From Sporichthya polymorpha DSM 43042 (GTDB lineage: Bacteria; Actinomycetota; Actinomycetes; Sporichthyales; Sporichthyaceae), in contig NZ_KB913029.1 of the NCBI RefSeq assembly GCF_000384115.1, positions 1,832,907-1,896,906 of the forward strand: a DNA stretch of 64,000 nt, read 5' to 3'. Positions 1 through 64,000 of the stretch are shown piece after piece. Both the position numbers and the translations under genes were made by a program. The notes under the pieces were generated by a model that worked only from the letters and a program-made list of their open reading frames with translations, had not been told where the DNA came from and made no database searches. Positions within the stretch are counted from its first letter, which is position 1. Each line of letters begins with the position of its first letter.

Positions 1-488
1 CCGGAGCAGGAGTACGGGCCCCACTCACCGGAGTAGGAGCGCCACATCTTCTTGTTCCAGATGATGTACATGACCCCGAGGCGGCGGGCGTTCGCGAACT
101 CGTTGCCGAACTGATCGGGCTTGAGCAGCCAGTTGAGCAGGCTCTCCGCCTTCTTGCGTTCCTTCTTGTTCCAGACGCGCACGCCCCAGTCCCAGGCACG
201 GCCGTCGGCGTGCTCGCTGGTGTGGCTCGACGAGCACGACCGGACCTCGCTGGCCGAGCGGGTGCCCTTGTAGTTCTTGAGCACCATCGTGCGGAACGCC
301 TTCACCCCCGGTTGCATGTTCTTCTTGCACAGGAACTGCGCCTGGTAGCTGGCGGGCGCCTCGATCGCGGGGCCGGTGAGCCGGCTCTTCGGCATCGCGG
401 CGTCGGCGGTCGGCGAGGAGACACCGACGGCGGCGGAGAGGGCTACAGCCAGGGCGGAAAGGCGGAGTGCGGTCGTACGGGAGCGCAT
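1..488 (-). CDS. Secreted protein with ARB_07466-like domain (partial, runs off left edge)
   Basis: The C-terminus lies beyond the window edge. The ATG at 488 is preceded by GGAGGG, which decides the start. Residues 1-30 form a Sec signal peptide (MRSRTTALRLS core, alanine-rich end). The exported part contains SSSHTSEHADGRAWDW and later VMYIIWNKKMWRS, the His/Asp/Trp pattern of the ARB_07466-like C-terminal domain of secreted actinobacterial proteins, which resembles M15-type wall peptidases. Three cysteines are visible (FLCKK, RSCSS, PYSCS), so disulfides are likely. I infer an extracellular, perhaps wall-linked role; catalysis cannot be judged from a fragment. Confidence 0.75.
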   Translation of the reverse strand, partial: MRSRTTALRLSALAVALSAAVGVSSPTADAAMPKSRLTGPAIEAPASYQAQFLCKKNMQPGVKAFRTMVLKNYKGTRSASEVRSCSSSHTSEHADGRAWDWGVRVWNKKERKKAESLLNWLLKPDQFGNEFANARRLGVMYIIWNKKMWRSYSGEWGPYSCS

Positions 489-591
489 GCGGAAACATCC
501 CTCCTGGCCGCAGGGGAGGGCCCGGCTGCGGTCAGCGAACGTGAGCGGGTGGCCGGCGATCCGGCCGCGTCATCGGCGGGAGCAGCGGGCG

Positions 592-1128
592 TCAGTCGTC
601 GTCGCTGCCGTGGTCGTCGGCGAATCCGGGCGCCTCGGCCTGCACCCGGTTCGCGGTCCACGCGTCTCCGGCGCGGACGCCCTTCGCGCGCACCTTGTCC
701 CCGGGCTGGAAGTCCGTCAGGGACGCGGCGGCGTCGTTGCGGCGGACCCGGGCTCCGTCGGCGACGGTGACCGTGAGCTCCTGGCCACGGACCGCCTTCA
801 GCTTGCCGCCGTGCACGCGGAAGGTGACGGTCCCCGCCTCGGCGTCCACCGCGGTCAGGCGTCCGCCCAGGTTGAACTTCGCCTTCGCCCGGGGCTTCTT
901 GTCCTTCTTGTCCTTGCCCTTCTGCTTCTTCTTGCCCTTGCCGTCGGACTTGCCGCGGTCGGACTTGTCCCGGCCGGACTCGCCGGGCTTGCGGTCATCG
1001 TCACCGTGCTTGGCGACGTGGACGGCGCCGGTCGGGCCGGCCGTCGCCGCGGAGGTTCCCGCCGGGACGGCGGGCAGAGCAAGGGCGAGCGCAAGGACGG
1101 CTGCTCGCGACCAGGTACGTCCGCTCAT
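592..1128 (-). CDS. Secreted lysine-rich protein with DUF5666-like beta domain
   Basis: 178 aa. An N-terminal signal peptide (MSGRTWSRAAVLALALAL, Ala-rich cleavage region near residue 30) is followed by a Lys/Asp/Gly linker (about residues 40-85, many KGKKK-type runs) and a C-terminal beta-strand domain (about 88-170: LGGRLTAVDAEAGTVTFRV, then GDKVRAKGV). That order resembles the DUF5666/OB-like domains of exported proteins of unknown function. The tail is acidic (HGSDDD), so the molecule has a strong positive and a negative end. It lies alone on the minus strand, 103 bp from its neighbour. Function unknown; surface or polymer binding is a guess. Confidence 0.75.
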   Translation of the reverse strand: MSGRTWSRAAVLALALALPAVPAGTSAATAGPTGAVHVAKHGDDDRKPGESGRDKSDRGKSDGKGKKKQKGKDKKDKKPRAKAKFNLGGRLTAVDAEAGTVTFRVHGGKLKAVRGQELTVTVADGARVRRNDAAASLTDFQPGDKVRAKGVRAGDAWTANRVQAEAPGFADDHGSDDD

Positions 1129-1206
1129 GAGGGGGCTCCGAACTGCTGGCGGGTGAGGACTCGCAGCAGATGTCGTCGCGACACGCCGTGAACTTGAGTT
1201 CGACTT

Positions 1207-2115
1207 TCAGTCGAAGTCGAGATCGAGGGCGCCCTCGTCCTCGCGAATGCGCAGAGTGCGCCGTTCGCGAAGTCCGCGCACCGCGACGTGATGCTGGATC
1301 GGTGTGACGGCGAGCACGGCGTCGACCATGCGCGCGAGGAACTGCGGAGCGGCGACGTCCTCGGGCACGGCCTCGTGCACGATGCGAACGTGGCTGTCGG
1401 CGGCGTCCCAGTCGACGAGGACCAGACCGGTCGCGGTGTACCCGTTCCCCGCCCCGACCCCGACGGGCAGGTCGCGAAGTTTGCGCATCATGTCCACCGT
1501 GCGCTCGAAGGCGTCCGGCTCGGTCCGCAGCACCGTGGCGCGCTGGACGAAGAAGAACCCGACGGCGGCGAGCGGATAACGGGCGCGCAGGTTGCCGGCG
1601 TCGCCGTACGCCTCCTCGAACCGGTTCGGCAGGTTCTTGCCGAACCCGGACACCTGGCTCTTCGTGCTGATCAGCAGTTCGGGGCCGCGGTCCCAGCGGG
1701 AGATGAGGACGTCGACCTGCTTCTCGTACGCCCGCCCGAGCACCCGCGCCGAGGTCGGCGCGATCGAGGGCATCTTGAGGATGCGCTCGCGCAGTTCGTC
1801 GGCGAGCTTCACCGGCAGCCGGTTCAGCAGCTCGGCGACCTCGCGGGGCAGGATGCGCGGCTGCCCGGCCCGGGGCCAGACCTCGTCGGCGCCGAATCCG
1901 GCGCGCCGCAGCTCGTGGGCGAGCCAGGCGTCGACGGCGAGGGCGAACCGGCCGGTCGACGGCGCCGAGCCTTCACGGACCGGGACCGAGAGCAGCTGCT
2001 CGAGCAGCTCGAAGTCCGGCGCGTAGACCGGCGGCTTGTCGCGGTCGTGCTGCCAGGGATCGCTGTGGCGGCGCGCGGCGAGCAGCGGCTCGAGCGCGCT
2101 CAGCCCGTCCTTCAC
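1207..2115 (-). CDS. Probable type II restriction endonuclease
   Basis: 302 aa. It starts at GTG 2115 and overlaps the TGA of the methylase gene as GTGA, so the two are translationally coupled. The C-terminal half has an acidic-lysine arrangement, GRAYEKQVDVLIS followed by ELLISTKSQ, which reads as a PD-(D/E)XK nuclease core with Asp in VDVL and Lys in STK; the residue two before the lysine is Ser instead of the usual acid. The next segment (GKNLPNRFEEAYGDAGNLR) is also the kind conserved among nucleases paired with N6-adenine methylases. I infer cleavage of unmethylated DNA at the site protected by the upstream enzyme; the recognition sequence cannot be read from sequence. Confidence 0.65.
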   Translation of the reverse strand: MKDGLSALEPLLAARRHSDPWQHDRDKPPVYAPDFELLEQLLSVPVREGSAPSTGRFALAVDAWLAHELRRAGFGADEVWPRAGQPRILPREVAELLNRLPVKLADELRERILKMPSIAPTSARVLGRAYEKQVDVLISRWDRGPELLISTKSQVSGFGKNLPNRFEEAYGDAGNLRARYPLAAVGFFFVQRATVLRTEPDAFERTVDMMRKLRDLPVGVGAGNGYTATGLVLVDWDAADSHVRIVHEAVPEDVAAPQFLARMVDAVLAVTPIQHHVAVRGLRERRTLRIREDEGALDLDFD

Positions 2116-3815
2116 GACGAGGCTCCCCGGCTGCGCGCGGCCCGGCGGGCGGCGAGGACCTGACGGGCCGTCACCAGGGCGGCCAGATCGGCCGGGGGGA
2201 CACCGGCGGCGTCGCCGAGCAGCGCGGCGTCGACCAGCTGCGTCGCCTCCGGTCGCCGACCGCTCGCCAGCAGACGTTCGACGGTCGGCCGCAGCGCGCG
2301 CAGCGCCGGCGCCGCCGCCGCGACGAGCTCCGCCGACGGGACCGGCAGCGCGTCCGCCTCGCGCGGCTCGAGCTTGAGGACGCCACCGCCGTACGCCCGG
2401 CCGACGGTCTCGGCGCCGATCAGTGTGAGCGTGTTCAGCGCCGCCAGCGGCAACAGGTCCGTGCCGAGGCGGCGCCGGCCGGGCCGCAGGTACACGCCGT
2501 GGACGCTGTTGAGGTGGTGCACCCGCGCCCGGTTGCCGGTCAGGTGCGGGTGGTCGGCGTTCATGTACGTCAGCAGGAGATCGGCCGGGGGCACCAGCGG
2601 CACGCGCCACCACGGCTGGCGCACCCGGCACTTGTACGCGGTCGGGACGCCCTCCCGTTCGCCCGCGGCGATGTAGGCCGCGGCGGCCGGTGAGGGTTCG
2701 CCCGCCGGGCGGAACAACCAAGTCCGGGCGCCCGCCTCGCCGAGCGCGCGCCAGGCCGCCGTGGTGAACGCCGGCCCCCGCAGGTGGCGGCTGCCGGGCG
2801 GGGAGATCGGGACGAGGTCGCTCTCGGCCAGCGCGAGCTCTTCGACCTGACGAGGGGTCAGAGCGAACCAGCGGTTGTTGCCGGTCACGGCGCCGAGGGT
2901 CGTCTCGCCCCAGTCGTGCAGGGTGTCGAAGGCAGACCCGGCGGTCAGGTCGGCGTACAGGTCGCGGGCGCGCCCGGGCAGCAGGGCGGGGGTCCACTTC
3001 GCCGATGACGCGGGCGGGGCCCACGTGGTCTCCGCGCCGGCGGCCGCGGCGAGCTCGTCCAGATCCTGCACCTGCAGCAGCTCGCAGTGCGACGCCGGAC
3101 CTTCGCCCTCGGCGAGGAGCAGGACGACCTCCGCCATCACACCGGGGAAGACCCGCTCGGTGAACAGCACCAGACGGACCCGCCCGAAGCGGCGCATCAG
3201 GAAGCTGCGGACCTCGGCGGCGTAGTTGACGCTGAGCAGCTCGGCCGGCAGCACCAGACCGAGGCGGCCGCCGGGTCGCAGGAACTCGGCGGCGTGCACG
3301 GTGAACGCCGCCCACGACGACGCCAGGCGCGTCAGCGACACCCCGGCGCTGAGGGCGGCGCGGCGCCCGGTCGCCCGCGCGGGGCCGGCGAAGGCCTGGT
3401 AGCGGACGTACGGCGGATTGCCGACGACGGCGTCGAATCGCGGCTGGGCGGGGGTGTCGAGGAAATCGCCCACGGCGATGTCGGCCCGGTGCCCGGCGTC
3501 GGTCAGGACGGCCTCGGCCGCGCGGGCGCTGGCTTCGTGGAGCTCGTGTCCGGACAGGTCCGGCGTGCCCGCACCGAGACCCTCCAGCCGCCGGGCGGCG
3601 GCGAGCAGGAACGCCGCCTCGCCGCAGCTCGGCTCGAGCACCCGGTCGGCCCCGGACCGCACGGCCCACGCCACGACGTAGTCGCACAACGCCGCGGGGG
3701 TGAAGAACGCGCCACGGGCCTTCCGGTGGGCGGCGGAGTCGGCACCGTCGAGGGGGCCGTCCGGCACGCCGGCGGGCACGGTCAGGGTCACGCTCGCGAC
3801 GGTAACGGCCGCCAC
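2112..3815 (-). CDS. N6-adenine DNA methyltransferase (type II modification enzyme)
   Basis: 567 aa. The N-terminal catalytic domain shows RKARGAFFTPAALCDYVV, the SAM-binding motif I LEPSCGEAAFL, and the catalytic NPPY motif (VVGNPPYVRYQ, about residues 131-135), in the order of gamma-class N6-adenine methylases. The C-terminal half (about 300-560) is the presumed target-recognition region. Its stop overlaps the start of the nuclease gene, and together they make a compact restriction-modification module of about 2.6 kb. An in-frame GTG about nine codons further in (VTLTVPAG) is an alternative start. Base composition is like the neighbours, so transfer is not obvious. Confidence 0.85.
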   Translation of the reverse strand: MAAVTVASVTLTVPAGVPDGPLDGADSAAHRKARGAFFTPAALCDYVVAWAVRSGADRVLEPSCGEAAFLLAAARRLEGLGAGTPDLSGHELHEASARAAEAVLTDAGHRADIAVGDFLDTPAQPRFDAVVGNPPYVRYQAFAGPARATGRRAALSAGVSLTRLASSWAAFTVHAAEFLRPGGRLGLVLPAELLSVNYAAEVRSFLMRRFGRVRLVLFTERVFPGVMAEVVLLLAEGEGPASHCELLQVQDLDELAAAAGAETTWAPPASSAKWTPALLPGRARDLYADLTAGSAFDTLHDWGETTLGAVTGNNRWFALTPRQVEELALAESDLVPISPPGSRHLRGPAFTTAAWRALGEAGARTWLFRPAGEPSPAAAAYIAAGEREGVPTAYKCRVRQPWWRVPLVPPADLLLTYMNADHPHLTGNRARVHHLNSVHGVYLRPGRRRLGTDLLPLAALNTLTLIGAETVGRAYGGGVLKLEPREADALPVPSAELVAAAAPALRALRPTVERLLASGRRPEATQLVDAALLGDAAGVPPADLAALVTARQVLAARRAARSRGASS

Positions 3816-3999
3816 CGACGACGTCGGCCCCGCCCCGCCGGACGTTGGTCCGCTCCCGCCCCGCCGTTGGGCCCGCGGTGACGGGACCTACGTCCCGACT
3901 TGTCCCTTTCGCGGAACCAAATCCGACGCTTCCGACTCCAACACGTACTGCCGGACGGGACGTACCCGTCGCACGTCGAGAAAGCCGAGACAAGAGCCG

Positions 4000-4908
4000 A
4001 TGAAGCACACCCGCCGCACCCGTTCCCAGATCGCGCGCGCCACCGCCGGTGCCGGCGTGGCTGCGGGTCTCGTGGTGCTGTCCCTGACCTCCGCGGGCGC
4101 TGCCGTCGCCGCGAAGGCGTCGGGCACGATCAAGATCCACGGGGTGGGCACGGCCGACACCGACAACAGCAACGAGCCGAAGGTCTGCGCGTTCACCATC
4201 GTGGGCGACGGCTTCGACGCGGCCGAAAGCCTGACGTACTCGATCGTCCTCGGCGCGCCGTTCAAGAGCGACCCGGTCCTCACCGGTTCTGTGGTTGCCA
4301 ACGCGACCGGTTCGTGGTCCTCGGACGTCATCAACCTCCCCGACGGCCACTACAAGGCGACGGTCCTCGACGGGGAGACCAACAAGGAAAAGGTCTTCAA
4401 GGTCGAGTGCCCGGGCTCGACGGACCCGGGCACGACGGACCCCGGGACGACGGACCCGGGCACGACCGACCCGGGCACGACGGACCCCGGCACGACGGAC
4501 CCCGGCACCAGCGGTGACCCGGGCACGACGGACCCGGGCACGACGGACCCAGGCACGACGGACCCGGGCACGACGGACCCGGGCACGACGGACCCGGGCA
4601 CGACCGACCCCGGCACGACGGACCCCGGCACGACGGACCCCGGCACCGACCCGGACCCGACGGTCGACACGGTCGTGACCCCGGGGACGCCGGTGGGCGA
4701 CGGTGACGGCACCGGCTCGGGCGCGCCGGCGGAGGAGACCGACGACCAGGTCGCCGAGGAGGACGACGCGGTCGAGGGAACCTTCGAGGAGCACCCGGAG
4801 GCGCTGCCGGCGACCGGTGCCTCGGGCGCGGCGAGCTTCGGTGTGGCGGGTCTGCTGCTGGTGGGTGCGGGCCTCGGTCTGCGCCGCGCGGTGCGCCAGT
4901 CCGACTGA
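4000..4908 (+). CDS. LPXTG wall-anchored surface protein with DPGTT repeats
   Basis: 302 aa. The ATG at 4000 gives a proper signal peptide (MKHTRRTRSQIARATAG, hydrophobic core, AVAA end near 41). A globular domain (about 45-138) with IPT/Ig-like strands and two cysteines (KVCAF, KVECP) is followed by 15 DPGTT-type units (142-217), an acidic linker, LPATG at 269-273, a hydrophobic segment and the tail RRAVRQSD. This is a sortase substrate. The class E sortase at 8111-8848 is the only sortase in the window, although class E enzymes usually prefer LAXTG. The repeat region is a probable wall-spanning stalk. Confidence 0.85.
   Translation: MKHTRRTRSQIARATAGAGVAAGLVVLSLTSAGAAVAAKASGTIKIHGVGTADTDNSNEPKVCAFTIVGDGFDAAESLTYSIVLGAPFKSDPVLTGSVVANATGSWSSDVINLPDGHYKATVLDGETNKEKVFKVECPGSTDPGTTDPGTTDPGTTDPGTTDPGTTDPGTSGDPGTTDPGTTDPGTTDPGTTDPGTTDPGTTDPGTTDPGTTDPGTDPDPTVDTVVTPGTPVGDGDGTGSGAPAEETDDQVAEEDDAVEGTFEEHPEALPATGASGAASFGVAGLLLVGAGLGLRRAVRQSD
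4423..4650 (+). repeat. 15-unit tandem repeat coding DPGTT
   Basis: Fifteen head-to-tail units, mostly 15 bp (gacccgggcacgacg and close variants), lie inside the LPATG protein gene. The sixth unit carries an extra Gly codon (DPGTSG, 18 bp). Third-position wobble (ccg/ccc, acg/acc) varies between units. Unit number is likely to vary between strains. Confidence 0.95.
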
Positions 4909-4963
4909 CCGGAGGTCTCAGGGGGGCGACATGAACTGGAAGTGGAACTGAAGCACAACGAGG

Positions 4964-4998
4964 CGTGAGCCCCGGTCCAGGGGGACCCGGGGCTCACG
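4964..4998. terminator. Strong bidirectional hairpin terminator
   Basis: Arms cgtgagccccgg and ccggggctcacg enclose a short loop, about 60 bp after the stop of the LPATG gene and before the convergent small membrane protein gene. It lacks a clear T-tract, as is common in high-GC actinobacteria. Confidence 0.8.
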
Positions 4999-5051
4999 CG
5001 TCTGTCGGGGCCGGTCCGTTCGCGGGCCGGCCCTTCGGCTTGCTAGGCCGC

Positions 5052-5384
5052 CTACGCCGGAACATCGGCCGAGGGCCGGGAACCGGCGGGGGCCGCGGTG
5101 TCGGCATGCGCCCAGTCGTCACTGGCGTGCGGAAGCTTCCAGGCGTTCCAGGCGGCGTAGGCGGCGACGGCGACGGCACCCACGATCGCCGCCGCGCGCC
5201 AGGGGTGGCGCTGCTTCGGCGGCGACATCAGGCCGGCCCGGGCGGCGAGGTCGACCCCGCTGTCCTTGACCTTGGGCAGGACGTCCTCGACCAGGGTGTC
5301 CTTGGCCGAGTTCAGGTGGGGAAGCACCTGCTCCGAGAGGCCGGTGGCGGTGCGACGGACCGCCCGTGCAGAGGGCCGGTGCAT
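5052..5384 (-). CDS. Small membrane protein, DUF5324-like
   Basis: 110 aa. The start at 5384 is chosen because GAAGGAGAG stands at the right distance; the open frame extends upstream without support. Residues 18-50 are amphipathic (LPHLNSAKDTLVEDVLPKVKD), followed by a basic stretch and one transmembrane segment (AAAIVGAVAVAAYAAWNAW). A similar one-span protein (DUF5324 family) is encoded beside the cyclophilin gene near the origin in streptomycetes, and the neighbour here is the cyclophilin gene, divergently placed. Function unknown. Confidence 0.6.
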   Translation of the reverse strand: MHRPSARAVRRTATGLSEQVLPHLNSAKDTLVEDVLPKVKDSGVDLAARAGLMSPPKQRHPWRAAAIVGAVAVAAYAAWNAWKLPHASDDWAHADTAAPAGSRPSADVPA

Positions 5385-5524
5385 CGGATTCTCTCCTTCG
5401 TCCGGAGGCGTTCGTAGTCGAATCCTTCCCGGTCGGGCGGGTTGCAACCGCCTCCGGGTTCCCGGCGGACCGCGTGCAAGGATGCTGCGTCGGCGGTAGG
5501 TGTTCGATCGACGAGAGGGATTCC

Positions 5525-6055
5525 GTGGCCGAGGAGCTGTTCGCCACCCTGCACACGTCCCTGGGGGACATCACGGTCCGGCTGTTCCCGGACCACGCGC
5601 CGATGACCGTGAAGAACTTCACCGAGCTCGCGCAGGGCATCCGGGAGTGGACCGATCCCCGGACCGGCACCAAGAGCACGGAGCCGCTGTTCAACGGCAC
5701 GATCTTCCACCGCGTCATCGCCGGGTTCATGATCCAGGGCGGGGACCCCCTCGGGATCGGCACCGGCGGCCCGGGTTACACCTTCAAGGACGAGTTCCAC
5801 TCCGAGCTGCTGTTCGACCGGCCGTACCTGCTCGCGATGGCGAACGCCGGCCCCGCGACGAACGGTTCCCAGTTCTTCATCACCGTGGCCCCGACCCCGT
5901 GGCTGACGATGAAGCACACGATCTTCGGCGAGGTTGCCGACATCGACAGCCGGGACGTCGTCGAGGCGATCGCCGCCGTCGACACCGGCGAACGCGACCG
6001 GCCGCTCACCGACGTCGTGATCGAGAAGGTCATCGTCGAGCGCCGTCAGGCCTGA
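5525..6055 (+). CDS. ppiA: Peptidyl-prolyl cis-trans isomerase, cyclophilin type
   Basis: 176 aa, the size of a single-domain cytoplasmic cyclophilin, with no signal peptide. It isomerises Xaa-Pro bonds during folding. The active-site segments are present: FHRVIAGFMIQGGDP (catalytic Arg), LAMANAGPATNGSQFFI, and an H-containing KHTIFGEV. GTG 5525 follows GAGAGGGA and is the first plausible start. The stop is one base before the rhomboid ATG at 6057, so the two are co-transcribed, as in the conserved origin-proximal actinobacterial order. Confidence 0.93.
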   Translation: MAEELFATLHTSLGDITVRLFPDHAPMTVKNFTELAQGIREWTDPRTGTKSTEPLFNGTIFHRVIAGFMIQGGDPLGIGTGGPGYTFKDEFHSELLFDRPYLLAMANAGPATNGSQFFITVAPTPWLTMKHTIFGEVADIDSRDVVEAIAAVDTGERDRPLTDVVIEKVIVERRQA

Positions 6056-6056
6056 G

Positions 6057-7028
6057 ATGACCGAAGGCACGGGATCCGGCGAGACTCCGGTCTGTTATCG
6101 GCACCCCGGCCGGGAGACGTACGTCCGCTGCGGCCGCTGCGAGCGGTACATCTGCCCGGACGACATGATCTCCGCGGCCGTCGGGTTCCAGTGCCCCGAG
6201 TGCGTCTCGGCGGGCAACAAGGGCGTCCGGGAGCCGCGGACCGTCGCCGGCGCCCCGGTGCGCAGCGGCAACAACGGCGCCTTCGTGACGATGTCGATCA
6301 TCGTCGTCAACGTTCTCATCTTCTTCGCCGTCCAGGGTTCGGACCAACTGCTGAACCAACTGTCCCTGCGCCCGTTCTCCGGCGACGACGACGGGGTGGC
6401 CCAGGGCGGCTGGCACCGGTTGATCACCGTGGCATTCGTGCACGAGGCGCCGCTCCACATCGCGTTCAACATGTTCGCGTTGTGGCTGTTCGGTCGCCCG
6501 CTGGAGCTGCTGCTCGGCCCCGTCCGATACCTGGTCACCTACGTGCTGTGCGCGCTCGGCGGCTCGACGTTGTCCTATCTGTTCCTCGGGGTCTTCGACG
6601 GCTCCATCGGTGCCTCGGGCGCGGTGTTCGGCCTGATCGGAGCCCTGCTCGTCGTCGACCGTCAGGTTCGGGCTAATCCGTCCAGCACGTTGATCTTCCT
6701 GGCCTTCATCCTGTTGCCCGGCTTCGTCATCGAGAACATCGACTGGCGCGGGCACGTCGGCGGGCTGATCACGGGCGCCCTGCTCGGGGCGCTGTTCCTC
6801 TACGCCCCGGCCCGCAACCGGGTGTGGTGGCAGGCGGCCGGGTGCCTGGTCCTGGTCGGCGTCTGCCTGGTCGCCGTCCAACTGCGCACGGAGCGGCTGG
6901 AGGACCAGATTCGCGAGGGGCTGTTCTTCAACTTGGGCGCCCCGACGTCCGCACCGCTGGTTGTCCACATTGGGGACAACGGGTGTGGAGAACTACACGG
7001 GTGTAATTCGGGCGAACCGGGCGCCTAG
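6057..7028 (+). CDS. Rhomboid family intramembrane serine protease
   Basis: 323 aa. The N-terminus is a zinc-binding segment (CYRHPGRETYVRCGRC, then CPDDM and CPEC), seen on many actinobacterial rhomboids. Six or seven membrane spans follow, with the catalytic GASGAVFGLIG (Ser) and RGHVGGLITG (His) motifs and the HIAFNMFALW helix of the fold. It cuts single-span membrane substrates; no substrate can be named from this sequence. It lies one base after the cyclophilin gene and is convergent with crgA. Confidence 0.9.
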   Translation: MTEGTGSGETPVCYRHPGRETYVRCGRCERYICPDDMISAAVGFQCPECVSAGNKGVREPRTVAGAPVRSGNNGAFVTMSIIVVNVLIFFAVQGSDQLLNQLSLRPFSGDDDGVAQGGWHRLITVAFVHEAPLHIAFNMFALWLFGRPLELLLGPVRYLVTYVLCALGGSTLSYLFLGVFDGSIGASGAVFGLIGALLVVDRQVRANPSSTLIFLAFILLPGFVIENIDWRGHVGGLITGALLGALFLYAPARNRVWWQAAGCLVLVGVCLVAVQLRTERLEDQIREGLFFNLGAPTSAPLVVHIGDNGCGELHGCNSGEPGA

Positions 7029-7036
7029 CGCCCGGG

Positions 7037-7282
7037 TCAGCGCCACTGGGTCGAGGTGATGAACCCGCCGGTGATGAAGCCGAAGCCCACGAGCAGGTTG
7101 TAGTTGTCGAGGCTGCCGATCGGGTAGTCGCCGTTCGAGACGTAGTACACAACGATCCAGATCAGCCCGAACAGGAACAGGCCGAGCATGAGGGGCGCGA
7201 CCCACGGCGCGCTCGGGCCGAGGCTCGCCGGCTTCGGCTCCGGCGCGGGCTTGTCCTTCTTACGGATCCGCGACTTCGGCAT
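7037..7282 (-). CDS. crgA: Cell division protein CrgA
   Basis: 81 aa. A basic cytoplasmic N-terminus (MPKSRIRKK) precedes two transmembrane helices (WVAPLMLGLFLFGLIWIVVYYV and the NYNLLVGFGFITGGFI segment), ending TQWR. Length and two-helix shape match CrgA, an actinobacterial protein that recruits FtsZ, PBPs and CwsA partners to the septum and coordinates growth with septation. The ATG at 7282 begins the conserved MPKSR; an upstream ATG (MLL) has no separate support. It sits in the usual place close to the pknB operon. Confidence 0.93.
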   Translation of the reverse strand: MPKSRIRKKDKPAPEPKPASLGPSAPWVAPLMLGLFLFGLIWIVVYYVSNGDYPIGSLDNYNLLVGFGFITGGFITSTQWR

Positions 7283-7379
7283 GAGGAGCACTCCCGGTGG
7301 ACGCTTGACGTGCGGTGCAGTTCGACGGGCTGAGTCGTCGGCTCAGTCATCGGGGTCAGTCGTCGGCTAGCGTAACCGC

Positions 7380-8114
7380 ATGGCCCGCTCCGGCTGGCGA
7401 CTTGCCGTTCCCGTCGTCCTCGCGATCGCGGGCCTGTTGTTCGCCATCACCGGCACGACGGCCCGCGGGACGAACCTGCGTTCGGGCGAGAACACCCGGC
7501 TGGTGGACCTGATCCAGGCCGCGCAGGAGCGCAACGACCGGGCGGCCACGACCGGCAACCGCCTGCGGCGCCAAGTCGAGCGCCTCTCCGTGCAGGCGCA
7601 GGACCCGCTGGTCCAGCAGGTCCGCAAGGAGGGCGACGCGATCGCCCCCGCCGCCGGCCTCACCCCGGTGGCCGGCGCCGGGATCACCGTCACCCTCGAC
7701 GACGCCCCGCCCGGGGCGATCGACCGTGCCTACCCCGGCCTGCCCGAGCCGACCGCCGACGACCTGGTCGTCCACCAGCAGGACCTGCAGGCCGTGGTGA
7801 ACGCCCTGTGGGCCGGCGGCGCGGTCGGCATCAAGCTGATGGACCAGCGGATCATCTCGACCAGCGCCGTCCGGTGCGTCGGAAATGTCCTGATCCTCCA
7901 GGACCGCGTGTACTCGCCCCCTTACTCCGTCACCGCGGTGGGGGATGTGACGGCCCTCTCCAAGGCGTTGGCTGAGTCTGTGGCCGTTTCGAACTACCGC
8001 GAGTACGTGGACGCTTATGGTCTGGGGTGGAAAGTGGATAGGCACGCGCGCATCACGGTCCCCGCGTACAGCGGCTCACTGGACCTGCGCTACGCGGAGG
8101 TGGACGAGCAGTGA
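7380..8114 (+). CDS. DUF881 family membrane-anchored protein
   Basis: 244 aa. One N-terminal transmembrane helix (about 8-28) is followed by a coiled segment (LVDLIQAAQERNDR, 40-75) and a C-terminal domain with GITVTLDDAPPG, VVNALWAGGAVGIKL and SAVRCVGNVL, the signature of DUF881 (YlxW/YlxX-like) proteins found next to division genes. The exported domain is thought to act in envelope or division control; its activity is unknown. The ATG is preceded at six bases by TAGCGT (7368-7373), so transcription may be leaderless. Its TGA overlaps the sortase GTG. Confidence 0.85.
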   Translation: MARSGWRLAVPVVLAIAGLLFAITGTTARGTNLRSGENTRLVDLIQAAQERNDRAATTGNRLRRQVERLSVQAQDPLVQQVRKEGDAIAPAAGLTPVAGAGITVTLDDAPPGAIDRAYPGLPEPTADDLVVHQQDLQAVVNALWAGGAVGIKLMDQRIISTSAVRCVGNVLILQDRVYSPPYSVTAVGDVTALSKALAESVAVSNYREYVDAYGLGWKVDRHARITVPAYSGSLDLRYAEVDEQ

Positions 8115-8848
8115 GTTCGATGGGCGAGGCCGCGCCCCAGGGCCCGCCGCCGCCGCGGCGCAAGCCGTCGCCGTTCCGCGTCGCCGTCCGCAGCACCGGC
8201 GAGCTGATGATCACGTTCGGCGTGATCCTGCTGCTGCTCGTCGTCTACCAGCTCTACTGGACCAACCTCGAGGCCGAGCGCCGCGCGGACGGCATCAGCG
8301 ACGACCTGCGTAGCTCGTGGGTCTCCGGCAAGCCGATCAAGAACGGCGCGCTCGGCATCATGTACATCGAGCGCCTCGGCAAGAAGTGGCAGAAGCCGAT
8401 CGTCTCCGGCGTCGAGCTCGACGACCTGGCCAAGGGCGTCGGCCACTTCCCGAAGAGCGCGGCGCCCGGCGCCGTCGGCAACTTTGCGGTCGCCGCGCAC
8501 CGGGCCACCCACGGCGAGCCGTTCGCCTACCTGGACCGGATCCAGCCCGGTGACAAGGTGGTCGTCGAGACCAGGACGAACTGGTTCGTCTACGTCGTCG
8601 ACAAGCAGAAGAACCCGAACCCGGCGCACCCGGGCTGGAAGCTCGTCGACCCGAGCTACGGCGAGGTCGTCCTGCCGGTGCCGGAGCAGCCCGGCGTGAA
8701 GCCCACGAAGAAACTGATCACGCTGGTCACCTGCAACCCGCGGTGGGGTTCGAGTACCCGCCTGATCGTGTACGGGCACCTGACCAAGGCCTACCCGAAG
8801 CCGGGTCCGCTGCCGGCCGAGCTCGCCTACACCGCCAAGAAGGCCTGA
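8111..8848 (+). CDS. srtE: Class E sortase
   Basis: 245 aa (start GTG 8111 overlapping the previous stop; ATG 8120 is an alternative). A proline-rich cytoplasmic N-terminus and one transmembrane helix (LMITFGVILLLLVVYQLYW) precede the sortase beta-barrel. The catalytic His is in AAHRATHGEPF, the Cys in LITLVTCNPRW and the Arg in STRLIVYGHL. Class E sortases are the housekeeping transpeptidases of high-GC actinobacteria, anchoring proteins with LAXTG/LPXTG signals to the wall. The LPATG protein at 4000-4908 is a candidate substrate. Confidence 0.92.
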   Translation: MSSMGEAAPQGPPPPRRKPSPFRVAVRSTGELMITFGVILLLLVVYQLYWTNLEAERRADGISDDLRSSWVSGKPIKNGALGIMYIERLGKKWQKPIVSGVELDDLAKGVGHFPKSAAPGAVGNFAVAAHRATHGEPFAYLDRIQPGDKVVVETRTNWFVYVVDKQKNPNPAHPGWKLVDPSYGEVVLPVPEQPGVKPTKKLITLVTCNPRWGSSTRLIVYGHLTKAYPKPGPLPAELAYTAKKA

Positions 8849-8853
8849 GGCTG

Positions 8854-9024
8854 ATGTACATCTGGCTGTGGCGACACCTGCCCGGGCCGTGGTTCGTGCG
8901 GCTCGCGCTGTCGATCGTGCTCGCGTTCGTGGCGCTGTACCTGCTCTTCGAGCACGTCTTCCCGTGGGTCGACCCGAAGCTGCCGTTCAACCAGGTCGAG
9001 ATCGAGGGCGGGGCCGGCCAGTAG
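8854..9024 (+). CDS. Small single-span membrane protein
   Basis: 56 aa. It starts at ATG 8854, five bases after the sortase stop, and reads MYIWLWRHLPGPWFVRL followed by one transmembrane helix and a short PKLPFNQVEIEGG tail outside. The same size of aromatic-rich protein follows the sortase gene in many actinobacteria, so the position, not a known activity, supports it. Function unknown. Confidence 0.75.
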   Translation: MYIWLWRHLPGPWFVRLALSIVLAFVALYLLFEHVFPWVDPKLPFNQVEIEGGAGQ

Positions 9025-9046
9025 GCGCGCCAATTACGCTGTGCCG

Positions 9047-9691
9047 GTGGCCCGCATCCTTGTCGTCGACAACTACGACAGCTTCGTCTTCAACCTGGTC
9101 CAGTACCTGCAGCAGCTCGACGCCGAGTGCGACGTGCGGCGCAACGACGCCGTCACGGTCGAGGACGCGGCCGGGTTCGACGGCGTCCTGATCTCACCCG
9201 GGCCGGGGACTCCCGAGTCCGCAGGCGTGTGCATCGAGATGGTGCGCCACTGCGCGCAGGCCCGGATCCCGCTGTTCGGGGTCTGCCTCGGGCTGCAGTC
9301 GATCGGCGTTGCGTTCGGCGGGACGGTCAACCGGGCGTTGGAGCTCCTGCACGGCAAGACGAGCTCGGTCTTCCACGACGGGGTCGGCGTCCTCGAGGGC
9401 CTGCCCTCGCCGTTCACCGCGACGCGCTACCACTCGCTGGCGATCGACCCGCCGACCGTGCCGGACGTCCTGGAGATCACCGGGCGCACCGAGACCGGGG
9501 TCGTGATGGCCGCCCGGCACCGCGGGCTCGCCGACGGCATCGACGTCGAGGGCGTCCAGTTCCACCCCGAGTCGGTGCTCACCGAGGGCGGGCACCGGAT
9601 GCTCGCGAACTGGCTCACCCGCTGCGGCGATCCGGGCGCGGTCGAGCGCTCGGCCGGCCTGGCGCCCGTCGCGCCGCCGCAGGCCGGCTAG
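9047..9691 (+). CDS. pabA: Glutamine amidotransferase of anthranilate/aminodeoxychorismate synthase
   Basis: About 214 aa, class I glutamine amidotransferase, supplying ammonia to the chorismate-using partner in tryptophan or folate synthesis. Motifs: ILVVDNYDSFVFNLVQYL at the N-terminus, oxyanion SPGPGTP, nucleophile GVCLGLQ, and His-Glu in VQFHPES. It could equally be called trpG, since one protein often serves both pathways. I prefer GTG 9047 over GTG 9041 because TACGCT (9035-9040) lies exactly six bases before it, the arrangement of a leaderless promoter; no ribosome binding site is visible for either. Confidence 0.88.
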   Translation: MARILVVDNYDSFVFNLVQYLQQLDAECDVRRNDAVTVEDAAGFDGVLISPGPGTPESAGVCIEMVRHCAQARIPLFGVCLGLQSIGVAFGGTVNRALELLHGKTSSVFHDGVGVLEGLPSPFTATRYHSLAIDPPTVPDVLEITGRTETGVVMAARHRGLADGIDVEGVQFHPESVLTEGGHRMLANWLTRCGDPGAVERSAGLAPVAPPQAG

Positions 9692-9703
9692 CTCCCGTCC
9701 GGG

Positions 9704-11500
9704 TCAGTCCTGGGTCCGCCCGACGACGTCCTCGGTGCGGCCCTCGACCGCCGGCGGGGCCGGGGTCTCGCCCGCCGGCGGTGTGGGTGTCGGTTCGACG
9801 ACCGGCGTCTCCTGCGGGATCGGCGTCGGCTCCGGGCCCGGGTCGTTGGGCGCGGCCGTCAGCACGAACGTCACGTTGCTGCCCTTCTGCAGCTGCGTGC
9901 CGCCCTCGGGCACCTGCCGGAGCACGTAGCCCGGCGGGTACCGGTCGGAGACCTCCTGGCTCGGCGACGGGACGACGAACCCGGCCTGGGAGACCGTCGC
10001 GTACGCGGTCGCGTACGGCTGGCCGACCACGTTCGGGACCTCGACGAGCGGGACGCCGTTGGAGACCACGAGGTCGACCCGGCTGTTGAGCTCGCGCTTG
10101 GTGCCGGCCTTCGGGTTGGTCTCGAGGACCTCGTTGTTGGGCCGGTCGGAGTTGCGCCTGGTGACCTTGTTCGGAACCAGGTCCGCGGCCTCGAGCGCTT
10201 TACGGGCGTCCGCCAGCGGCAACCCGACCACGTCGGGCACGGTGGCCCGGACCTCGCCCTGGGACACGACGAGCGTGACCTCGTCCCCCCGGGTCAGCGT
10301 CGACGACGCCGCCGGGTCCTGCGAGATCACCCGGCCCTCGCTGACGTTCGGGTCGTTCTTGAAGCTCACGACGGGCTTGAGCCCGCGCGCCTCCAAGGTT
10401 TCTTCGGCCTGCTCCTGCGTCAGCCCCTGGACCAGCGGGACGGCGACCTTCTCGCCCTTCGAGCCCAGGACCTCCTTGCCGACGATGACGCCGAGCACGG
10501 CGACCGCGATCACCGCGAGCAGGAGCAGGACCCAGCCAAGGGTGCCGCGACGGCCGCCGTCACCGGCCGCGACCGGCGGCATCGCCGCGGTCGGCGGGCG
10601 GGAGGTGACGAGCTGCTGGGTGACCGCATCGGTCATGACCGCGGGCGCGGTGATCGGGCGGCCGTCGAGGGCGCGCTCGATGTCCTCGCGCATCTCCGCG
10701 GCGGACTGGTACCGGTTCTCCGGGTTCTTCGCCAGGGACTTCAGGACGATCGCGTCCATCGGCGGCGTGACCGCGGGGTCGACCAGCGACGGCGGCTTCG
10801 GGTTCTCCCGCACGTGCTGGTAGGCGACCGAGACCGGGGAGTCGCCGGTGAACGGCGGCTGGCCGGTGAGGAGCTCGTAGAGCAGGCACCCCGCCGAGTA
10901 CAGGTCGGAGCGGGCGTCGACCTTCTCGCCCTTGGCCTGCTCGGGGGAGAGGTACTGCGCGGTGCCGATGACGGCCGCGGTCGCGGTCATCGTCGCGGAG
11001 GCGTCGGCGATCGCGCGGGCGATGCCGAAGTCCATCACCTTGACGGTGCCGGAGCGGGTCAGCATGACGTTGCCGGGCTTGATGTCCCGGTGCACGATCC
11101 CGGCCTGGTGGCTGTAGTCCAGGGCGGTGAGGACGCCGGCGACGATCTCCATCGCGCGCTCGGGCAGCAGCCGGCGCCCGGAGGCGAGCAGCTCGCGCAG
11201 CGTCTGGCCGTCGACGTACTCCATGACGATGTACGGGACCGGGACGCCGTCGGCGTAGTCCTCGCCGGTGTCGTAGACCGACACGATCGCCGGGTTGTTC
11301 AGCGACGCCGCGGACTGGGCCTCCTTGCGGAAGCGCTGCTGAAAGGTGGAGTCCAGCGCCAGGTCCGAGCGCAGGGTCTTCACGGCGACGGTGCGCCCGA
11401 GCCGGACGTCCTTGCCGAGGCGCACCTCGGCCATGCCGCCCCGACCGAGCACCTCGCCGAGCTCGTACCGCTCGCCGAGGAGCCGAGCCTGCTCTGTCAC
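9704..11500 (-). CDS. pknB: Ser/Thr protein kinase PknB with three PASTA domains
   Basis: 598 aa. The kinase domain (12-275) has the glycine loop GRGGMAEV (19-26), Lys41, HRD (137-139), DFG (157-159) and the TMTAT activation loop (near 171-173). A membrane helix (about 322-340) leads to three PASTA repeats (about 352-485 and 487-552) that bind muropeptide or lipid II outside the cell, then a Pro/Thr/Glu-rich tail. PknB phosphorylates wall-synthesis and division proteins; PstP reverses this. GTG 11500 overlaps the pknA stop as GTGA. Mycobacterial PknB has four PASTA repeats. Confidence 0.95.
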   Translation of the reverse strand: MTEQARLLGERYELGEVLGRGGMAEVRLGKDVRLGRTVAVKTLRSDLALDSTFQQRFRKEAQSAASLNNPAIVSVYDTGEDYADGVPVPYIVMEYVDGQTLRELLASGRRLLPERAMEIVAGVLTALDYSHQAGIVHRDIKPGNVMLTRSGTVKVMDFGIARAIADASATMTATAAVIGTAQYLSPEQAKGEKVDARSDLYSAGCLLYELLTGQPPFTGDSPVSVAYQHVRENPKPPSLVDPAVTPPMDAIVLKSLAKNPENRYQSAAEMREDIERALDGRPITAPAVMTDAVTQQLVTSRPPTAAMPPVAAGDGGRRGTLGWVLLLLAVIAVAVLGVIVGKEVLGSKGEKVAVPLVQGLTQEQAEETLEARGLKPVVSFKNDPNVSEGRVISQDPAASSTLTRGDEVTLVVSQGEVRATVPDVVGLPLADARKALEAADLVPNKVTRRNSDRPNNEVLETNPKAGTKRELNSRVDLVVSNGVPLVEVPNVVGQPYATAYATVSQAGFVVPSPSQEVSDRYPPGYVLRQVPEGGTQLQKGSNVTFVLTAAPNDPGPEPTPIPQETPVVEPTPTPPAGETPAPPAVEGRTEDVVGRTQD

Positions 11501-13185
11501 TGACCGTTCCTTCCCCTGTCGTCACCGGCCCGCAACCCGTCGGGACGTAGCCCCGCGGCGCGCGCTCCCACGGTGGGAGGTTGCGCCACGACGCTCACGA
11601 CGACGGTGTCGCCCACCGGTACCGGGCCGTGCGGCGTGACGTCGGCTACCGTACCCGTCGCCCCGGCCGCGTTGACCTGCTGCTCCTGCACCTTCAGTCC
11701 TCGACTCTCCAGGGCCGCCTTCACGTCCGGGTAGAGCTTGCCCACCCAGTCGGCGGGGTCGACCAGCACGCTCGGGGGCCCGGAGGACACCCGCAGCTCG
11801 ACGTCGGTCCCGGTGGAGATCCGGGCCCCGGCCTCCGGCGACTGCGAGAGCACCACGCCCGCGGGCACCGACTCGCTCACCTCGCGCAGCACCTTGGCCC
11901 GCAGCCCGCTGGCCTTGAGCGTCTGGCCGGCGTCGTACTCCGCGATCCCGGCGACCGGCGGCACGACCGCGGTCTGCGAGTCCGAGTCGGTCAGCCACAG
12001 CGCTGTCAGCCCGCCCGCGCACAGCACGGCGACGCCCACGAGCACGGCCGGTCGCCGGAGCAGCGGGGTCGGCGGCTTGCGGCGGCGGCCGGGCGAGCGG
12101 TGGCTCGCGGGGCGGCGGCCCGGTTCCGCAGTGCCCAATCCGGCAGTGCCCGGTCCCGCCGGGGCGGGTGCGGCGCCCCCGGGCCGGGTGTCGGGACGCG
12201 GCGTCGCCGGCGGCGTGTCCGGCCCGGACCGGTTGCCGGTGCGGGAGCGCCGCGTCCAGCGCGCCGCGGCCACCTCGACGGCGGCGGGGTCGACGGCGGG
12301 GCCGAGCGCCTCGGCGACGACCTCGGCGGTCTTCGGGTTGGCCAGGTCGATGCGCAGCGCGAGCAGGCGTTGGGCGAGGTCCGCGGCGCTCTGCGGGCGC
12401 TCGGCGGGCTCCTTCGCGAGGATCGTCGCCACCATGCGGTTCACCGCGGGCGGCACGCCCTCGATCGGGGGCGGCTCGTTGTGGAGGTGGGCCATCGCGA
12501 CCGCGAGCGGGTTGTCGCCGGTGAACGGCCGACGGCCGGCCAGGCACTCGTAGAGCACGACGCCGAGGGCGTAGACGTCGGAGGCGGGCGCGGCCCCGGA
12601 CTTGGTGGAGATCAGCTCCGGCGCGAGGTAGTGCGCGGTGCCCATCACCGTGCCGCTGCGCGTGAGCGGCAGCGCGTCCCCGGCGCGGGCGATGCCGAAG
12701 TCGGTGACCTTGACCGTCCACGACGGGGTGATGAGCAGGTTCGCGGGCTTGATGTCGCGGTGGATGACGCCGGCCGTGTGCGCAACCTGCAGGGCCTGCG
12801 CGGCCTGGGCGACGAGCTCGAGGGCGCGGTCGATCTCGAGGCGGCCCTCGCGCTCGATGATGTGGGAGAGCGGCTCGCCCGGCACGAGCTCCATGACGAT
12901 GAACGGGACGCTCGCCCCGCCCGCCGGCGCCTGGCCGAAGTCGTAGACCTGCGCGATACCCGTGTGTACGAGGGCGGCGGTGTTGCGCGCCTCGCTGCGG
13001 AAGCGCTCGAGGAAGATCTCCTCGTCGGCGTACTCGGGTCGCAAGACCTTGACGGCCACCTTGCGGTTGAGGACCTCGTCGGTGCCCCGCCACACCTCGC
13101 CCATGCCGCCCCGGGCGATCCGCTCGTCCAAGCGGTACCGCCCGCCCAGCATGGGGCGGTTGTTCGGCTGGGTCTCGCCGGTCAT
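11497..13185 (-). CDS. pknA: Ser/Thr protein kinase PknA, here with PASTA-like repeats
   Basis: 562 aa. Kinase domain 16-275: RGGMGEV loop, Lys46, HRD (142-144), DFG (162-164), activation loop TRSGTV. A Pro/Gly/Arg-rich linker (about 310-375), one membrane helix (379-398) and two PASTA-like modules (about 406-468 and 472-540) follow. Mycobacterial PknA, the positional equivalent, has no PASTA repeats, so this version may sense wall precursors itself. It lies between pbpA (7 bp upstream) and pknB (4 bp overlap). Confidence 0.92.
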   Translation of the reverse strand: MTGETQPNNRPMLGGRYRLDERIARGGMGEVWRGTDEVLNRKVAVKVLRPEYADEEIFLERFRSEARNTAALVHTGIAQVYDFGQAPAGGASVPFIVMELVPGEPLSHIIEREGRLEIDRALELVAQAAQALQVAHTAGVIHRDIKPANLLITPSWTVKVTDFGIARAGDALPLTRSGTVMGTAHYLAPELISTKSGAAPASDVYALGVVLYECLAGRRPFTGDNPLAVAMAHLHNEPPPIEGVPPAVNRMVATILAKEPAERPQSAADLAQRLLALRIDLANPKTAEVVAEALGPAVDPAAVEVAAARWTRRSRTGNRSGPDTPPATPRPDTRPGGAAPAPAGPGTAGLGTAEPGRRPASHRSPGRRRKPPTPLLRRPAVLVGVAVLCAGGLTALWLTDSDSQTAVVPPVAGIAEYDAGQTLKASGLRAKVLREVSESVPAGVVLSQSPEAGARISTGTDVELRVSSGPPSVLVDPADWVGKLYPDVKAALESRGLKVQEQQVNAAGATGTVADVTPHGPVPVGDTVVVSVVAQPPTVGARAAGLRPDGLRAGDDRGRNGQ

Positions 13186-13192
13186 GGAGTGT

Positions 13193-14650
13193 TCACCGCC
13201 CGAGGATCGCCTCCATGACCGCGCGAGCGATCGGCGCCGCGAGCAGGTTGCCGCCGACCTCGATCTGGCGCTCCGAGCCGCCGTTCTCGAGCACGACGGC
13301 GATCGCGATCTTCGGGTTGTCGGCCGGCGCGAACGCGACGAACCAGGCGTGCGGGTTGCGGCCGTTGCCGACCTGTGCGGTGCCCGTCTTCCCGCCGACG
13401 CGGACGCCGGAGATGCGGGCGTTGCCGCCGGTCCCGTTCTCGACGACGGAGACCATCATCGACGCGAGGTCGGCCGCCACCTGGGGACGCACGGCGCGGC
13501 CGAGCTCCTCGGGGTCCGTGCGGGAGAGCACGTCGAGATCCGGCGCGCGGACCTCCTCGACCAGGTAGGGCTTCATCAGCGAGCCCTGGTTCGCGATCGC
13601 GGCCACCACCATCGCCATCTGCAGCGGGGTGGCGCGGACGTCGAACTGGCCGATCGCCGACTGCGCGGTCTGTGGCTCGTTGATGTCGTTCGGGAAGATG
13701 CTCGCGACCACCGGGATCGGCACCTCGTAGCGCTCGCCGAACCCGAACGCCTCCGCCTGGTTGCGCAGGACGTCGTCGCCGAGGTCCATGCCGATGGCGC
13801 CGAACGTCGTGTTGCAGGACTTCTCCAGCGCGCGCTTGATCGTCGTCGTCTGGCTGCCCGGCGTGCAGGTGCCGGAGAAGTAGTTCGGCAGGTCGACGTT
13901 GGTCAGCGGCAGGTCCAGCCGCGCCGGGCCGGGCACCTCACCGTTGGGGGTGTACCGGCCGGAGGACAGCGCCGCCGCGGCGGTGACGAGCTTGAACGTC
14001 GACCCCGGCGGATACGTCTGGTTGAACGCCCGGTTCAGCAGCGGCGACTGGTCGTCGGAGTTGTAGCGCTGCCAGGCGCTGGTCACCTTCGAGCCGTTGT
14101 GGTCGGCGAGGTCGTTCGGGTCGAACGACGGGCTCGAGACCATCGCGAGGATCCGGCCGGTCGCCGGCTCGAGCGCGACGACCGCGCCGCGGCGCCCGTC
14201 GAGCCCGCGGTACGCGGCCTTCTGGGCGTCGGCGTTCAGCGTCAGCTTCACCGAACCGCCCTGGATGGACTCCCGCGTCAGCAGGTCCACGATCCGCCGG
14301 ACGAACAGCCGGTCGTCGTTGCCCGAGAGCACGCTGTCCTCGGAACGCTCGATGCCCGACCGGCCGAAAATGTGCGAGTAGTAGCCGGTCGCGAAGGCGT
14401 AGATCTTGCCGTCGGCGTAGATGCGCAGGTACTTGAGCTTGTCGCCGGTCTCGCGGGAGAACGCGATCGGGTCGTTGGCGACCAGGATCGCCCCGCGCTG
14501 CCGGTCGTACTGCTCGAGCAGCACCCGCGCGTTCTTCGGGTCGTTGCGGTACTCGTCCGCCTTGATGACCTGGATGAAGTTCAGGTTCAGCAGCAGCAGG
14601 ACCATCAGCAGCCCGCAGGCTGCGGCAACCCGCCGGAGGGGTCGGTTCAC
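13193..14650 (-). CDS. pbpA: Penicillin-binding protein A (class B transpeptidase)
   Basis: 485 aa. An N-terminal membrane anchor (about 7-27) precedes a dimerisation-like region and a transpeptidase domain with the three active-site motifs: STFK (217-220), SCN (278-280) and KTGT (421-424). The enzyme cross-links peptidoglycan stems and is the partner of the SEDS protein encoded just upstream, whose stop overlaps its start (14647-14650). In mycobacteria PbpA is controlled by PknB phosphorylation, which fits the operon. Confidence 0.95.
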   Translation of the reverse strand: MNRPLRRVAAACGLLMVLLLLNLNFIQVIKADEYRNDPKNARVLLEQYDRQRGAILVANDPIAFSRETGDKLKYLRIYADGKIYAFATGYYSHIFGRSGIERSEDSVLSGNDDRLFVRRIVDLLTRESIQGGSVKLTLNADAQKAAYRGLDGRRGAVVALEPATGRILAMVSSPSFDPNDLADHNGSKVTSAWQRYNSDDQSPLLNRAFNQTYPPGSTFKLVTAAAALSSGRYTPNGEVPGPARLDLPLTNVDLPNYFSGTCTPGSQTTTIKRALEKSCNTTFGAIGMDLGDDVLRNQAEAFGFGERYEVPIPVVASIFPNDINEPQTAQSAIGQFDVRATPLQMAMVVAAIANQGSLMKPYLVEEVRAPDLDVLSRTDPEELGRAVRPQVAADLASMMVSVVENGTGGNARISGVRVGGKTGTAQVGNGRNPHAWFVAFAPADNPKIAIAVVLENGGSERQIEVGGNLLAAPIARAVMEAILGR

Positions 14651-16053
14651 GGTTTGACCACCATCGTCTCGGCCTCCGTCGACGGGGTGGGCGGCGGCGC
14701 GGGCCGGCGGGCGGCGTCACTGACCCGCAGGATCAGCGCGATCAGCGCCCAGTTCGCGACCAGCGAGGAGCCGCCGTAGGACAGGAACGGGGTGGTGAGG
14801 CCGGTGAGCGGGATCAGCCGGGTGACGCCGCCGACGACGACGAACACCTGCAGCGCCACGATCACGGCGAGACCGGCGGCGAGCAGCTTGCCGAACGAGT
14901 CCCGGGCCGCCAGCGCCGTCCGCAGACCGCGGTGCACGATCACGCCGTAGAGCACGATGATCGCCATCAGGCCGGTGAGCCCTAGCTCCTCGCCGCCCGT
15001 CGCGAGGATGAAGTCGGTGTTCGCGTAGGGGACGATGTTCGGCCGCCCCTGGCCGAGGCCGGTGCCGAGGATCCCGCCGGTGGAGAAGCCGAACAGCGAC
15101 TGCACCAGCTGGTAGGAGGCGTCCGAGACGTAGTCCGGGTCGAACGGGTGCAGCCAGATCTCCACGCGGCGGTGCACGTGCCCGAAGTTCGCGTAGGCGA
15201 AGTACGCCCCGGACACGAACATGACGACGCCGAACAGCAGCCACGACGTGCGCTCGGTCGCGACGTAGAGCAGGACGACGAAGACGCCGAAGAACAGCAG
15301 CGAGCTGCCGAGGTCGCGCTCGGCGATGAGGATCATCAGGCTCGCGGCCCAGGCCACGATGATCGGGCCGAGGTCGCGGCCGCGGGGCAGGTCGATCCCC
15401 ATCACCCGGCGGCTGGCGAGCGCCAGCACGTCCCGTTTCACGACCAGGTAGCCGGCGAAGAACACGATCAACAGCAGCTTTGCGAACTCACCGGGCTGGA
15501 TGGAGAAGCCGGAGAAGCGGACCCAGATCCGGGCGCCGTTGACCTGCGAGTACTGCGCGGGCAGCAGCGCGGGCAGCGCGAGCAGGGCAAGGCCGGCCGC
15601 GCCCGCGGTGTAGGTGTACCGCTGCAGCACCCGGTGGTCGCGGATCGCCACGAGCACCGCGACGAACAGTGCGATGCCGATCGCCGCCCAGATCAGCTGG
15701 ATGCCCGAGTCGCCGCGGGGGGCGAGCGGGCCGAAGGAACGCTCGGTCGGGTTCTTCTCGTCCAGGTCGAGCCGGTAGATCAGCGCGAGCCCGAGGCCCT
15801 GCAGGAGCATGACCGCCGGGAGGACGATCGGGTCGGCGTACCGCGCGAACTGACGCACCGCCAGGTGCGCGATCAGGCAGTAGGCGCCGAGCGTCGTGGC
15901 ATAACCGGCGAGGCCGGGCGGCCACTCGTCGGTGACGCCGTAGCCGGCGTTGGCGTACGCCGCGACGGAGATGCCCCACGCGAAGGCCAGCAGGAACAGC
16001 TCGGTGGTCCGTCGGCTGTGGACCTGGGACGCGGCTGGTGCCGAGGCGCTCAT
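14647..16053 (-). CDS. rodA: RodA/FtsW family SEDS peptidoglycan polymerase
   Basis: 468 aa with about ten to twelve membrane helices. SEDS hallmarks include RIWVRFSGFSIQPGEFAKLL in the middle (the catalytic-loop region) and the C-terminal GLTTPFLSYGGSSLVANW. SEDS proteins polymerise glycan strands from lipid II; the cross-linking partner is PbpA, encoded next with a 4-bp overlap. Called RodA/FtsW2 by position in the pknAB cluster; sequence alone does not exclude an FtsW role. Confidence 0.93.
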   Translation of the reverse strand: MSASAPAASQVHSRRTTELFLLAFAWGISVAAYANAGYGVTDEWPPGLAGYATTLGAYCLIAHLAVRQFARYADPIVLPAVMLLQGLGLALIYRLDLDEKNPTERSFGPLAPRGDSGIQLIWAAIGIALFVAVLVAIRDHRVLQRYTYTAGAAGLALLALPALLPAQYSQVNGARIWVRFSGFSIQPGEFAKLLLIVFFAGYLVVKRDVLALASRRVMGIDLPRGRDLGPIIVAWAASLMILIAERDLGSSLLFFGVFVVLLYVATERTSWLLFGVVMFVSGAYFAYANFGHVHRRVEIWLHPFDPDYVSDASYQLVQSLFGFSTGGILGTGLGQGRPNIVPYANTDFILATGGEELGLTGLMAIIVLYGVIVHRGLRTALAARDSFGKLLAAGLAVIVALQVFVVVGGVTRLIPLTGLTTPFLSYGGSSLVANWALIALILRVSDAARRPAPPPTPSTEAETMVVKP

Positions 16054-17480
16054 TCCGTCGGCACCCTCTCGGGCAGCGGCTCACCGCAGGCGTCCGACAC
16101 CGGCTGACCGATCTCGGGCGGGGTGGTCGCGCCGGGGCTCGCCGACTGGGTCGCCTCCGCGGACGGGTCGGGCGACGCGGACTCCTCCGGCGAGGGCTCC
16201 GGCGTCGCGGACGGGCTCGGCGACGGGCTCGCCTCGCTCTCCTCGTCGGTCTCGTCGTCCGGGCTCGGGGTGGGGGTCGCGGCGGCCTCGGCCTCGGCCT
16301 CGGCGCGCGCGGTGCGGCAGGCCGTCGCGGCGGCGCGCAGGTTGTCGACGACCTTGCGGGCCTCGTCGAGGTTGTCCGCGAAGATCGTGTCCTCGACCTC
16401 CGCCCGGTCGTACGGCGGTAGGTCACGCAGCTCGATGTCCTGGCGCTCGTACGGGCTCGACAGCGAGATGCCGAGGATCTGCTGGGACAGGCCCTTGTAG
16501 ATGGCCACGCGGTCCGCGTCCGCGCCGACGTAGTACTGCTTCTGGGACCACGCGTAGCCGCCCCAGCCGCCGGCGATCACGGCGAGCACGACGCCGACGA
16601 TCAGAAACCGGACCCAGAGGGTCCCGAACCACCGGCCGCGGCCGCTCGCTTTCTCCAGGTCCGGCAACGCGGAGAGGTCGATTTCCGACGTGGAGCCTGA
16701 CTCCGGCCGGTGGCGCCCGGCCGCGGCGCCGACGACGACGGGGAGGTCGGAGGACCCGGCCTCCACCTCGACGACATCGGCGACGATGCAGGTGATGTTG
16801 TCCGGCCCGCCGCCCTGCAGGGCCAGCTGGACCAGGGTCTCGGCCGCCTCCTCCAGCGTGGTGCCGGTGAGGGCGACCTGCATCTCCGAGTCCGCCACGA
16901 CGCCGGAGAGCCCGTCGCTGCAGAGCAGGTAGCGGTCGCCGAGGTGAACCTCGCGCACCGACAGGTCGGGCTCGGGGTTGCTGCGGCCGTCGAGCGCCCG
17001 CAGCAGGAGCGAGCGCTGCGGGTGGACCGCCGCCTCGGCGGCGGTGATGCGGCCCTCGTCCTGAAGCTGCTGGACGAAGGTGTGGTCGTGGGTGATCTGC
17101 TGCAGGACGCCGTCGCGCAGCAGATAGGCGCGGGAGTCGCCGATGTGCACGAGGCCGACCCGGCGGCCGGACCAGAGCATTGCGGTGAGCGTCGTGCCCA
17201 TGCCGTCGAGCTGGGGGTGCCGCTCGGCCATCTCGTTGATGGCGTCGTTGGCCTGGTTGACCGCGGTGGCGAGGGCGTCGAGCAGCTCGGTGCTGGGGAC
17301 GTCGTCCTCGAGCGTGGCCAGCGTCGCGAGCGCGACCGAGCTGGCCACCTCGCCGGCGGCGTGGCCGCCCATGCCGTCCGCGACGGCGAGCAGCGACGGC
17401 CCGGCGTAGCCGGAGTCCTCGTTGCCCTCACGGATCAGGCCGACGTCGGAGCGCGCCACGTAGCGCAGGGAGAAGGTCAT
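16050..17480 (-). CDS. pstP: PP2C Ser/Thr phosphatase PstP
   Basis: 476 aa. The PP2C domain (1-235) carries RSDVGLIREGNEDS, VADGMGGHAAGE, IGDSRAYLLRDG, LCSDGLSG and GGGPDNIT, i.e. the metal-binding aspartates. A linker, one membrane helix (about 298-318) and an extracytoplasmic Ser/Pro/Glu-rich tail (about 390-476) follow. PstP dephosphorylates PknA/PknB and their targets. The start overlaps the fhaB stop and the stop overlaps the rodA start. The tail is low-complexity and probably fast evolving. Confidence 0.95.
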   Translation of the reverse strand: MTFSLRYVARSDVGLIREGNEDSGYAGPSLLAVADGMGGHAAGEVASSVALATLATLEDDVPSTELLDALATAVNQANDAINEMAERHPQLDGMGTTLTAMLWSGRRVGLVHIGDSRAYLLRDGVLQQITHDHTFVQQLQDEGRITAAEAAVHPQRSLLLRALDGRSNPEPDLSVREVHLGDRYLLCSDGLSGVVADSEMQVALTGTTLEEAAETLVQLALQGGGPDNITCIVADVVEVEAGSSDLPVVVGAAAGRHRPESGSTSEIDLSALPDLEKASGRGRWFGTLWVRFLIVGVVLAVIAGGWGGYAWSQKQYYVGADADRVAIYKGLSQQILGISLSSPYERQDIELRDLPPYDRAEVEDTIFADNLDEARKVVDNLRAAATACRTARAEAEAEAAATPTPSPDDETDEESEASPSPSPSATPEPSPEESASPDPSAEATQSASPGATTPPEIGQPVSDACGEPLPERVPTE

Positions 17481-17953
17481 TTGCGCAGCTCGAACGCGGT
17501 CTTGCCGATGCGGATCGGCACGCCGAGGGCGACCGGCGTCGGCTGGGTCACCCGGTCACGGTCGAGGTAGGTCCCGTTCGTCGAGCCGAGGTCCTCGACC
17601 AGCCACTCGCCGTTGCTCGGGTAGAGCCGGGCGTGCCGGTTCGAGGCGTAGTCGTCGTCGAGCACGATCGTGGAGTCCGGAGCCCGGCCCAACGTCACCT
17701 GCGCCTCCGTCAACGCGACGGTCGTCCCGGTGAGCGACCCGGCCGTCACAACCAGCTTCGACGGCGTGTTCCGCCGGTTGGGTTTGATCTTCACCGGCTT
17801 GGCCGGGCGGGGTGCCGGGACCGGCGCCGGCCGCACGCTCGCGGTGCGGGGCCCGAACAGGTCCGAGCGCATCACCGAGATGGCGGTGAGGACGAACAGC
17901 CAGAGCACGGCCAGGAACCCCAGCCGGATGACGGTGATGGTGAGTTCGGACAT
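17477..17953 (-). CDS. fhaB: FHA-domain protein FhaB (FipA-like)
   Basis: 158 aa. One N-terminal membrane helix (about 5-28) is followed by a linker and a C-terminal FHA domain (about 66-155) with LGRAPDSTIVLDD, SNRHARLYP and DLGSTNGTYLD, the phosphothreonine-reading loops. In mycobacteria the protein (FipA) links FtsZ/FtsQ and is a PknA substrate, and FhaB regulates PstP-related signalling. The overlap with pstP supports a joint function. Confidence 0.93.
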   Translation of the reverse strand: MSELTITVIRLGFLAVLWLFVLTAISVMRSDLFGPRTASVRPAPVPAPRPAKPVKIKPNRRNTPSKLVVTAGSLTGTTVALTEAQVTLGRAPDSTIVLDDDYASNRHARLYPSNGEWLVEDLGSTNGTYLDRDRVTQPTPVALGVPIRIGKTAFELRK

Positions 17954-17963
17954 GGGAGGCGGC

Positions 17964-18740
17964 TTACCCGGCCGGCAATCGGAACACCAGCACGGTGTCG
18001 CCCATGCCGATCCGCGCGCCGTCGGTCAGCTCGGCGCGGCCGACCGGCGCGCCGTCGAGCGTCGTGCCGTTGGTGGACCCGAGGTCGACGAGCATCGGGG
18101 CGTCCCCGAGCTGGATCTCGGCGTGCCGACGCGACACCCCGGCGTCGTCGATGCGCAGGTCGACCTGCGTCCCGCGGCCGAGGACCGTGACCGGCCGGAC
18201 CAGCGGGTGCTTCTCGCCGTTGACCTCCAGGTACGGGACCACGGCGCGGGCGAGCGCGATCTTCTCCGTCTTCGCCGCCGCGTGGGACGGCGCGGGCCGG
18301 GCCGCCGGCGGCTGGGCCGCCCGTCGCGGGGCGGGAGCCGGCGCCGGCGGCGGGTTGACCGACTTCACACTCGCCACGACGGAGCTACGGACCCGGTGGA
18401 CCCCGATGTCGAGGTCCAGGTCCTCCTCGAAGATCACCTGGACGTCGCCGCGCAGCTGGTAGCGCTGCTCGGCCGAGTGGTCGCGGACGACCTCGGCGAG
18501 CTCCTCCGACAGCGTCTTGGCGTAGACGGAGAGCCGGTCGTAGTCGTGGCGCGACAGCTCGACGACGAAGTGGTTGGGGACGATCGTGTTGCCCTTCCCG
18601 ACGATCGCCGCGCGGTCGTCCAGCTCGCGCTGCAGAGCGCTGGCGATCTCCACGGGCTGGACGTCGGCCTTGAACGCCTTGGCGAAGGCCCCGCTCACCA
18701 GTCCTTCGAGGCGTCGCTCGAAGCGCTGGAGAACTCCCAC
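17964..18740 (-). CDS. fhaA: FhaA: DUF3662 plus FHA domain
   Basis: 258 aa with start GTG 18740. The longer frame begins at GTG 18746, but AGGAGG touches that codon, while it lies five bases before GTG 18740, giving VGVLQRFERRLEGLV as in characterised FhaA proteins. The N-terminal DUF3662 domain (1-120: FKADVQPVEIASALQREL) is followed by a Pro/Ala linker and an FHA domain (about 160-256: LGRGTQVDLRIDD, SRRHAEI, DLGSTNGT). FhaA reads PknB-phosphorylated partners such as MviN and restrains lipid II export. First gene of the seven-gene operon running down to pknB. Confidence 0.93.
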   Translation of the reverse strand: MGVLQRFERRLEGLVSGAFAKAFKADVQPVEIASALQRELDDRAAIVGKGNTIVPNHFVVELSRHDYDRLSVYAKTLSEELAEVVRDHSAEQRYQLRGDVQVIFEEDLDLDIGVHRVRSSVVASVKSVNPPPAPAPAPRRAAQPPAARPAPSHAAAKTEKIALARAVVPYLEVNGEKHPLVRPVTVLGRGTQVDLRIDDAGVSRRHAEIQLGDAPMLVDLGSTNGTTLDGAPVGRAELTDGARIGMGDTVLVFRLPAG

Positions 18741-18929
18741 ATCCACCTCCTGGCGGAGACTCCCCCGGTCAGGTGACGCGCGGCCGGGAGTGCGGTGTCC
18801 CGGCCACCCCGGTCCGGGAGGTCGGATCGGCGACTGTGCAGGACCGATGCTATCCGTGCGGGAACCCCGGACTGCGACATCACCTGCTCAGACAGTGTGT
18901 GGCAGGTGTTAGCCTGTCCACCGCTGCAC

Positions 18930-19013
18930 GCGCGGGTGGCGGAATAGGCAGACGCGCTGGATTCAGGTTCCAGTGCCCGCAAGGGCGTGGGGGTTCAACT
19001 CCCCCCTCGCGCA
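18930..19013 (+). tRNA. tRNA-Leu, anticodon CAG
   Basis: 84 nt, class II with a long variable arm. Acceptor arms GCGCGGG (18930-18936) and CTCGCGC (19006-19012) pair with one G-T. The anticodon stem CTGGA/TCCAG closes loop TTCAGGT, anticodon CAG at 18964-18966. The T arm is GGGGGTTCAACTCCCCC. Discriminator A at 19013; CCA is not encoded (CCG follows). tRNA-Leu next to fhaA is a conserved actinobacterial arrangement. Its 3' end is the integration target of the islands to the right. Confidence 0.97.
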
Positions 19014-19014
19014 C
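18992..19014 (+). repeat. attL: 3' end of tRNA-Leu
   Basis: The T-arm and acceptor 3' strand of tRNA-Leu, repeated base for base at 27647-27669 and partly at 31568-31580. The crossover by the integrase at 19209 is expected within this 23-bp block, which keeps the tRNA intact after integration. Confidence 0.9.
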
Positions 19015-19026
19015 CGTACGAACACG

Positions 19027-19060
19027 GCCCCTGACCTGCACCAATAGGTCAGGGGCTTTG
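19027..19060 (+). terminator. Terminator hairpin after tRNA-Leu
   Basis: Arms gcccctgacct (19027-19037) and aggtcaggggc (19046-19056) are followed by tttg, a Rho-independent-like terminator for the tRNA. Related hairpins stand at the same distance after both other att copies (27682-27711, 31593-31620), so the hairpin belongs to the exchanged or conserved att block. Confidence 0.85.
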
Positions 19061-19074
19061 TCATGCAAGATCTT

Positions 19075-19095
19075 TGGGGAGCAGTTTGGGGAGCA
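19075..19095 (+). promoter_or_regulatory. Putative integrase arm-type sites (direct doublet)
   Basis: The 9-mer tggggagca occurs at 19075-19083 and 19087-19095, 12 bp apart, between attL and the integrase gene. Near the other end of island A the same 9-mer appears as an inverted pair (27525-27542). Paired short repeats flanking the core are typical arm-binding sites of tyrosine integrases; binding itself is inferred. Confidence 0.55.
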
Positions 19096-19208
19096 CTCGC
19101 CACGGTGCCGTCCCCGGTCGAAATCCGCCCATTTCGGACCGCGAAGCCGGTCTGCGTGTCGCTCGCGCGCACAGAGAGGCACGCGGAGCTGCGGGGGGTG
19201 AGCCGCTG

Positions 19209-20447
19209 ATGGCCTTCCTGGTCGAGCGGAACCGGCGGGGTGGGGTCGCCTACCAGGTGCGATGGCGTCAGGACGGCGCCTGGCAGTCGGACATCTTCGA
19301 CACCAAGCGCAAGGCGCTGCGGTTCAAGTGCGACGTCGAGGACGCGGGCAACCAATGGCCGGAGGGCTGGGTGCCCGGCTACGGCTACGCGGCGACATCC
19401 GCGGCGGCGGAGCCCGGTGTCGAGACCGCGTTCGCCGCGCTGGCGGAGCAGTACCTGAACACCCGCACGTCGGTGTCGAGCTACCAGATGACCCGCTACC
19501 GCGGGATGGTCCGCCGGCTCGGCGAGCACTTCACGGTGGTCGAGGACATCGACGATCAGGCGGTCGCGACCTGGGTCCGGGACATGCTCGACACCGGTTC
19601 CGCTGCGAAGACCATCGCGAATTACCACGGCCTGCTTTTCGCGATCTGCGCCTACGGCGTGCGCAAGGGCATGCTCGGCGCGAACCCGTGCGCGGACACC
19701 CGGCTGCCCAAGCTGTCCGCCTACGACGCCGAGGGCGAACCGATCGCCTGCTTCCTGGAGCCGGCCGAGTTCGCGTTGATCGCCGAGGCGATGTGTGCCT
19801 CGTCGGCCTACGACTGGCGCCCGCCCGGCGGGCCCGGCGAGCGCCGTGCTCCCTCGCAGGTCGTGCGCTGCGGGGTCGCCTTCCGGGAGGACCGCGACCT
19901 GATCACTCTGGTCGTCCACACCGGACTGAGGTGGGGCGAGATCTCGGCGCTGCGGGTCGGGGACGTCGACCTGGACGCCCGACGCCTGTCCGTCAAGCGG
20001 GCCTGGAAGCGGGACGGGGAGCTGAACTGGGTGATCGGCCCGCCCAAGACCGCCCGGTCCCGGCGCACCATCTCGATCAGCTCGTCGCTGGTCGAGCTGC
20101 TTCGGCCCCACCTGGATGGCCGCAGCGCGCGGGAGTACATCTTCCGCAACGGCAACGGCGAGCCGATCCGCCAGAACAGCTTCTACGAGCACCGGTGGCA
20201 GCGTGCCGTCGCCCTGGCACGGACCCGAGGGCTGGACAAGTCGCCGCGCTTCCATGACCTCCGCCATACGCACGTCGCATGGCTGATCGCCGGAGGCACT
20301 CCTTTGCCGAAGATCCAACAGCGGCTGGGGCACGAGTCGATTCAGACCACGATCGACGTCTACGGCGGCCTCCTCGCCGACACCGACGACCAGGTCGATG
20401 CCGTCATCGACGCCGCCTTCAACGCGGTGCTCGCGGTGGCCGGGTAG
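19209..20447 (+). CDS. int: Tyrosine-family site-specific integrase of island A
   Basis: 412 aa, complete. ATG 19209 follows a GGGGGGTGAG ribosome site. An N-terminal arm-binding part (VAYQVRWRQDGAWQSD) and SAM-like domain precede the catalytic domain with Arg241 (HTGLRWGE), a Lys in GPPK (280), His349-x-x-Arg352 (HDLRHTH), His375 (LGHES) and nucleophile Tyr385 (TIDVYGG). It integrates and excises island A at the tRNA-Leu 3' end. It is closely related to the broken integrase at 27831-28978. Confidence 0.96.
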   Translation: MAFLVERNRRGGVAYQVRWRQDGAWQSDIFDTKRKALRFKCDVEDAGNQWPEGWVPGYGYAATSAAAEPGVETAFAALAEQYLNTRTSVSSYQMTRYRGMVRRLGEHFTVVEDIDDQAVATWVRDMLDTGSAAKTIANYHGLLFAICAYGVRKGMLGANPCADTRLPKLSAYDAEGEPIACFLEPAEFALIAEAMCASSAYDWRPPGGPGERRAPSQVVRCGVAFREDRDLITLVVHTGLRWGEISALRVGDVDLDARRLSVKRAWKRDGELNWVIGPPKTARSRRTISISSSLVELLRPHLDGRSAREYIFRNGNGEPIRQNSFYEHRWQRAVALARTRGLDKSPRFHDLRHTHVAWLIAGGTPLPKIQQRLGHESIQTTIDVYGGLLADTDDQVDAVIDAAFNAVLAVAG

Positions 20448-20497
20448 CTAGGAGTACGGAGCAACCGACCGGTTCGTGACTCGGTGCCGCGCGGTGG

Positions 20498-20731
20498 TTA
20501 GCTCACCGCGCGGCGCCGGAGGCGTCCGGTCTGCGAGGGGATAGGTGGCCCGACCGGCCCGGTTCGACGTTCACCAGCGGCGACGATGTCGGCGAGGTGC
20601 GCGTCGGTGAAGCGGACGTGGCGGCCGAGCCGAGTGTGAGGGACCTCCCGAGCCGTCACCTTGTCCCGAAGCCAGGTCCGAGGCACGTTGAGCAACTCCG
20701 CGGCTTCGGTGATCGAGTAGAGGCGCGTCAT
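20498..20731 (-). CDS. Excisionase-like helix-turn-helix protein
   Basis: 77 aa. ATG 20731 overlaps the upstream stop (ATGA). The fold is the MerR/excisionase winged HTH: SITEAAELLNVPRTWLRDKV, then PHTRLGRHVRFT. Proteins of this size beside an integrase act as recombination directionality factors or as regulators of the element. It faces the integrase gene convergently, 50 bp away. Confidence 0.8.
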   Translation of the reverse strand: MTRLYSITEAAELLNVPRTWLRDKVTAREVPHTRLGRHVRFTDAHLADIVAAGERRTGPVGPPIPSQTGRLRRRAVS

Positions 20732-21210
20732 CGTTCGATCCCTCGGCCCGGCGTCCGCTGAGCCGACCCGGACGGAGCGGGCCGAGTCCGGTAGCGCGTT
20801 GTCCGGGTGCGGTCCGGGCGTTCGTGGGCGATGCCGCTCACGGCGGACTGGGCGTGGCCGAAGGCCGCGCCGGCGGCGGCGCAGGTCTCCGCTGCCTCGC
20901 CGAGCGCTGTGGCGGCAACCCACACCGCCTGGCCTGGGTCACCCGCGTGCGGGAAGCCCGGTACGGCCCGCAGCTCGCCCGAAGAGTGGCTGTGCTGGAT
21001 CGCCGCGGCGAGCTGGTGGCAGGCCTGCGGCAACTTGGACATCGCCTCGCGCAGCGCTCCGAGGACGCAGTACGCATCGGGCACGCCGCCGAGGCGCGAG
21101 TCACCCGGCCGGGTCGCGTAGTTCAACGTGCGGACGAGCCGGTCGAGGTGACTCGCAAGTTCGGCCGCGGATACCGCCGGGTCATGCGGGTCGATCTCCT
21201 GGATCGTCAT
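20728..21210 (-). CDS. Hypothetical protein of actinobacterial integrative elements
   Basis: 160 aa, overlapping the excisionase start by four bases and preceded by AGAGAGG. Largely helical: LASHLDRLVRTLNYATR, YCVLGALREAMSKLPQACHQLAAAI, and an Ala-rich helix. Proteins of this shape often stand next to excisionases in actinobacterial integrative elements, but no function is known to me. The basic, proline-rich tail may bind DNA. Confidence 0.7.
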   Translation of the reverse strand: MTIQEIDPHDPAVSAAELASHLDRLVRTLNYATRPGDSRLGGVPDAYCVLGALREAMSKLPQACHQLAAAIQHSHSSGELRAVPGFPHAGDPGQAVWVAATALGEAAETCAAAGAAFGHAQSAVSGIAHERPDRTRTTRYRTRPAPSGSAQRTPGRGIER

Positions 21211-21494
21211 GGTGCGACCTCTCTCGTGACCTCAGACCCGGAGCCGGGCCCGGTCTCAGGTTCGCCGCGGGCGATTGCCGTAGTGCTTGCCGGCGTCGGC
21301 GCCGGGGGGAGATTTCGCTGCCGGCAAGCGGACTGGCAATCGCGTGACCTGCAGGTTCGTCCCGGTGGCAAGCAAGTCGGCAACTCTGCTCGCGACCGCC
21401 CTCCCGTCGCAGCTGGCGAGGCAGGCCCCGCGATGACGAGCACAGCGCCCGTGAGCCAATTCGACCTGGCTCCCGCCGTCGGTGCTCCCGACAC
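21207..21494 (-). CDS. Possible small hypothetical protein
   Basis: 95 aa frame. The only support is position: its stop overlaps the next start as ATGA, continuing the same chain. It has a short hydrophobic run (WLTGAVLVIAGPAS) and a Cys-containing basic middle, with no family resemblance. It may be a spurious frame. Confidence 0.3.
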   Translation of the reverse strand: MSGAPTAGARSNWLTGAVLVIAGPASPAATGGRSRAELPTCLPPGRTCRSRDCQSACRQRNLPPAPTPASTTAIARGEPETGPGSGSEVTREVAP

Positions 21495-21732
21495 CTGGTT
21501 GAGCTGCTCGCCCGCCGCGGTTGATTCGTGAAGGATCGGCGGGGGCCGCTGAGCCGCCGAGAGCGAACCGTCGCACTCCGTGCCGTCGAGTGCGCTTCGG
21601 GATCTTGGCCACGGATCTCCGCGATGTCGGCGCGGGATGGCACTGTGAGGGATCGGGATCCTGGTGACGAGACTCTCGACACGGACCGAGGTTCAGGGGG
21701 ACGGTCGAACGACATGGGTTTGTCACTCGGAA

Positions 21733-21771
21733 CGACAGCTGTTGTCAGTGGCCAGCGACAGCCGGCTGTCG
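21733..21771. promoter_or_regulatory. Palindromes in the non-coding stretch of island A
   Basis: The 345-bp stretch 21495-21839 has no convincing gene. It contains the perfect 16-bp palindrome cgacagccggctgtcg (21756-21771) and an imperfect relative, cgacagctgttgtc (21733-21746), so the half-site cgacagc is repeated. Such spaced dyads are typical operators for a regulator of the element's leftward genes (21494 to 20498). I see no clear promoter boxes. Confidence 0.4.
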
Positions 21772-21839
21772 TTGGTTGACGGCAGCGGTGTCAGCGCCAC
21801 CACCGGAGGCTGGCGCGCTGTGGGTCTCTGCTTGGGTCG

Positions 21840-22133
21840 CTAGAACGGGGACCGGCGGTTGATCCACCGCAGCGCGGGGCCGATTCCGGGACGGTTGTGC
21901 AGGCCGGCGGAGATGACGGCCTCGCGGAAGCGGTTGGCCGCGTTGTGCAGGTGGCGGGCGACTGCCCGCCGGTTGCCGAGGGCTCGGGCCCGTTGCCGGA
22001 GGTGGATCGCGCATTCGCCGCAGACCGCGGCCTCGGGCCGGGCACCCAGGCGCAGCAGGTGGCTTTCGGGTTTCTCGGCGCCGCAGCACCAGCACGCCAG
22101 GGGGGCGGCCGGGTCGGCCGCGGTGTCAGTCAC
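21840..22133 (-). CDS. Small zinc-ribbon protein downstream of merA
   Basis: 97 aa, start GTG 22133, 16 bp after merA on the same strand with GAGGACC before it. Two Cys pairs, CWCCGAEK and AVCGECAIHL, make a probable zinc ribbon (C-x2-C, C-x2-C), followed by helices rich in Arg and His (RHLHNAANRFREAV). Function unknown. Co-transcription with merA suggests a metal-related or merely element-linked role; mercury binding by the cysteines is possible but untested. Confidence 0.65.
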   Translation of the reverse strand: MTDTAADPAAPLACWCCGAEKPESHLLRLGARPEAAVCGECAIHLRQRARALGNRRAVARHLHNAANRFREAVISAGLHNRPGIGPALRWINRRSPF

Positions 22134-22149
22134 CGGTCGGTCCTCGCGA

Positions 22150-23535
22150 TCATGCGCAACAGGATCGCGGTTTGTCGCTGTCGCTGAACAGGCCCGCGGC
22201 CAGGCGCAGGCCTTCGGCCGCGGTGAGGTAGGGCGCCCAGGTCTCGGCGATCTGCTCGACGGTCATCCCGGCTTTGATGGCGTAGGTGGCGGCGAGCATG
22301 AGGTCGCCCGCGGTCTCGGCGGCGGCGTGCGCGCCGAGGAGCCGGCGGGTGGCGGCGTCGGCGACGAGCTTCACGACTCCGCGGGTGTCGCGGTTGGCTA
22401 GGGCGCGCGGCAGGTCGGCGAGGTCGAGGGTGCGGGCGATGACGTCGTGGCCGGCGGCGCGGGCGGCGGCCTCGGTCAGTCCGGCGTGGGCGAGCTGGGG
22501 CCGGGTGAAGATCACCCCGGGCAGGCCGGTGTAGTCGACGCTGACGGGCTGGGCGCCGGCGCCGACGGCGTTGAGCGCGGCGGCGCGTCCGGCCGCGGCG
22601 GCGACGTAGACGTACTGCGGGCCACCGGTGACGTCGCCGGCGGCGTACACGAGGGGGTTGGAGGTGCGCTGGTGGGCGTCGACCTCGATGAAGCCGGCGG
22701 CGTCGGTCTTGACGGCGGCAGCGTCGAGGTCGAGGGCCGCGGTGCGGGCGCGGCGGCCGGTGGCCACGAGGAGACGCTCGCCGCTCGCCCGGCGCCCTGA
22801 GCGTGTCAGGACCGTCAGGGGCTTGCCGGGCTCGACGGAGATGGCGTGTTCCTCGATGACGCTGATGCCGTCGTCGGTGAACACCTGGCGCAACACGGCG
22901 GCCAGCTCCGGCTCGGCGGTGGGCGCGATCCGTCCGACGAGGGTGACCTTGCTCCCGAGGTGGGCGAACAGCTGCGCCTGTTCGAGCCCGACATACCCGC
23001 CGCCGATCACAATGAGGCTCTCGGGCAGCTCGGCCAGCTCCATCGCGGTGGTGGAGGTGAGCCAGTCCACCTGGTGCAGGCCGGGAAGGTCGGGTGTGGC
23101 CGGCGCGGCGCCGGTGGCGATCAGGTACGCCTTCGCGGGCAGGACCTGCCGGTCGACGGTGAGCCGGTCGGGGCCGATGAACCGGGCGACGCCGGAGCGG
23201 ACCGGCACGCCGTAGGCCTCGGCAACGTCGGCGTACTTGGCCTGGCGGAGCCGGGCGACCAGCTCGTCCTTCTGCTCGACGAGAGCTGCGAGGTCGACGG
23301 GGCCGGCGTGGGTGGGCGCGCCGGGGAACGGGTTTGCCAGCGCGGAGTGCCGGACGCCGGCGGCGGCGAGCAGGGTCTTGGACGGGACGCATCCGACGTT
23401 GACGCAGGTCCCGCCGAGCGTCCCGGCCTCGACCAGCGTCACGCTCCTGCCGGCCTCTCGCGCAGCTATCGCCGCAGCCATCGCCGCCCCGCCGGAACCG
23501 ATGACGACCAGGTCGCTGGTGCAGCATTCGTCCAT
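22150..23535 (-). CDS. merA: Mercuric reductase
   Basis: 461 aa. ATG 23535 is chosen because ACAGGAG lies just upstream; an in-frame ATG nine codons earlier lacks this. A Rossmann FAD site (VVIGSGGAAMAAAIA) is followed by the redox pair Cys44/Cys49 (GGTCVNVGCVPSK), an NADPH site (IVIGGGYVGLE), the FAD segment VYAAGDVTGGPQ and the C-terminal vicinal Cys459-Cys460 that takes up Hg(II). It reduces Hg(II) to volatile Hg(0) using NADPH. There is no N-terminal HMA domain, as in many actinobacterial forms. It is divergent from the ArsR-type regulator across a 90-bp operator region. Confidence 0.95.
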   Translation of the reverse strand: MDECCTSDLVVIGSGGAAMAAAIAAREAGRSVTLVEAGTLGGTCVNVGCVPSKTLLAAAGVRHSALANPFPGAPTHAGPVDLAALVEQKDELVARLRQAKYADVAEAYGVPVRSGVARFIGPDRLTVDRQVLPAKAYLIATGAAPATPDLPGLHQVDWLTSTTAMELAELPESLIVIGGGYVGLEQAQLFAHLGSKVTLVGRIAPTAEPELAAVLRQVFTDDGISVIEEHAISVEPGKPLTVLTRSGRRASGERLLVATGRRARTAALDLDAAAVKTDAAGFIEVDAHQRTSNPLVYAAGDVTGGPQYVYVAAAAGRAAALNAVGAGAQPVSVDYTGLPGVIFTRPQLAHAGLTEAAARAAGHDVIARTLDLADLPRALANRDTRGVVKLVADAATRRLLGAHAAAETAGDLMLAATYAIKAGMTVEQIAETWAPYLTAAEGLRLAAGLFSDSDKPRSCCA

Positions 23536-23571
23536 CGAGACTCCTGTCAGCAACGCACGCATCCGCAAAGG

Positions 23572-23605
23572 CAGATACGTATCGTATCCGGCAGGACAGA
23601 TACGT
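23572..23605. promoter_or_regulatory. Operator/promoter region between merA and the ArsR regulator
   Basis: The 90-bp divergent gap contains cagatacgt twice (23572-23580, 23597-23605) and the perfect palindrome gatacgtatc (23574-23583). The AT-rich tatc/gtat steps are unusual in this GC-rich DNA and could hold overlapping -10 boxes. A metal-released repressor here would switch both directions at once. Confidence 0.6.
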
Positions 23606-23625
23606 CGAGAGAGAGGCGGACCGGG

Positions 23626-24003
23626 ATGCGGCAGCCAGCTGCGGCGGCGACGACAGCGGGCGGGGACGTCGCGGTCGAGGTCACGGCGAAGTTCTTCCGG
23701 GCACTCGGCGATCCGACCCGGCTGCGGCTGCTGGAGTTCCTGCTCGACGCCGAGCACACCGTCACCGAGTGCGTGGCGCACGTGGGCCTGGCCCAGAGCC
23801 GCGTGTCGACCCACCTGGCCTGTCTGGCCGACTGCGGCTATGTCACGGCCCGCCGCCAGGGCCGGTTCAGCTACTACCGGGCCGCGGACCCGCGGGTCGC
23901 GACCTTGATCGCCGCGGCGCACTCGCTGGCCGCCGACCACGGCGCGGCGCTGGACGCCTGCACGCGGATCGAAGCCGCGCCCGGGTGTCCGGGCACGCCG
24001 TGA
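23626..24003 (+). CDS. ArsR-family metal sensor, CmtR-like mercury regulator
   Basis: 125 aa winged HTH. ATG 23626 follows GAGAGGCGG. The body has FFRALGDPTRLRLLEFLL and the recognition helix QSRVSTHLACLADCGYV. The two cysteines in HLACLADC match the metal pair of the CmtR group, and further cysteines near the C-terminus (LDACTRIEAAPGC) could complete the site. Actinobacterial mer operons use ArsR-type repressors in place of the classical MerR activator. Its stop overlaps the merB start. Confidence 0.88.
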   Translation: MRQPAAAATTAGGDVAVEVTAKFFRALGDPTRLRLLEFLLDAEHTVTECVAHVGLAQSRVSTHLACLADCGYVTARRQGRFSYYRAADPRVATLIAAAHSLAADHGAALDACTRIEAAPGCPGTP

Positions 24004-24667
24004 GCGCACCGGCGGGGCTCCCGCCGTCGCTGACCCGCGCCGGCCGGGGCAGGCTCGCACCTGCCGAGGGCGGGCTGCGGGCGACCCAGTCCGCCATGCT
24101 CCGCGCCTTCGCGACGACCGGACGGGCACCGGCGCCGGCGGCGCTCGCCGTGGCCGGTGTCGACGTCGAGGCCGCCCTGGCGCGTCTGCACGCCGAGGAC
24201 TTCCTGCGGCTCGACGACGCCGGGCGGATCGTCGTGGCCTATCCCTCTCGGCCACACCAACGGCCTACCTGGTGCACCTCGATGGCGGGCCGAGCGTGCA
24301 CGCCATGTGCGCCATCGACGCGCTCGGGATCGCCCGCATGCTCGGCCGCGCGACGTCCGTGCACGCCGCTGACCCGAGCACCGGCGAGCCGGTCAGGGTC
24401 GACCTGGACGCGGCCGGCCGGCTGCGCGACCACCACCCGCCCGCGTCCGCAGTCCTGGTCGGCGCGAGGGCGCACGGCGAGACCTGCATCGCTGCCGACA
24501 CCTGCTGCGCGAGCGTCAGCTTCTTCGCCTCGGATGTGACAGCACAGGGCTGGCTGGACGCCCACCCCGATGTCCGCGGTCCGGTCCTGGATCTCATCAC
24601 CGCGCTCGACCTGGCCAACGAGGTCTTCGGACACCTCCTCGCGTTGACAACCCCACGTTGTCGATAG
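24000..24667 (+). pseudogene. merB: Organomercurial lyase merB with a -1 frameshift
   Basis: MerB cleaves C-Hg bonds, giving Hg(II) for MerA. GTG 24000 overlaps the regulator stop. The N-terminal winged domain reads to AYP at about 24245, then the frame must change: one missing C in the run at 24243-24245 restores LSATPTAYLVHLDGG and the catalytic domain with HAMCAID (Cys and Asp) and DTCCASVSFFAS. The Cys of the usual HCAATG segment is Ala here. Either a recent inactivating deletion or a sequencing slip in a C run. Confidence 0.82.
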
Positions 24668-24697
24668 CCACCTTCTCGACGTGAGTGGCCAGTAGGT

Positions 24698-24756
24698 ACT
24701 GTCATTCAGACCCTTAGTTTGCTAGCATCAGCTCAACTAAGGGGTTGAATGACAGT
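24698..24756. promoter_or_regulatory. AbiE operator: 22-bp inverted repeat over the start codon
   Basis: Arms 24698-24719 and 24735-24756 match at 20 of 22 positions as an inverted repeat, with a 15-bp spacer (tgctagcatcagctc has its AT-rich part there). The right arm contains the abiEi ATG (24749). AbiEi antitoxins bind such inverted repeats and repress their own operon, so this is the expected autoregulatory site. Confidence 0.75.
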
Positions 24757-25570
24757 GGCGCGGACGATCAGACGGTCCGCAGCGGAGGTCGTCGAGCAAC
24801 TCGAACTCGATGGCGCCCTGCTCGTGACCTTCGACCGCCTTGCCGCCCTGCTCCGCCAAGACGGCCAACAGCCCGACGAGGCCGCGGTCCGTCGGATGGC
24901 CTACGACCTTCAGCAGGGCGGGTGGCTCGGTCCGCTGCGCACCCGGGAAGTCTGGGAGTTCCTGCCCGGGGCGCGAGGTGGGGCGTTTGGTTCGGGGGAC
25001 CGGTTCATCGAGTTCCGCGCCCAGCATGCGGTGAACCCGGGTTGGAGCGGGACCTTGGCGATGGAGTCGGCGGCGTCGGTGCTCGGGTTGGCTCAGCGGA
25101 TCCCCGAGCGCGAGGTCGTCGCTCTCGACGCCGCCGGTGCTCTACCCAAGGCGCTGGAGGGCCAGTGGCGGTTCATTCGACTCGCCATGCCCGTGGCCGG
25201 CTGTACGGTGCTGGACTCCCTGCCCACCTGGACACTCGAAGCACTGATCGTCGGCATCGCCACCCGCCCCTCGTCCTATCAAGACCTGCCGGGACTCGGG
25301 CAGTGGCTGCCTGAGGCGGCCGGCCGCGTCAACGCCGACATCGTGATCAGCCTGCTCGCAGGAGCTCGTTCCGCGACCCGGCAACGTGCGGCGTACCTCC
25401 TCGGTGCGGGAGGCAACGCCGAAGGCCGTTCATCGATCCTCACCGCCTACCCGGCGACGTCCGCGGTCTGGTTCGGCCCTCGGGTGGCCGGTGCCGGCGT
25501 GTTCGACTCTGAGGCGCAGGTCAACGACACGGCGCTGCACCCCTACCTCGCCGTCGGGACCGGCGCATGA
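24749..25570 (+). CDS. abiEi: AbiEi-type antitoxin/repressor (type IV toxin-antitoxin)
   Basis: 273 aa. The N-terminal winged HTH (FDRLAALLRQDGQQPDEAAVRRMAYDLQ region, about 30-60) binds the operator; the rest (SAASVLGLAQRIPEREVVAL, WTLEALIVGIATRPSSYQDL) is the AbiEi C-terminal domain. It neutralises AbiEii indirectly and represses the operon. Its last four bases overlap the toxin start. The module protects against phage and stabilises mobile DNA. Confidence 0.87.
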   Translation: MTVARTIRRSAAEVVEQLELDGALLVTFDRLAALLRQDGQQPDEAAVRRMAYDLQQGGWLGPLRTREVWEFLPGARGGAFGSGDRFIEFRAQHAVNPGWSGTLAMESAASVLGLAQRIPEREVVALDAAGALPKALEGQWRFIRLAMPVAGCTVLDSLPTWTLEALIVGIATRPSSYQDLPGLGQWLPEAAGRVNADIVISLLAGARSATRQRAAYLLGAGGNAEGRSSILTAYPATSAVWFGPRVAGAGVFDSEAQVNDTALHPYLAVGTGA

Positions 25571-26457
25571 CCCGCGTCACCGAGGGTCACCTGGTCCGCC
25601 ACTACCAGGGCGTTAAAGGCGGCCGCGACGCCGCGCTGCTGGACATCGCCCAGGACCATGCACTGCACTTGCTCCACCGCGCCGGCCTGTTCGAGCGAGG
25701 TCTGGTCTTCAAGGGCGGCACTGCGCTGCGGAAGTTTCGGGCGGGTAACGCTGGCAGGTTCTCCACCGACCTCGACTTCGCTGCGGCCGACGAGGAACTC
25801 GCGCTCGCCGCTCTGGAGGCCCTCGACGGCGTCGAGATCGACGGGTTCGCGTTCGCGATCGACAACCTGGGCGAGGACGGGCGACGCGGGGACCTGCGCG
25901 TCGACACGCCCTTCGGCCGTCCCCGGCTCGGCGCCAAGGTCGAGCTCGCACGGCACCCGCTCAGCCTCGCTCCGCAGCTTGTGTCCCCGGTGCGGTTGGC
26001 CATCCATGACCGCTACGACTTCACGCTGGCGCCGACCCCGGTGGTCCGGGTCGAGGAGGCGGTCGCGGAGAAGCTGGCCCGCTTCCGCCGGGTGTCGCTG
26101 GCCCGCGATCTCTACGACCTGCAATGGTTCGCCTCCGCGGGGAGCCTGGACGAGGGGCTGACCCGGCGGCTTTGGGTGCTCAAGGTCTACCGCGACGTCA
26201 TAGTCGACGGGCGTGGCACTCCTCCGATCGCCGCCGCGGACGTGCTCAGGCCACGGACCAGGACGGACTTCCGTACCGAAGACATCGGCTACCTCACGAC
26301 CCCGGTCCGGATCGATGAGTGGATCGCCACGGTCAGGACCCGCTACGCCTTCCTCGCCGACCTCGACGCAGACGAGCAGCGCTGGGCCGCGTGCAACGCG
26401 CGCCACCTCCACGAGGTCACCGCTGCCTTGGCCGCGTTGCATGCCCCGTCCGAATGA
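25567..26457 (+). CDS. abiEii: AbiEii nucleotidyltransferase toxin
   Basis: 296 aa, DUF1814/MNT fold. Motif I is KGGTALRK (49-56) and the metal motif is STDLDF (66-71), followed by a conserved Lys segment (AVAEKLARFRRVSLARDLYDL). AbiEii-type toxins add nucleotides to tRNA acceptor ends and stop growth until countered. All catalytic residues seem intact, so the pair is probably active. ATG 25567 overlaps the antitoxin stop (ATGA). Confidence 0.9.
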   Translation: MTRVTEGHLVRHYQGVKGGRDAALLDIAQDHALHLLHRAGLFERGLVFKGGTALRKFRAGNAGRFSTDLDFAAADEELALAALEALDGVEIDGFAFAIDNLGEDGRRGDLRVDTPFGRPRLGAKVELARHPLSLAPQLVSPVRLAIHDRYDFTLAPTPVVRVEEAVAEKLARFRRVSLARDLYDLQWFASAGSLDEGLTRRLWVLKVYRDVIVDGRGTPPIAAADVLRPRTRTDFRTEDIGYLTTPVRIDEWIATVRTRYAFLADLDADEQRWAACNARHLHEVTAALAALHAPSE

Positions 26458-26543
26458 GGCTGTTCAGACCGTTAGATGTACGGCCGCTCCTGCGCTTCGC
26501 CGCGATGGAGCTGCACGAGCGGGCCGGCCCGACCGGGCGAGGA

Positions 26544-27485
26544 TCAGACCCCTGAGGCCCTGCCGCAGCACTTCTTGTACTTGAGCGTCGACTCGCACCA
26601 GCACGGTCCGTTGCGTGGCGGTGGCCAGCGCGTCGCCGTCGCGTTGGCCATCCGCTCGTGCAAGTAGTCCGCCCGCGTCCCCGGCTTGTCCAGGTCCGCG
26701 CCGGTACGGGTCAGCCACTCGTCGAGGCTGGTGATCGTCGCCTGGATGAGGAAGATCGACACCGCCCCGCGCCGCGACAGGCCCCGCAGTTCCGCTTCGA
26801 GTAGGTCGTGCTCCTCGCGTTCGCGGCGGGGATCGTCGACCAGGAAGGTCTCCCCGAAGCGTGCGACGGCGGCCGCCCGTTCCCCACGCGGCCAGAACAG
26901 CACGCGCACGCTCCCGTCGGGTGCGGTGTTCTTGGCGAGCATTTCCAGCGGCGGGCGGCCGCCGGCGGCTGGCTCGCGGTCGAGCAGCGCGTCGAGCTCG
27001 TCGGCGGGAAGCCCCATCGCCGCTCGCACTCGCCGTCGCCCGTGCACGAGCATCCATGACGCCGTACCGCCGGAGGACCACAGGGCGACCATGTCGTCCG
27101 GGTTGAGGCGCTCGGCTCCGAGGTCGAACCACGCCAACGCGTCGGCCAGCTCTCCCCTAGCCTCGAACATCTCCCCGGCGTGGTGCGCGGTGCACAGATA
27201 CCGCGGGCCTGCGGCGCGGACCTCGTCGAGCAGCGCGTGCGCCTGCTCCTTGCGGCCCAGACCGAGGAGGATCTCCACGGCCGAGACCTGGGCGTACTCG
27301 CCGTCCACGCTGCCGTCGGCAGCCAGTTCCGTGAGGACCTGCAGCGCCCGCTCGTCGTCCCCCGACCGGTGCCACGACCGGGCGATCTCGTGCCTGGGGT
27401 CGATGTCGTCGGGGTGGCGCCGCGTCGGAACTTGAAGCTCGCGAGCGCGCGCAGCGGTACGTTCCAGTCCGACCGGCTCCACCAT
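26544..27485 (-). CDS. TPR-like protein with C-terminal SEC-C zinc motif
   Basis: 313 aa. The N-terminal half is made of paired helices with TPR-like spacing (WHRSGDDERALQVLTEL, EILLGLGRKEQAHALLDEV, ARGELADALAWFDLG). The last 30 residues hold the SEC-C motif: NGPCWCESTLKYKKCCG (C-x-C, then C-C), a small zinc finger found in SecA and many proteins of unknown role. Last gene of island A, convergent with abiEii. Function unknown. Confidence 0.8.
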   Translation of the reverse strand: MVEPVGLERTAARARELQVPTRRHPDDIDPRHEIARSWHRSGDDERALQVLTELAADGSVDGEYAQVSAVEILLGLGRKEQAHALLDEVRAAGPRYLCTAHHAGEMFEARGELADALAWFDLGAERLNPDDMVALWSSGGTASWMLVHGRRRVRAAMGLPADELDALLDREPAAGGRPPLEMLAKNTAPDGSVRVLFWPRGERAAAVARFGETFLVDDPRREREEHDLLEAELRGLSRRGAVSIFLIQATITSLDEWLTRTGADLDKPGTRADYLHERMANATATRWPPPRNGPCWCESTLKYKKCCGRASGV

Positions 27486-27524
27486 CCGGCGAGCCTACGC
27501 AGGACCCGGCTGAAGATCGTTCTT

Positions 27525-27542
27525 GCTCCCCATGGGGAGCAC
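27525..27542. promoter_or_regulatory. Inverted arm-type sites at the right end of island A
   Basis: gctccccatggggagc (27525-27540) is a perfect palindrome made of two facing copies of the tggggagca word found as a direct doublet near attL; tggggagcac at 27533-27542 matches 19087-19096 exactly. Placed about 105 bp before attM, it fits a second arm of attP for island A. Confidence 0.5.
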
Positions 27543-27646
27543 TGGGACGTCGGAAGACGGAGCAACCCGGACCTGCGCGGAGCGAGTAGAATCGCGCTGA
27601 CCTGCACAAACGTCGTCCTCGCTGGTCAGCGAGTTGTGTACTGGGT

Positions 27647-27669
27647 GGTTCAACTCCCCCCTCGCGCAC
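27647..27669 (+). repeat. attM: second copy of the tRNA-Leu 3' end
   Basis: Identical over 23 bp to 18992-19014. It is the junction of island A and island B. Only the T-arm/acceptor part is present, with no complete tRNA. Confidence 0.92.
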
Positions 27670-27681
27670 ATGTGAAAACCG

Positions 27682-27711
27682 GCCCCTGACCTGTACGTAC
27701 AGGTCAGGGGC
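27682..27711 (+). terminator. Duplicated tRNA terminator hairpin (island B)
   Basis: Perfect 14-bp arms gcccctgacctgta and tacaggtcaggggc with a 2-base loop, followed by ttgttgtt. It stands 13 bp after attM, the same place as the hairpin after the tRNA. The 22 bases after it recur after the third att copy. Confidence 0.85.
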
Positions 27712-27729
27712 TTGTTGTTGCTAGATCGT

Positions 27730-27750
27730 CGGGGAACATTTCGGGGAACA
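27730..27750 (+). promoter_or_regulatory. Arm-type site doublet of island B
   Basis: cggggaaca occurs at 27730-27738 and 27742-27750, 12 bp apart, the same spacing as the tggggagca doublet of island A but a different word (five to six of nine bases shared). It suggests that the two integrases diverged in arm specificity while keeping the same core site. Confidence 0.5.
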
Positions 27751-27830
27751 GGCGGCCGCCATGCGCCCGATTTGGGTGCCCCTGCGCCCCTACATATTGG
27801 TGTGGATTCTCTGCTCCGGCGGACCGCCTG

Positions 27831-28978
27831 ATGGCCAGCCTCGTCGAGCGCAAGCGGCGCAAGGGTGTCGCGTACCAAGTCCGTTGGCGCAGGACGGAAC
27901 GTGGCAATCCGACACGTTCGGGACGAAGCGGCAGGCGCTGCGCTTCCAGTGCGACGTCGAGGACGCCGGGAACCGATGGCCGGCTGGCTGGGTGCCCGGC
28001 TACGGCTACTCCGCCGAGCCCGCGCCGGACGCTTCCGCGGAAGCGTCTTTCTCCGAGGTCGCCTCGCGTTACCTCCTGGCCCTGGACTTCGGTGCCGAGC
28101 TACCAGATGGCCCGGTGCGAGGCCATGGTTGCCCGGCTCGCGGAGACCTTCGCCGCGATTGCCGACGTCGACGACGAGCCGATCCCCGTCTGCGTCCGCG
28201 ATTGCCAGTCGCGTGGCGTCTCGGCCTTCGACGCTGAGGGTGAGCCGATCGCCTGCTTCCTGGAGCCGGCGGAGTTCATGCTGTCGCGGAGGCGATGTGT
28301 GCCTCGTCGGCGTACGACTGGCGCCCGCCGGGCGGGCCGGGCGAGCGGCGATCTCAGGCCGAGATCGCGTCGTGCGGCGTCTCGTACCGGGAGGACCGGG
28401 ACCTGATCACCCTCGCCGCCCACACCGGCCTGCGGTGGGGCGAGATCTCCGCGCTACGGGTCGGGGACATCGACCCCGACCGCCGACTGCTGGCCGTCAA
28501 GCGGGCCTGGAAGCGGGACGGCCAGGGCGCCTGGTTCATCGGGCCACCGAAGACTCAGCGGTCGCGCCGGACGCTCTCCCTCGCCCCGGCTCTGGTCCAG
28601 CTACTCGGGCCCTACCTGGACCGTCCGGCCGACACGTACGTCTTCGCCGACACCAACGGCGACCCGCTCCGGCAGAACGTCTTCTACGAGTACCGGTGGC
28701 AACGGGCCGTGGCGCTGGCCCGGTCCCGCGGGCTGATAAAGCGGCCGCGGTTCCACGACCTCCGCCACACTCACGTCGCCTGGCTGATCGCGGGCGGAAC
28801 GCCCCTCCCGAAGATTCAGCAGCGGCTTGGGCACGAGTCGATCCAGACGACGATCGACGTCTACGGCGGCCTGCTTGCCGACACTGACGACCAGGTCGAC
28901 GCGGTTGTCGGATCGGCCTTCGCCGCGACCGCCCCGCTTGGACGAACCCTCCGGATGCCCACCATTGCTGATTGCTGA
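27831..28978 (+). pseudogene. int: Degenerate tyrosine integrase of island B
   Basis: Aligns with the island A integrase from MASLVERKRRKGVAYQVRW to the end, but the frame changes three times: near 27889 (one base lost after VRWR), near 28095 (before SYQMARCEAM) and near 28289 (after EPAEFML). About 38 codons between VRD and SAFDAEGEP are missing. The catalytic domain from 28295 is open and keeps HTGLRWGE, HDLRHTH, LGHES and TIDVYGG. The frame opened at 28295 has no obvious start, so a functional protein is unlikely. Confidence 0.9.
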
Positions 28979-29084
28979 ACAGGCAGTCGCTGACCGCCTC
29001 AACGGCAAGCTCGCCGGCGCCTCGGCCGCGTCGTCAGATCGGCGCGGAGGCAGCCGCACACCTCCTTTCGGGCACGATGGCCCG

Positions 29085-29639
29085 GTGGGCAGCGGCGTCG
29101 AGTTCGAAGCATCAGCATTCGCGCCGGAGTACCGGGTGCGGGTCAACCCAGAGTTCCCGCCAGATGGCGTGTGGCCGTGTCCGACCTTGGCCTTCGACCG
29201 AGAGGGACGCGTCCGCGCGGACTTCACAGTCCGGTGGGGTGCGCCTGTGATCGTCGAGGTGGCACCGTTCGCCGGGCCGGAGTGGGTCGGAATGTTTCCG
29301 CCGGGCGGCTTAGGTGGCGTCTCCGGCGTGTACGCGACGCCTTCTGGCGCGGCACCTGTGCGTCGTCGTAGACGGCACGGCGTACGTCGTGGACTGCCTC
29401 GCTCCGGACCTGGGCGCCGACGTGGCTTACGAAGCTGTTCGGCAGGTCGCTCACGTCTTGGATCCGCAACTCCTCCTGCTCGTTAGTGACATCGACTTGT
29501 TGGCTGTCGGGTCAGCCGGGGTGGCCTGGCGCTCCCCCCCCGTCTCCCCGTCGACGAGCTCCGTGTGGTCAGGATCGATCCCGTAGGGATTCACGCGAGG
29601 CAGAGCTACTCCAGGGCGGCCCGTCGGCGATCGTCGTGA
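29085..29639 (+). pseudogene. Frameshifted hypothetical gene
   Basis: From GTG 29085 the frame gives GVEFEASAFAPEYRVRVN, then RADFTVRWGAPVIVEVAPF to VSGVYATP near 29345. A second frame continues with LCVVVDGTAYVVDCLAPDLG to VGSAGVAWRSP, and after the eight-C run near 29535 a third frame gives VDELRVVRIDPVGIHAR and stops at 29639. The pieces join into one plausible protein of about 180 aa, so the gene has two shifts. Unknown family. Confidence 0.55.
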
Positions 29640-29734
29640 GTCCGAACACTGGAGCGCTTACGGCCGGTCCACGGTTGCCGTTTCCTCTCTGAGTGAGCCC
29701 TCGGTCGATCGCCGCACTCTTCTGGCACCTGCGG

Positions 29735-30067
29735 TCAGTCGCCGTCCAGGAGGTCGCCCAGATGCCGGCGCTCGCCAACTTGGATCCGGGCCGGATCAAG
29801 TGTTCGGAGCTGCTCCACGACGTCGAGTGGGAGCGCGTGCCAGACGGCCAACTCACTCAGAGCGTTGAGCTGAGCCTCGCTCGCTGTCGGGTCCGACTCA
29901 TCCAGCCGCGCGCGAGCGAGCGCACGCATCAGCGCGCCTGCCTCGGCGTCGGTGTAATCGGATCGGCTACCCGTCAGGCCGTCGGTGACCTCGTCGGCGG
30001 CCCGCGCGCGTTGCCCGGCGTCCGCCGCTGCCAATCGCCGTAGCAAAACCGCGAGGTCGAATGACAT
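29735..30067 (-). CDS. Small helical protein, possible HEAT-like/immunity-type
   Basis: 110 aa from ATG 30067. It reads as three or four amphipathic helices: SFDLAVLLRRLAAADAGQRARAADEVTDGL, then AEAGALMRALARARLDES and SEAQLNALSELAVWHALP, ending LGDLLDGD. Acidic proteins of this shape are frequent as solitary or toxin-adjacent genes in actinobacteria and may be immunity-like, but that is a guess from shape only. Confidence 0.6.
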   Translation of the reverse strand: MSFDLAVLLRRLAAADAGQRARAADEVTDGLTGSRSDYTDAEAGALMRALARARLDESDPTASEAQLNALSELAVWHALPLDVVEQLRTLDPARIQVGERRHLGDLLDGD

Positions 30068-30378
30068 GCGCCGACGGTAGTGCGGCCAAGCGCTTGCGGG
30101 CGAAGTCGATCGAGCCCTGGCGGGGATCCCTGGTGGGGTCTTGCGCGACCAGCACTTCCGCAGGAGCAGGACGAGTGCTGACTTCGAGGGACTGGTGCCC
30201 AGGCGGTTACAAGTTCCGGTCATCGTCACCGCTCGGGGGTGCGTCGGAGATTCAAGACAAGATCGCGCAGCCACGTCTCCGAGATGTTCGGCTCCTCGCG
30301 ATGATCTGCGCGACGCGCCGCGTTGGGCTTGTTGGTGCGGGTCTTCAACAACTTGCGCTAGCGCCCGGAGGGGAGAGA
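30068..30378. other. 311-bp stretch without a supported gene
   Basis: Open frames on both strands here lack start signals and family resemblance. It is the upstream region of the small helical protein (starts at 30067) and the downstream side of the fic gene. I see no strong palindrome or promoter. Confidence 0.5.
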
Positions 30379-31488
30379 TCAGTCCGGCCGGGTCAGAACA
30401 TCCAGCAGCTCGACGTTGACGAAGAGCAGCTCGCGGCCGGCCTTGATCTCGTGCAGCAGGCCAGCCTGGACCAGGGCATGCAGCCAGGCGGAGGCGGTCT
30501 GGCGTGAGATACCGCAACGATCCACGACTGTGCCGATGCGGCAGTACGGCTGCTCGAACAGGAGGTCGAGGAACTGCGCGTGCCGGGCACCGGGCGTCGC
30601 GGCCCGCGCCCGCTCGGCGATGCCGTCCTGGCACTCTCGGATGGCGCTGATCTTCCGCGTCGTCGAGGTCGCGGATTCACGGACGACGTCGAGCATGTAG
30701 AGCGTCCAGTCGATCCAGGCGCCCTCGGCCGTCACTGCGCGCAGCAGGCGGTAGTAGTCGTTCTTGCGGGCGATGATTGCGCGCGACAGGTACAGGATCG
30801 GCGCATCGAGCAGGCCCGCCTCGATGAGCATGAGGATGTTGAGGACGCGGCCGGTCCGGCCGTTGCCGTCGTGGAACGGGTGGATCGCCTCGAACTGATA
30901 GTGCGCCAGCGCCATGCGCACCAGCGGGTCCAGGTCGTCCTGGGCGTGGACGAATTGCTCCCACGCGGCGAGCTTGTCGCGGATGAGGTCGGCGCCCTCG
31001 GGTGGCGCGTAGACGATCTCGCGGGTGGTCGGGTTCGCGATCCGGGTTCCCGGCACTGACCGCACGGCCATCTCCCGGCCGTGCAGTTCGGAGCAGACCT
31101 TGATGGCTGTGGTGGACGTGAGCGGACGGGTCCGGAGGGACTCGACCCCGGCGAACAAGGCCATCCGATAGCGCAGGGCTTCCTTGGTGGCGTGGTCGCC
31201 ACCGTCGGAGTCGGCGTACTTGAACAGTTCGTCGGCCGTGGTCACGATGTTCTCGATCTCGGAGCTGGCCTGGGCTTCGAGCAGCGCGATGGCGTGGATC
31301 AGGATGTGCGGGTTCGGCAGCAGGCGAGCGGCCTGCGCGAGCGTCGCCAGCGCGGCGCGCGCCTCGATGGTGGCCTTGAGGACCGGCTTCGGTTCGAGGT
31401 CGACGCCTGCGGGCGGCAGCTCCGGCAGGTCGTTGTAGGGGACGTCCGCGCTCCAGGGCACGAGTTCGTTCCTTTGACTGATCACCAC
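30379..31488 (-). CDS. Fic-domain protein AMPylase with inhibitory helix and winged HTH
   Basis: 369 aa. The Fic motif HPFHDGNGRTGR is complete (203-214), so transfer of AMP (or another nucleotide moiety) to a target hydroxyl is chemically possible. SSEIEN (75-80) fits the [S/T]xxxE[G/N] inhibitory motif placed N-terminal to the core, i.e. a class II self-inhibited Fic protein. The C-terminus (about 300-360: GTVVDRCGISRQTASAWLHALV) is a winged HTH, so it may bind its own promoter. Targets unknown. The only intact enzyme gene of island B. Confidence 0.92.
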   Translation of the reverse strand: MVISQRNELVPWSADVPYNDLPELPPAGVDLEPKPVLKATIEARAALATLAQAARLLPNPHILIHAIALLEAQASSEIENIVTTADELFKYADSDGGDHATKEALRYRMALFAGVESLRTRPLTSTTAIKVCSELHGREMAVRSVPGTRIANPTTREIVYAPPEGADLIRDKLAAWEQFVHAQDDLDPLVRMALAHYQFEAIHPFHDGNGRTGRVLNILMLIEAGLLDAPILYLSRAIIARKNDYYRLLRAVTAEGAWIDWTLYMLDVVRESATSTTRKISAIRECQDGIAERARAATPGARHAQFLDLLFEQPYCRIGTVVDRCGISRQTASAWLHALVQAGLLHEIKAGRELLFVNVELLDVLTRPD

Positions 31489-31491
31489 GAC

Positions 31492-31520
31492 GTGTTGAGT
31501 ATTTCGTCGAAATCTAACAC
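31492..31520. promoter_or_regulatory. Palindrome in the fic promoter region
   Basis: atttcg-t-cgaaat (31501-31513) is a perfect dyad just upstream of the fic start (31488), flanked by gtgtt (31492-31496) and aacac (31516-31520). A self-binding site for the HTH of the Fic protein is one reading. AT-rich for this genome. Confidence 0.4.
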
Positions 31521-31567
31521 GTTGACGGGACGTGTCAGGTCACCTGACGCGTCCCCGCCGTCGACCT

Positions 31568-31580
31568 CCCCCTCGCGCAC
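31568..31580 (+). repeat. attR: partial third copy of the tRNA-Leu 3' end
   Basis: ccccctcgcgcac matches the last 13 bases of the other att copies exactly. The preceding bases (gtcgacct against gttcaact) still resemble them with one gap. A hairpin follows at the expected distance, so this is the right end of the stacked islands. Confidence 0.75.
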
Positions 31581-31592
31581 GTGAGCAAGACG

Positions 31593-31620
31593 GCCCCTGA
31601 ACTAGTTCCAGGTCCGGGGC
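31593..31620 (+). terminator. Degenerate copy of the tRNA terminator hairpin
   Basis: gcccctgaact and aggtccggggc can still pair around agttcc, with mismatches. Bases 31620-31642 equal 27711-27733, the stretch after the second hairpin. It is either the original chromosomal tRNA terminator or an older island's copy. Confidence 0.6.
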
Positions 31621-31632
31621 TTGTTGTTGCTA

Positions 31633-31695
31633 GATCGTCGGGATCGTCGGGATCGTCGGGATCGTCGGGATCGTCGGGATCGTCGGGATCGTCGA
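31633..31695 (+). repeat. 9-bp tandem repeat (gatcgtcgg, 7 units)
   Basis: Seven head-to-tail units starting inside the sequence that follows the third hairpin. The unit equals the gatcgtcgg of the island B copy, where it occurs once, so the array arose by local slippage at the island's right border. Not part of a supported gene. Confidence 0.95.
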
Positions 31696-31806
31696 GCGCG
31701 AGCCGCGCCACGGTGTCGCGCACTAGCTATAGCTACGGGGGTGCGCGCCGGCCGGATCAACCCGACACTGGGTAGGTATCACGCGGGGCGGAGCGAGGAG
31801 GCACCC

Positions 31807-33021
31807 ATGGGCGATCTGAACCGTCGAACGGTGCTGCTCGGGGCGGGCGCGCTCGGAGCGGCGGGGGCTCTGGGTCTGGTCTCGCCCGCCCACGCGTGGA
31901 CGTGGAGCGCGCAGGCGTCCGTCGCGGGCGCCGGGCGTGGTGTCGACCCGCGTCGCGTCTGGGACCCGGAGGCGGACGCGCTCGTCGCCGACCTGTTCGC
32001 GCGGGGGCAGGTCGAGCGGGTCAACGCCCTGCTCGCCGACTGGACCACCAACGGTCAGGCCCTGCCGGCGGGGCTGCCGCGGGACCTGCGCGCCTTCCTA
32101 GACCGGGCGCGGGTACTCCCGGCCTGGACCGACGAGGCGGCGCTCGCGCAGGCCTTCTCCTTCTACGAGCGGCGCGGCCTCTATCTCGGCCTGCTCTACG
32201 GACTCGGCAGCGGCATGATGAGCTGCGCGATCCCGCGGGAGGCGCGCGCGGTCTACTACTCGGCCGGCGGCGCGGACCTGAAGGACCGGATCGCCAAGAC
32301 CGCGAAGCTCGGCTACGACCTCGGCGCGCCCGACGCGTTCGGCCCGAGCGGACAGATGATCGTCACCGCCCTCAAGACCCGGCTGACACACGCCGCCGTG
32401 CGTCACTTGCTCCCGCGATCCGGGCACTGGAAGTCCGGCGCCACCGAACATCTGCCGATCAGTCAGGCCGACATCCTCGTCACCTGGCACAGCCTCGCGA
32501 CCTTCAGCCGCAACAAGCTGACGGCGTGGCAGGTCCCGGTGACGAGCGCGGACGAGGACGCGTTCCTGCACCTGTGGCAGGTGACCGCGCACGTGCTCGG
32601 CGTCGACGACGAGTACATCCCCGGCACCTGGGACTCCGCGAGCCGGCAGTCGCGGCAGATCCTCGACCCCGTCCTCGCGCCCACGTCCGAGGGCGTGAAG
32701 CTCGCCCACGGCCTCCTCGACCTCGCCGGCGCCCAGGGCGGGATGAGCCGGCCGATGCTGCACTCCTTCATCCGGTACTGCCTCGGCGACCGGATCACCG
32801 ACTGGCTGGAGATCCCCCGCGAGCCCGGGCCGGACCAGGCGGTCGCGCAGGGATGGCCACATTTCCTCACGTTCCGGGAGTCCCTGGTGGGGGCGCCGGT
32901 GCCGGGATCGGTGTTCTGGGCCCAGGACGAGTTCCTGCGGCTCGCGGTGCTGTTCTTCCTCGGGGACGGGCAGCGCATCAACATCACGATGCCGACGGGC
33001 AACAACCCGAATTACCGCTGA
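31807..33021 (+). CDS. lcp: Latex-clearing-protein-like oxygenase (Lcp/DUF2236), Tat-exported
   Basis: 404 aa, close to the 407 aa of studied Lcp enzymes. ATG 31807 has GAGGAGG. The N-terminus is a Tat signal (LNRRTVLLGAGALGAAGALG, AHA cut near 30). The domain of the MpaB/Lcp group follows, with LKTRLTHAAVRHLLP (189-203) and PISQADILVTWHSL (217-230). Lcp is a haem b dioxygenase that cleaves poly(cis-1,4-isoprene). I take Lys190/Thr191 as the conserved pair and His228 as the best axial haem ligand candidate; both are inferences. First gene after the islands. Confidence 0.75.
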   Translation: MGDLNRRTVLLGAGALGAAGALGLVSPAHAWTWSAQASVAGAGRGVDPRRVWDPEADALVADLFARGQVERVNALLADWTTNGQALPAGLPRDLRAFLDRARVLPAWTDEAALAQAFSFYERRGLYLGLLYGLGSGMMSCAIPREARAVYYSAGGADLKDRIAKTAKLGYDLGAPDAFGPSGQMIVTALKTRLTHAAVRHLLPRSGHWKSGATEHLPISQADILVTWHSLATFSRNKLTAWQVPVTSADEDAFLHLWQVTAHVLGVDDEYIPGTWDSASRQSRQILDPVLAPTSEGVKLAHGLLDLAGAQGGMSRPMLHSFIRYCLGDRITDWLEIPREPGPDQAVAQGWPHFLTFRESLVGAPVPGSVFWAQDEFLRLAVLFFLGDGQRINITMPTGNNPNYR

Positions 33022-33146
33022 CGTGTGACGCTCGTCGTCGAAATGTGACCAGCCGTCTCACAGTTGGCCCGGACGGGTGGTTATCGGGCGATCTTCGGGC
33101 TTAAGGTGCGCCCAACAGGGCAAGTCCCGCCCGCGTCGGAGGATTC

Positions 33147-34157
33147 ATGCGTAAGCGACTGGCGGTCCCGGCTTTGGTCGCGACGCTGATGGTGCCCCTT
33201 GCTCTTGCCCCCAGCCCGGCGGCGTCGCTGCCGAGCGCACCGCTGACGCCCGCGGGCGCCGAGCGCGTCTCCGCCGACGTCGTCGGCTACATCGCCTTCT
33301 CCGAGAGCCGCTACTCGACGGGCGCGCGGGCCGGGAAGAACGCCCAGGGCCCCGGCGACCTGCGGGTCATCGCCGGTGACGGCAGCCTGGGCATCAACCT
33401 CACCGAGGGCCCGGCGAACGACATCGAACCGGCCTTCTCACCCGACTCCACCGAGGTCGCCTTCTCCAGCGACCGGGCGAACCGGCGCGCGGGCGTCACC
33501 GACCTGTACGTCATCAACGTCTACACGGCCGAGGTTCGCCGGCTCACGTTCGGCGCCGGCACCGGCGCGGTCTCCTGGTCCCGTGACGGCAAGACCCTGG
33601 TCGTCGACGACCGCAAGGGCCTGTTGGTCGTCCCCGCCAACGGCGGCCCGGCCAAGCGCCTGCTGCGCACCCCCAAGGGCTTCGAGGACAGCTCCCCGTC
33701 GTGGGCGGCGGACGGCACGCAGGTCGTCTTCACCCGCGCCAAGATGCGCAAGGACCGCACGGTCTCCTCGTCGATCTGGAACGTCGCCGCGGACGGGACG
33801 AACGTCCACCGCCTCGTCGGCGGCTCGGGCGCGCAGCAGTTCGCCGCCCAGCCCGCCGTGGCCCCCGACGGCTTCACGATGGCGTGGGTGACCCGGAACG
33901 CCAAGGGTGCCACGGTCTGGCTCGGCGAGCTCTACTACGGCGTGCTCGGCAACGTCCGCCCGTTCGTCGTCGACCGGAGCCAGCAGTTCAACGGCCCGTC
34001 GTTCGCGCCCGACACCAGCGCGCTCGTGGTCACCCGGCTGCACGGAAACGCCAAGCACGGCGCCGAGCTGCTCACCGTGGACCTCAAGGACGCCAAGAAG
34101 CGCATCCTCGTCAGCGTCCGGCGCGGCACCCTCACCGCTCCGACCTGGGCCGACTGA
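33147..34157 (+). CDS. Secreted TolB-like beta-propeller protein
   Basis: 336 aa. Signal peptide (MRKRLAVPALVATLMVPLAL, cut near 27), then five to six WD40/TolB-like blades with the marks DIEPAFSPDSTEVAFSSDR, GAVSWSRDGKTLVV, DSSPSWAADGTQVVFTR and QPAVAPDGFTMAWV. The propeller is probably a binding scaffold outside the membrane. There is no Pal/Tol system in this kind of organism, so the TolB likeness is structural only. Ligand unknown. Confidence 0.85.
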   Translation: MRKRLAVPALVATLMVPLALAPSPAASLPSAPLTPAGAERVSADVVGYIAFSESRYSTGARAGKNAQGPGDLRVIAGDGSLGINLTEGPANDIEPAFSPDSTEVAFSSDRANRRAGVTDLYVINVYTAEVRRLTFGAGTGAVSWSRDGKTLVVDDRKGLLVVPANGGPAKRLLRTPKGFEDSSPSWAADGTQVVFTRAKMRKDRTVSSSIWNVAADGTNVHRLVGGSGAQQFAAQPAVAPDGFTMAWVTRNAKGATVWLGELYYGVLGNVRPFVVDRSQQFNGPSFAPDTSALVVTRLHGNAKHGAELLTVDLKDAKKRILVSVRRGTLTAPTWAD

Positions 34158-34324
34158 CCCCGGCGGTCCCCGCCACCCCTCGGCGGCCTGAGCACCCAGG
34201 CAGCTCACAAGGACACAACCCGGCCACAGTCGGCGCGCCAGCGTTGAATTCGGGCGGTGCGGGGCAAAACCTGGGCTCGGCAGGACGCGCGCCCTGACCA
34301 ACCCGCCGAGAGGAACACCCCCAC

Positions 34325-34849
34325 ATGAAGATCCACCTCGCAGCGCTTCCCATCGCCGTGGCCCTGGTGCTGGCCGGCTGTGGCGGCGATGACGACGAAG
34401 ACGCCACCGCCGAGACGCCGGAGATCGCCGACGGCACCTTCTCCGGGACCTTCGCCAAGGTCGCGAGCGCCCCGAAGGGCACGAAGAAGATCGGCGGCAC
34501 CGCCGAGATGGTGCTCTCTGCCTCGGGCACCGAGGTCTCGCTCTCCGCGAGCAACCTCGACCCGAAGGCGAAGTACGTCGCCCACGTCCACGCCGACTCG
34601 TGCGACGCGGAGGACCCGGGCGGCGCCCACTACCAGTACACGCCGGGCGGTGGCGACATGCCGCCGAACGAGCTGCACCTGCCCGTGACCGTGAACAAGA
34701 ACGGCAAGGGCAAGGGCGAGACCACCAACCCGGTCAAGGCCGGGCCGGAGGCCAAGTCGGTCGTCATCCACCTCAAGCGCGCCGCCGGCGCCAAGAAGGA
34801 CGAGGCGAAGCCGCCGAAGCTCGCCTGCGCCGACCTGGCCGCTTCCTGA
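34325..34849 (+). CDS. Cu/Zn superoxide-dismutase-like lipoprotein
   Basis: 174 aa. Lipobox LVLAGC at 14-19 (Cys19) gives a membrane-anchored exported protein with an Asp/Glu-rich linker. The body has SOD-like order: YVAHVHADSC (HxH metal-type pair plus Cys), GGAHYQY, SVVIHL and a late Cys (KLACADL). The electrostatic-loop ligands of true SodC are not evident, so it may be a non-catalytic relative. The tail is Lys/Pro-rich. Confidence 0.7.
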   Translation: MKIHLAALPIAVALVLAGCGGDDDEDATAETPEIADGTFSGTFAKVASAPKGTKKIGGTAEMVLSASGTEVSLSASNLDPKAKYVAHVHADSCDAEDPGGAHYQYTPGGGDMPPNELHLPVTVNKNGKGKGETTNPVKAGPEAKSVVIHLKRAAGAKKDEAKPPKLACADLAAS

Positions 34850-34862
34850 CCGGTCGCCCGAG

Positions 34863-34998
34863 GTCAACAAGGGGTGACACCCCTTGTTGACGTGGTCGTA
34901 CGAACTCAATAAGGGGTGACGCCCCTTGTTGAACGGCTGTGATGTCAAGAAAGGGTGACACCCCTTACTGCGCAGTAGGGGGTGTCACCCTTTTCTGA
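34863..34998. repeat. Three related palindromes in one intergenic gap
   Basis: Element 1 (34863-34891) has perfect 14-bp arms gtcaacaaggggtg/caccccttgttgac. Element 2 (34906-34932) is tcaataagggg..gccccttgttga with wobble pairs. Element 3 (34945-34998) is a long hairpin with aagggtgacacccc arms and a ctgcgcag centre. All share the word aaggggtgacacc or its complement. They lie between the SOD-like and fpg genes and may end transcription, but three copies go beyond a normal terminator. Confidence 0.9.
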
Positions 34999-35057
34999 CG
35001 GCGGGGGTTCAGCGACGCGGGGCGACGGATCCGGGCGAGTTCTTGCAGACTGGGCGC

Positions 35058-35948
35058 GTGCCCGAGCTGCCTGAGGTCGAGTCACTCCGCCGGCTGCTGA
35101 CCGAGGAGGCCGTCGGCCGCGCCGTGGTGCGGGTCGACGTGGCCGCGATCAGCGTCCTGAAGACCTACGACCCGCCGTTCACTGCCCTGGCCGGCATGTT
35201 CGTCACCTCGGTGGCGCGGCACGGCAAGTTCCTCGACGTCGAGGTCGGCGGTGAGCTGCACCTGATCGTCCACCTCGCCCGCGCGGGCTGGCTGCAGTGG
35301 CGGGACAACCTCCCGCCGGCACCCCCGAAGCCGGGCAAGGGGCCGCTCGCGCTGCGGGTTCACCTCGGCGAGCGCGACGACGACCCGCCCGGCAGTGCGT
35401 ACGGCTTCGACCTCACCGAGGCGGGGACGAAGAAGGGCCTGGCCGCGTACTGCGTCCGGGATCCCGCCGAGGTGCCCGGCGTCGCCCGCCTCGGGCCCGA
35501 CCCGCTGTCGGAGGACTTCACCCCTGAGCAGCTCGGCGAGCTGCTCGCCGCCGCGGGGCGCTCCCAGATCAAGGGCGTGCTGCGCGACCAGTCGGTGATC
35601 GCGGGCATCGGGAACGCCTACTCCGACGAGGTGCTGCACGCCGCCCGGCTCTCGCCGTTCAAGCCGGCGAACTCCCTCGACGCCGAGGGCGTGGCCGCGC
35701 TGCACGCGGTGATCCGGGGGACGCTCGCCGACGCGATCGCCCGCTCGGACGGACTGGAGACGAGTCAGCTCAAGCGGGAGAAGAAGGCCGGTCTGCGGGT
35801 CCATGCCCGGACCGGGCAGCCCTGCCCGGTCTGCGGGGACACCGTCCGCGAGGTGTCCTTCGCGGACTCCTCGCTGCAGTACTGCGCCACCTGTCAGACG
35901 GGCGGGAAGCCGCTGGCGGACCGGCGGCTCTCCCGGCTCTTGAAGTGA
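35058..35948 (+). CDS. Formamidopyrimidine/endonuclease VIII-type DNA glycosylase
   Basis: 296 aa. GTG 35058 makes the mature N-terminus PELPEVESLRRLL, with catalytic Pro2 and Glu3, so the longer frame starting at 35043 is rejected. The H2TH region (QIKGVLRDQSVIAGIGNAYSDEVL) and a C-terminal zinc finger (CPVC ... YCATC, then GGKPLADRRLSRLLK) are present. It excises oxidised bases and nicks the backbone. The lysine normally near residue 57 of Fpg is in GKFLDVEV. Fpg or Nei subtype is uncertain. Confidence 0.93.
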   Translation: MPELPEVESLRRLLTEEAVGRAVVRVDVAAISVLKTYDPPFTALAGMFVTSVARHGKFLDVEVGGELHLIVHLARAGWLQWRDNLPPAPPKPGKGPLALRVHLGERDDDPPGSAYGFDLTEAGTKKGLAAYCVRDPAEVPGVARLGPDPLSEDFTPEQLGELLAAAGRSQIKGVLRDQSVIAGIGNAYSDEVLHAARLSPFKPANSLDAEGVAALHAVIRGTLADAIARSDGLETSQLKREKKAGLRVHARTGQPCPVCGDTVREVSFADSSLQYCATCQTGGKPLADRRLSRLLK

Positions 35949-35974
35949 CGGTGGCTCACCAGGACTCGCACACC

Positions 35975-35999
35975 AGGCCCGGCTCACCAGACCGGGCCT
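35975..35999. terminator. Bidirectional terminator between convergent genes
   Basis: Arms aggcccgg (35975-35982) and ccgggcct (35992-35999) with a 9-base loop, placed between the stop of the glycosylase gene and the stop of the subtilase gene. Confidence 0.75.
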
Positions 36000-36012
36000 C
36001 ACCTGAGCGGCG

Positions 36013-37902
36013 TCAGCGCACCCGGACCTTGAACGTCGGGCTCGTGCCCTGGACCAGCGCACCGCCGCCCTTCGTGAAGACGCGCAGCGCATAGGTCTGA
36101 CGCTTGGTCAGCTTCACCTTGAAGGTCGCCCTGCCCTGCGAGTTGGTGCGCGCCGCGTCCACGGTCTTCCAGCCGGAGCTGCCGCGCAGCTGGAGCTGCA
36201 GCTTCAGACCCGAGGTCTTCGGGTCGGCGATGCCGAGGACCGTGAGCTTGCCGTAGCGGCTGGGCTTCTTCTTCACCTGGGCCCGGACGGCGGTGGCGAC
36301 CTTGACGGCCACCGGAGAGCTCGTGCTCGGCGCGTACGTGTCGTCGCCGTCGAAGCCGGCCGTGTACGCCATCGTGCGGCTCGGGCGGACGCGGGCCCCG
36401 AAGCTGCCGTCGGAGTTCGAGGTGACCTCGCCGATCGCACGGCCGTCGGCGCGGATCACGACCGGGCGCCCACCGAGGCGCCGACCCGAGGCGTCGGTCA
36501 GCGTGCCGCGCAGCGTCACCTGGCTGCCGTAGCGGATCTTCGTGCTGTCGGCCCGCAGCGTGATCCGGGTGTTGGTGAGGGTGTCGGCCGGCGCGGGCTC
36601 CACCGGCGTCGAGGTCGGCGGGGCGTCGGTCGCCAGGACGGTCCGCAGCAGGCGGTTCGTCGAGCCGAGCAGGCCGCTCAGCACGTTGAGGACCGAGTTG
36701 CCGACGAGCGCGTTGGTGACCTGCGCCGGGGTCGCCGACGGCGCGCCCTGCAGGTACAGCGCGACCGCGCCGGCGACGTGCGGCGCGGCCATCGACGTGC
36801 CGGAGTAGGTCGCGGCGGCGCTGTCGCCGGAGTTGATCGCGGAGACGATGCGGTCGCCCGGCGCCCAGAGGTCCACGCATGAGCCGTAGTTGGAGAAGCT
36901 CGCCCGGGCGTCGGTCTTCGTGGTCGCCCCGATCGTCAGGGCGTTCGGGACGCGGGCGGGCGACTCCCCGCAGGCGTCGCGGCTGTCATTGCCGGCAGCG
37001 ACGACGACGTTCACGCCCGCCTTGACGGCGCGGTTGACGGCGGAGTCCAGCGACGTGGACGGCGAGCCGCCCAAGCTGAGGTTCGCGACCGCGGGACGGC
37101 CGCGGGACTGCATCTGCGCGACGACCCAGTCGAGGCCGGCGATGATTCCCGAGGTGCTGCCGACACCGTCGCAGTTCATGACCCGCACCGGGACGATCGT
37201 GACCCGCTTGGCCACGCCGTACTTGGTGCCGCCGATGGTGCCGGCGACGTGGGTGCCGTGGCCGTCGCAGTCGTTGGTGCCGCGGCCGTCGTTGATCGCG
37301 GTCCAGCCCGACGCGACCCGTCCGGCGAAGTCGCTGTGGCTCCCGCGCAGGCCGGTGTCGAGGACGTAGGCGTCCACGCCCTCGCCGGTCGCGCCGTAGG
37401 TGTAGCTGCTGTTGAGCGGCAGTGCCTTCTGGTCGATGCGATCCAGGCCCCAGCTCGGGGTCGGCGACTGCGTGCCGGCGACGCGGACGAGGTAGTCGGG
37501 CTCGACGGTCACGACGCTCGGCTCCTGCGCGAGCTCGGCGGCGGCCTCGGCGGACATCTCGGCGACGAAGCCGCGGGCGGCCTTCGAGAACGTCTTGCCG
37601 ACGTCGGCCCCGAGGTCGTCCGCGGCGGCCTTCGCGGCCTTGGTTCCGGTGGCGGTCTCGGTCGTCACGATCCACTGCCCCGGGATGGGCGTCGCCTCGA
37701 CGTCCGCGGGCGCGCCCACGACCGGACCGGGGGGCGCGGGCTCACCCGCGTCGGCCGCCGCAGCCGGGGTCAGGCCGCTCAGACCGAACGCGCTGACGCC
37801 CAGCGCGACCGCGAGTGCGACGCGCGGCGCGCGCCGCGAGGTGGGGCTCGGAACGAACTGCAACGAGATCACCGCCGGGGGGAGTGGGACTAAGGACCCC
37901 AT
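36013..37902 (-). CDS. Secreted subtilisin-like serine protease (S8) with Ig-like C-terminus
   Basis: About 629 aa from ATG 37902; GTG 37872 is also possible and no ribosome site settles it. Signal peptide ([18 protein letters not shown]), an I9 propeptide ([11 protein letters not shown] to [10 protein letters not shown]), then the catalytic domain with Asp in [14 protein letters not shown], His in [15 protein letters not shown], oxyanion Asn in [14 protein letters not shown] and Ser in [14 protein letters not shown]. The C-terminal 190 residues carry Ig-like repeats ([20 protein letters not shown]). An SSI-family inhibitor is encoded just upstream on the same strand. Confidence 0.93.
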
Positions 37903-38254
37903 CGGCGGGACGAACGTCAGACGTGAGCCCCGGGCGCGGAATTCACCCGTCGCGGCCGGTGAGCAGAGCCACACGAAACGGGCGCAACTCGCCCCTAACG
38001 ACGCCCTCCGCGACCACCGGATCGGCGTTCATGATCGCGGTGGCGGCGGCCTCGTCGGCCGCCCGGACGCCACCCGGACGCGGAAAGGCGGCGCAGGCCC
38101 CGTAGACCTACGCCGCCGTCTTTCCCCCGAGTTGCGTCTTACCGATCCCCCGTGCACGGGACTGCCCGGTCCCGTTCCTCGGCGCGCGTCCCGGTCCGGC
38201 CCCCCACGAACCGGGTCCGAGACGCGTGCCGAAGTCTTGTGTCGTGCGGTGGTG
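37903..38254. other. 352-bp gap between inhibitor and subtilase genes
   Basis: No supported gene on either strand. It contains the promoter side of the subtilase gene and the downstream side of the inhibitor gene. Only short dyads are visible (cgtag-ac-ctacg near 38102). I cannot point to a convincing promoter. Confidence 0.5.
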
Positions 38255-38743
38255 TCACTTCTTCCCCGCCGCCGGAGCGGTCGGGGAGAGGACCGGCTCG
38301 ATCGCGTCCCACCGGGCGATCTCGCACCCGTTGGCCCGCGAGAACGACGCGTCCACGCCCTGGCCGTTCCAGCTCCCCACGACGCGGGCCGTCTGCGGAC
38401 CGCCGTAGATGTAGGTGCAGATCTGGTCGGGCTCGGGCTTCGCGAACGGGTCCGAGCTACCCTGCTCGGCCTTCGCCAGCGCCGCGCACGCATCGGCCGC
38501 CCGGGGGTGGTCCCCGCCGGTCGGGTCGCACGTCAGCTGCATGACGACCGGAGCGGCCTTCTCGTCGGCCCGGTACGTCACGGTCAGCGTCGTGCCGGTG
38601 GCCGTCTCGCCGGCCGGAATGATCTCGAGCAGGCCCGGGATCGGCGCGGGCTCCGGGAGCGACAGCGCGTGCGCTGCCGTGAGGGAGCCGGTGAAGCCGA
38701 CCACGACAGCTGCCGCGGCGGCGAGCACGTTGACGTACCGCAT
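38255..38743 (-). CDS. Subtilisin-inhibitor-like protein (SSI family)
   Basis: 162 aa. ATG 38743 begins a signal peptide (MRYVNVLAAAAAVVVGF, cut near 26). The four cysteines of SSI are in place (72, 86, 109, 140): QLTCDP, ADACAAL, QICTYIY, ANGCEIA. Aligning CTYIYGGP with the SSI reactive loop puts Tyr111 at P1 and Ile112 at P1', suiting subtilisin or chymotrypsin-like proteases. SSI proteins are secreted tight-binding inhibitors and dimers. The next gene downstream on the strand is a secreted subtilase, the obvious candidate target. Confidence 0.88.
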   Translation of the reverse strand: MRYVNVLAAAAAVVVGFTGSLTAAHALSLPEPAPIPGLLEIIPAGETATGTTLTVTYRADEKAAPVVMQLTCDPTGGDHPRAADACAALAKAEQGSSDPFAKPEPDQICTYIYGGPQTARVVGSWNGQGVDASFSRANGCEIARWDAIEPVLSPTAPAAGKK

Positions 38744-38867
38744 GGGACCTGAGACGCGGAGTGACGGTGTCCGGTTCCGCCGCTTCCGCGTGGAAAGTTC
38801 CAAGAACAGGCAAAGCCGGGACGGCCCGGCCGCAGGGCCCTTCGACGGGCGGCGGAAGAATGCCGAC

Positions 38868-39197
38868 ATGCCCTCACAAGTACCCGAGATCGAGATCTCC
38901 GGCATCCCGTCCGACGCCTATCTGCTCGACGTGCGCGAGCCCGTCGAGTGGGCCGCCGGCCACGTCGAGAGCGCCGTGCACATCCCGATGAACAGCGTCC
39001 CGCAGCGCCTCGACGAGATTCCCGCCGACGGCGAGATCTACGTGATCTGCAAGAGCGGCGGCAGATCTGCGCAGGTCACGGCGTATCTGCAGCAGAACGG
39101 CCGGCAGGCGACCAACGTCGCGGGCGGCATGCTCGCCTGGGCCACGGCGGGCAAGCCGATGGTCAGCGACTCCGGCGAGACGCCCCACGTCTACTGA
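38868..39197 (+). CDS. Rhodanese-like sulfurtransferase, single domain
   Basis: 109 aa, cytoplasmic. The start ATG 38868 lies 124 bp from the divergent SSI gene. The fold is clear: YLLDVREPVEWAAGHVESA, then the active loop CKSGGRSAQ with catalytic Cys61, and NVAGGMLAWATAGKPM. It moves sulfane sulfur, or detoxifies sulfide or cyanide; the acceptor is unknown. Confidence 0.92.
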   Translation: MPSQVPEIEISGIPSDAYLLDVREPVEWAAGHVESAVHIPMNSVPQRLDEIPADGEIYVICKSGGRSAQVTAYLQQNGRQATNVAGGMLAWATAGKPMVSDSGETPHVY

Positions 39198-39373
39198 GCT
39201 TCTTCGAGCCGCTGCTGAGCCGGACTCTCTGGGGAGAGATGACCCGTCTAGCGGAATTCGAAGACTCTCGTAGATAAAGGTGAGCTCCTCGCGCGCCGAG
39301 GGGGGCCGCGACACGCGAGCCTTCGATACGGCGATCTACGGATTTCGCTAGAGAGCCCCATACCGTCGTAGGC

Positions 39374-40585
39374 ATGGATCCCGTCCGGAACCCGTACGCC
39401 CCCGGGGCGGGCCAGCGGCCGCCCGAGCTCGCCGGTCGCGACCGCGAGCTCGCCGACTTCGACGTGGTGCTCGAGCGGGTCGCCCGCGGCCGGCCGGAGC
39501 GGAGCATGGTGCTCACCGGGCTGCGCGGGGTCGGCAAGACCGTGCTGCTCAACGCCCTGCGGTCAGCCGCGATCGGCCGGCTGTGGGGGACGGGCAAGAT
39601 CGAGGCCCGGCCGGACCAGTCGCTGCGCCGTCCGATCGCCGGGGCGCTGCACATGGCCGTCCGTGAGCTCGCGCCGCGGCACCGGGACCCCGAGCGGGTC
39701 GAGGCGTTCCTCGGCGTGCTCAAGGCGTTCGCGCTCCGCGACGCGGAGGTCAGCCCGGCCAAGCGGGGCCGGGCCAGCGCGCGGGCCTGGGACCCGGGCA
39801 TCGACGTCCCGGCCGCGCGGGGCCGCGCCGACTCGGGCGACATCGAGATCGACCTGACCGAGTTGCTCACCGACGCCGCGTCGGTCGCCACCGACGTCGG
39901 CTCGGGGATCGCGCTGTTCCTCGACGAGATGCAGGACCTCGGCCCGGCCGACGTCTCCGCCCTGTGCGGGGCCTGCCACGAGCTGTCCCAGTCGGGGGCG
40001 CCGCTCATCGTCGTCGGGGCGGGCCTGCCGCACCTGCCCGCGGTGCTGTCGGCGTCGAAGTCGTACTCGGAGCGGCTGTTCCGCTACGTCCGCATCGACC
40101 GGCTGGACCGCGCCGCGGCCGACCGCGCGCTGCGGGCGCCCGCGGCGGCCGAGGACGTCGAGTTCGACGAGGACGCACTCAAGGTTCTCTACGAGCTCTC
40201 GGACGGCTATCCGTACTTCGTCCAGGCGTACGGCAAGGTCGCGTGGGACGCGGCGCCGGCCTCGCCGATCACCGCCGACGACGTGCGCGTCGCGGCGCCG
40301 GACGCCGAGGCCGAGCTCGCGGTCGGCTTCTTCGGCAGCCGCTACGAGCGGGCGACCCCGGCCGAGCGGGACTACATGCGCGCGATGGCGGCGCTGGGGC
40401 AGGCGAGCGACGACGGGCCGGTCCCGACCGCGGAGGTCGCCGAGCACCTCGGCCGCAAGCCGTCGAGCCTGTCCCCGGCGCGGGACGGCCTGATCAAGAA
40501 GGGCCTGATCTTCGCCGGCGAACGGGGGTCGGTGGCGTTCACTGTGCCCCACTTCGGGCGATTCCTCCGGTCCCAACCGAGCTGA
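39374..40585 (+). CDS. AAA+ ATPase with ORC/Cdc6-like architecture
   Basis: 403 aa. Walker A GLRGVGKT (48-55), Walker B ALFLDEMQD, sensor region IVVGAGLPHLP and arginine-bearing RLFRYVRIDRL; a C-terminal winged helix (EVAEHLGRKPSSLSPARDGLIKKGLI) completes an Orc1/Cdc6-like layout. Bacterial members of this group are conserved but poorly studied. It is a stand-alone gene with TACCGT (39361-39366) seven bases before the ATG, suggesting a leaderless mRNA. Confidence 0.85.
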   Translation: MDPVRNPYAPGAGQRPPELAGRDRELADFDVVLERVARGRPERSMVLTGLRGVGKTVLLNALRSAAIGRLWGTGKIEARPDQSLRRPIAGALHMAVRELAPRHRDPERVEAFLGVLKAFALRDAEVSPAKRGRASARAWDPGIDVPAARGRADSGDIEIDLTELLTDAASVATDVGSGIALFLDEMQDLGPADVSALCGACHELSQSGAPLIVVGAGLPHLPAVLSASKSYSERLFRYVRIDRLDRAAADRALRAPAAAEDVEFDEDALKVLYELSDGYPYFVQAYGKVAWDAAPASPITADDVRVAAPDAEAELAVGFFGSRYERATPAERDYMRAMAALGQASDDGPVPTAEVAEHLGRKPSSLSPARDGLIKKGLIFAGERGSVAFTVPHFGRFLRSQPS

Positions 40586-40655
40586 CGTCGCGTCAGCCTC
40601 GCCCGGACGTGATCGTTGCCCCGCACGGCTGCGCGCGCGGTGTCACCATGAGGGC

Positions 40656-41483
40656 ATGGCGCTGCCGGAGATCGTCGGCCACCGCGGGTCCCGCGAGGGC
40701 GTGTACGAGCACACCTTCGGCGCGTTCCGCCAGGCGATCGCCGACGGGGCCGACGCCCTCGAGTGCGACATCCGCCTGACCGCGGACGGGCACCTGGTCT
40801 GCCTGCACGACCGTCGGCTGGAGTTCGTCTCCGGCCAACGGGGGACGGTCTCCACGATGACGCTCGAGGAGCTGCGCGCGGTGCGCTTCGGTGCCCGGCG
40901 GCCGTGGCGGCCCGTCGACCGCTACCGCGGGGGCCGTCCGGTCGCGCCGCCCGCGGACGCCGAGCCCGACGCCACGCGTCTGACGACGCTGCGCGAGCTG
41001 CTCGAGCTCGTCGCCGACGCCGGGCGTCCGGTCGGCCTCCTCATCGAGATCAAGCACCCGACCCGCTACGGCGGCCGGGTCGAGGAGAAGCTGGCCGAGC
41101 TGCTCGGCGAGTTCGGGCTGGACCGGCGGATTGTGCACCCCGACGGCCGTCCCGCCGTGCGCGTCATGAGCTTCGCGGAGGTGGCGATGCGCCGCATGCG
41201 CCGCCTGACCCCGAAACTCGACCTCGTCCACCTGATGGCCCGGCTGCCCCGGCGCTACCGCGACGGGTCGCTGCCGGAGGGCGTCGGCTGGGCCGGCATC
41301 AGCAAGGACATCGTCCGCGCCGACCCCGCCTACGTGGCCCGCGCGCACGCCCGTGGGCACCGGGTCAACGTGTGGACCGTCAACGAGCCCGAGGACGTCG
41401 CGCGCTGCCTCGCGGCCGGCGTCGACACGATCACGACCGACCGTCCGCGGGCGGTGCGTGAGCAGGTCTTCGCCGCGCGGTGA
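40656..41483 (+). CDS. Glycerophosphodiester phosphodiesterase
   Basis: 275 aa, cytoplasmic GDPD TIM barrel. VGHRGSREGVYEHTF holds the first His and the Arg/Glu pair; LECDIRLTADGHLVCLHD holds the metal Glu/Asp and the second His. Later GLLIEIKHPTR and the C-terminal VNVWTVNEPEDV are typical. It releases glycerol-3-phosphate from glycerophosphodiesters. The insert at about 85-115 (Pro/Arg-rich) is longer than in short family members. Confidence 0.92.
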   Translation: MALPEIVGHRGSREGVYEHTFGAFRQAIADGADALECDIRLTADGHLVCLHDRRLEFVSGQRGTVSTMTLEELRAVRFGARRPWRPVDRYRGGRPVAPPADAEPDATRLTTLRELLELVADAGRPVGLLIEIKHPTRYGGRVEEKLAELLGEFGLDRRIVHPDGRPAVRVMSFAEVAMRRMRRLTPKLDLVHLMARLPRRYRDGSLPEGVGWAGISKDIVRADPAYVARAHARGHRVNVWTVNEPEDVARCLAAGVDTITTDRPRAVREQVFAAR

Positions 41484-41529
41484 TCCGCGCCGTGATCAAG
41501 GGCTCCGGCGACCGTTAGGGTCTTGCCCC

Positions 41530-42381
41530 ATGAGTAAGGCCTCCCGCGCGCGCCGCGCCGCCGAACGCGAATCCTTCGTCCTGCGCCCCTTCGAGGGCCT
41601 GGCCTCCGAGTGCGACCTGGTCGCGATGCGGGAGATCGTCCCGGCCGCGACCGCGCCGCTGAAGCTGACCGGCGAGTACGCCGACCGCACCGTCACCGCG
41701 TGCACGGTGTTGCCGCTGGCGCTGCCGTGCCTGACGCGCTCCGACGGCAGCGTCCTCGTCGCGCTGCAGACGCAGGTCTCGGCCGGCGACGCGAGCCGTC
41801 AGGTGGCCGCCGCGCTGCTCGCCGCGCTCAGCATCGAGCCGGGCGCGACGCCGACCGACGTGGGCATCACCCCGGACACCCCGCCGCTGCAGAAGCTCAT
41901 CGACCCGGCGGTGCCGCTGGAGGTCACCGTCCACGACGGCTTCGAGTTCTGGGTCGAGAACCCGGACGAGATGACCGAGGAGGTCAAGCAGTCGCTCGAG
42001 CAGGCGAACAGCGCCGCCCCGCCGACCGCGCGCCTGACCTCGGTCCCGGCCGCGTACTGGAGCGACGAGGGCGAGCGGGCGTGGGTCCGCTGGGTCATGT
42101 CCCACGAGGAGTACCCGCTGCTCAACGCGCTCGCCCGCCTGCACGCGGCGCGCGTGGACGCGATCGGGGACGGCACCAAGTACGTCGGCGCCTTCCGCTG
42201 CCACGGTCTGCTCGCCCCGGTCTGGGAGGTCCCGAAGGGCGCTCCGGCCGAGGAGTTCGAGGCCGGCGTCACCGCGTTCCAGGCCCGCCTCGACGAGGCG
42301 CTCGCCAACACCGAGCCGCTGACCGCGGTCGAGCGCCGCGCCCGCGACGGGCTGGCCAGCCGGCAGCTCACGATCCGCTAG
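41530..42381 (+). CDS. DUF5926 family protein
   Basis: 283 aa, with a basic N-terminus (MSKASRARRAAERESF). The family is conserved in actinobacteria, often in this genome region, and has no known function. The sequence is soluble and alpha/beta, with FRCHGLLAPVWEVPKG near the C-terminus as a recognisable stretch. TAGGGT lies eight bases before the ATG, so a leaderless mRNA is likely. The stop is six bases before the glycosyltransferase GTG. Confidence 0.8.
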   Translation: MSKASRARRAAERESFVLRPFEGLASECDLVAMREIVPAATAPLKLTGEYADRTVTACTVLPLALPCLTRSDGSVLVALQTQVSAGDASRQVAAALLAALSIEPGATPTDVGITPDTPPLQKLIDPAVPLEVTVHDGFEFWVENPDEMTEEVKQSLEQANSAAPPTARLTSVPAAYWSDEGERAWVRWVMSHEEYPLLNALARLHAARVDAIGDGTKYVGAFRCHGLLAPVWEVPKGAPAEEFEAGVTAFQARLDEALANTEPLTAVERRARDGLASRQLTIR

Positions 42382-42386
42382 CCGTC

Positions 42387-43079
42387 GTGCCGGCGGTCGC
42401 GGTCGTCATCCCCGCCAAGGACGAGTCCGCGCGGGTCGCGACCACCGTGCGCGCCGCCGCGCAGATCCCCGGCGTCGATCTGGTGCTCGTGGTCGACGAC
42501 GGCTCCAGCGACGACACCGCGGCCGTGGCGGCCGCCGCGGGGGCGCGAGTGGTCTCGCACGCCCGCAACCGGGGCAAGGCCGCGGCGATGGAGACCGGCG
42601 CGGCCGCCGTCGGCGGGCTGGACGACCCGCACGACCCGCGGCTGCTGCTGTTCCTCGACGCCGACCTCGAAGGCACCGCGGCCGCGGCCGCGGTGCTCGT
42701 GCCGCCGGTGGCCGACGGCGTCGCCGACATGACGATCGCGACCCTGCCGCCGCAGCGAACCGCGGGTGGCGGACACGGGTTCGTCGTCCGCGCCGCGCGG
42801 ACGGGGATCGCGCGCGCCACCGGCTTCTCCCCGGTTCAGCCGCTGTCCGGTCAGCGGTGCCTGACCCGGGCCGCGTTCGAGGCGGCCCGTCCGTTGGCCC
42901 GCGGGTTCGGCGTCGAGACGGCGCTGACGATCGACCTGCTGCGCGCGGGGCTGCGCGTCCGCGAGGTCGAGTGCGACCTCCACCACCGCGTCACCGGCAA
43001 GGACTGGCGTGGTCAGGTGCACCGGTTCCGGCAGTACCTGCACGTCCGGCGCGCGCTGCTCCGCTACCGGGGGCGCTGA
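42387..43079 (+). CDS. Family 2 glycosyltransferase
   Basis: 230 aa from GTG 42387 (VPAVAVVIPAKDES), the first start that gives the conserved N-terminal strand. GT-A marks: VVIPAKDES, LVVDDGSSDDT, ARNRGKAAAM and the metal motif FLDADLEG, then SGQRCLTR. No membrane anchor. It transfers a sugar from a nucleotide donor, acceptor unknown; the small size and neighbourhood resemble the actinobacterial GT2 proteins near DUF4446 and the phosphatase-like membrane protein. Confidence 0.88.
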   Translation: MPAVAVVIPAKDESARVATTVRAAAQIPGVDLVLVVDDGSSDDTAAVAAAAGARVVSHARNRGKAAAMETGAAAVGGLDDPHDPRLLLFLDADLEGTAAAAAVLVPPVADGVADMTIATLPPQRTAGGGHGFVVRAARTGIARATGFSPVQPLSGQRCLTRAAFEAARPLARGFGVETALTIDLLRAGLRVREVECDLHHRVTGKDWRGQVHRFRQYLHVRRALLRYRGR

Positions 43080-43106
43080 CGGGGGCGCTGACGGGGAGGT
43101 CTGCGC

Positions 43107-45251
43107 TCAGGCCCGTTCGCGGACCCAGAGGTTGGCCCAGATCGCGACCAGGAGCGGGCCGGCCGCAAGAAGGGCCACCGCGGGAACGATGACACCGGAG
43201 TCGTTGACGGCGAAGCCGATCAGCGCGGTGGTCAGGCAGGCGAGCATCAGCGGCCGCAGGACCGGGTCCGCGGCCTGAGCGCGGGCGAGCGCGTCGAGGC
43301 CCAGCGCCGTCGGCCGCAGCAGCGTGAGCACCGCGAGCACGGTCAGCGGGACCGCGGCGGCGACGATGATCGGGGCGTCGACGAGTAGCCCGAGGTTGGC
43401 GTCGAGCTTGCGGCCGATGACGTCCAGGCCCTCGCCGTCGACGACGTCCTGGACGAACGAGCCCAGGTGCGAGCGGGAGCCGGGGCCCCGGCGCCAGTCC
43501 AGGACGGCGATCGCGGCGGCCAGCGCCACCGCGAGTGCGCCGACTGCGAGGGCCCGCCCCACGGTCACGCGGATCCCGGCCACCCCCGCCGCGAGCAGGG
43601 CGACACCGGGGACGAGGGCGATCACGCCGCCGAAGTCCGCCCCGAAGCGCGGCCACCCGTCGACCAGCGCGGCGATGGCGCCGACGACCAGCACGACGAC
43701 GGCGGCGGGTTCGGGCCGGCCGCGCCGGATCAGGGCCGCGGCGCCGCCCGCGGCCGCCACGAGCGCGCACACGGCGAACACCGCGAAGGCGATGTTCCCG
43801 AAGCCGTAGAAGCGCCCGGCGATCAGCGGTGAGAGTCCGAAAGGGTTGTTCATCTGCAGCCGCGACCCGAACATGACGTCGAGCCCGAAGGTGCCGGCCG
43901 TGACGACCGCGACCGCGGTCGCCGCGCCGTAGGGCGCGCGGCGCCACGGCCCGCCGGCGGCCGTCGCGGCGATCGCCCCGGCCCCCGCGGCGATCAGCAC
44001 CCACAGCGCGACGGCCGGGTGGTCCGACGCACGCCAGGGCAGCAGGTTCGCGAGGACGGCCGCGGCCGGCACCGCGCCGAAGGTCAGTCCGACGCCGCGG
44101 AGGACGCGGGCGCAGGACCGGCGGTCGGCCCCGGAGCGGCGCGCGAGCCAGACCCCCAGGTAGAGCAGCAACTGACCGGCGATCAGCACCGCGAAGAACC
44201 ACACGAAGATGTCGCTCATGACGCGCGCGGCGATGTCGCGCTGCTCAAGCTCCCGTACCGAGGACGGGGTGCTCTCGATCCGGGGGCGGTACTGCAGCCG
44301 GTGCCCGTCGAGGTCCGGCGGGATCGCGTCGCCGATCAAAGTGGGCGTCAGGTCCGTGATCGTGACCGTGCCGGTCCGGCGGGTGCTGTCGCTGCGGAGC
44401 CACCCGCGGCGCAGCCCGCGGAGGCTGTCCGCGCCCGCCTCGACCATGATCGCGGTCAGGTGCGGCTCGTCCGGGTCGCTGTCGGCGATGCCGGCCACGA
44501 TCAGGGCGCTGTCAGGGATCTCGGCGCGGATCTGCCCGATCAGCTCGTCGACCTGCCGCAGCGCGGGGAGCCGCGTCGGTCCGGCCGGCAGCGGGCCGGC
44601 GTCCACCAGCAGGAGCTCCGAGCAGGCCGTGCGGGGCAGGTCGGCGAAGTCGGCCGCGTAGGTGGCGTGGACCGCGCCGGTGCCGTCGGCCAGGGCCACG
44701 GCCGCGCCCGGTCCGACCGCGCAGCGCTCGGCGGGCGGCGGGGCGACGGCACCCGGGCGCGCCCGGGCGAGCGTCCCCCAGACGGGGTCGTAGGAGTGCT
44801 CACCGTTCGGGGCGACGAGCTCGGCCCAGCCGGGGATCGTCGCCCTCGTCCCCGTCCCGCGCGGCGCCGGCACCGCCCCGCACCCGCGGTCCGGCCGGGG
44901 CCCGACGGCGCGGGCGCCGGAGTTGAGCGTGAGCCAGCCGTCGACCGGGCAGGACGTCGGCTCGACGGTCCGCACGGCGAGCGCGCCGAGGGAGGACTCG
45001 CGGGCCAGCAGCCACAGTGCCGGGGTCGGGATCGCCCCCTGGATGTCCGACCACCGCAGGCCCGGGACGCCGACGAAGATCACGTCCGGGGCCGGGGCGC
45101 CCCGGGGGAACAGGACACGAGCGGCAGTGGGCTCGTCAGCGGTCGCGGCCCGGGCCGGGCCGCCGGGAAGTCCGGAGGTGAGGCCCAGGGCCAGGCCGAG
45201 GAGCACGAGCACGGCGACGAGGGAGCCGCAGGCGCGTCGGAGGCTGCGCAC
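43107..45251 (-). CDS. Polytopic membrane protein with exported phosphatase-like domain
   Basis: 714 aa. GTG 45251 is preferred because GAGGGGG lies five bases before it; earlier in-frame starts lack this. A signal-anchor helix (about 8-30) leads to a large extracytoplasmic domain (about 35-370) with DVIFVGVPGLRWSDI, WLTLNSGARA, DPVWGTL and TDLTPTLIGDAIP, the alkaline-phosphatase-superfamily layout. About ten membrane helices follow (380-710). Substrate unknown, perhaps a wall or lipid-linked phosphate. Convergent with the GT2 gene. Confidence 0.75.
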   Translation of the reverse strand: MRSLRRACGSLVAVLVLLGLALGLTSGLPGGPARAATADEPTAARVLFPRGAPAPDVIFVGVPGLRWSDIQGAIPTPALWLLARESSLGALAVRTVEPTSCPVDGWLTLNSGARAVGPRPDRGCGAVPAPRGTGTRATIPGWAELVAPNGEHSYDPVWGTLARARPGAVAPPPAERCAVGPGAAVALADGTGAVHATYAADFADLPRTACSELLLVDAGPLPAGPTRLPALRQVDELIGQIRAEIPDSALIVAGIADSDPDEPHLTAIMVEAGADSLRGLRRGWLRSDSTRRTGTVTITDLTPTLIGDAIPPDLDGHRLQYRPRIESTPSSVRELEQRDIAARVMSDIFVWFFAVLIAGQLLLYLGVWLARRSGADRRSCARVLRGVGLTFGAVPAAAVLANLLPWRASDHPAVALWVLIAAGAGAIAATAAGGPWRRAPYGAATAVAVVTAGTFGLDVMFGSRLQMNNPFGLSPLIAGRFYGFGNIAFAVFAVCALVAAAGGAAALIRRGRPEPAAVVVLVVGAIAALVDGWPRFGADFGGVIALVPGVALLAAGVAGIRVTVGRALAVGALAVALAAAIAVLDWRRGPGSRSHLGSFVQDVVDGEGLDVIGRKLDANLGLLVDAPIIVAAAVPLTVLAVLTLLRPTALGLDALARAQAADPVLRPLMLACLTTALIGFAVNDSGVIVPAVALLAAGPLLVAIWANLWVRERA

Positions 45252-45321
45252 CCCGATCCCCCTCACATCGCTCGCGTGCCGATTCCGGATCACCCTAGGT
45301 GTGGGGCCTAGCCTGGAGAAC

Positions 45322-45852
45322 GTGAGTGATCCCGTAAGCCTGGTCGCGGCGGGGACGTCCGGGCTCGCGGTGCTGGTGGCGGCCTCGGCGCACCTGAGGT
45401 TCCGGCGCCTGCAGAAGGCCTGTTCCGTGCTGCAGGGCGACGCCGAGCACAGCTCATTCATCGTCGCCGTGTCCCGTCAGACCGCCGAGATGGAACGACT
45501 CCGCGCCGAGGTCGGCCGGCTCCACCGGGAGTTCGACGCGTTCCGCACGGAGGTCGACGAGTCGCTGCGCCGCGTCGCGGTGCTCCGCTACGACGCCTTC
45601 GGCGAGGTCGGCGGCCGGCTCTCCTGGTCGGTCGCGCTGCTCGACGACCACGGCGACGGGGTCGTCCTCACCTCGCTGGTGAACCGCACCGACACCCGCT
45701 GCTACATCAAGACCCTCAAGCGCGGGGTCCCGGACCTGCGGCTCTCGCCGGAGGAGATCAGCGTCGTCGACGCGGCGCTGCGGCCCGCGACCCGCTCCGG
45801 TGCGGTGCGGATCCCGAGCCCGGCTCGCGGGGCGGCGCAGCCCACGCGCTGA
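45322..45852 (+). CDS. DUF4446 family protein
   Basis: 176 aa. An N-terminal hydrophobic segment (LVAAGTSGLAVLVAASA) is followed by a coiled coil (AEMERLRAEVGRLHREFDAFR) and the DUF4446 core (LRYDAFGEVGGRLSWSVALLDDHGDGVVLTSL region). A similar membrane-anchored protein is widespread in Gram-positive genomes near division or chromosome genes, function unknown. GTG 45322 has TAGCCT seven bases upstream and also GGAGA, so either leaderless or led translation is possible. Confidence 0.88.
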   Translation: MSDPVSLVAAGTSGLAVLVAASAHLRFRRLQKACSVLQGDAEHSSFIVAVSRQTAEMERLRAEVGRLHREFDAFRTEVDESLRRVAVLRYDAFGEVGGRLSWSVALLDDHGDGVVLTSLVNRTDTRCYIKTLKRGVPDLRLSPEEISVVDAALRPATRSGAVRIPSPARGAAQPTR

Positions 45853-45859
45853 CGGATCG

Positions 45860-47377
45860 TCAGGTCATCACGTCGGATCCCGGCGGGATCCGGACGATCA
45901 ACGCCTGGGGCTCGACGACGACCGTCATCTCCTTGCTGGGCTCGAGGAGGTCGCCGTCGATCTCGCGGGGCCAGACGCGGTCGCACTCGACGTGGATCCG
46001 GCGGCCCCGGAAGTGCTCGATGCGCGCACCGCGTGCGCGCGGCCGGCGCCGGATCACGTGCAGGCTGAGCATCAGCCAGTGCCGCAGCGACTTCGGTACG
46101 AGCACGGCGACGTCGAGGATGCCGTCGTCCGGTCGCGCGTCGGGCATCAGCACCATCCCGGCCTGCAGCTTGCCGACGTTGCCGATGACGATGCCGCGGG
46201 CGCGCAGTTCCACCGGCTCGGCGTCGTCGACGGTGATCGTCACGTGGGCCCGCCGGTCGAAGAGGTGCCGGGCGCCGGAGACCGCGTAGGCCGGCCAGCC
46301 GATGCGCTTCTTCAGCTTCTCGGGGGCGTCCATGATCATCGCGGCGTCGAGGCCCATGCCGGCCATGACGGCGAAGCGGTGGTTCTCGTCGACGCGGCCG
46401 ACGTCGATCTTGCGGTCCACGCCGCCGAGGCCGATCCGCAGGCAGGCGTCCCGGTCGGGCGGGAGCTGCAGGTTGCGCGCCAGCAGGTTGCCGGTGCCCG
46501 CGGGCAGGATCGCGAGCGGGACGCCGGTGCCGGCCAGACCGGACAGGACGCTCATGATCGTGCCGTCGCCGCCGCAGGCGAACACGACGTCCGCGCCGCC
46601 CTCCGCCGCGGCCTTCGCGTGACCGACACCGAGCTCGTCGAGCCGGGTCTCCAGCCACCACGGCGGGTGCCAGCCCGCCGCCGCGAGGTAGGCCGTGACC
46701 GCGCGGCGCTCCTCCTCGAGGTCGGCCACCTTCGTCGGGTTGACGATGACCGCGGCACGGCGCCGGTCGGGGAGCGGGATGTCGTCGATCGCGGGGCGCT
46801 GCTCGAAGCTGCCGCCGAGAAGCACGTACCGCGTAGCCACCGCCACGGCGGCGACGCCGGCGGCGACCGAGACCACGATCTCCTCGACGCGGTACTCGCC
46901 GAGGTAGAGCTGCCCCACGCCGACGCCGAGGACGAGGAACCAGGGGAGGATCCCGCCGAGCGTCCGCCGGACCGGCGTGCCGAGCCGGCGCCCGAGGACG
47001 ACCGAGATCGCGCCGTACGTCGCGGCGGCGAGCCCCGACGCCCCGGCCGGGAACGTCGTGCCGGGAACCGCGGCGCTCGCGACGATCAGCACGAGGCCGG
47101 CGATCAGCATCGACGTCAGCAGGAAGACGCTCTCGCGCCAGCGCCGGAAGCCCACGCGCATACCGGCGACCAGGAGCACCACCGGGGGGACGGCGACCGC
47201 CGCGGTGCCGAGGCCCTCCGCGGTGCGGGCCAGCGCGCGCCAGCCACCGGAGACCTCGTAGGGCCAGTCCGGCGCCGGCCAGTGGTGCATCACCAGACCG
47301 GCCGCGGTGAAGACCGCGGTCAGCACCAGGACCGGCACGCACAGGCGGCGGAGGAGGCGCACCAGGTCGGGCGTCAT
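45860..47377 (-). CDS. Lipid kinase (DAGK/YegS family) fused to a PAP2-like membrane domain
   Basis: 505 aa. The N-terminal 190 residues form about six membrane helices arranged like a PAP2 phosphatase, but the place of the catalytic PSGH reads FPAGAS and the SR-x5-H place reads GQLYLGEYR, so that domain is probably inactive. The C-terminal kinase (about 215-500) has VIVNPTK, FACGGDGTIMSVLSGL, LPAGTGNLLARNL and GMGLDAAMI. It phosphorylates diacylglycerol or a similar lipid. Start ATG 47377 has no clear ribosome site. Confidence 0.87.
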   Translation of the reverse strand: MTPDLVRLLRRLCVPVLVLTAVFTAAGLVMHHWPAPDWPYEVSGGWRALARTAEGLGTAAVAVPPVVLLVAGMRVGFRRWRESVFLLTSMLIAGLVLIVASAAVPGTTFPAGASGLAAATYGAISVVLGRRLGTPVRRTLGGILPWFLVLGVGVGQLYLGEYRVEEIVVSVAAGVAAVAVATRYVLLGGSFEQRPAIDDIPLPDRRRAAVIVNPTKVADLEEERRAVTAYLAAAGWHPPWWLETRLDELGVGHAKAAAEGGADVVFACGGDGTIMSVLSGLAGTGVPLAILPAGTGNLLARNLQLPPDRDACLRIGLGGVDRKIDVGRVDENHRFAVMAGMGLDAAMIMDAPEKLKKRIGWPAYAVSGARHLFDRRAHVTITVDDAEPVELRARGIVIGNVGKLQAGMVLMPDARPDDGILDVAVLVPKSLRHWLMLSLHVIRRRPRARGARIEHFRGRRIHVECDRVWPREIDGDLLEPSKEMTVVVEPQALIVRIPPGSDVMT

Positions 47378-47449
47378 GGGGGGAAAAGTACCCGCCGCGT
47401 TCGGTGTCCCCCCAAGGTCCCGCCCGGCGGCGCGTGATCCCATGAGGGG

Positions 47450-48265
47450 GTGACGGGCGGGACGGAACTGCCGCGGGCCGTGGCCTGCGACCTCGACGGG
47501 ACGCTGCTGCGGGACGACCTGACGGTCTCTCCGCGCACGCGCGCCGCGTTGCGGGTGGTCGAGGAGGTGGGGATCCTGCTGGTCTTCGTCACCGGCCGGC
47601 CGCCGCGCTGGATCCACCCGGTGGCGGACCAGACCGACCACCGCGGCCTCGCGATCTGCGGCAACGGCGCGCAGCTCTACGACCTGCACACCGAGAAGGT
47701 CGTCGCCGAGGACCTGATCAGCCCGGAGACGCTCACCGAGGCGATCGATCGGATCCGCGCCGCCGTCCCGGGCGTCACGTTCGGGATGGAGTACGGCGAC
47801 TCGTTCTCCTACGAGTCCGCGTTCCCGATGCTCGACAAGTGGAAGAGCCCGGACCACCACGAGGTGCCGGTCTCCGAGCTGCTGATCCGGCCCGGCGCGA
47901 AGCTGATCCTGCGCCACGGCGACCACAGCTCCGACGATCTCGCCGAGGCCCTGCAGGAGGTCGTCGGCGGGCTGCTGGAGATCACCCACTCCTCGAACGC
48001 GGGCCCGGCCTTCGTCGAGGCCTCCGCGGCCGGGGTGACCAAGGCGACCGCCCTGGCCCGCCTGTGCGCGTCCCACGACATCGGGCCCGAGGACGTCGTC
48101 GCCTTCGGGGACCAGCGCAACGACCTGCCGATGCTCGGCTGGGCCGGCCGGCCCTACGCGATGGCCAACGGCCACCCCGAGGTGCTCCGCTCCGTCGAGC
48201 GCCGGGCCCCGAGTAACGAGGAGGACGGCGTCGCCGTGGTGCTCGAGGAGATCCTGGGCCTCTGA
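47450..48265 (+). CDS. HAD superfamily hydrolase, Cof type
   Basis: 271 aa. Motif I ACDLDGTLL (nucleophile Asp), motif II VFVTGR, motif III Lys in VTKATALARL and motif IV FGDQRNDLPML; the C2-type cap lies between about 85 and 190. Cof-type members dephosphorylate sugar phosphates and cofactors; the substrate is not predictable. GTG 47450 is divergent from the lipid kinase, 72 bp away. Confidence 0.92.
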   Translation: MTGGTELPRAVACDLDGTLLRDDLTVSPRTRAALRVVEEVGILLVFVTGRPPRWIHPVADQTDHRGLAICGNGAQLYDLHTEKVVAEDLISPETLTEAIDRIRAAVPGVTFGMEYGDSFSYESAFPMLDKWKSPDHHEVPVSELLIRPGAKLILRHGDHSSDDLAEALQEVVGGLLEITHSSNAGPAFVEASAAGVTKATALARLCASHDIGPEDVVAFGDQRNDLPMLGWAGRPYAMANGHPEVLRSVERRAPSNEEDGVAVVLEEILGL

Positions 48266-48273
48266 CGCGTCCT

Positions 48274-48291
48274 CAGCCGGGCTACCGGCTG
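48274..48291. terminator. Hairpin between convergent HAD and thioesterase genes
   Basis: cagccgg-gcta-ccggctg, a 7-bp stem with a 4-base loop in a 28-bp gap, probably shared by both genes. Confidence 0.7.
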
Positions 48292-48293
48292 GG

Positions 48294-48743
48294 TCAGGCG
48301 CGGGACAGGTCGAACGCCATCATCGAGGCCAGCATCGTGGCGACGTGGACGCGGGAGCCGTCGGTCTGAAGGCCGTAGGCGTCGGCCTGAACGACCGTCA
48401 CCTGTCGGCCGTCCTTGACCACCTGGCCGACCGCGACCATGCGCTCGCCGCGGCCGGGGTTGAGCAGGTTGACCTTGAGCTCGATCGTCAGCACCTCGAT
48501 GCCCGGGGGCTTGAGGGAGATCGCGGCGTAGCCGCACGCGTTGTCGAGCAGGGTCGTGGTGACGCCGGCGTGCACGAAGCCGTGCTGCTGCTGCAGGCCG
48601 GGCCAGTTCTCGACGCCCACCTCGACGCGACCCGGCTCGACCGAGAGCAGCTCCGCCTTCAGCGTCGCCATGAAGCCTTGCTGGGCGAAGCTGTCGCGGA
48701 CCTTCTCGGCGTACGCCGGGTCCCGGGGCGTGAAGGTGCTCAC
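48294..48743 (-). CDS. PaaI-type hotdog thioesterase
   Basis: 149 aa, single hotdog fold. HGFVHAGVTTTLLDNACGYAA is the catalytic segment (His/Asp in the PaaI order) and ELKVNLLNPGRGERMVAVGQV the long strand pair. It hydrolyses acyl-CoA thioesters; the neighbouring genes do not show the pathway. Ten bases downstream of the bpa stop, on the same strand, so likely co-transcribed. Confidence 0.9.
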   Translation of the reverse strand: MSTFTPRDPAYAEKVRDSFAQQGFMATLKAELLSVEPGRVEVGVENWPGLQQQHGFVHAGVTTTLLDNACGYAAISLKPPGIEVLTIELKVNLLNPGRGERMVAVGQVVKDGRQVTVVQADAYGLQTDGSRVHVATMLASMMAFDLSRA

Positions 48744-48753
48744 GTGCGCGGGA

Positions 48754-49296
48754 CTACAGGTACTGCCCGTGGCCGCCGGACATCGGCCGCTGCGGCTGGT
48801 TCGGGTCCATGCCCATCTGCGGGCCGCCCGGGAGGGCGCGGCGCATCTGCTCGAGCTGGGCGCGGGCCGCCATCTGCTGGGCGAACAGCGCGGTCTGGAT
48901 GCCGTGGAACAGCCCCTCCAGCCAGCCGACGAGCTGGGCCTGCGCGATCCGGAGCTCGGACTCGCTCGGCACCTGGCCCTCGCTGAACGGGAGGGAGAGG
49001 CGACCCAGCTCGTCGACGAGCTCGGGCGCGAGGCCCTGCTCGAGCTCCTGGATCGTCGAGGCGTGGATCTGTGCCAGCCGGGCGCGGCTGGCCTCGTCGA
49101 GCGGCGCGCTCTTCACCTCGTCGAGCAACTGCTTGATCATGCTGCCGAGGCGCATCACCTTCGCGGGCTGCTCGACCATCTGCGTGATCGACTGCTCGTC
49201 GCTGCCGTCGTCCGGCGGGCCCTCGACGGCCATGCCGGCGGGGGTCACGACGAGGACGCGCTGGTCGCCGTTGTCTTGGTCCTGCTGCTCCGTCAT
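48754..49296 (-). CDS. bpa: Bacterial proteasome activator Bpa
   Basis: 180 aa, DUF2587. ATG 49296 has GAGAGGATGAGG upstream. The four-helix core (about 35-150: EQPAKVMRLGSMIKQLLDEV, LAPELVDELGRLSLPFSEG, AQLVGWLEGLFHGIQTALFA) forms the dodecameric ring. The C-terminus GGHGQYL ends in the hydrophobic-Tyr-X style tail that docks on the 20S proteasome and opens its gate without ATP. It implies that the genome has a proteasome. Confidence 0.95.
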   Translation of the reverse strand: MTEQQDQDNGDQRVLVVTPAGMAVEGPPDDGSDEQSITQMVEQPAKVMRLGSMIKQLLDEVKSAPLDEASRARLAQIHASTIQELEQGLAPELVDELGRLSLPFSEGQVPSESELRIAQAQLVGWLEGLFHGIQTALFAQQMAARAQLEQMRRALPGGPQMGMDPNQPQRPMSGGHGQYL

Positions 49297-49319
49297 GTCC
49301 TCATCCTCTCTGACAGCCC

Positions 49320-50306
49320 TTAACGCTGAACCTCCAGGAGGACCTTCCCGACGTGCTCGCTCGACTCCAGGACCCGGTGCGCCTCGGCGACGGCGGTGAT
49401 CGGGAGGACGCGGTCGATCACGAGGCGGAAGGCGCCGGAGTCGACCAGCGGCGTCACGTGCTCGGCGACCGCGGCGACGATCGCCGCCTTCTCGGCGACC
49501 GGGCGGGCCCGCAGGGAGGTGGCGAGCACTGCGGCGCGCTTCCCGAGCAGCTTCGCGATGTCGAGCTCGGCCTTGATCCCGCCCTGCATCCCGATGATCA
49601 CCAGGCGCCCGTTGGTGGCGAGGGCGTCGACGTTCCGGCCGAGGTACTTGGCGCCCATGTTGTCGAGGATGACGTCGGCGCCTCCCGCCGACCCACCCGC
49701 CTCCCGCACGGCGTCGACGAAGTCGTCCTCGCGGTAGTTGATCAGCACGTCCGCGCCGAGTTCGCGGCACCGCTCGAGTTTCTCCTTCGTGCCGGCGGTG
49801 ACGGCGACGCGCGCCCCGACGGCCTTGGCGAGCTGGATGGCGGTGGTGCCGATCCCGCTCGCGCCGCCGTGGACGAGCAGCAGCTCCTCCGGGCGCAGGT
49901 TGGCCAGGAGGAAGACGTTCGACCAGACCGTGCACGCGACCTCGGCCAGCCCGCCCGCGTCGCGCAGGCCGATGCCCTGCGGCCGGCGCATCACCTGGCC
50001 GGCGGGCACCGCGACGCGCTCGGCGTAGCCGCCGCCGGCGAGCAGGGCGACGACCTCGTCGCCGACGGACCAGCCGGAGACGTCGGTTCCGAGCGCCGCG
50101 ATCCGCCCCGAGCACTCCAGGCCCGGGTACGGCGACGCCCCCGGCGGCGGGTCGTAGCGGCCCTGCCGCTGGAGCAGGTCGGCGCGGTTGACGGCCGTGG
50201 CGACGACGTCGAGGAGCACCTCGCCGGGGCCGGGCTCGGGGTCGGGCACCTCGGTCCAGGCGAGCACCTCGGGGCCGCCCGGCTCGCGAATCGTGACTGC
50301 GTGCAT
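49320..50306 (-). CDS. NAD(P)H:quinone oxidoreductase, MDR family
   Basis: 328 aa zinc-free medium-chain reductase. MHAVTIREPGGPEVLAW at the start, AVNRADLLQRQGRYDPPPG, the NADPH site VHGGASGIGTTAIQLAKA and a terminal HVGKVLLEV. It reduces quinones with NAD(P)H. The gene lies 20 bp upstream of bpa on the same strand, so it may share its transcript. Confidence 0.93.
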   Translation of the reverse strand: MHAVTIREPGGPEVLAWTEVPDPEPGPGEVLLDVVATAVNRADLLQRQGRYDPPPGASPYPGLECSGRIAALGTDVSGWSVGDEVVALLAGGGYAERVAVPAGQVMRRPQGIGLRDAGGLAEVACTVWSNVFLLANLRPEELLLVHGGASGIGTTAIQLAKAVGARVAVTAGTKEKLERCRELGADVLINYREDDFVDAVREAGGSAGGADVILDNMGAKYLGRNVDALATNGRLVIIGMQGGIKAELDIAKLLGKRAAVLATSLRARPVAEKAAIVAAVAEHVTPLVDSGAFRLVIDRVLPITAVAEAHRVLESSEHVGKVLLEVQR

Positions 50307-50463
50307 GGACGGCGACGTTACCGGCAGCGCGACCTGGGAGATTTGGGGATGAATTGGACAAATGGGGTGATCGTTGCGGGTGAGTCCGGCGGTGCGAAAG
50401 CTGAGGATCTGTCGTAGTCGGGGCGCTGCCGAAGCCCCCGGACATCAGCAGTCGGGATCTCGC

Positions 50464-50739
50464 ATGACGCTCACCGCCCGCGGCTTCGCCGTCAGCGCCG
50501 TCGTGCTCGGCGGCCTCGCGGTCGCCGTCCCGGTCGTGGTCCTGCCGGACGCGCAGTCGAGCCGCGCGACCACCACCCGGCCGGTGGAGGGTGCGCCGGC
50601 TGCTCAGGTCGCGCCGGTGACCCCGCCCCGGGCCTCGGCGGGGTCGGACCCGGCGCTGCTGATCGGCGTCGGCGTCGCCGCGCTCGCCGGCGCGGGCGGG
50701 CTGTTCGCGGCGGCGCAGTACACGGCACGCCGCGCGTGA
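50464..50739 (+). CDS. Small exported or membrane protein
   Basis: 91 aa from ATG 50464. A signal-like N-terminus (TARGFAVSAVVLGGLAVAVPVVVL), a Pro/Ala/Thr linker (about 28-60) and a C-terminal hydrophobic segment (LLIGVGVAALAGAGGLFAAA) with a basic end. It looks like a small wall-space protein with a membrane tail. No family recognised. Confidence 0.6.
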   Translation: MTLTARGFAVSAVVLGGLAVAVPVVVLPDAQSSRATTTRPVEGAPAAQVAPVTPPRASAGSDPALLIGVGVAALAGAGGLFAAAQYTARRA

Positions 50740-50821
50740 GCTGTGGTCTTGGACACCTTCACGCGGCGGGGCGTTCCGCGGCAGCGGGAGAAGTGCCGGT
50801 GAGGCACTACGGTTTTCCGGT

Positions 50822-51532
50822 ATGAGTCTGCAGGCCTTTCCCGGGGCCATCCGCGTCGAGGAATACGTCAAGCGCACCTACGACGCCTGCCTGGTGCATG
50901 GCCTGGTGTCGGAGAAGACGCTCGCGATGGTCGGCGTCTGCCGTGACGAGCTGACCGACGCGCTCACCGAGCCCATCCGGGCGGCCTGGGGACCGCCGTT
51001 CCGCATGAGCGGCATGGCCGGGATGCTCTTCCTCGGCCAGGCGGGTCTGCGCGCGGCGCAGTTCCACGCCCCGGGCGCCGACGGTCGCCGGCGGTACGTC
51101 GCCTACGTGATGCCCCACATCGGGATCGACGACGACGGCCGCATCGGCTACGTCCGCCGCCCCGGCCAGGACGTCACGACCACGGCCTGTGGTGCCCTGA
51201 TGGCGTTCCGTTCCGAGCTCGAGTCCGGTCATGTGTACGGCGAGATCGACCCGTACGACCTGGAGATGAGCCTGCTCCGCCAACGGCTGCTCCGCTCGAT
51301 CCCCTACGGCAACGTCCCCGACATCATCGAGCTGACCACGATCGCCCGCGACGTGATGCTCGACGACCTCGGCCGCACCGCCGCCCGCATGAAGAGCTGG
51401 CGCGACGCCGACATCGCCGTGTTCTCCGGCATCCACATCCACACCTCTGACGGCGACTACGTCCAGCCCGGCCACTCGTCGGTCCGGTTCGAGGGCGGCG
51501 ACAACCCGGTGGACCTGACCGCCGAGATCTGA
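50822..51532 (+). CDS. LCIB-type (theta) carbonic anhydrase homologue
   Basis: 236 aa, soluble. It matches the core of the LCIB/LCIC family of algal CO2-concentrating proteins: GVCRDELTD (Cys40, Asp42), MSGMAGMLFLGQAGLRAAQFH, VMPHIGIDDDGRIGYVRRPGQ (His99) and TTTACGALMAF (Cys123). Cys40/His99/Cys123 would be the zinc ligands and Asp42 with a nearby Arg the catalytic dyad, as in beta-like carbonic anhydrases. Activity in bacterial homologues is little studied. TACGGT lies eight bases before the ATG. Confidence 0.78.
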   Translation: MSLQAFPGAIRVEEYVKRTYDACLVHGLVSEKTLAMVGVCRDELTDALTEPIRAAWGPPFRMSGMAGMLFLGQAGLRAAQFHAPGADGRRRYVAYVMPHIGIDDDGRIGYVRRPGQDVTTTACGALMAFRSELESGHVYGEIDPYDLEMSLLRQRLLRSIPYGNVPDIIELTTIARDVMLDDLGRTAARMKSWRDADIAVFSGIHIHTSDGDYVQPGHSSVRFEGGDNPVDLTAEI

Positions 51533-51609
51533 CCGCCGAGATCTGACCGCCGAATCTCAGTCACCCGCTGGGACTGGACCGGGCGGATTGTGGGAAAGAC
51601 GCGGCTGAC

Positions 51610-53841
51610 ATGTCAGTCCGTGCTCACCGTCGGCTGCGCCTGCCTGCCGACGACCGAACCCCGGCCGTCGCCCGCGCGGCCGTGCGGCAGGTGCTGCTCG
51701 CGGGTGGTTGGGCCGACCAGCTCGACGAGGCCTTACTGCTGGTCAGTGAACTGTCGACGAACGGCATCGTGCACGCGGGGACGCCGGTCGACGTCGACGT
51801 GCTCGCCGACGACACCGGGGTGACGATCACCGTCTCCGACCAGAAGTCCGGCCTGGTGGGCGCGACGACGGCCGTGCGGAGCGGCCCGTTCGACCTCATC
51901 GCGGCCGGGGGCCCCAACGGTGACGGCGACCTCGCCCCGACGGGGAACGGCAACGGACGCGCGCGCGCCGGCGCGGCGGAGGCGGTGTGGGACGACACCG
52001 TCGAGCTCGAGGAGCGTGGCCGCGGGCTGATGCTCGTCGACCGGCTCGCGAGCGCCTGGGGCACCAGCCACCACGCGACCGGTAAGAGCGTGTGGTTCCG
52101 CCTCGGCACCGACACCGTTCCCGACACCGGCCCGCCGGTGGTGCCGGTCGAGACCGTCGAGGCTGCATCCGGAACCGCCGCGACGGACGCGGCGCTGCCG
52201 TCGGCGCTCGAGGCGATCGCGGCGCCGGCCCCGAACGCGGCCCCGGCCGCCGACGGCACCGCCGTCCCGCCCGCGGCGTGGGTGTGGCTGGACCACGTGC
52301 CGGAGGCGTTGCGGTCTCGTCTGACGATGCCTCAGTTGGTGTCGGAGCTCTTGGAGCGGCTCTGCGACGTGACCGGCGCGGCGACCGGATCGGTGTGGCT
52401 CGACCGCGGGGACACCGCCGGGGAGCGCCGACTCGCGGGCTACTCCTCGCCCCACGGCCCACGGCCGGCTCCCGGGGACGAGGCGGACACCGTCGTGGTC
52501 CCGTTGCCGGTCGCGCATCCGTTGCGCGGCAAGGTTGTGCTCCACCCGCCCGCCGGGCGGCGGCCGGGACGGTACTGGCAGGAGCTCGCGGCGCTGTCGG
52601 CCCAGCGAATGGCGATCGGCATCGACGCCGAACGCCTGCAGGGCGACGAGATGCGCCGGCGGGGGTGGGTCACGTTCCTCGCCGAGGCGAGCGAGCTGCT
52701 CGCGAACTCCCTCGATCTCGAGCTGACGACGGCCCTGGCCGCGCAACTGGTCGTGCCGCGGCTCGGGTCCTGGGCCGTCGTGCACCTGGTCGATCCCCGT
52801 GGAGAGCTGCGGACCGTGGCGGTCGCGCACGCCGACGAGCACGCGATCCCGCGGATCCGTGCGCACGCCGAGGCGGCCGAGACCCGGACGCGCCTCGCGG
52901 CGGTGCTCGACCAGGCCGCGACGGTCCCCTTCGACGGCGACCTCGCGGGGCTCGCGCTGCCCCTCGTCGCCCGTGGCCGCGTGATCGGCGTGCTGTCCGT
53001 GGGCCGGTTCGCGGACCGCGTGCACAGCGGGGACGACGCTGCCGCGCTGGCCGACTTCGCGCGGCGGGCGTCGCTCGCGATCGACAACGCCACCGCGCAC
53101 GCCGAGCGGATCCGCGTCGCGGACGAGCTCCAGCGCGCGTTGCTGCCGCGTCCCTTGCCCGAGGCGCCGGGCATCGAGTTCGGCGCGGTGTACGTGCCGG
53201 CGGGGACGGGTGACGTCGGCGGTGACTTCTACGACGTCTTCGGCGTTCGGCGGAACCGCTGGTTCGTCTCGATGGGCGACATCTGCGGCAAGGGCAGTCA
53301 GGCCGCGGTGATGACCGGCGCCGTGCGCGAGGTGATGCGCGCGCTGATCGGCGAGGACCGGGCGACGGCGAACATGCTCGCGACACTGAATCGGACGCTG
53401 CTCGCGAGTGCGAACGACCGCTACGCCACCGTCGCGGCCGCAATGGTGACCCGGCTCGAGCCGCCCGGACGTCCGCGCACGCTCGACGTCGCGCTCTGTC
53501 TTGCCGGACACGACCGGCCGGTCCTGCTCGAGGCGGACGGTGCCGTGCGCTCCGTGGGGGAGTGCGGGTCAGCCGTCGGTCTCGTCGAGCAGTTCGAGAC
53601 ACCCGAGGTGAACCTGACGCTCCGTCAGGGTGATGCGCTGGTGTTCGTCACCGACGGAGTGACCGAGCGCCGGCGACAGGGCTCGATGTACGGAACCCAG
53701 CGGCTGCGGGACCTGCTCGGCACGATGGCGGGTCGGCCCGCGCAGGAGATCGCCGACCGGGTGCAGCAGGACGTCCTCGCCTTCGCTCCCGAACCGCCGC
53801 GGGACGACATCGCCGTGCTCGTTCTGCGCAACCCGCTCTGA
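51610..53841 (+). CDS. SpoIIE-type phosphatase with HATPase and GAF domains
   Basis: 743 aa. N-terminal HATPase_c_2 domain (about 5-160: LLLVSELSTNGIVHA, RGLMLVDRLASAWG), an Ala/Pro linker, a GAF region (about 340-500) and a C-terminal PP2C/SpoIIE domain (about 520-740: DVGGDFYDVF, MGDICGKGSQAAVMTGAVRE, LVFVTDGVTERR, DDIAVLVL). Both an anti-sigma-factor-like kinase and a phosphatase are in one chain, so it may control a partner-switching sigma system. Signal sensed by GAF unknown. Confidence 0.92.
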   Translation: MSVRAHRRLRLPADDRTPAVARAAVRQVLLAGGWADQLDEALLLVSELSTNGIVHAGTPVDVDVLADDTGVTITVSDQKSGLVGATTAVRSGPFDLIAAGGPNGDGDLAPTGNGNGRARAGAAEAVWDDTVELEERGRGLMLVDRLASAWGTSHHATGKSVWFRLGTDTVPDTGPPVVPVETVEAASGTAATDAALPSALEAIAAPAPNAAPAADGTAVPPAAWVWLDHVPEALRSRLTMPQLVSELLERLCDVTGAATGSVWLDRGDTAGERRLAGYSSPHGPRPAPGDEADTVVVPLPVAHPLRGKVVLHPPAGRRPGRYWQELAALSAQRMAIGIDAERLQGDEMRRRGWVTFLAEASELLANSLDLELTTALAAQLVVPRLGSWAVVHLVDPRGELRTVAVAHADEHAIPRIRAHAEAAETRTRLAAVLDQAATVPFDGDLAGLALPLVARGRVIGVLSVGRFADRVHSGDDAAALADFARRASLAIDNATAHAERIRVADELQRALLPRPLPEAPGIEFGAVYVPAGTGDVGGDFYDVFGVRRNRWFVSMGDICGKGSQAAVMTGAVREVMRALIGEDRATANMLATLNRTLLASANDRYATVAAAMVTRLEPPGRPRTLDVALCLAGHDRPVLLEADGAVRSVGECGSAVGLVEQFETPEVNLTLRQGDALVFVTDGVTERRRQGSMYGTQRLRDLLGTMAGRPAQEIADRVQQDVLAFAPEPPRDDIAVLVLRNPL

Positions 53842-53845
53842 CGGC

Positions 53846-54556
53846 TCAGTTCTCGAACAGCCCGTCGGCGGAGCGACCGGCCGGGTCCAGCCAGGTGTCG
53901 CCGAGCCGCGCAGCGGTGTAGACGTCCTCGACGGACGCCGGGTCCAGCCGCGCGGGGAAGCCCTGCAGGAACCGGACGACCTGACGTCGCGGCAGGACGT
54001 CGACGCGGTTCGGGATGTCGTAGAAGCGAACCTCGTCGACCCCGACCAGCGCCACGACCGGGCGGACGAAGACCTGCCACCCCACGGCTCCCGAGAGCGC
54101 ACGGGCACTGCGCCACGCCTGCGCCCGAGCCTCCTTCAGATAGGGCCAGGAGGAGCCGTAGATCTTGATCTCGTCACCCATCACCTGGGCCTCGACGCGG
54201 TCCAGCGGCCCGCGGGGGTGCAGAGCCCGGAAGCCACGGGTGACGACCGTGAAGACCCCGGGCGGACCGACGATGAGATGGCTGATCGCCGGCCGGTCCG
54301 GTCCGACCGGGATCGCGTGGAGGATGCGCCAGCGCGAGCCGAGACGCTCGAGGTCGACGGCGACCTTCCGCTCGGCGTTCGCGGTGATGCGCAGCCACGC
54401 CTCGTCGGTGCGGAGGCTGAGCAGGCGCTCGGCGCCCGCGCGGAGCGGGTTGGCCGGGCGCAGGTCGCGCGCACGCTCCAGGGAGATCGCGCCCGGCGGA
54501 TTGAGCGCGAGATCGGTCCCGGGGATCGCCTGGTAGCCCAGCGGGTTCCTCGCCAT
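53846..54556 (-). CDS. NERD-domain protein
   Basis: 236 aa from ATG 54556. The N-terminal part carries the NERD signature (LGSRWRILHAIPV, ISHLIVGPPGVFTVVT), related to nuclease folds with PD-(D/E)XK ancestry; the C-terminal half (VVALVGVDEVRFYDIP, LPRRQVVRFLQGFPARL) is typical of actinobacterial NERD proteins. A DNA-processing role is suggested by the name only. Convergent with the SpoIIE-type gene, stops 4 bp apart. Confidence 0.8.
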   Translation of the reverse strand: MARNPLGYQAIPGTDLALNPPGAISLERARDLRPANPLRAGAERLLSLRTDEAWLRITANAERKVAVDLERLGSRWRILHAIPVGPDRPAISHLIVGPPGVFTVVTRGFRALHPRGPLDRVEAQVMGDEIKIYGSSWPYLKEARAQAWRSARALSGAVGWQVFVRPVVALVGVDEVRFYDIPNRVDVLPRRQVVRFLQGFPARLDPASVEDVYTAARLGDTWLDPAGRSADGLFEN

Positions 54557-54582
54557 GTGCTCGAGTATTGCCCCGACCGGGC

Positions 54583-55197
54583 TCAGAACACCGCGACGGC
54601 CCGGACGGGCGCGCCGTCCGCGCCCGCGAGCGGCAGGGGCAGCAGCCAGGCGACGGCGCCGTCGGGCACCGCCTCGAGGTTGGTCAGGTTCTCCGCGATG
54701 ACCGCCCCGGCCCGGGCCAGGACGTGGTGGCTGGGCAGCGCGGGGTCCCCGGGCCGATCGATCGACGGGGCGTCGATGCCGACGGTCCGGATCCCGGCCG
54801 CGACGATCTCCCGCGCGGCGTGCGGGTCGAGCCAGGCGTGGTCGCCGTAGCGCTCGGTGCCCCAGTACGCGGACCAGCCGGTGTGCAGCAGCAGCACCGA
54901 GCCCCCGGGCAGGTCGGGCAGGTCCTCGGGTCGGATCGCGCCCGTGTGCCCCCGCAGGTCGACGACCCACGCCGGGCCGGTGAAGCGCTCGAGCGGCAGC
55001 TGGTCGAGCGTCGGCAGGGCGTCGTCGACATGGAACGGGGCGTCGACGTGGGTCCCGGTCTGGGAGCCGAGGTGCAGGGCGAGCAGGTTGTAGCCGTGGG
55101 TACCGACCGTCGCCGCGGGCTCCGTGGCGACCGCGGGGTCACCCGGCCAGACCGGCATCCCCGGCGTGATCGGGTGCGAGAGGTCGACGACGGGCAC
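54583..55197 (-). CDS. Cyclase-family hydrolase (kynurenine-formamidase-like)
   Basis: 204 aa. DLSHPITPGMPVWPGDP at the start and the metal motif HLGSQTGTHVDAPFHV (HxGTHxDxPxH) are those of the cyclase superfamily, metal-dependent amide or lactone hydrolases. The start is three bases after the PPOX gene's stop on the same strand, so the two are one operon. Substrate unknown; no kynurenine genes are near. Confidence 0.88.
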   Translation of the reverse strand: MPVVDLSHPITPGMPVWPGDPAVATEPAATVGTHGYNLLALHLGSQTGTHVDAPFHVDDALPTLDQLPLERFTGPAWVVDLRGHTGAIRPEDLPDLPGGSVLLLHTGWSAYWGTERYGDHAWLDPHAAREIVAAGIRTVGIDAPSIDRPGDPALPSHHVLARAGAVIAENLTNLEAVPDGAVAWLLPLPLAGADGAPVRAVAVF

Positions 55198-55200
55198 GGC

Positions 55201-55653
55201 TCAGGAGCTCGCGGCGGCCGGGTAGGTCCGGTCGGGCCGGATCAGGACGGCAGTCCGGCGCTCCTCGCGCATGACGCGGTCGTAGGTGTCCCAGTCGTCG
55301 TGGGTGCCGCCGCAGGCGGTGAAGACCTCGCGGAGCAGGACACGCAGGTGCTCGGCGTCGACGCCCTCGGCCGGGTCGTCCGGCCCGATCAGCTCGGCCT
55401 CGCCCTCCGCAACCGCGTACTCCCATCCGCCGCGCACGGCGACGGTGATGCGCGGACGTTCCCGCAGCAGCGCGAGCTTGCGGGCCTTCCCGACCGCCAC
55501 GAAGCCGACGACGGGTTCGCCGGTGGTCGGGTGGTCCAGGACGCCGGCGTTCACCAGCGTCGACTGGATGGTCCCGTCGGCCCGGAGCACGGACACGATC
55601 GACAGGCCGTGGTCCTTCTCGACCACGCGGGCGAAGTTCGACAGGTCGGCCAT
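55201..55653 (-). CDS. PPOX-class (probably F420-dependent) oxidoreductase
   Basis: 150 aa split-beta-barrel. ATG 55653 starts MADLSNFARVVEKDHGLSIV; the longer frame to 55692 lacks support. ARKLALLRERPRITVAV and WEYAVAEGEAELIGPDD are typical of actinobacterial F420-binding PPOX proteins. No FMN motif of PdxH is seen. It may reduce a small-molecule substrate with F420H2. Coupled to the cyclase gene. Confidence 0.85.
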   Translation of the reverse strand: MADLSNFARVVEKDHGLSIVSVLRADGTIQSTLVNAGVLDHPTTGEPVVGFVAVGKARKLALLRERPRITVAVRGGWEYAVAEGEAELIGPDDPAEGVDAEHLRVLLREVFTACGGTHDDWDTYDRVMREERRTAVLIRPDRTYPAAASS

Positions 55654-55730
55654 GCGGTGACCGTAGTACGGCACCGCCTCCTGGTCGCGCACTCCTTTTC
55701 GCGCAGATCACACGAATCGGTGAAACCGGA

Positions 55731-55905
55731 CGAGCCGTCATCCCGGCCAAGGGCCAGGACACCGTGAAGGTCGGTCACGGCCGCCGACGGCTCGTTCACC
55801 CTGGGCGAGAAGGTCTCGCAGTCCGGCAGTTGGCGCGTCGTGTTCGCCGGCGACGCCCGCGACACGGCGACCACCTCGAAGGTGCGGAACCTGACGGTGT
55901 GCTGA
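55731..55905 (+). pseudogene. Fragment of a secreted Ig-like protein gene
   Basis: RAVIPAKGQDTVKV in one frame, then, after a shift near 55772, VTAADGSFTLGEKVSQSGSW and VVFAGDARDTATTSKVRNLTVC to a stop at 55903. The end aligns with the C-terminus of the protein at 56453-57196 (GVFSYGAKAKAAGDWRAVY ... ATSKVDKVAL). No start or signal peptide precedes it, so it is the tail of a lost paralogue. Confidence 0.6.
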
Positions 55906-55937
55906 CCGCGCGGCCCCGGGTTCGGCACACTTGCCGC

Positions 55938-56267
55938 ATGAACCACTACGCGGCGCTGGGACTCTCGCGCGGCGCCGACGCCGACGCGGTGCGCGCGGCG
56001 TACCGGGACGCCGTGCGGCGGTGGCACCCGGACCGCGACCCGAGCCCCGAGGCGGCGGCGAAGTTCCTGGCCGCCCAGCGGGCGTTCGAGGTTCTCTCGG
56101 ACCCGAAGCGGCGACTGGAGTACGACCGGGAGACCGCGAACGGGATCGGCGACCTGCTGCTGATCCCGCTCCCGTTCGTCCGCAAGCAGGTGGGTCGTCT
56201 GATCCGCGGCGGCACGGCGGTCGTCGAGGACATCGTCCAGCGGCGCCGCGAGCGCGGCTCGTCCTGA
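55938..56267 (+). CDS. J-domain protein
   Basis: 109 aa. An N-terminal J domain (NHYAALGLSRGADADAVRAAYRDAVRRWHPDRD) with the HPD motif that stimulates DnaK, then a short tail (LPFVRKQVGRLIRGGTA) without Gly/Phe or zinc regions, so a type III-like co-chaperone. CACACT lies six bases before ATG 55938, fitting a leaderless promoter. Client unknown. Confidence 0.88.
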   Translation: MNHYAALGLSRGADADAVRAAYRDAVRRWHPDRDPSPEAAAKFLAAQRAFEVLSDPKRRLEYDRETANGIGDLLLIPLPFVRKQVGRLIRGGTAVVEDIVQRRRERGSS

Positions 56268-56452
56268 CGCTCCGCTTCCGACGCGTCCGCCGGCCGCCTC
56301 CTCCGAACGGCTGACGTCAGGCCACCACGAACGGACATATCGCGGCCGAAACCCGACAGATCGTGCAACCGAGGGCACCGGTCCCGCGTCAATCTGGTAC
56401 CGAGCGCGGCGGCGGGGGGCCGTCGCGCCGGGCAGACCAGGGGGTGGGTCCG

Positions 56453-57196
56453 ATGCGCGCATCACAGGTGGGCGCGACCGTGTTGGCCGCGGTGGCCGCA
56501 GCGATGGTGCTGCCGACCGGCGGCGCGGCGGCGGCGGGGGACACCCAGGCGCCCCAGGTCGTCTCGGTCTCGGCCCCGTCGATCGTGGGCCTGACGAGCA
56601 AGGGCGCCACGTTCGACATCACCGTCCGCGCGAAGGACAACATCGACATCGCGCGCGTGGTCGTCGGACTGATGGACACCAAGGGCACCTACGCCAAGCC
56701 CGTCGGCTTCGCGACCGAGCGCGTCGGCGGCCAGTCGTGGGACGGCGTCTTCCGCGCCCGCATCACGATGCCGACGAAGGTGCCGATGGGGGAGTGGCAG
56801 GTCAGCGCCTTCGCCGAGGACGTCAAGGGCAACCGGTCCACCGGGATCACGACCGTCCGCGACACCTTCGTGCTCAAGTACGCGACGCGGGTTGCCACTC
56901 TGGACGTGACGCCGGAGCCGGTCCGCAAGGGCTCGCCGCTGACGGTGAAGGGCAAGCTCCAGCAGGCCGTGGTCAGCGGATGGGCGCCGTTCGCGAACAA
57001 GTCGGTCTCGGTGCAGTTCCGCCAGGCCGGCACCTCCACGTGGACCACGCTCGCCACGGTTCGTTCCGGCGCCAACGGTGTCTTCTCCTACGGGGCGAAG
57101 GCGAAGGCAGCCGGCGACTGGCGGGCCGTCTACAAGGGCGACAAGACCCGGGCGAAGGCGACTTCCAAGGTCGACAAGGTCGCGCTCGCGCGCTGA
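56453..57196 (+). CDS. Secreted Ig-like domain protein
   Basis: 247 aa. ATG 56453 begins a signal peptide (MRASQVGATVLAAVAAAMVL, cut near 28). Two beta-sandwich domains follow: residues 30-140 (APQVVSVSAPSIVGLTSKG, a Big-like strand order) and 145-247 (LDVTPEPVRKGSPLTVKGKL to DWRAVYKGDKT). No catalytic motif. Probably a surface or matrix protein. The second domain is paralogous to the fragment at 55731-55905. Confidence 0.75.
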   Translation: MRASQVGATVLAAVAAAMVLPTGGAAAAGDTQAPQVVSVSAPSIVGLTSKGATFDITVRAKDNIDIARVVVGLMDTKGTYAKPVGFATERVGGQSWDGVFRARITMPTKVPMGEWQVSAFAEDVKGNRSTGITTVRDTFVLKYATRVATLDVTPEPVRKGSPLTVKGKLQQAVVSGWAPFANKSVSVQFRQAGTSTWTTLATVRSGANGVFSYGAKAKAAGDWRAVYKGDKTRAKATSKVDKVALAR

Positions 57197-57202
57197 CCGG
57201 CG

Positions 57203-57243
57203 GACCGACCGACCCACGGACCGACCGACCGACGGACCGACCG
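57203..57243 (+). repeat. Tetranucleotide-like tandem repeat (gacc/ggac)
   Basis: Irregular head-to-tail accg/gacc units (cggaccgacc, gaccgaccga) directly after the Ig-like gene stop and before its terminator. Probably slippage-generated; no function visible. Confidence 0.85.
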
Positions 57244-57253
57244 CCCCGCAGAC

Positions 57254-57288
57254 TGCACCGGCCACTGGCTTCCCCTGTGGCCGGTGCA
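57254..57288. terminator. Strong hairpin terminator
   Basis: Twelve-bp perfect arms tgcaccggccac (57254-57265) and gtggccggtgca (57277-57288) around an 11-base loop, between the Ig-like gene and the convergent DUF6884 gene. Confidence 0.88.
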
Positions 57289-57324
57289 ACCCTTGTCAGC
57301 GGTGGTCCGAGTTCTGGCAGGGCG

Positions 57325-57789
57325 TCAGGTTCGCGCCCGCTTGCGGGGCGCCCGCGGCGCGGGGGTCTGGGCGGCGTACCACGCGAGATGCTGACCGAGT
57401 CCCAGCCCGCGCAGCGGGGCCAGGACCGTCGCCCCGAGGTCGGCGAGGCTCGGCGCAATCGGGTCGACGTACGCAGACCCCGCGTGGACCTCCAGCACGC
57501 GACCCTTCAGACCCCCGAGTTCCTCCTGCAGCTGCGCGAGGACCATCTCGGCCCAGATGTTGCGGTCGTCGACGGGCTGTCGGGCCTGGGGGAGGTCGTA
57601 GGGCGCGACGATCCGGTCGGGGGCGAGCAGGCCGTAGCGCGAGGAGAGGACGTACCAGCGTCGGCGGCTGCGTTCCGCGTACGCGCGGCGGGCCTTGAAC
57701 AGCGGGCTGGTGAACAGGTCCGCGGCCGGCGCGGGCGCGTCGAGCTTGGTCTGGACGCAGCCGATCAGGATCACGTGTCGGGCCGCCAT
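57325..57789 (-). CDS. DUF6884 family protein
   Basis: 154 aa. HVILIGCVQTKLDAPAPAADLFTSPLF and RWYVLSSRYGLLAPDRIVAPYDL match DUF6884, a family frequent near nucleic-acid or defence-like genes, of unknown biochemical role. The conserved Cys in IGCVQTK is a candidate catalytic residue. The ATG overlaps the upstream stop by one base (TGATG), so it is coupled to the 303-aa protein. Confidence 0.82.
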   Translation of the reverse strand: MAARHVILIGCVQTKLDAPAPAADLFTSPLFKARRAYAERSRRRWYVLSSRYGLLAPDRIVAPYDLPQARQPVDDRNIWAEMVLAQLQEELGGLKGRVLEVHAGSAYVDPIAPSLADLGATVLAPLRGLGLGQHLAWYAAQTPAPRAPRKRART

Positions 57790-58700
57790 CACGCCGCCCC
57801 CTCGCCGCGATTGCGCGCGAGCGTCGCGCGGAACTCCGCCGGGACGTCGGGGAAGAACGTCCGGCCCGGGACACTCGCGTCGAACAGTGGGTGAATCCGG
57901 CCCTCGTGCCACCAGTGGACGCGCGGGCTGATCGGCGCGTGGTCGTGCGCGTAGTCGTAGCCGGCGATCAGCTCGAGCGCCTCCAGACAGTCGTCGACGG
58001 CCGGGGTCACCGGCGCGACGACGAGCTCGTGCCGGCTCGGGACGGCGACCAGGTGCCCGTCGGAGAACTCGAACTGCGGCGCGATCTGGTGCAGCAGCTC
58101 CGGCAGGACCAGCAACTTCGAGGCGACGAAACCGGACCGTCCGCGGATGCACATCGTGACCCCGTCGCGCTTGGTGAGGACCTCCACGTCGTCCGGCTCG
58201 ATCTCCAGCAGTCGCTGCCGGCCGAGCGCGTGCGTCCCGGCGACGTCGACGCCCTCGAGCTCGCGGTCGGAGATCCAGCGGACGTAGTCGCCGTCCTTGT
58301 GCACGAGCATCTCGTGGAATCCGCCGCCGATCGGACGGGCGTGGCGGTACCACCGCGCCTTCTCGGCGTCGAGCTGCACCAGGCGCAGGTGCACGCCGGC
58401 GCGGATCTGATCCGGCGTCAGCGGCGCCGGCTCGGCCGGGAAGTTCGTCAGCAGGTCGTCCACCCAGCGGCTGACGACCTCAGCCCAGCGCTCGGAGCCT
58501 CCGCTGCGTCGGCAGAGCGACCCGAGTGTGGTGAGCCCGAACTGCCGGCCGTCGACGGTGACCAAATGGTCGGCGTGGACGACGGCCTCAAGCCCACGCT
58601 CGGCGAGTGCGGTCCGGGTCAGGCTGCGCACCTGCTGACTCTGAGCCGCCGTCAGGCCGGGCAGACAGTGTGAGTTCTTGCGGTCTCGCGAACTTGCCAT
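57789..58700 (-). CDS. Hypothetical protein coupled to DUF6884
   Basis: 303 aa from ATG 58700, with GGAGGGGGAG upstream. Soluble, mixed alpha/beta, with LTLGSLCRRSGGSERWAEVVSRW and VHKDGDYVRWISDRELEGVDV as distinct stretches and DVPAEFRATLARNRGEGAA at the end. I recognise no family. It is the first gene of a two-gene operon with the DUF6884 gene, which suggests a joint job. Confidence 0.7.
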   Translation of the reverse strand: MASSRDRKNSHCLPGLTAAQSQQVRSLTRTALAERGLEAVVHADHLVTVDGRQFGLTTLGSLCRRSGGSERWAEVVSRWVDDLLTNFPAEPAPLTPDQIRAGVHLRLVQLDAEKARWYRHARPIGGGFHEMLVHKDGDYVRWISDRELEGVDVAGTHALGRQRLLEIEPDDVEVLTKRDGVTMCIRGRSGFVASKLLVLPELLHQIAPQFEFSDGHLVAVPSRHELVVAPVTPAVDDCLEALELIAGYDYAHDHAPISPRVHWWHEGRIHPLFDASVPGRTFFPDVPAEFRATLARNRGEGAA

Positions 58701-58896
58701 GGCTCCCCCTCCGGTGTGTGGTGCGCACACCTTGGTCGAAATCGCCCGAATCCGCTCGGGGTCGTCCGCGATCTGTGGATAACCCGGATCGCCGGGCGAC
58801 ACGGGACAAGATCGATGCCGGCGGCGCACCGATCGGTGTGAACCTTTTCCGGTGGCTGCGCGTCGTGGTTGCGATACGTGTGGAGTTGGGGGAGAG

Positions 58897-60243
58897 ATGA
58901 CGCGGTTCGAGCGAGGCAGCCGGTACGGGCGGGTGGCGACGTTCGCCCTGCTCACGGGCCTGACGGCCACGGTGCTGGCCGGGTGCGGGGGCAACGACGA
59001 CGAGGCGGTGGCCGCCCCGTCGGCCGAGGGCACGCCGAGTGCGCGCCCGGCCGCGACCGTGGGTCCGTTCAACGCCAAGGCGTTGATCCGCCCCGGGTAC
59101 ACGGTGAAGTCGGTGGCCCCCATGCCGCTCGGGCCGGCGGGCGAGCCGGAGTATCAGGTGGTCGTCTCGGCCGACAAGGACGCGGTGAAGGGCGGCACGC
59201 AGAACGTGCAGGTCTTCGCCTACCGCGACGCGGCCTGGACCGAGGTCTTCGACGCGGCCGAGGCGATCGTGCCGTTCGAGATGCAGGGCGACTTCGGGGC
59301 ACCGGAGTCCGACCGGAGCCCGGACCCCGTGCTGAACCAGAAGCACTGGGTCGAGAAGGTCGCGGTGCAGCCGGTGCGTTTCGGTCTGGAATCGCCCTCG
59401 CTGGTGATCTACGGCGAGGACAAGGACAACCCGCACGTGCTCGGCATGCTCGCCGTCGTGGACTTCGTCACCGAGCCCGGCCGCGCGAACCTCGACCACT
59501 TCGAGATGGCGCAGGACCTCGGGGCGCCGAAGGTCACCGGCTCCGGGAACGCCCAGCAGCTGTCGGTGCCGAACTGGTGGTACCCGTGGGTGAACGGCGG
59601 CGACCCGGCCGAGTACACCCAGACCGTCGGCCTGACCGAGGACAACGGCGTGGCCGTGATCGCTGACAGCCGCCCGTGGGTCGGCGTGTGGGTGAGCAGC
59701 AGTCAGAATCCAGGCGTCATGGTCAGTGACGTCATCGCCGGGGGGCCGGCGGACGGCAAGCTGCAGGTCGGGGACCGGATCGTCTCGGTGGCCGGCAACA
59801 ACCCGAAGCAGGGCCTGGGGCCGGAGCTGCTTGCGCACGAGCCGGGCGAGGACGTCACGTTCTCGGTCGACCGCGGCGGCAAGGTCACCGACGTCGTGCT
59901 GACCCTCGGCGACATGTCGAAGGCGCCGAACTACTGGGCGACCCCGAAGCCCGCGACGATCGGCGTCGAGGTCGCGCCGCTGTCCGGCCGACCGGGCATC
60001 GCCGTCACGTCCGTGGCGGCGGGCAGCCCCGCGGCCGCGGCCGGGCTGAAGAAGGGCGACGCCATCCAGCGCGTCGGTGACGTCCGGACCGGCGAGCCGT
60101 CGGACCTCGATGCCGCCCTCGCCGGTCGCGCCGGGCAGGAGCTCGAGGTCGAGGTGCAGCGCGCGAGCAACCAGACCGAGACCGTCACCGTCACCCCGAA
60201 GTCCGCCGGTCCGGACGGGGACGTCCAGGTCGGGCTGCTCTAA
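58897..60243 (+). CDS. Lipoprotein with two PDZ domains
   Basis: 448 aa. ATG 58897 follows GGGGGAGAG. Lipobox TVLAGC (Cys near 29) anchors the protein outside the membrane. A mixed beta domain (about 60-265) precedes two PDZ domains: VMVSDVIAGGPADGKLQVGD (about 275-345) and IAVTSVAAGSPAAAAGLKKGD (about 365-440). PDZ domains bind C-termini; there is no protease Ser/His triad, so it is an adaptor, not HtrA. Partner unknown. Confidence 0.85.
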   Translation: MTRFERGSRYGRVATFALLTGLTATVLAGCGGNDDEAVAAPSAEGTPSARPAATVGPFNAKALIRPGYTVKSVAPMPLGPAGEPEYQVVVSADKDAVKGGTQNVQVFAYRDAAWTEVFDAAEAIVPFEMQGDFGAPESDRSPDPVLNQKHWVEKVAVQPVRFGLESPSLVIYGEDKDNPHVLGMLAVVDFVTEPGRANLDHFEMAQDLGAPKVTGSGNAQQLSVPNWWYPWVNGGDPAEYTQTVGLTEDNGVAVIADSRPWVGVWVSSSQNPGVMVSDVIAGGPADGKLQVGDRIVSVAGNNPKQGLGPELLAHEPGEDVTFSVDRGGKVTDVVLTLGDMSKAPNYWATPKPATIGVEVAPLSGRPGIAVTSVAAGSPAAAAGLKKGDAIQRVGDVRTGEPSDLDAALAGRAGQELEVEVQRASNQTETVTVTPKSAGPDGDVQVGLL

Positions 60244-60257
60244 AGACCGGGGAAAGT

Positions 60258-60274
60258 CCGCGCCCTCGGCGCGG
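60258..60274 (+). terminator. Short hairpin after the PDZ lipoprotein
   Basis: ccgcgcc-ctc-ggcgcgg, a 7-bp GC stem with a 3-base loop, 15 bp after the stop. No T-tract. Confidence 0.6.
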
Positions 60275-60372
60275 GAGGGAACAAGGCTGGGGCTCAGCGG
60301 CTCGGGGAGGGGCCGCGAGCGCCGGCCCCCGGGACGACGCTGTAGATCATCGGAGCTGGGGAGGGCACCACC

Positions 60373-60873
60373 GTGCGAGCGACGCCGAAGGTTCTGACCG
60401 TGGCGGGGGGCGTGGCGGCGGCGCTGCTGGCCGCGGGGCTGCCCGCAGGTGCGGCCGGGGCGGCGGTTCCGACGGCCGGGACGGCGGCGGCCGGGAAGGG
60501 CACGGTCGTCGCGAAGGCCTGCTCCACCACGGCCCACGGGGTCCCGCTGCGGGTCCGGATGCGGTTCAACATGGCCTCGAAGAAGGACGTCAACAAGGTC
60601 CGCTCGCTGCGGGTCCGCGTCAGTCACCCCGACGGCGTCGGGAACTACCGGTCCTCCCGCGTGCGCTCGGTGACGACGACGTTCCTCTACGAGTCGGAGA
60701 AGGTCGACGACCGGATCGGCAGCGCCGTGTCGGCGGAGCGCCGCGGCGACCGCGCGGCTTACAACAAGTCGCTGCGCCAGGAGATGGGCTCGGTCACCAC
60801 CGTCGTGACCTTCAAGCTCAAGAACGGCAAGCGCGGCGCCGTCTCCTGCACCCAGCAGTTCCCCCGGGACTGA
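60373..60873 (+). CDS. Small secreted protein
   Basis: 166 aa from GTG 60373. Signal peptide (Ala/Gly core, AGAAV near 32), then a basic beta-rich domain (MRFNMASKKDVNKVRSLRVRVSH, EMGSVTTVVTFKLKNG) with two cysteines (VAKACSTT, AVSCTQQF) that could form one disulfide. No family recognised. Placed directly after the PDZ lipoprotein, perhaps a ligand or partner of it, which is only context. Confidence 0.65.
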   Translation: MRATPKVLTVAGGVAAALLAAGLPAGAAGAAVPTAGTAAAGKGTVVAKACSTTAHGVPLRVRMRFNMASKKDVNKVRSLRVRVSHPDGVGNYRSSRVRSVTTTFLYESEKVDDRIGSAVSAERRGDRAAYNKSLRQEMGSVTTVVTFKLKNGKRGAVSCTQQFPRD

Positions 60874-60912
60874 CGGCGAGGACTGACGGCGAGCACTGAC
60901 GGCGAGGACTGA
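60867..60912 (+). repeat. 13-bp direct repeat, 3.5 copies
   Basis: ggactgacggcga at 60867-60879, 60880-60892, 60893-60905 (one change) and a partial copy to 60912. The first unit contains the stop codon of the small secreted protein, so in each unit the same TGA recurs. Confidence 0.9.
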
Positions 60913-60967
60913 GCGCCCCGCCCCGGGGTAGGGGCACCCCCGCCGATCGATCCCGGAGGGTGCCTGC

Positions 60968-61192
60968 ATGACCTCGGCCGAGTCCCGTCCCGTCCCGCGT
61001 GACGGCGTTCCCGCACCGGATGACGTGCGGGAACGTATCGACGACCTCGACGCCCCGGCGCAGGAGAAGGTCCGGGCGGAGGCGGCCGACGGGGCCGCCG
61101 AGGAGGCCGCGGACGAGGCGGCGGGCGAGCCGGACGAGCCGGCGGGGGACGTCGCGGAGCCCTCTCACCCCGCCCCCGAACCACCTGACTGA
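60968..61192 (+). CDS. Small acidic disordered protein
   Basis: 74 aa. ATG 60968 follows GGAGGG at the right distance. Very rich in Ala, Glu, Asp and Pro (PDDVRERIDDLDAPAQEKV, then EEAADEAAG), without a hydrophobic core or signal peptide. It resembles the short acidic proteins common in actinobacterial genomes. Function unknown. Confidence 0.55.
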   Translation: MTSAESRPVPRDGVPAPDDVRERIDDLDAPAQEKVRAEAADGAAEEAADEAAGEPDEPAGDVAEPSHPAPEPPD

Positions 61193-61256
61193 CCTCACAC
61201 CGGCAGGGCGGAAAACGGGTTCGGGGCATGGAGTACGCCGTCGTACACTCGTTCCC

Positions 61257-61268
61257 TTAGCTAGCTAA
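61257..61268. promoter_or_regulatory. Operator palindrome TTAGCTAGCTAA before the first MFS gene
   Basis: A perfect 12-bp palindrome, 21 bp before the start of the first exporter. The same 12 bp stands before the second exporter (63128-63139). TACACT (61245-61250), just upstream, may be the -10 box. An export-gene repressor of the TetR or MarR kind is the likely reader; none is encoded in the window. Confidence 0.7.
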
Positions 61269-61289
61269 CGCCGCTGGGCGGGGGAATTC

Positions 61290-63134
61290 GTGGAGTCAGC
61301 AACGCACGTCGAGTCGGGGCGTCAGCACCACAACGTCACGCTCGGCATCCTCGTGCTGGCGACGATGGCGTACGCCCTCCAGCAGACCCTGGTCGCGCCG
61401 GCCATGCCGGCGATCCAGGACGACCTCGGCGTCTCCACGACGGCGATCACCTACCTGCTGACCGCGTTCCTGCTCACCGGGTCCGTCGCGACGCCGGTGA
61501 TGGGGCGCCTCGGCGACATGTTCGGCAAGAAGCGCCTGCTGGTCATCGCGCTCGGCGTCTTCGCGTTCGGGTCACTGGTCTGTGCGCTCTCGTCCTCGAT
61601 CGAGGTCCTGATCGCCGGGCGCGCGATCCAGGGCATCGGCTCGGCGGTGTTCCCGCTGGCGTTCGGCATCATCCGCGACGAGTTCCCGCGGGAGCGCGTC
61701 GCGAGCGCGGTCGGCCTGCTGTCGGCGACCTTCGGCATCGGCGGCGGCGCCGGGATCGTGCTCTCCGGCGTCATCGTCGACAACCTCGACTACGAGTGGA
61801 TCTTCTGGCTCGGCCTCGCCGTCATCCTGATCGCGCTGGTCGCCGCGGCGATGTTCGTGCCGGAGTCGCCGGTCCTGGCCGCCGGCAAGGTCGACTGGGG
61901 CGGTGCGGCCCTGCTCTCCGGCGGGCTCGTCGCGCTGCTGGTCGGCGTCAGCGAGGGCAACAGCTGGGGCTGGTCGGACGCGCGCATCCTCGGGCTGTTC
62001 GCGGCCGCGGCGGCGCTGCTGATCGCGTGGGTCGGGTACGAGAACCGGCACCCGGCGCCGCTGGTCGACATGCGCATGATGCGCCGCCGCACCGTGCTCA
62101 CCACGAACCTGTCGGCGCTGCTGCTCGGCTTCGGCATGTTCGCCGGGTTCATCCTGCTGCCGAAGTTCGTCCAGGCCCCGGACGGCGCCGGCTACGGCTT
62201 CGGATCGAGCGTCACCGAGGCGGGGCTGTTCATGCTCCCGTCGTCGGTCGTCATGCTCTTCGCGGGTCCGGTCGCGGGCTGGATGTGCAACCGCTTCGGC
62301 GACCGCGTGCCGCTGCTGCTCGGGACCACGCTCGCGCTGGTCGCCTACGCGTTCCTGACGGTCGCGCACTCCGAGAAGTGGATGATCGTCCTTGCGATCA
62401 CGATCTCCGGCCTCGGGATCGGTTTCTCCTTCGCGGCCACCGCGAACCTGATCCTCGGCGCGGTGCAGCCGACCGAGACCGGCGTCGCGATGGGCATGAA
62501 CACGATCATGCGCACCGTCGGCGGCGCCGTCGGCGGGCAAATCGGCGCCGCGGTGCTCATGGCGCACACCGGCGACTCCGGGCTCCCGAGCGAGTCGGGG
62601 TACACCGTCGCGTTCGGCGTCCTCGCCGGCGGCGTGGCCGTCGCGCTGCTGCTCGTCCTCGCGATCCCGCGTCGGGTCGTGGCCGCGGTTCCGGTCCCGG
62701 CTCCCTCGCCGGTGGCCGCGCACCCGGTCGCGGCCGGTCTGGCCGCCGAAGCCGGGGCCGAGCCCGTGCGAGAGAACCTCGTGGGGACGGTTCGGACCGC
62801 GACCGGCGCCTCCGCGGCGGACGCGATGGTCACCGTGATCGGCCGGTCCGGTCGGGAGGTGGCGCGGACGCGGACGGCGGCCGACGGCACCTACGGCCTC
62901 GACCTGCCGGGGGCGGGGCTCTACTACGTCGTCGCCCAGCTCGAGGGGCAGCACGGCTCGGAGGTCGTTCAGATCGGCGCTCCCGTGGACAGCGGGAGCG
63001 CGGACGGGGAATCGGTGCGGGGTGATCTCGTGTTGTGGGGAGCGAGCCGCCCCGTCGCCATCGACGCGGGGACGGCCACGAGGCCCACGTCACCTTTCCT
63101 TCGGCGGAACGCGGACGTATCCTCACTTAGCTAG
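61290..63134 (+). CDS. MFS drug exporter (DHA2/EmrB type) with a C-terminal carboxypeptidase-regulatory-like domain
   Basis: 614 aa from GTG 61290. Fourteen membrane helices with the DHA2 marks: motif A GRLGDMFGKKRLLVI and motif C-like GIGGGAGIVLSGVI; the sequence ATRGRAIQGIGSAVFPLAF region is also conserved. It exports drugs or metabolites by proton antiport. Residues about 490-614 form an extra soluble beta domain (LVGTVRTATGASAADAMVTV, TYGLDLPGAGLYYVVAQ) of the carboxypeptidase-regulatory type, unusual on a transporter. Tandem paralogue follows. Confidence 0.87.
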   Translation: MESATHVESGRQHHNVTLGILVLATMAYALQQTLVAPAMPAIQDDLGVSTTAITYLLTAFLLTGSVATPVMGRLGDMFGKKRLLVIALGVFAFGSLVCALSSSIEVLIAGRAIQGIGSAVFPLAFGIIRDEFPRERVASAVGLLSATFGIGGGAGIVLSGVIVDNLDYEWIFWLGLAVILIALVAAAMFVPESPVLAAGKVDWGGAALLSGGLVALLVGVSEGNSWGWSDARILGLFAAAAALLIAWVGYENRHPAPLVDMRMMRRRTVLTTNLSALLLGFGMFAGFILLPKFVQAPDGAGYGFGSSVTEAGLFMLPSSVVMLFAGPVAGWMCNRFGDRVPLLLGTTLALVAYAFLTVAHSEKWMIVLAITISGLGIGFSFAATANLILGAVQPTETGVAMGMNTIMRTVGGAVGGQIGAAVLMAHTGDSGLPSESGYTVAFGVLAGGVAVALLLVLAIPRRVVAAVPVPAPSPVAAHPVAAGLAAEAGAEPVRENLVGTVRTATGASAADAMVTVIGRSGREVARTRTAADGTYGLDLPGAGLYYVVAQLEGQHGSEVVQIGAPVDSGSADGESVRGDLVLWGASRPVAIDAGTATRPTSPFLRRNADVSSLS

Positions 63135-63139
63135 CTAAC
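63128..63139. promoter_or_regulatory. Operator palindrome TTAGCTAGCTAA before the second MFS gene
   Basis: Identical to 61257-61268 and overlapping the stop codon of the first exporter (63132-63134). GTATCC lies 63118-63123. It suggests that both exporters answer to one repressor, although the second gene could also be read through from the first. Confidence 0.7.
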
Positions 63140-63159
63140 ACCCGCGAGAGGAACTCCCG

Positions 63160-64000
63160 TGACGCCGCCCGGACACGCTCCCGCGCGGCCGCACCACAAC
63201 CTCACACTCGGGGTGCTCCTGCTGGCCACGCTGTCCTACGCGCTGCAGCAGACCCTGGTCTCGCCGGCGCTACCGGCGATCCAGCGGGACCTGGACACCT
63301 CGACGACCGCGGTCACCTACACGCTCACCGCGTTCCTGCTGTCGGCCTCGGTGGCGACGCCGATCGCCGGCCGGCTCGGGGACATGTTCGGCAAGAAGCG
63401 GATGCTGGTGATCGCCCTCGGGGTCTTCGCCCTCGGCTCGCTGCTCTGCGCGTTCGCCCCGTCGATCGAGTTGCTGATCGCCGGCCGCGCCGTGCAGGGC
63501 GGCGGCGCGGCGGTCTTCCCGCTGTCGTTCGCGATCGTCCGCGACGAGTTCCCGCGCGAGCGCGTGCCGGGCGCGGTCGGGACGCTGTCGGCGACGTTCG
63601 GCATCGGCGGCGGCGCGGGCGTCGTCCTCTCCGGCGTGATCGTCGACCACCTTTCCTACGAATGGGTGTTCCGCTTCGGGTTCCTCGTCGTCGTCGCGGC
63701 GCTGTTCATGGCGTGGCGTTACGTCCCCGAGTCGCCGGTGACGTCCCCGGCGAAGATCGACTGGGGCGGTGCCGTCCTGATGTCGGGCGGGCTGATCGCA
63801 CTGCTCGTCGGCGTCAGCGAGGGCAACCACTGGGGCTGGACCGACGCCCGCATCCTCGGCCTGTTCGCGGCGTCCGCGGTGCTCCTGCTCGCCTGGGGCA
63901 CGTTCGAGTACAAGCACCCCCAGCCGCTGGTCGACATGGCGATGATGCGCGAGCGCACCGTCCTGACGACGAACCTCGCCGGTGTGCTCGTCGGTTTCGG
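63160..64000 (+). CDS. MFS exporter, DHA2 type (partial, runs off right edge)
   Basis: GTG 63160 follows GAGAGGAA. The visible 280 residues are closely paralogous to the first exporter: HNLTLGVLLLATLSYALQQTL, GRLGDMFGKKRMLVI, GIGGGAGVVLSGVIVDHL. The C-terminus is beyond the window, so whether it also has a soluble tail is unknown. Gene duplication followed by divergence is evident. Confidence 0.92.

Follow-up and report, generated by a model that had tools for sequence, protein, structure and literature searches.

Palindromes at the window site

What are the three related palindromes that follow a stop codon in the window (the whole 64-kb stretch of DNA analyzed here), and what might they do for the genes around them? 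The cluster at 34863-34999 consists of two single dyads (type A) and one inverted pair of about 56 bp (type B), with a common core, GGGTGWCACCC, that is exact or one letter off. The first type A unit (34863..34891, no strand) is a 29-bp perfect dyad, GTCAACAA-GGGGTGACACCCC-TTGTTGAC, centered on A34877, and starts 13 nt past the stop codon of the upstream gene. The second (34906..34932, + strand) is a near-perfect dyad whose core, GGGGTGACGCCCC, is one letter off GGGTGWCACCC; in the RNA fold, both of its imperfect pairs are U.G wobbles in the + strand RNA. The type B unit (34944..34999, no strand) is an inverted core pair 27 bp apart with a long stem and A/T-rich shoulders. Its cores are at 34953 and 34980, its tetraloop GCGC is at 34970-34973, and its single mismatch lies near the foot of the stem.

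The palindromes come after the stop of a gene on the + strand (34325..34849) that encodes 174 aa, with an N-terminus that appears lipoprotein-like by eye and without a Pfam match. The downstream gene on the same strand, fpg (35058..35948), encodes formamidopyrimidine-DNA glycosylase (Fpg), as identified by Pfam. The original prediction held that three related palindromes with one core fill a 136-bp gap. The palindromes and their common core are confirmed by sequence, folding and Markov simulation, whereas 136 bp is the span of the palindromes and the gap from the upstream stop (34849) to the Fpg start (35058, or a TTG at 35043) is 193-208 bp.

RNA folding of 34850-35010 gave -102 kcal/mol, compared to -58.7 (sd 4.5) for 200 dinucleotide shuffles (z -9.7), none of which folded equally well. 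The window has three copies of the exact core GGGTGWCACCC; of 60 simulated 64-kb sequences (first-order Markov), 56 had none and 4 had one. A two-mismatch search for GGGGTGACACCCC in the window returned 8 matches against a shuffle mean of 4.46, a number reached in 6/100 shuffles and not significant alone. Rfam reported nothing at gathering score at the element. Eight sub-threshold microRNA matches (E 0.0016-0.54) were taken as hairpin noise, and a known RNA family was rejected.

A genome-wide family of hairpin units

The genome of the window (G000; 5.5 Mb, G+C 72%) was compared to two genomes of the same genus, G001 and G002, and two of the same family, G003 and G004. Its G+C content and its DUF222 genes suggest an actinobacterial host. 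In G000 the exact core, GGGTGACACCC, has 272 copies, 127 forward and 145 reverse, and AAGGGGTGACACC has 72 copies, 37 forward and 35 reverse; the reversed controls gave 0 for both. AGGGTGWCACCC has 227 matches, a count in which places with A and T at both ends appear twice. A small palindromic repeat family had been proposed, which was right and understated, as the genome holds hundreds of copies; the core search, genome-wide and in both orientations, excludes the case of no other copy, one half of the result that was to refute the proposal. About 270 near-identical hairpin-forming units make up the G000 family, mostly directly behind genes.

Two unit types recur. Among 167 exact cores in the fetched G000 stretches, 98 form pairs with a spacing of 26-28 bp (type B) and 69 are single (type A), single status being judged by exact cores. 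Type B has the layout GTcAAgAAAGGGTGACACCCCTTACT-NNNN-AGTAAGGGGTGTCACCC..., and type A the layout GTCGACAA-GGGGTGACACCC-cTT.TcgAC. The longest arrays in the family contain six units. Up to 2.17 Mb, G000 clusters average about 20 per Mb. Some 410 kb of G000, at about 131-543 kb, is without the core and is perhaps an acquired region.

Places with GGGTGWCACCC number 297 in G002, 4 in G001, 4 in G003 and 6 in G004 (reversed-core controls 0, 3, 1 and 1, respectively). Beyond the genus the family is nearly absent, with matches in 3/60 genomes, one of these with a single match. The type B pattern has 67 matches in G000 and 93 in G002; no other genome among 393 drawn from the class contains it. Its 38-bp form has 0 matches in viral_contigs, and a viral origin was rejected. 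A wide distribution was likewise rejected: AAGGGGTGACACCCCTT has 17 matches in genome_contigs, where G000 was possibly left out, one per stretch and in scattered taxa, with two of the 17 from one Bacteroidales bin. A literature search by title found no paper reporting the family and, for the word GGGTGACACCC, no paper on bacterial repeats; subscription papers were mostly outside this search.

The units lie close behind stop codons

Gene positions come from a codon-usage caller, not from an annotation; the caller learned from these stretches and was then also applied to G001 and G003. Many loci were fetched for carrying the core. On this basis, 49 of 80 G000 clusters are in convergent gaps, 28 in tandem gaps, 1 in a divergent gap and 2 within called genes. 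All gaps of at least 40 bp in the same stretches comprise 81 convergent, 206 tandem and 119 divergent ones. Across 264 kb of contiguous sequence, the core is present in 6/44 convergent, 5/155 tandem and 0/45 divergent gaps. Besides the window, this sequence includes two stretches selected for the copies in the matching G002 contig; the density is therefore above the genome average, but the spread over gap types was not chosen.

Clusters have a median distance of 21-23 nt to a stop codon, the few outlying distances possibly reflecting missed genes. In tandem gaps the median distance to the upstream stop is 21 nt, with 25/28 clusters within 60 nt, and the median distance to the next start is 126.5 nt, compared to a median of 30 for all 155 tandem gaps of the contiguous stretches. 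Tandem clusters therefore sit in long gaps close behind the stop, at likely operon ends. In convergent gaps, 89/98 stop distances are within 60 nt. A stable hairpin shortly behind a stop codon, as expected of an intrinsic terminator, is present in G000; for single G001 units this feature is weak. Promoter regions, where an operator would be expected, are not the location: 1/80 clusters is divergent, and tandem clusters are near the upstream stop.

The original prediction had argued that a terminator needs one hairpin and that a cluster of three is something else. That argument is unsupported, given that copies are at gene 3' ends and almost never between divergent genes; it is also countered by the A/T-rich shoulders of type B, as in bidirectional terminators. 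The orientation of the GAC/GTC center to the upstream gene was unconvincing (8 sense, 4 antisense in uniform clusters). Searches for tRNA and Rfam genes beside outlying sites (11 sources each, 10 common) found no RNA gene adjoining the element. At G000 3244937 (L040), two type A units are within a called gene, in a stretch that by eye is open in more than one frame.

Base pairing and terminator-like features

Across 47 type B units, the two W centers form an A-T pair 40 times, a T-A pair 5 times and no pair twice. The type B tetraloop has nine versions (GCGC 26, GCGG 8, CCGC 6 and six others), with the stem kept throughout. Outer pair 19 is paired in 40/47 units, compared to 28.6 expected from independent columns, with A-T switching to G-C. 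Among 67 distinct type A units, pairing is above expectation at pair 9 (31 vs 23.9), pair 11 (51 vs 29.0), pair 12 (34 vs 27.8) and pair 14 (51 vs 37.1), barely above it at pairs 10 and 13, and without excess covariation at pairs 6-8 (36 vs 35.6, 57 vs 55.6 and 55 vs 55.7); members of one array are related, hence these type A counts are not independent. Together, the compensating changes in some arm pairs and in the type B centers indicate that pairing is selected. At type A pair 6, G.T was observed on the A-centered strand 24 times and the mirror case, A.C, 7 times.

Reading outward, there are 4.85 T per 8 nt beside type B and 3.43 beside type A, compared to 1.28 in intergenic DNA. A TransTerm-like tail score is -3 or lower for 79% of B ends, 30% of A ends and 0.9% of random sites. 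The T-rich tail is thus enriched in G000; it is absent in G001, and a simple consensus terminator scan called no terminator-like site at the window element. The scan misses the element because the T run lies inside the stem, paired with the A run, leaving little free U tract.

Shared positions and unit turnover in a second species

Most of G002 contig C4 (192.6 kb) is collinear to G000, with an identity of about 90-95%. It holds 11 clusters, in 9 of which G000 has the family at the same gap; of the remaining two, one is past the contiguous G000 stretch and one (72377) has anchors 2 kb apart in G000. Within the collinear stretch, the family is common to both species in 9/9 anchored gaps. Considering all 48 G002 clusters examined, 21 were anchored and 27 were not, and G000 has the family in 20/21 of the anchored gaps, many of the G000 loci among those 20 having been fetched for carrying it. 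The sole G002 site between divergent genes is remnant-like in G000.

The units themselves change. The string of exact units differs between G000 and G002 in 14/20 gaps, and at the window site G002 keeps type B and has another hairpin instead of the two single dyads. Across 8 ortholog pairs of identical or almost identical layout, the core letters match in 154/155 aligned columns (1 gapped), the core columns being set by an exact core in either species; the middle agrees in 106/112 columns, and the rest of the gap in 282/333 with 108 gapped columns.

A different arm sequence in a third species

G001 lacks the GGGTG family; its DNA has about 75-85% identity in most aligned stretches, and less in some. 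Places with GRATGWCATYC number 107 in G001, compared to 1 in G000, 1 in G002, 12 in G003 and 1 in G004 (control 0), and all but one of those listed for G001 are GGATGWCATCC. In the G001 sequence examined, 27 clusters with GGATGWCATCC comprise 13 tandem, 11 convergent, 3 coding and 0 divergent, on a background of 146 tandem, 35 convergent and 56 divergent gaps. G001 therefore has its own family, located in convergent and tandem gaps in 24/27 clusters, with similar pairs and arrays and, in part, at the gaps that carry the GGGTG family in the other two species.

The G001 unit reads CAAC-GGATGTCATCC-GCAGCG. Besides single units there are direct arrays with a spacing of 25-27 bp, inverted pairs spaced 17-27 bp and pairs separated by 59 bp. 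The units carry no T-rich tail, with 1.1 and 2.3 T per 8 nt. Single units fold weakly (-7.8 kcal/mol), and some direct arrays are without a long hairpin. In four places (L214, L216, L224 4741 and L230), GGATG dyads 59 bp apart frame an inverted repeat, CTCTCGACCGC...GCGGTCGAG; this framed type is a longer composite hairpin with four copies in G001.

Of the gaps that have the GGGTG family in G000 or G002, nine align to G001 on both sides, and 5/9 have a TGWCA dyad there: GGATG units in three (L208, L218 and L227 4140) and a GGCGTGWCACGCC dyad in two (L213 and L227 1238). Another hairpin is present in three (L122, L206 and L217 5703), and L215 has only a 7-bp stem, as judged partly by eye and later by a stem finder. 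At L208 the 27-bp inverted layout is also common to G001. Of two gene ends aligned on one side, L119 has a long hairpin in G001 and L185 has none. Viewed from G001, the anchored GGATG clusters occupy seven gaps: three carry the GGGTG family in G000 or G002 and four do not (L217 4164, L219, L221 and L226).

A common TGWCA center

TGWCA is the center of GGGTGWCACCC, GGATGWCATCC, GGCGTGWCACGCC and a second family in G000 and G002, GGAGATGWCATCTCC. The last, searched as AGATGWCATCT, has 21 matches in the G000 stretches: 16 in tandem or convergent gaps, 4 in coding sequence and 1 in a divergent gap. When odd palindromes of intergenic DNA with arms of 6 or more are ranked by center, TGWCA comes first in the stretches of G000 (8/26) and G002 (7/21), ties for the lead in G001 (2/12) and is not leading in G003 (3/18) or G004 (1/17). 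Among arm-5 dyads in all fetched G001 sequence, part of which was fetched for such dyads, the TGWCA center occurs 67 times, compared to at most 12 times for each of seven other W centers. Families with different arms are all centered on TGWCA, which suggests that the shared entity is a TGWCA-centered dyad with lineage-specific arms, or dialects. The genus seems to share this center rather than the arms, with thin support outside G000 and G002.

In G003 and G004 there is no TGWCA dyad at the six orthologous gene ends compared, nor in the region upstream of the fpg orthologs. Two words of G003 were set aside: GCATGWCATGC, a candidate third dialect, forms only 4 clusters, 2 of them divergent, and is not claimed, and GGATGWCATCC is coding in 9/11 cases in the G003 stretches and is considered background.

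A multicopy gene beside the dyads and other repeated hairpins

All 9/9 copies of a multicopy DUF222 gene for which the 5' side was retrieved have an upstream dyad, at 171-270 bp from the aligned coding part. A dyad was the reason for fetching seven of these loci, and the remaining two are mutual orthologs. Two of the genes were assigned to DUF222 by Pfam and the others by similarity. By eye they have an HNH-like motif at the C-terminal end, and HNH is reported by neither Pfam nor NCBIfam. In G000 and G002, DUF222 genes were found in repeated blocks recognized by eye (L014, L037, L056, L133, L060, L066, L159 and L175); upstream of them are GGGTG dyads and, in most cases, GGAGATG dyads as well. 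No DUF222/HNH-like gene was found in about 450 kb of G001.

Other hairpins are also repeated. The long hairpin CGTCCGA-GATGTGG...CCACATC-TCGGACG, not TGWCA-centered, has six copies in 795 kb of G000 (L021 6547, L038 4068, L039 7654, L048 2026, and L110 14444 and 15028). The hairpin ACGTCAGCGGGATCG...CGAT-CCGCTGACGT is repeated in G000 (L110 172-233 and L141 4449-4496) and in G002 (L092 1258 and L093 6766). A further long hairpin, CCCGAAAGCGCAGT...CTGCGCTTTCGGGG, is located at L049 3399 in G000, and similar sequence is present in G001 near 950 of L122.

Likely role of the hairpins

We favor, at a probability of roughly 55%, the reading that the elements are bidirectional 3'-end or terminator hairpins forming a REP/BIME-like family without a REP transposase. 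On this reading, the window palindromes would belong to a family of 3'-end hairpins that is specific to the genus. Whichever side it is transcribed from, an element would fold into a stem-loop directly after the stop codon, and this stem-loop would most likely end transcription and/or fix and protect the mRNA 3' end. Between convergent genes a single element would serve both, and clusters would probably sum to stronger punctuation. The computation directly shows that the family exists, where it sits, that some pairs change in compensating ways, that positions are shared while units turn over, and that the sister species has a dialect of its own. Termination we infer from sequence; the units presumably spread and are kept alike by copying between sites, through slippage, recombination or a putative mobilizer, and the TGWCA center would be kept by selection or by the copying process.

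Counting against a terminator, the core is nearly invariant although terminators need no particular letters. The core served to find the copies, so this invariance is partly a choice of data. The negative consensus scan, the type A pairs 6-8 without excess covariation, the G001 gene end at L185 without a hairpin and the lack of TGWCA dyads at the few gene ends compared in G003 and G004 also count against it. The pure terminator reading is also weakened by the G001 units, which are T-poor and weak when single, and a factor reading TGWCA and a tolerated selfish repeat remain serious rivals for this reason.

The elements may instead be a REP/BIME-like selfish repeat without host function, copying itself and persisting where insertion harms least, behind genes. 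We consider this unlikely, although it would fit the multi-unit mosaics in direct and inverted order with arrays of up to six units, the unit strings that differ in 14/20 ortholog gaps and the near-absence outside the genus (3/60 genomes; type B in 2/393). The dyad upstream of multicopy DUF222 genes also recalls a transposase gene flanked by its repeats. As in REP/BIME, the units are 20-40 bp extragenic palindromes in high copy and partly in mosaics. However, no Y1 transposase was found: a search for PF01797 (Y1/RAYT transposase) gave 0 matches in G000 and was positive in 5/14 control genomes. The GTAG tag of the GTAG class of REP is within 22 nt of the core in just 4/69 single units. With both the transposase and the tag missing in G000, the family is not a GTAG REP, though REP/BIME-like in behavior; it may still be of the CGTC class. 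REP tags and RAYT are treated in the available part of PMC3733652, where CGTC-tagged REPs are said to lack a dedicated transposase. Single units have CGTC on 40 of their 138 sides, in 33 cases at a constant position 10 nt from the core; 22/40 of these tags have at least 3 of 4 bases paired to the dyad partner, and 5/40 have at most one. A selfish repeat is further disfavored by the positions common to both species in every anchored gap of the collinear stretch, by the only divergent-gap site of G002 looking like a remnant in G000, and by the 21 anchored gaps, among which no clean insertion with target duplication was seen by eye. The narrow unit-to-stop distance, the compensation of some pairs and the lack of a DUF222 relative in the 450 kb of G001 argue in the same direction.

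Quite unlikely, in our judgment, is the protein-binding array that the original prediction also named, with a sequence-specific protein (nucleoid, insulator or roadblock) recognizing TGWCA and the dyad arms in DNA. The recurrence of TGWCA with different arms (GGGTG, AGATG and GGATG, and GCGTG in few places), its lead among intergenic odd-palindrome centers in G000 and G002, the lack of a firm orientation of uniform clusters to the upstream gene, the G001 direct arrays at 25 bp and the weak, T-poor G001 units are all consistent with such a protein. The clusters are not placed like regulator sites, with only 1/80 between divergent genes, spacings are irregular by eye, and TGWCA does not lead in G003 or G004 and only ties in G001. 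In addition, type B tetraloop variants lose palindromy and keep the stem, which fits a folded strand better than a DNA dyad site. Highly improbable is a DNA uptake sequence as in Neisseria and Haemophilus, with secondary terminator use and species dialects. A short word, inverted pairs at gene ends and sister-species dialects would match it, but uptake sequences generally have at least 1000 copies, according to the available part of PMC1852404, compared to 272 exact copies here. Many uptake sequences are within genes, compared to only 2/80 clusters within called genes here, and the unit is itself a dyad.

A more speculative combination, which we hold only tentatively and think improbable, is suggested by the shared center. 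TGWCA dyads would be 3'-end punctuation in which a putative factor reads the center, in DNA or RNA, and the arms need only pair. The change of arm dialect would have been concerted across whole genomes (giving GGGTGWCACCC in two species and GGATGWCATCC in a third), and units would be replaced constantly at fixed gene ends. In the GGGTG species, the multicopy DUF222/HNH-like nuclease gene, with the same dyads upstream, may drive the copying.

The family bears on a general assumption. Terminators are usually regarded as free to vary in sequence, and in this case hundreds of hairpins at 3' ends have letters in common, stay in place from one species to the next and, in a sister species, are different as a set. 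The sister genomes make a reading factor and copying between sites directly testable as sources of this homogeneity, a question that is also open for REP-like repeats in genomes without a REP transposase.

Comparison with known systems

Bidirectional Rho-independent terminators of the TransTermHP class, as described in the available part of PMC1852404, resemble the elements in having hairpins behind stops, convergent gaps and A- and T-rich shoulders. The elements differ in letters common to hundreds of sites, little free U tract, clustering and the T-poor G001 dialect. Hairpin clusters acting as terminators (PMC8355165, available part) are similar in that several hairpins behind a stop codon are proposed to act jointly; those clusters derive from short predicted hairpins in inter-operon regions, and that part of the source does not describe a repeat family in them. 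Stem-loop families are covered in the accessible portion of PMC2267715, and in that of PMC12306157 REP is distinguished from terminators by the T tail.

REP/BIME, from what the same part of PMC3733652 sets out, are likewise extragenic palindromes of 20-40 bp that number in the hundreds and stand alone or in mosaics of both orientations. In contrast, the present family has no GTAG tag, no Y1 (RAYT) in G000, compensated arms and a sister-species dialect; and compared to CGTC REPs, it has CGTC at the fixed place in fewer than half of single units. Neisseriaceae uptake sequences, in the consulted text of PMC1852404, offer a parallel in which a repeated word forms terminator hairpins, and their DUS dialects are a parallel for related species using different letters. 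Here, the copies are fewer, the word is itself a dyad and it is rarely located within genes.
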